Positions 1-8,851 of a DNA stretch of 8,851 nucleotides are shown here, piece by piece. This DNA is from a bacterium (GTDB lineage Bacteria; Blakebacterota; Blakebacteria; Blakebacterales; Blakebacteraceae). The notes below the pieces were generated by a model that was not told the DNA's origin, did no database searches, and saw nothing but the letters and a program-made list of their open reading frames with translations. The stretch lies in the NCBI GenBank assembly GCA_025774615.1, contig JALGVQ010000122.1:1-8851 (forward strand), written 5' to 3'. The position numbers were made by a program, and so were the translations under genes. The number at the start of each line of letters is the position of its first letter. Positions within the stretch are counted from its first letter, which is position 1.

Positions 1-580
1 TGGAGGGCTTGATGTCGCGGTGCAGCACTCCGCCCGCGAGGGCGGCTTCGAGGCCGGTGATGACGTCGAGGATCGCGTCGACTGCCTCAGCCACCGGGAG
101 CGGACCGCGTTTCTTGATCTTGTCCTTGAGGGTGCCGCTGCCTGCGATCTCCATCGTGATCACCGGGAGGCCATCGATCTCCTCACTGCCGAATATATAT
201 AGGCTGTTCGGATGGTTCACGCCCGCGGCGAGACGACCTTCACGGAGGAACCGCTTTCGCAGTTCGGGTGAATCGAGTTGTTGCGCCAGCATCTTCAAGG
301 CGACGCAACGCCCGGTGGAGATCTCTTCAGCTTCAAAGACCGTTCCCATGCCGCCGCGTCCGAGTAATCCGAGCAGCCGATAGCCACCGAATTCACAAGG
401 GAATTCCGCGGGCTCGTTACGAGAGAGTGATTCCCTCGACGTCATCGAGACCGTCTCGGCACTGCCGCCCGTCGCCTCCAGAGCGCCTGCCATGAGGCAG
501 GCGGGGCAAAGCTCTTCGGTCGATCTCGCGGGTACGACAGCTCCACAGCGCTGGCATGTATCTGTATCCGGGGTGTTCAT
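1..580 (-). CDS. Ser/Thr protein kinase with N-terminal zinc ribbon (partial; C-terminal part beyond left edge)
   Basis: A Hanks-type serine/threonine kinase, read from ATG at 580-578 for 193 codons to the window edge. A short zinc ribbon comes first: Cys9 and Cys12 (CQRC), then Cys25 and Cys28 (CPAC). A linker of about 35 residues follows. The kinase domain starts near residue 65, with the Gly-rich P-loop GRGGMG at 74-79, the ATP-binding Lys96 in VALKML, a likely alpha-C Glu114, and the catalytic-loop sequence HRDIKPS at 187-193, so Asp189 is the catalytic base. The visible part is therefore complete in its key residues and predicted active. The start is supported by GGAGA seven bases upstream (588-592). 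It lies 70 bp downstream of the ECF sigma gene on the same strand, and such pairs are often functionally linked, the kinase probably acting on the sigma circuit. That link, and what follows the kinase domain (often a membrane segment or repeats in this family), are inference. Confidence 0.93.
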   Translation of the reverse strand, partial: MNTPDTDTCQRCGAVVPARSTEELCPACLMAGALEATGGSAETVSMTSRESLSRNEPAEFPCEFGGYRLLGLLGRGGMGTVFEAEEISTGRCVALKMLAQQLDSPELRKRFLREGRLAAGVNHPNSLYIFGSEEIDGLPVITMEIAGSGTLKDKIKKRGPLPVAEAVDAILDVITGLEAALAGGVLHRDIKPS

Positions 581-650
581 GGGTCGATCTCCAGAGTAGG
601 TGTCATCTACTTATACCTGAAGGAAACCAATCGAAAGGTTACAGATAAAA

Positions 651-1385
651 TCACTGCCTCCGCAGAACCTCGACCAGATAACGCATCTCATCGTCGAGGT
701 CTGCTTCATTGCTGACCGTCTCCGCGATGACGGCCCGCAACAGTGTGCGGTATCGTTTTCGCAGCCGGTGAATGGCGACCTTGACTGCGTCCTCGGTCAT
801 TTCCAGTCGGGCGGCGATCTCCTCCCGGGGCGATCCATCCTCCCCAGTGAGACTGCCCTTGAGTGCCTCGAACTGTTCACTTTTACCGGCCTTCACCATT
901 TCGTCGCGCAGGGTCTGCAGGGCCCCGGCAATGGTCTCGAGTGCCCACTCACGATCGAACAGGTGTTCCGGGTTTTCCGACTGCTTCGATGCTTCGGCGT
1001 ATCGGACCTCCGGATCAAGTGCGTCCCATTCGACGAATTGCACCTGGCCGCCGCGCTTCACTGTTTGGGCCCGATGCCACTCATTAGCCAGGAAATGCTT
1101 CATCGCGCCCAGCAGGTAAGAGCGCAACCGGCCTCGCTCCCGATACGCCGAAGCAAACCCACCCGTCTCGATGATTCGCGTAAAGAAGGCCTGTGTGAGG
1201 TCTTGGGCGTTGGTTTCTGAATATCCGCGGCTTCGCACGAAGGCATAGAGAGGATACCAATACGTCCGGCACAGTTCCTCGAGTGCTTCACGAGCACGGG
1301 TCTGACTCGCTTCGTCGGACCTGGCCGCACTCACGAGGCTCCAGTGGGTGGTGGTAAACTGGCGAGGATCGGTAGAATCTATCAT
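651..1385 (-). CDS. ECF-type RNA polymerase sigma factor of the kinase-associated class
   Basis: A 244-aa sigma70-family factor that would direct RNA polymerase to a dedicated promoter set. The N-terminus (RQFTTTHWSLVSAAR) is the characteristic opening of ECF factors found beside Ser/Thr kinases. Region 2 lies at about 37-110, including CRTYWYPLYAFVRSRG and AQDLTQAFFTRI, with a core-binding and -10-recognition helix around RSYLLGAMKHFLANEWHR. Region 4 lies at about 145-218, with a helix-turn-helix at REEIAARLEMTEDAVKVAIHRLRKRYR. The C-terminal tail (DDEMRYLVEVL) is also typical. It is longer than ordinary ECF factors (about 180-200 aa) because of the linker and tail. The start has only a weak ribosome site (AGG 13 bases upstream, 1399-1401) and lies 17 bases after the U-tract of the preceding gene's terminator. 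No zinc anti-sigma gene is adjacent; the downstream kinase is the likely regulator. The promoter is not obvious: it may lie in the 3' end of the upstream small gene, or expression may depend on read-through. Confidence 0.93.
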   Translation of the reverse strand: MIDSTDPRQFTTTHWSLVSAARSDEASQTRAREALEELCRTYWYPLYAFVRSRGYSETNAQDLTQAFFTRIIETGGFASAYRERGRLRSYLLGAMKHFLANEWHRAQTVKRGGQVQFVEWDALDPEVRYAEASKQSENPEHLFDREWALETIAGALQTLRDEMVKAGKSEQFEALKGSLTGEDGSPREEIAARLEMTEDAVKVAIHRLRKRYRTLLRAVIAETVSNEADLDDEMRYLVEVLRRQ

Positions 1386-1402
1386 TTGTCTGGTCTAACC
1401 TG

Positions 1403-1432
1403 AAAAGAAAAAGGGCAGCCGTCAGGCTGCCC
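1403..1432 (-). terminator. Intrinsic terminator of the 85-aa gene
   Basis: Read on the minus strand, a perfect 8-bp stem (GGGCAGCC / GGCTGCCC, 1432-1425 and 1420-1413) closes a TGAC loop. It is followed at once by TTTTTCTTTT (1412-1403). This is a textbook Rho-independent terminator 36 bp past the stop codon at 1469. It sits 17 bp upstream of the sigma-factor start, so it also separates the small gene from the sigma-kinase pair, or attenuates read-through into it. Confidence 0.9.
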
Positions 1433-1468
1433 TCTCGCTACTCAGATACTCCGAATAACTCAATACAG

Positions 1469-1726
1469 TCACTTCTGGACTTTGATCAGCAGCTCATCAC
1501 CGTCCCGCTGGGTCTTGATCTCCATCTCGAGCAGACTGGCCGAGCGACGGACGCGATTCCGCAGCGTCGTCAGGTTCTCACCACGCCCCGGTTTCAGTAC
1601 GCCGACCCCGCCCTCTTTCTGAAGTGTTTCCAGATATGCCATATATTCACGTGTGACACCATGTACACGACTTTTTGCGAAGCGCTTATCAGCATCTCCA
1701 CCCTTAATGTGTTTGAACTCGGCCAT
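1469..1726 (-). CDS. Small hypothetical protein, 85 aa, possibly nucleic-acid binding
   Basis: I do not recognise the family. The product is basic and soluble, with no signal peptide or membrane segment. The N-terminal half is polar (KHIKGGDADKRFAKSR) and leads to a predicted helix (TREYMAYLETLQK). The C-terminal half reads ENLTTLRNRVRRSASLLEMEI followed by a short strand pair (KTQRDGDELLIKVQK). This Arg-rich helix plus beta-hairpin pattern resembles the C-terminal part of several small uncharacterised bacterial proteins that may bind DNA; that is only an impression. Evidence that it is a real gene: GGGAG nine bases before the ATG, a dedicated strong terminator after the stop, and an AT-rich upstream gap. 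It is transcribed toward the sigma-kinase pair. Alternative explanation: a conserved housekeeping small protein unrelated to the sigma locus. Confidence 0.75.
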   Translation of the reverse strand: MAEFKHIKGGDADKRFAKSRVHGVTREYMAYLETLQKEGGVGVLKPGRGENLTTLRNRVRRSASLLEMEIKTQRDGDELLIKVQK

Positions 1727-1865
1727 GAATGAATACTCCCTTGAGAATCATGTTATTTTTGGAAATGAAGCACGTAATTTAAGTGATCATTTATTAAGTG
1801 CAAGGTAATTGAATACATGTCTGACTGATAATGACACAGAAATAACGACTATTTATATGCGAATA
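1727..1865. other. AT-rich intergenic region, probable promoter of the 85-aa gene
   Basis: This 139-bp gap is conspicuously richer in A+T than its surroundings. On the minus strand it holds CACTTAA twice, 15 bp apart (copies at 1800-1794 and 1785-1779). A weak sigma70-like pair also fits there: TTGCAC, a 16-bp spacer, then TAAATT, matching consensus at 3/6 and 4/6 positions. The repeated heptamer overlaps that putative promoter and could be a regulator site. No terminator with a T-tract is visible after the lipoprotein gene that ends at 1866. Confidence 0.35.
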
Positions 1866-3071
1866 TCATGGAGATAAGTTGAATCGAAAAATGCAGGTTT
1901 GACCATCACCTGTGGCAGGTACCGCGTACCCATAGAGATACCCATCTGCCTCATCGGTGATCTGTATGAGCATGTGTGGCATCGGCAGTTCCACGGCATG
2001 CCGGCGCTGGAAAACACCATCCTCGGAGAACTGGTCGAACAGCAGAATGGTGCTCCGCGCGCTGATCTCCTCATCCAGCATGGAAGGATGCCACTCGTTC
2101 GTCTGAACGAGGACGCCGCCTCTGTCCAGAGCGATGACCTGAACGATTGCCAGTGGCTCCATGATCGTCACCTGGCGCTGCTGGCTGGAGACCCGCTGTC
2201 TCATCAGGCTGCGTCGCTGCTCAATAATCGGATCGGGTATGCGGCTCTCGATCGTGGGGCGGGTAATCACCCGGTGATTGCCATCGGTGAGGACCTGATG
2301 GATTACATAATCGCGACCTGCGGCAAAGAGCGTGTTCCGGGGGCTTATGCTGATGCTCATCGGGGCCGAAGCGCCCGGGGCAGCTGTAGCAAGGTGTTCG
2401 ATCAGCAGGCTGTCACTGCCAGCGATCTTCAACGGCGCGCCACCTGCTCCGAACCGCCTCACCTGGAGGAGATGTTCGCGGCCATCGTTCGGGTGTGAGG
2501 AGATGAGAACGTAGATATCTCCCCGAAGGCCGATGTCGAGATCCATCGGCAGGCCATGGTCGATCTGGAAGGAGGAGAGACGGGTCCCATCCGCAGAGAA
2601 GGTAAGGGCTCTCCGCAACGCCATGTCGACACACACGCCTTCACCTGTGCCGGAAAAAGCCACTGCGATGGGGGAGGTGAGGCCCAGACCGGGCAGGGAG
2701 AGGTCCATGGTTGCCAGCAGGTTTCCCGTGTCATCGAACCAGACCACTTCGGTCCGATGCATGTCCACGGCCGCCCAGCCGATACCCTCGATCGCGCGGA
2801 CGTCCCTGATCGCAGACCAGGCGGGATAGTCACCCGTGCCACCCTCCAGCATTATAAGGTCGACAGGCGGAGCAGGTACCGGCAGCGGATTGCCGTCAGC
2901 CGGTCGTGCCCGATTCTTCACATACTCGATACCATCGATCTCTTCCCGCCTCGGGTTGCTGTTATCATCGCAACCGGTGACGAGAAGGACGAGGGGCAGA
3001 AGGATCGCCGGAAGCAGGCGGATCGTTCTGCCGGATGGAGGGGCCTTGACTGGACCGCGTTCGCGGAGCAT
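1866..3071 (-). CDS. Lipoprotein with six-bladed beta-propeller (NHL-like) fold
   Basis: A 401-aa predicted envelope lipoprotein. The signal sequence contains the hydrophobic stretch LLPAILLPLVLLVTGC with a lipobox ending at Cys34, so the mature protein starts with Cys and is probably membrane anchored. A conserved-looking linker (DGIEYVKNRARP) leads to propeller-type repeats from about residue 85: short strands ending in phrases such as VVWFDDTGNLLATMDL, RALTFSADGTRLSSFQI and GDIYVLIS. This matches the six-bladed propeller lipoproteins common in Gemmatimonadota and Bacteroidota, whose ligands are mostly unknown; no catalytic residues can be named. The frame stays open upstream to an ATG at 3206, but I choose 3071. 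It has GGAG seven bases upstream (3079-3082), it places the signal peptide correctly, and it avoids overlap with the divergent gene at 3147. The protein may bind a sugar, peptide or partner protein outside the inner membrane. Confidence 0.85.
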   Translation of the reverse strand: MLRERGPVKAPPSGRTIRLLPAILLPLVLLVTGCDDNSNPRREEIDGIEYVKNRARPADGNPLPVPAPPVDLIMLEGGTGDYPAWSAIRDVRAIEGIGWAAVDMHRTEVVWFDDTGNLLATMDLSLPGLGLTSPIAVAFSGTGEGVCVDMALRRALTFSADGTRLSSFQIDHGLPMDLDIGLRGDIYVLISSHPNDGREHLLQVRRFGAGGAPLKIAGSDSLLIEHLATAAPGASAPMSISISPRNTLFAAGRDYVIHQVLTDGNHRVITRPTIESRIPDPIIEQRRSLMRQRVSSQQRQVTIMEPLAIVQVIALDRGGVLVQTNEWHPSMLDEEISARSTILLFDQFSEDGVFQRRHAVELPMPHMLIQITDEADGYLYGYAVPATGDGQTCIFRFNLSP

Positions 3072-3146
3072 CTGTATTCTCCAGAGTCGAATCATCCGAT
3101 CTCGGATCTGACCGGGAAAGAGTAACCGATTTACCAGGGGGAAGTC
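3072..3146. promoter_or_regulatory. Divergent intergenic region with a short palindrome
   Basis: The 75 bp separate the divergent starts of the lipoprotein and oxidoreductase genes, so both promoters must lie here or in the gene starts. Near the centre is an inverted repeat, ATCCGA-TC-TCGGAT (3094-3107). Its outer flanks TCA and TGA extend the symmetry with one extra base. It could be a dimeric regulator's operator. I see no good -35/-10 pair in either direction. Strong ribosome sites lie at both ends: GGAG for the minus gene, AGGGGG for the plus gene. Confidence 0.4.
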
Positions 3147-4163
3147 ATGCACGTGGTTCGCGTTCCAAAATTCGGCCCACCTGAAGTCCTTGAATATGTG
3201 GAGCAACCTGACCAGGAACCAGGACCGGGTGAGATCCGCGCGGTTGTCCGGGCTATCGGGATCAACTTCGCCGATATCACCGCCCGTATGGGTCTTTATC
3301 CCGATTCCGGTAAACCTCCATTCGTGACCGGATATGAATTCGCCGGTACTGTGGAACGCCTGGGGGAGGGAGTGGAGAATGTGAAGGAGGGCGACGAGAT
3401 CATCGGCATGAAGAATTTCGGTTGCTATGCCGACAGCGTTGTTACCTCAGCGGAGTTTGCTTTTCCTCTCCCCGATCGTCTTTCACCGGAGCAGGGCGCC
3501 GCGTTTCCGGTCACCTATATCACCGCCTGGCATGCGATGGTCTACCTGGGGAACCTCCATCCCGGTGAGTGGATACTGATCCAGAACGCCGGAGGTGGAG
3601 TCGGAACCGCTGCCATACAGATCGCCCGGCACCGTGGCGCCAGGATTGTGGGAACCGCCTCGGCCGCCAAACATGAGTTTATCCGGGGACTGGGTGTCGA
3701 CCATGTGATCGATTACCGTCAGGGAGACTGGGCTGAAAAGGTGATGGAGATCACCGACGGGAAGGGTGTCGAGATGATACTCAATCCGCTGGGGGGGCGT
3801 TCCCTGAAGACCGATTTCGATCTCCTGGCGCACACAGGTCGCCTGATCGCCTACGGTGTCTCAGCCGGAACGCGCGGCATGAGCAGGAATCTTCCGAGGG
3901 CGATCTGGAACATCTTCCGTTCGCCGAAGTTCAGTCCGATCCAGATGATGATGAAGAACCGGGGCGCGTTCGGGGTACACATCGGCCACCTCTGGCACCG
4001 TCAGGAGGTCCTCGCGGGAGAGATGGCCGCGATGAGGGACCTGCTCGTTGACGGCATCCTCGACCCGATCATCGACACTACTTTTCCCCTCCAGGAAGCG
4101 GCGAAGGCGCACCGTTACATCCAGGACCGGAAGAATCGGGGAAAAGTCATACTGACGGTCTGA
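3147..4163 (+). CDS. Zinc-independent NAD(P)-dependent oxidoreductase, quinone oxidoreductase / VAT-1-like
   Basis: A 338-aa cytosolic medium-chain dehydrogenase/reductase. The N-terminal catalytic fold shows GINFADITARMGLYPD (38-53) and PPFVTGYEFAGTVERLGEGV (57-76), typical of the quinone oxidoreductase group. The Rossmann domain has the cofactor loop AGGGVG (148-153) after WILIQ. NPLGG (213-217) and GRLIAYG (231-237) lie where this family places them. Only one cysteine (Cys93) is present and the zinc ligands of alcohol dehydrogenases are absent, so it should use NAD(P)H without metal. The later segment (SPKFSPIQMMMKNRGAFGVHIGHLW, 259-283) resembles the VAT-1 branch. Substrate is unknown; quinones or enones are likely. 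Length is normal. The start has AGGGGG five bases upstream. It stands alone, divergent from the lipoprotein gene and convergent, with 17 bp between stops, with the peptidase gene. Confidence 0.92.
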   Translation: MHVVRVPKFGPPEVLEYVEQPDQEPGPGEIRAVVRAIGINFADITARMGLYPDSGKPPFVTGYEFAGTVERLGEGVENVKEGDEIIGMKNFGCYADSVVTSAEFAFPLPDRLSPEQGAAFPVTYITAWHAMVYLGNLHPGEWILIQNAGGGVGTAAIQIARHRGARIVGTASAAKHEFIRGLGVDHVIDYRQGDWAEKVMEITDGKGVEMILNPLGGRSLKTDFDLLAHTGRLIAYGVSAGTRGMSRNLPRAIWNIFRSPKFSPIQMMMKNRGAFGVHIGHLWHRQEVLAGEMAAMRDLLVDGILDPIIDTTFPLQEAAKAHRYIQDRKNRGKVILTV

Positions 4164-4180
4164 AATTCTCCTGATCCGGC

Positions 4181-5761
4181 CTACGGCCTGTCTGCCATCT
4201 GGTAGAGGGTCAGGTAGACGACCAGCGTAGTACGGTAGAACGCCTCGTAGTCGATGTTCTCCGGCACATCAGCCGCCGTATGGGCCCGACCCGGCGCCCC
4301 TGAACTGTGGAAATAGACTGTCGGCACCCCGGCATTGACGAATGCGGAGTGGTCGCTTGCTCCCGCTACGGCCGGTGTCGGATCCCGCTCTTCGATGCCG
4401 AATCCCCCGTAGAGCCGGTCGGCATCGATCAGGTACTGCTGGAAGATGGGCGTGCTCGCCCCGCCATCCATGCTGAGCCGAGGGCCGGTCCCGACCATGT
4501 CGAGGTTTATCATTCCCACGGCCTTTGAGAGCGGGCGGGGGGGATTCGCGGCGAAATATTCCGAACCGAGCAGGAAGAGTTCCTCTCCAGCAAAGAGGAC
4601 GAAGCAGACAGACCTGCGCGGCTTGATCGCCGAGCGTGCCATCGCTTCGGCCATCGCCATGATCATGACACTGCCCGAAGCGTTATCCTGCGCACCGGGA
4701 TACACGATCCCTGCCTGCTGGCCCACGTGATCGAGATGCCCGCCGACGATGATGTATTCATCCGCCACTGAGGGATCACTCCCCTCGATCCAACCGACCA
4801 CATTCCATGTATCCGCCCTGGCCGTGTATTCAGCACCGGCCTCCATTGTGACCCGGGTTCTCAATTCGAGTGAGAGGGGCCTGCCGGTATCGGCGATCCT
4901 CCGGCGCAGTGCTACCGCGGTGTGCGGGAAACCGTAGAGAAGGTCGTCGGCGATCCGGTTCCGGATCGAAAGGATCGGCATGTCCTCCTGATGCTCACCC
5001 TCCTGGCCGTGATAGACACTGACGATCGGTGAGAGGGCGGCCTCTCCGGGATCGTCGATCAGAAGTATCCCTTTTACACCCCGTTCCGCCGCCAGAGTCG
5101 CCTTGTAGCGGGGCCGACTCTTCTCACCCCAATCGCCGGTACCCGGCGGTGTCCCCATGATCATCAGGGCCACCTTTCCCATGACATCCACTCCCGCGTA
5201 ATCATCCCAGCCTTTTTCGGCGTCGACCAGGCCGTATCCGATGAACACGACTCCGGCGTTCTCCACTCTGCCGCTGCCGGTGAATCCACGGGCGACATAG
5301 TCCCGGCCGAACCAATAGGGTGGGCCGCTCCAACCGTCGTATTCGACCTTCAGTTCCATGGGGCCGGTGATATTGTTCGCTTCCACCGTGAACGGCTGAA
5401 GGAAGGATCCTCCCGGGCCGCCCGGGACAAGGCCGGCTGCCCGGAAGTGCTCCGCTCCGAAACGGGCTGCCAGGCCGTAACCGTCCGTTCCCGTGAGCCG
5501 ACCTTCGAATTCCGGAGAAGAGAGTTCGTAGATGGCCTTCTTCATCTCTTCCCGATCGATGAATGGCAACGCAATCGCGCCGCGCAAGATCGAGATGCCC
5601 GGCTGCTGTTCCTTCTGTTCCGCCACCGGCGGTCGCTGCTGCTCCTGGGAGATAGCCGTTCCTGGAGCGATGCATCCCGCGCCGAGCAACAGAGTCAGAA
5701 GAGAGGGCAGTGACCAGGCGAGTGAACGGGTGAAGAACCGGAACGTACGGGAAGGTGTCAT
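4181..5761 (-). CDS. Exported M28-family zinc metallopeptidase with PA domain
   Basis: A 526-aa peptidase, probably an aminopeptidase acting in the periplasm or at the cell surface. The N-terminus has a basic start and a hydrophobic stretch ending LLTLLLGAGC (Cys30). This may be a lipobox, but the -3 position is Gly, so simple Sec export is also possible. A PA-like insert spans about 150-300 (FIGYGLVDAEKGWDDYAG, AAERGVKGILLIDD). The M28 catalytic domain follows. Zinc ligands and active site are all visible: His342 and Asp345 in GGHLDHVG, Asp359 in GAQDNASG, Glu393 (general base) and Glu394 in AGEE, Asp421 in NLDMVG and His494 in RAHTAAD. His342, Asp359, Glu394, Asp421 and His494 fit the five metal ligands. 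All are intact, so the enzyme should be active. The start is supported by AAGGAG (5772-5777), ten bases upstream. It is a single-gene unit. Its substrate cannot be told from the sequence. Confidence 0.94.
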   Translation of the reverse strand: MTPSRTFRFFTRSLAWSLPSLLTLLLGAGCIAPGTAISQEQQRPPVAEQKEQQPGISILRGAIALPFIDREEMKKAIYELSSPEFEGRLTGTDGYGLAARFGAEHFRAAGLVPGGPGGSFLQPFTVEANNITGPMELKVEYDGWSGPPYWFGRDYVARGFTGSGRVENAGVVFIGYGLVDAEKGWDDYAGVDVMGKVALMIMGTPPGTGDWGEKSRPRYKATLAAERGVKGILLIDDPGEAALSPIVSVYHGQEGEHQEDMPILSIRNRIADDLLYGFPHTAVALRRRIADTGRPLSLELRTRVTMEAGAEYTARADTWNVVGWIEGSDPSVADEYIIVGGHLDHVGQQAGIVYPGAQDNASGSVMIMAMAEAMARSAIKPRRSVCFVLFAGEELFLLGSEYFAANPPRPLSKAVGMINLDMVGTGPRLSMDGGASTPIFQQYLIDADRLYGGFGIEERDPTPAVAGASDHSAFVNAGVPTVYFHSSGAPGRAHTAADVPENIDYEAFYRTTLVVYLTLYQMADRP

Positions 5762-5940
5762 TGTCGTGACTCTCCTTCGATGGAAGCGTTGATCGGAGAA
5801 CGATTACTGAACTCTGTCAGCACTCTATGGGAGAGGTCCTGATATGGCCAGATGAAACTATTCCGGTAAAAACTAGTAGTGGCTCCGATTATCCTTTTCT
5901 CCCACATGTGAATTTTGTATCAATATATGCAATTCGATCT
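5762..5940. other. Non-coding gap between the peptidase gene and the putative leader
   Basis: This stretch should contain the minus-strand peptidase promoter and, if the leader model holds, the plus-strand cysteine synthase promoter. I find no convincing -35/-10 pair for either. Visible structure: TGGGAGA (5828-5834) can pair with TCTCCCA (5898-5904) across 63 bases. AAACTA occurs twice (5855-5860 and again near 5870). There is an imperfect AT-rich palindrome around 5911-5935 (GAATT...AATTC). The open frames here have no recognisable protein content. Confidence 0.4.
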
Positions 5941-6124
5941 TTGACGTCGGGATGACGGTAAGACCAGGGTCGGCAAGGCAGAGCCGAATGCAAAACGGGT
6001 GGGCACTCTCTGGTCCCCGGATTCCTGATACCTGGATGGTCGGCCGTACTTCTTTGCGCTCGCATCGGAAACCATTCGGGTTGCTGCCCTCGTCACCCCC
6101 GTGGTGATGGGGGCGGCTTTTTTT
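5941..6124 (+). ncRNA. Candidate structured leader RNA or small RNA upstream of cysteine synthase
   Basis: The case rests on a strong plus-strand terminator (6083-6124) with no plus-strand gene directly before it and the cysteine synthase gene about 150 bp after it. Before the terminator the sequence folds readily. An 8-bp helix (5962-5969 with 6008-6015, core GACCAG/CTGGTC) encloses a hairpin TCGGC/GCCGA (5970-5974/5983-5987, 8-base loop) and a weaker TGC/GCA pairing. A bulged hairpin follows at 6017-6043. The segment GGGATGACGG (5949-5958) can pair at 9 of 10 positions with TCGTCACCCC (6090-6099), which is part of the terminator's 5' arm, so an anti-terminator is possible. I checked by eye for SAM-I, T-box, cobalamin, TPP, FMN, glycine and lysine signatures and none fits. 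It could be a riboswitch-like attenuator of unknown class or an independent sRNA. The 5' boundary is a guess. Confidence 0.35.
6083..6124 (+). terminator. Strong intrinsic terminator upstream of the cysteine synthase gene
   Basis: The 15-base arm GCTGCCCTCGTCACC (6083-6097) pairs throughout with GGTGATGGGGGCGGC (6103-6117), allowing three G-U pairs, around the loop CCCGT. Seven T residues follow directly (6118-6124). The T-tract makes it plus-strand only. The nearest upstream plus-strand gene ends at 4163 and a minus-strand gene lies between, so it most likely ends a leader or small RNA. Confidence 0.85.
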
Positions 6125-6243
6125 ATGCCCTGTCACGGGTAAGCAGTATATCAACATTGTTCTGAGTCGCGCGTGCGGGAACAAAGCCGGATCCCCCAGG
6201 TAGGCACACACATATCCTTATGCGATACACCGTCACAGACGAT

Positions 6244-6267
6244 GGAAAGTGGGAAAGCGGGAAAGGG
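6244..6267 (+). repeat. Three tandem purine-rich octamers at the cysteine synthase start
   Basis: GGAAAGTG, GGAAAGCG and GGAAAGGG are head-to-tail, followed by the related TGGCAAGG that runs into the GTG at 6275. The last copy supplies the best ribosome-binding sequence (AAGG about eight bases before GTG). If translation instead starts at ATG 6242 the repeat encodes a Gly/Lys-rich N-terminal tail. Confidence 0.7.
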
Positions 6268-6274
6268 TGGCAAG

Positions 6275-7189
6275 GTGCACGGAAACCTCCTCGATACTAT
6301 CGGAAATACTCCACTCGTCCGACTCGACTCTCTCAGCCCGGTACCGGGTGTCTCGATCTGGGGGAAGCTGGAGATGTTCAATCCAACCGGATCGATCAAG
6401 GACCGTATAGCGCTGCGGATGATCGAAGAAGCGGAGGAGCGGGGAGATCTCACCAGGGAGATGACGATCATCGAGGCAACGAGCGGGAATACCGGTATCT
6501 CGCTGGGTATGGTCTGTGCCCTCAAGGGGTATCGATGCAACCTCCTTATGAGTGAGGCGAAATCGATCGAGCGCCGATTCATGCTCCGTTACTGGGGCTG
6601 TGATCTCACCCTGACATCTGCCGATGACCACGATTCGGCCATCAAGGCCGCGAAGGAGCTTGCCGGATCGGGACGGGACGATCTCTTCTATATCAACCAG
6701 AACGAGAACCGGGACAACGTGACGGCGCACCGGGACGGGACCGGTCGGGAGATCGTAGCTGACCTGGAAGGGAAGGTCGACGCTGTGATCGCCGGATTCG
6801 GTACCGGAGGCACGCTCATGGGAATGGCAGAGGCGCTTCGAGAAGCCGGTGTGAACGCACCGGTCATCAGTGTCGAGCCTGTCATCGATGAGAGCAGGAT
6901 AGACGGGATCATGCGTTCGAACGGCGGGCACTATATGCCGACGATCTATAATGACGATCTTGTGGATGAGATCATGAGAGTCGAAGATCGTGACGCGATC
7001 GTCACCACTCAGCTCCTCGCCCGGCAGGAAGGTGTGTTCGCCGGTCTCAGTTCCGGGGCCACGGTCTTCGCGGCGGTCGAGCTGGCGAAGCGGATGAAAA
7101 AGGGAAACATCGTAGCCGTTATCGCCGACCGGGCTGAGCGTTACTTCTCGACACCTCTCTTCGACGAGGCAAAAGAGAAGGGTATCTGA
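6275..7189 (+). CDS. cysK: Cysteine synthase (O-acetylserine sulfhydrylase family, PLP-dependent)
   Basis: A 304-aa fold-type II PLP enzyme that makes L-cysteine from an activated serine (usually O-acetylserine) and sulfide in the cytosol. The N-terminus NLLDTIGNTPLVRL is the family signature. The PLP Schiff-base lysine is Lys42 in NPTGSIKDR, the same number as in E. coli CysK. The substrate loop is EATSGNTGISLGM, the phosphate-binding loop GFGTGGTLMG, and the pyridine-N serine lies in GLSSGATV. The ending DRAERYFSTPLF fits too. Length is normal (300-320). I chose GTG 6275 because it puts DTIGNTP at the usual distance and has AAGG eight bases upstream. ATG 6242 would add 11 residues (MESGKAGKGGK) but lacks a ribosome site; the frame stays open to GTG 6173. 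A CysM-type or O-phosphoserine-using enzyme cannot be excluded. Expression is probably controlled by the terminator at 6083-6124. Three 11-bp repeats surround its stop codon. Confidence 0.93.
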   Translation: MHGNLLDTIGNTPLVRLDSLSPVPGVSIWGKLEMFNPTGSIKDRIALRMIEEAEERGDLTREMTIIEATSGNTGISLGMVCALKGYRCNLLMSEAKSIERRFMLRYWGCDLTLTSADDHDSAIKAAKELAGSGRDDLFYINQNENRDNVTAHRDGTGREIVADLEGKVDAVIAGFGTGGTLMGMAEALREAGVNAPVISVEPVIDESRIDGIMRSNGGHYMPTIYNDDLVDEIMRVEDRDAIVTTQLLARQEGVFAGLSSGATVFAAVELAKRMKKGNIVAVIADRAERYFSTPLFDEAKEKGI

Positions 7190-7210
7190 AGGGTATCTGA
7201 AGGGTATCTG
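7178..7210 (+). repeat. Three perfect 11-bp tandem repeats spanning the stop codon of the cysteine synthase gene
   Basis: AAGGGTATCTG occurs three times without a mismatch, followed by decayed copies (AGGGAGTCTG, AGGCAACCTG, to 7230). Every copy is followed by A, so each junction gives TGA, at 7187, 7198, 7209, 7219 and 7229. Because 11 is not a multiple of 3, the first three fall in all three reading frames. The first copy encodes the protein's C-terminal Lys-Gly-Ile and its stop. Confidence 0.95.
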
Positions 7211-7237
7211 AGGGAGTCTGAGGCAACCTGAGAATAT

Positions 7238-7260
7238 CCGGGGAGCTGTTCTCCACCCGG
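7238..7260 (+). terminator. Bulged GC-rich hairpin after the cysteine synthase gene, weak terminator candidate
   Basis: CCGGGGAG (7238-7245) pairs with CTCCACCCGG (7251-7260) with small bulges around a CTGTT loop. Only TCTTG follows, so the T-tract is poor. It could stop or slow transcription before the promoter at 7263, or act as a 3'-end-stabilising hairpin. Confidence 0.35.
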
Positions 7261-7262
7261 TC

Positions 7263-7291
7263 TTGCGAAGATCACACCGCCTGCCTACAAT
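7263..7291 (+). promoter_or_regulatory. Sigma70-type promoter of the CsgG-like gene
   Basis: TTGCGA (7263-7268, 4/6 to consensus), a 17-bp spacer, then TACAAT (7286-7291, 5/6). Transcription would start near 7298, leaving a 5' UTR of about 25 bases containing the ribosome site AGAGGGG (7309-7315). It is the best promoter in the window and supports translation from 7323 rather than from upstream in-frame codons. Confidence 0.65.
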
Positions 7292-7322
7292 CAGACGTTC
7301 AGCTTTTGAGAGGGGTTTTCCA

Positions 7323-8252
7323 ATGAAACGTCTGATCGTGTCCTTCCTGACCTTCCTGACCTTCCTGCTGGTTGCGGTATCAGTAACCGTGGTGACCGCG
7401 CAGGAAGATGAGCAGATCCAAGAGGTTCCCATCGTGACACTCCGTCAGAGTGTGGCTGTATTCCAGTTCGAGAACCGCGCTGCGGGTCCGGCGGTCGTCG
7501 GAAGGGGATTGGCCGATATGCTGGTCACCTCGCTGGTGAACTCCCACCGCTTCACGGTCGTCGAGCGACAGGAGATCGAATCGGTACTGCAGGAGCAGGG
7601 GCTTGGTCTTTCCGGCGCGATCACCGAAGCGTCTGCCTCCCGGGTGGGTCAACTGCTTGGTGTTGAACTTGCCATCTACGGATCGGTCACGCATTTCGGT
7701 GAGGAACGGCGGTCGGTAGGGATCCGCAACCTCGAGGTCGGACGCACTCGTGCCAGGGTGAACATCGATATCCGGTTCGTGAATACCACGACTGGAGAGA
7801 TCATCTTCGCCAAATCGTTCGAGGGCGCTGAATCCTCGGTCGGTGTCATCCTCGACACCGACAATATCGACTTCTCATCCCTCGATGCCTGGGGCAGTAC
7901 CCGCATCGGAAAAGCTGCCAGGAATTGCACGAACAAAGCCGTAAGAGAGGCGGTTCTCCAGCTTTCCGAGATGCCCTGGCATGGAACACTCATCAGCGTG
8001 GCGAGTGACAGTCCCTACTGTTATATCAAGCCGGGATCGAAAGGTGGGCTCCAGAGAGGAAATATCCTCTACGTCTATCATAAAGGGGAAGAGCTCATCG
8101 ACCCCGATACCGGCATCTCCCTCGGTTCTGAAGAGACCAGGATCGGGAAGATCCAGGTGCTCGATGCCACCATCGGGGATGGTCAGGCCTCGAAATGCCT
8201 CATCCTTGAGGGTTCCGGTCTGACACGGGGTGATCTGATTAAAGTAAAGTGA
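7323..8252 (+). CDS. Exported CsgG-domain protein with C-terminal FlgT-like domain
   Basis: A 309-aa protein. The Sec signal peptide covers residues 1-26 (hydrophobic core SFLTFLTFLLVAVSVTVV, cleavage likely after VTA26). No lipobox Cys is present, so unlike curli-pore CsgG it should be soluble in the periplasm or loosely outer-membrane associated. The CsgG/TolB-N-like domain spans about 43-215: SVAVFQFENRA, LADMLVTSLVNSHRFTVVERQEIESVLQEQ, VGQLLGVELAIYGSVTHFG, VNIDIRFVNTTTGEIIFAKSFEG and IGKAARNCTNKAVREAV. The last 90 residues (ISVASDSPYCYIKPGSKGGLQRGNILYVY... DPDTGISLGSEETRIGKIQVLDA) form a small beta domain resembling the FlgT C-terminus. Cys202, Cys233 and Cys292 could form a disulfide. 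No csgA, csgB, csgE or csgF-like gene is nearby, so a curli role is not supported; such orphans are linked to envelope assembly. The start has AGAGGGG seven bases upstream and its own promoter. Confidence 0.88.
   Translation: MKRLIVSFLTFLTFLLVAVSVTVVTAQEDEQIQEVPIVTLRQSVAVFQFENRAAGPAVVGRGLADMLVTSLVNSHRFTVVERQEIESVLQEQGLGLSGAITEASASRVGQLLGVELAIYGSVTHFGEERRSVGIRNLEVGRTRARVNIDIRFVNTTTGEIIFAKSFEGAESSVGVILDTDNIDFSSLDAWGSTRIGKAARNCTNKAVREAVLQLSEMPWHGTLISVASDSPYCYIKPGSKGGLQRGNILYVYHKGEELIDPDTGISLGSEETRIGKIQVLDATIGDGQASKCLILEGSGLTRGDLIKVK
7342..7368 (+). repeat. Three tandem 9-bp repeats inside the signal-peptide coding region
   Basis: CCTTCCTGA, CCTTCCTGA and CCTTCCTGC are consecutive and in frame, encoding the FLTFLTFLL part of the hydrophobic core. 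Copy-number change by slippage would add or remove three residues without breaking the frame. Confidence 0.9.
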
Positions 8253-8259
8253 GGAGAGG

Positions 8260-8284
8260 GGGGCAGGCTTCAGGCCGCAGCCCC
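8260..8284. other. Hairpin between the convergent CsgG-like and anti-sigma genes
   Basis: GGGGC (8260-8264) pairs with GCCCC (8280-8284) and, inside it, GGC (8266-8268) with GCC (8274-8276) around a TTCAG loop. It covers the 17-bp gap and the last codons of the anti-sigma gene. Neither side has a T-tract, so it is at most a weak bidirectional terminator. Confidence 0.3.
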
Positions 8285-8530
8285 GTCCACTTCATCATCG
8301 GGACAGCATTCCATGATTGAGGACTTGAGCTGCTGCAGCTCATCCTCCGTCAATTCCAGCCCCTTCGTTTTCTTTCGAGCGATGTGCTGTATGGATCTGA
8401 TCTGGTCTGCGTAGTCCTTGCAGGGCGGACAGACCTTGATGTGGCGCTTCAGGATACGGCGCTCCCGCCATCCGAGATTCTCGATATCCGCGCACGCGAC
8501 GTGATGTAATGCTTCCTTGCAGGTCATCAT
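8270..8530 (-). CDS. Small soluble zinc-binding anti-sigma factor (ZAS type)
   Basis: An 86-aa protein opening MMTCKEALHHV, a typical start for small zinc anti-sigma factors. The zinc motif is H-x3-C-x2-C in RHIKVCPPCKDY (His30, Cys34, Cys37), with Cys4 the likely fourth ligand. A charged helical C-terminus (LTEDELQQLKSSIMECC) follows. There is no membrane segment, so it acts in the cytosol, holding its cognate sigma factor until a redox or metal signal releases it; that mechanism is known for the family and inferred here. The start at 8530 is supported by GGGGAG six bases upstream (8537-8542) and by the ATGA overlap with the sigma stop (8527-8530), which implies translational coupling and near-equal output. 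The frame continues upstream to 8563, but that start would give an atypical N-terminus. Confidence 0.88.
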   Translation of the reverse strand: MMTCKEALHHVACADIENLGWRERRILKRHIKVCPPCKDYADQIRSIQHIARKKTKGLELTEDELQQLKSSIMECCPDDEVDGAAA

Positions 8531-8851
8531 CCCTGGCTCCCCACCCCTTTCGACTCCAGGCACTCCCGGAGTCGGTTACGCGCCCTGAACAGCAGTACCC
8601 CAAGATTAGTGGTGGTCACATCGAGCACATTACAGATGTCTGTCGTCTCCATCTCTTCCATCTCGCGGAGTACGAAGGCCATCTTCTGCTGGTCGGGTAC
8701 GATCTCAAGACATTCGTCGAGGAGTTCCATCACTTCAGATTCATACAGGTCCTGATCAACGGGTCGGGGTGGGCGGATCCATTTGCCATCAGGATTGAAG
8801 CGCTGATCGACGAGCTCATCTATATCATCCATCTCGTTCGATCGCTTCACA
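8527..8851 (-). CDS. ECF sigma factor, C-terminal part only (runs off right edge)
   Basis: The visible 108 codons hold the linker and sigma region 4: LLDECLEIVPDQQKMAFVLREMEEMETTDICNVLD and then VTTTNLGVLLFRARNRLRECLE, the helix-turn-helix that reads the -35 element. Region 2 is missing because the gene begins beyond the window. A GTG at 8850 is in frame, but a start there would leave no region 2, so I treat the gene as 5'-truncated by the window. The phrase GKWIRPPRP in the linker is typical of ECF factors paired with small ZAS proteins. It forms an overlapping pair with the anti-sigma gene downstream. It belongs to a different class from the kinase-linked ECF factor at 651-1385. Confidence 0.92.
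   Translation of the reverse strand, partial: VKRSNEMDDIDELVDQRFNPDGKWIRPPRPVDQDLYESEVMELLDECLEIVPDQQKMAFVLREMEEMETTDICNVLDVTTTNLGVLLFRARNRLRECLESKGVGSQG

Follow-up and report, generated by a model that had tools for sequence, protein, structure and literature searches.

What kind of RNA, if any, is ended by a strong terminator that precedes a cysteine synthase gene but follows no gene of its own strand? Such a terminator is found in the window of 8,851 nucleotides analysed here, which is one whole contig of a 3.3-Mb draft genome. In the original prediction, positions 5941–6124 of the plus strand were regarded as a possible leader RNA that folds like an aptamer and could switch the terminator by an alternative pairing. 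The lineage is sparsely sampled: comparison could draw on a single genus mate and two more members of the family, and the next relatives have only the domain in common.

A strong terminator between divergent genes

The upstream neighbor, a gene for an M28 family peptidase (4181–5761; PF04389, E 1.3e-39), is divergent and lies on the minus strand; the genus mate has no true orthologue of it (best 32% identity). On the plus strand, positions 6275–7189 encode a PLP-dependent cysteine synthase of the O-acetylserine sulfhydrylase family with the PALP fold (PF00291), whose TIGR01136 score of 327.8 bits is slightly below the cut-off of 344. The GTG at 6275 is most likely its start codon: the alignment with the genus mate, at 76% DNA identity over 2.6 kb, breaks off ~16 nt before this codon. 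A CsgG-family gene is next after the cysteine synthase gene (cysK), and the order of cysK, csgG, and a sigma-factor gene is kept in the genus mate. The end of the cysteine synthase gene is a short direct repeat (7187–7215) in which GGGTATCTGA occurs ~3 times, giving a tandem duplication of the stop region. Downstream of cysK-csgG-sigma in the genus mate, a gene at 3347–3964 of L048 carries a twin-arginine-type signal, RRNFLHMLGLGAG, at its start; its product receives only a weak match to the TAT-signal family UCR_Fe-S_N in Pfam (E 0.005) and resembles precursors of redox enzymes.

Between the peptidase and cysteine synthase genes, an intrinsic (Rho-independent) terminator of the plus strand is located at 6083–6124. 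It has the G+C-rich hairpin and the following U-run that define this class: a perfect 15-bp stem (6083–6117; 10 of the 15 pairs are G-C) with a 5-nt loop and a stability of -28.4 kcal/mol is followed by seven T residues (6118–6124). Dinucleotide shuffling of the intergenic region 5762–6274 gave a maximum score of 12 in 3000 shuffles, against 25 for the terminator itself, and a perfect stem of at least 8 bp before a T-run appeared in just five of them. This is a real and strong terminator, far beyond chance, and it can act on the plus strand only, because the other strand has no T-run after the hairpin. The distance is 322 nt from the upstream gene and 150 nt to the start codon of cysteine synthase. 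The stem with its seven Ts and the setting, with no plus-strand gene before it and cysteine synthase after it, had both been described correctly in the original prediction.

Few terminators in this genome are strong. In 767 kb, a survey gave ~17 of them, of which 11 stand at the 3′ ends of sense genes; one of these lies behind rpmE, between rho and prfA. The counts are approximate, as genes were called by a simple ORF and codon-usage method that misses some. Among the strong terminators listed, 6083–6124 has the second highest score, and it alone has no sense gene upstream together with a sense gene downstream. The other terminators of this genome range from -13 to -31 kcal/mol. Within the window, a second intrinsic terminator is found on the minus strand at 1405–1433 (AGGGCAGCC TGAC GGCTGCCCT followed by five Ts), behind a small ORF (1469–1726, minus strand) and just before an ECF-type sigma factor gene (651–1385, minus strand); it is an ordinary terminator, either of a 3′ end or between genes.

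Means over 302 genomes are -16.5 kcal/mol and 7.0 bp for 5′ terminators, and -20.2 kcal/mol and 7.6 bp for 3′ terminators (PMC2965389). The hairpin at 6083–6117 is much stabler than both, although the yardstick for 3′ terminators is shifted here because the genome is high in GC (0.58). Stability so far above that of typical 5′ regulatory terminators leans slightly against a switch, and the terminator behaves as a plain 3′ end would.

The upstream fold and the proposed antiterminator

In the minimum free energy (MFE) prediction, the part upstream of the terminator forms two structures on the plus strand: an extended hairpin that contains a 3x3 internal loop and, further in, a three-way junction (5946–6029), and a second hairpin, ACCTGGATGGT/ACCATTCGGGT (6030–6080). 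The three-way junction, predicted from this single sequence, consists of an 8-bp helix, GACCAGGG/CTCTGGTC, around two small hairpins. The closing helix of 8 bp with inner hairpins, on which the aptamer-like layout had been based, is therefore present in the predicted fold, but the stability of 5941–6080 is at chance: without the terminator its z is -0.7, and 109 of 500 shuffles are equally stable. The two parts taken separately give z = -1.56 for 5941–6030 (33/500 shuffles equally stable) and z = -2.0 for 6029–6080 (20/500). The z of the whole element including the terminator, -2.97, is mainly a contribution of the terminator, because 5941–6080 alone folds no better than shuffles.

The switching part of the original prediction, in which GGGATGACGG (5949–5958) pairs with 6090–6099 and breaks the terminator, fares worse. 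Nine of the ten positions can pair, with one A-C mismatch, but the best duplex between leader and terminator is equalled or beaten in 313 of 1000 shuffled leaders (31%). Furthermore, the forced alternative fold has -56.1 kcal/mol compared with -81.9 kcal/mol for the terminated fold, ~26 kcal/mol worse. The probability of the antiterminator pairing is 0.5 at position 6103, when the terminator is half made, and ~0 once the 3′ arm is formed. An attenuator has a mutually exclusive antiterminator able to compete with its terminator, and the pairing proposed for 5941–6124 is no such competitor.

Which transcript would end at the terminator

Since a strong terminator stands between the divergent peptidase and cysteine synthase genes, a short RNA is probably made. 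Most likely, this is a discrete RNA of ~180 nt that ends at the terminator and is an independent small RNA or else the leader of cysK. As for its mode of action, we slightly prefer, at a little under even odds, a discrete unit that is terminated mostly constitutively. A putative promoter in an A+T-rich stretch before 5941 would give a short plus-strand RNA whose 3′ end lies at the terminator; this RNA may be a small RNA or else a leader that persists as a short, stable transcript. Cysteine synthase would be transcribed from its own promoter in 6125–6274 or by minor read-through. The stretch where the promoter of the short RNA would be expected by its composition is 5895–5940; A+T is 0.60–0.68 over 5880–5939, compared with ~0.42 genome-wide.

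Several observations argue for such a unit. The terminator is beyond chance, most other strong terminators of this genome stand 3′ of genes, and the hairpin far exceeds the averages of the 302 genomes. The alternative fold is too costly and its pairing is lost as soon as the 3′ arm exists. The 150 nt between the terminator and the start codon leave room for a separate promoter, and orthologues of cysK in other phyla manage without the element. On the other hand, some leaders do contain strong terminators, and the high GC of the genome shifts the comparison with 3′ terminators. Also, no plus-strand match to the sigma-70 consensus with at least 8 of 12 positions was found for either the short RNA or cysK (divergent regions of this genome are too few for a model of its own), and no homologue turned up that would speak for the RNA being kept as a gene of its own.

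Indeed, the search for relatives gave chance matches at most. At the DNA level, the element is present once in its own genome, and 98 other genomes lack a counterpart; one apparent match in the genus mate (L011) fell within an operon for ribosomal proteins and was rejected as chance. Two covariance models, R1 from the single sequence of the whole element and R2 from that of its 90-nt upstream part, found chance matches only in up to 193 genomes, with the limited sensitivity of models built from a duplicated sequence; the match in the glnD/glnA region of the genus mate was among those dismissed. A plasmid search gave no match. Altogether, its own genome, three family mates, and ~190 others yielded no homologue. 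The cysK orthologue of the genus mate (80% identity) starts 71 bp into its contig, and the leader region is missing from the assembly. The next orthologues (54–59% identity, in other phyla including Acidobacteriota) have no terminator in their upstream sequence by eye.

Almost as plausible as the constitutively terminated unit, and close to it, is a cis-acting attenuator: 5941–6124 would be the cysK leader, with the choice between termination and read-through made by a signal from a metabolite, a tRNA, a protein, or a ribosome. It is supported by the setting, unique among the ~17 terminators in 767 kb: no sense gene is upstream, and a biosynthetic gene follows 150 nt downstream. Indeed, 6083–6124 passes the filter for putative attenuators, namely the same orientation as the downstream gene, a position nearer to that gene, and less than 300 nt from its start codon (Naville and Gautheret 2010, PMC2965389). 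Its weak points are that the aptamer-like fold and the antiterminator are both at chance level, that a regulatory terminator would usually be less stable, that Rfam gives no match, and that nothing similar is found at second cysK-like genes or at orthologues. A more specific form, an undescribed and lineage-restricted leader of cysteine synthase that senses cysteine, O-acetylserine, sulfide, or charged tRNA, is quite improbable; nothing was found in the analysis of this locus to show metabolite sensing or switching of the cysteine synthase gene by RNA.

Improbable too, but a shade less so, is that the terminator only insulates cysK by blocking stray plus-strand transcription from the divergent promoter region, with a functionless RNA before it. 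A strong hairpin that does not look switchable, in a divergent intergenic region of ~500 nt and behind an unremarkable fold, would suit such a role, but strong terminators are so rare in this genome that placing one for insulation alone would be unusual. Least probable is that the terminator ends a small protein gene or a peptide of a ribosome-mediated attenuator (ATG 5952 to TGA 6109, 51–52 codons): no stop codon interrupts the frame between 5952 and the terminator loop, but the frame has a strongly negative codon-usage score (-24), no cysteine codon, and no clear ribosome-binding site, and its stop codon falls inside the terminator hairpin, so a leader peptide was rejected.

What the evidence reaches is a strong terminator, probably together with a short RNA, before cysteine synthase, an ordinary arrangement and an ordinary class of feature.

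Comparison with known RNA elements

The original prediction had found no signature of a known riboswitch or T-box by eye, and the Rfam search agrees: none of the 4227 families of Rfam 15 matches at the gathering score. At E up to 10, the sole match is to a snoRNA model on the minus strand, outside the element (12.7 bits vs. 64). The 6S RNA model (RF00013) has no match in the window and only chance matches of 13 bits elsewhere in the genome; without a credible match to the covariance model, an identity as 6S RNA was rejected. The T-box model (RF00230) finds nothing at E ≤ 10, whether in the window or in the genome to which it belongs. A T-box read by eye, with TGC in a loop and TGGA at 6033, was also rejected, as there is no antiterminator around it and no model match. 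In the four genomes of the lineage (this one and three relatives, drafts 63–85% complete), the Rfam models find no credible 6S RNA or T-box. In the literature on cysteine synthase leaders, the titles and abstracts examined contain no matching element. To our knowledge, there is no established riboswitch for cysteine or O-acetylserine. If one were proven here it would be notable, since no Rfam family matches.

T-box leaders (RF00230) control amino-acid biosynthesis genes in Firmicutes. The element resembles them in having a terminator upstream of an amino-acid biosynthesis gene, whereas it has neither the UGGN bulge in a competing antiterminator nor the specifier loop in stem I, and no match to the model. 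To SAM and other riboswitch classes of Rfam, its likeness is that stems are laid out before a terminator, as judged by eye only, while it matches none of their models. With the unclassified 5′ terminators and putative attenuators of Naville and Gautheret, it shares the sense orientation, the distance of less than 300 nt from the start codon, and the position nearer to the downstream gene; it differs from their average 5′ terminator in a stem that is twice as long and much stabler (PMC2965389).
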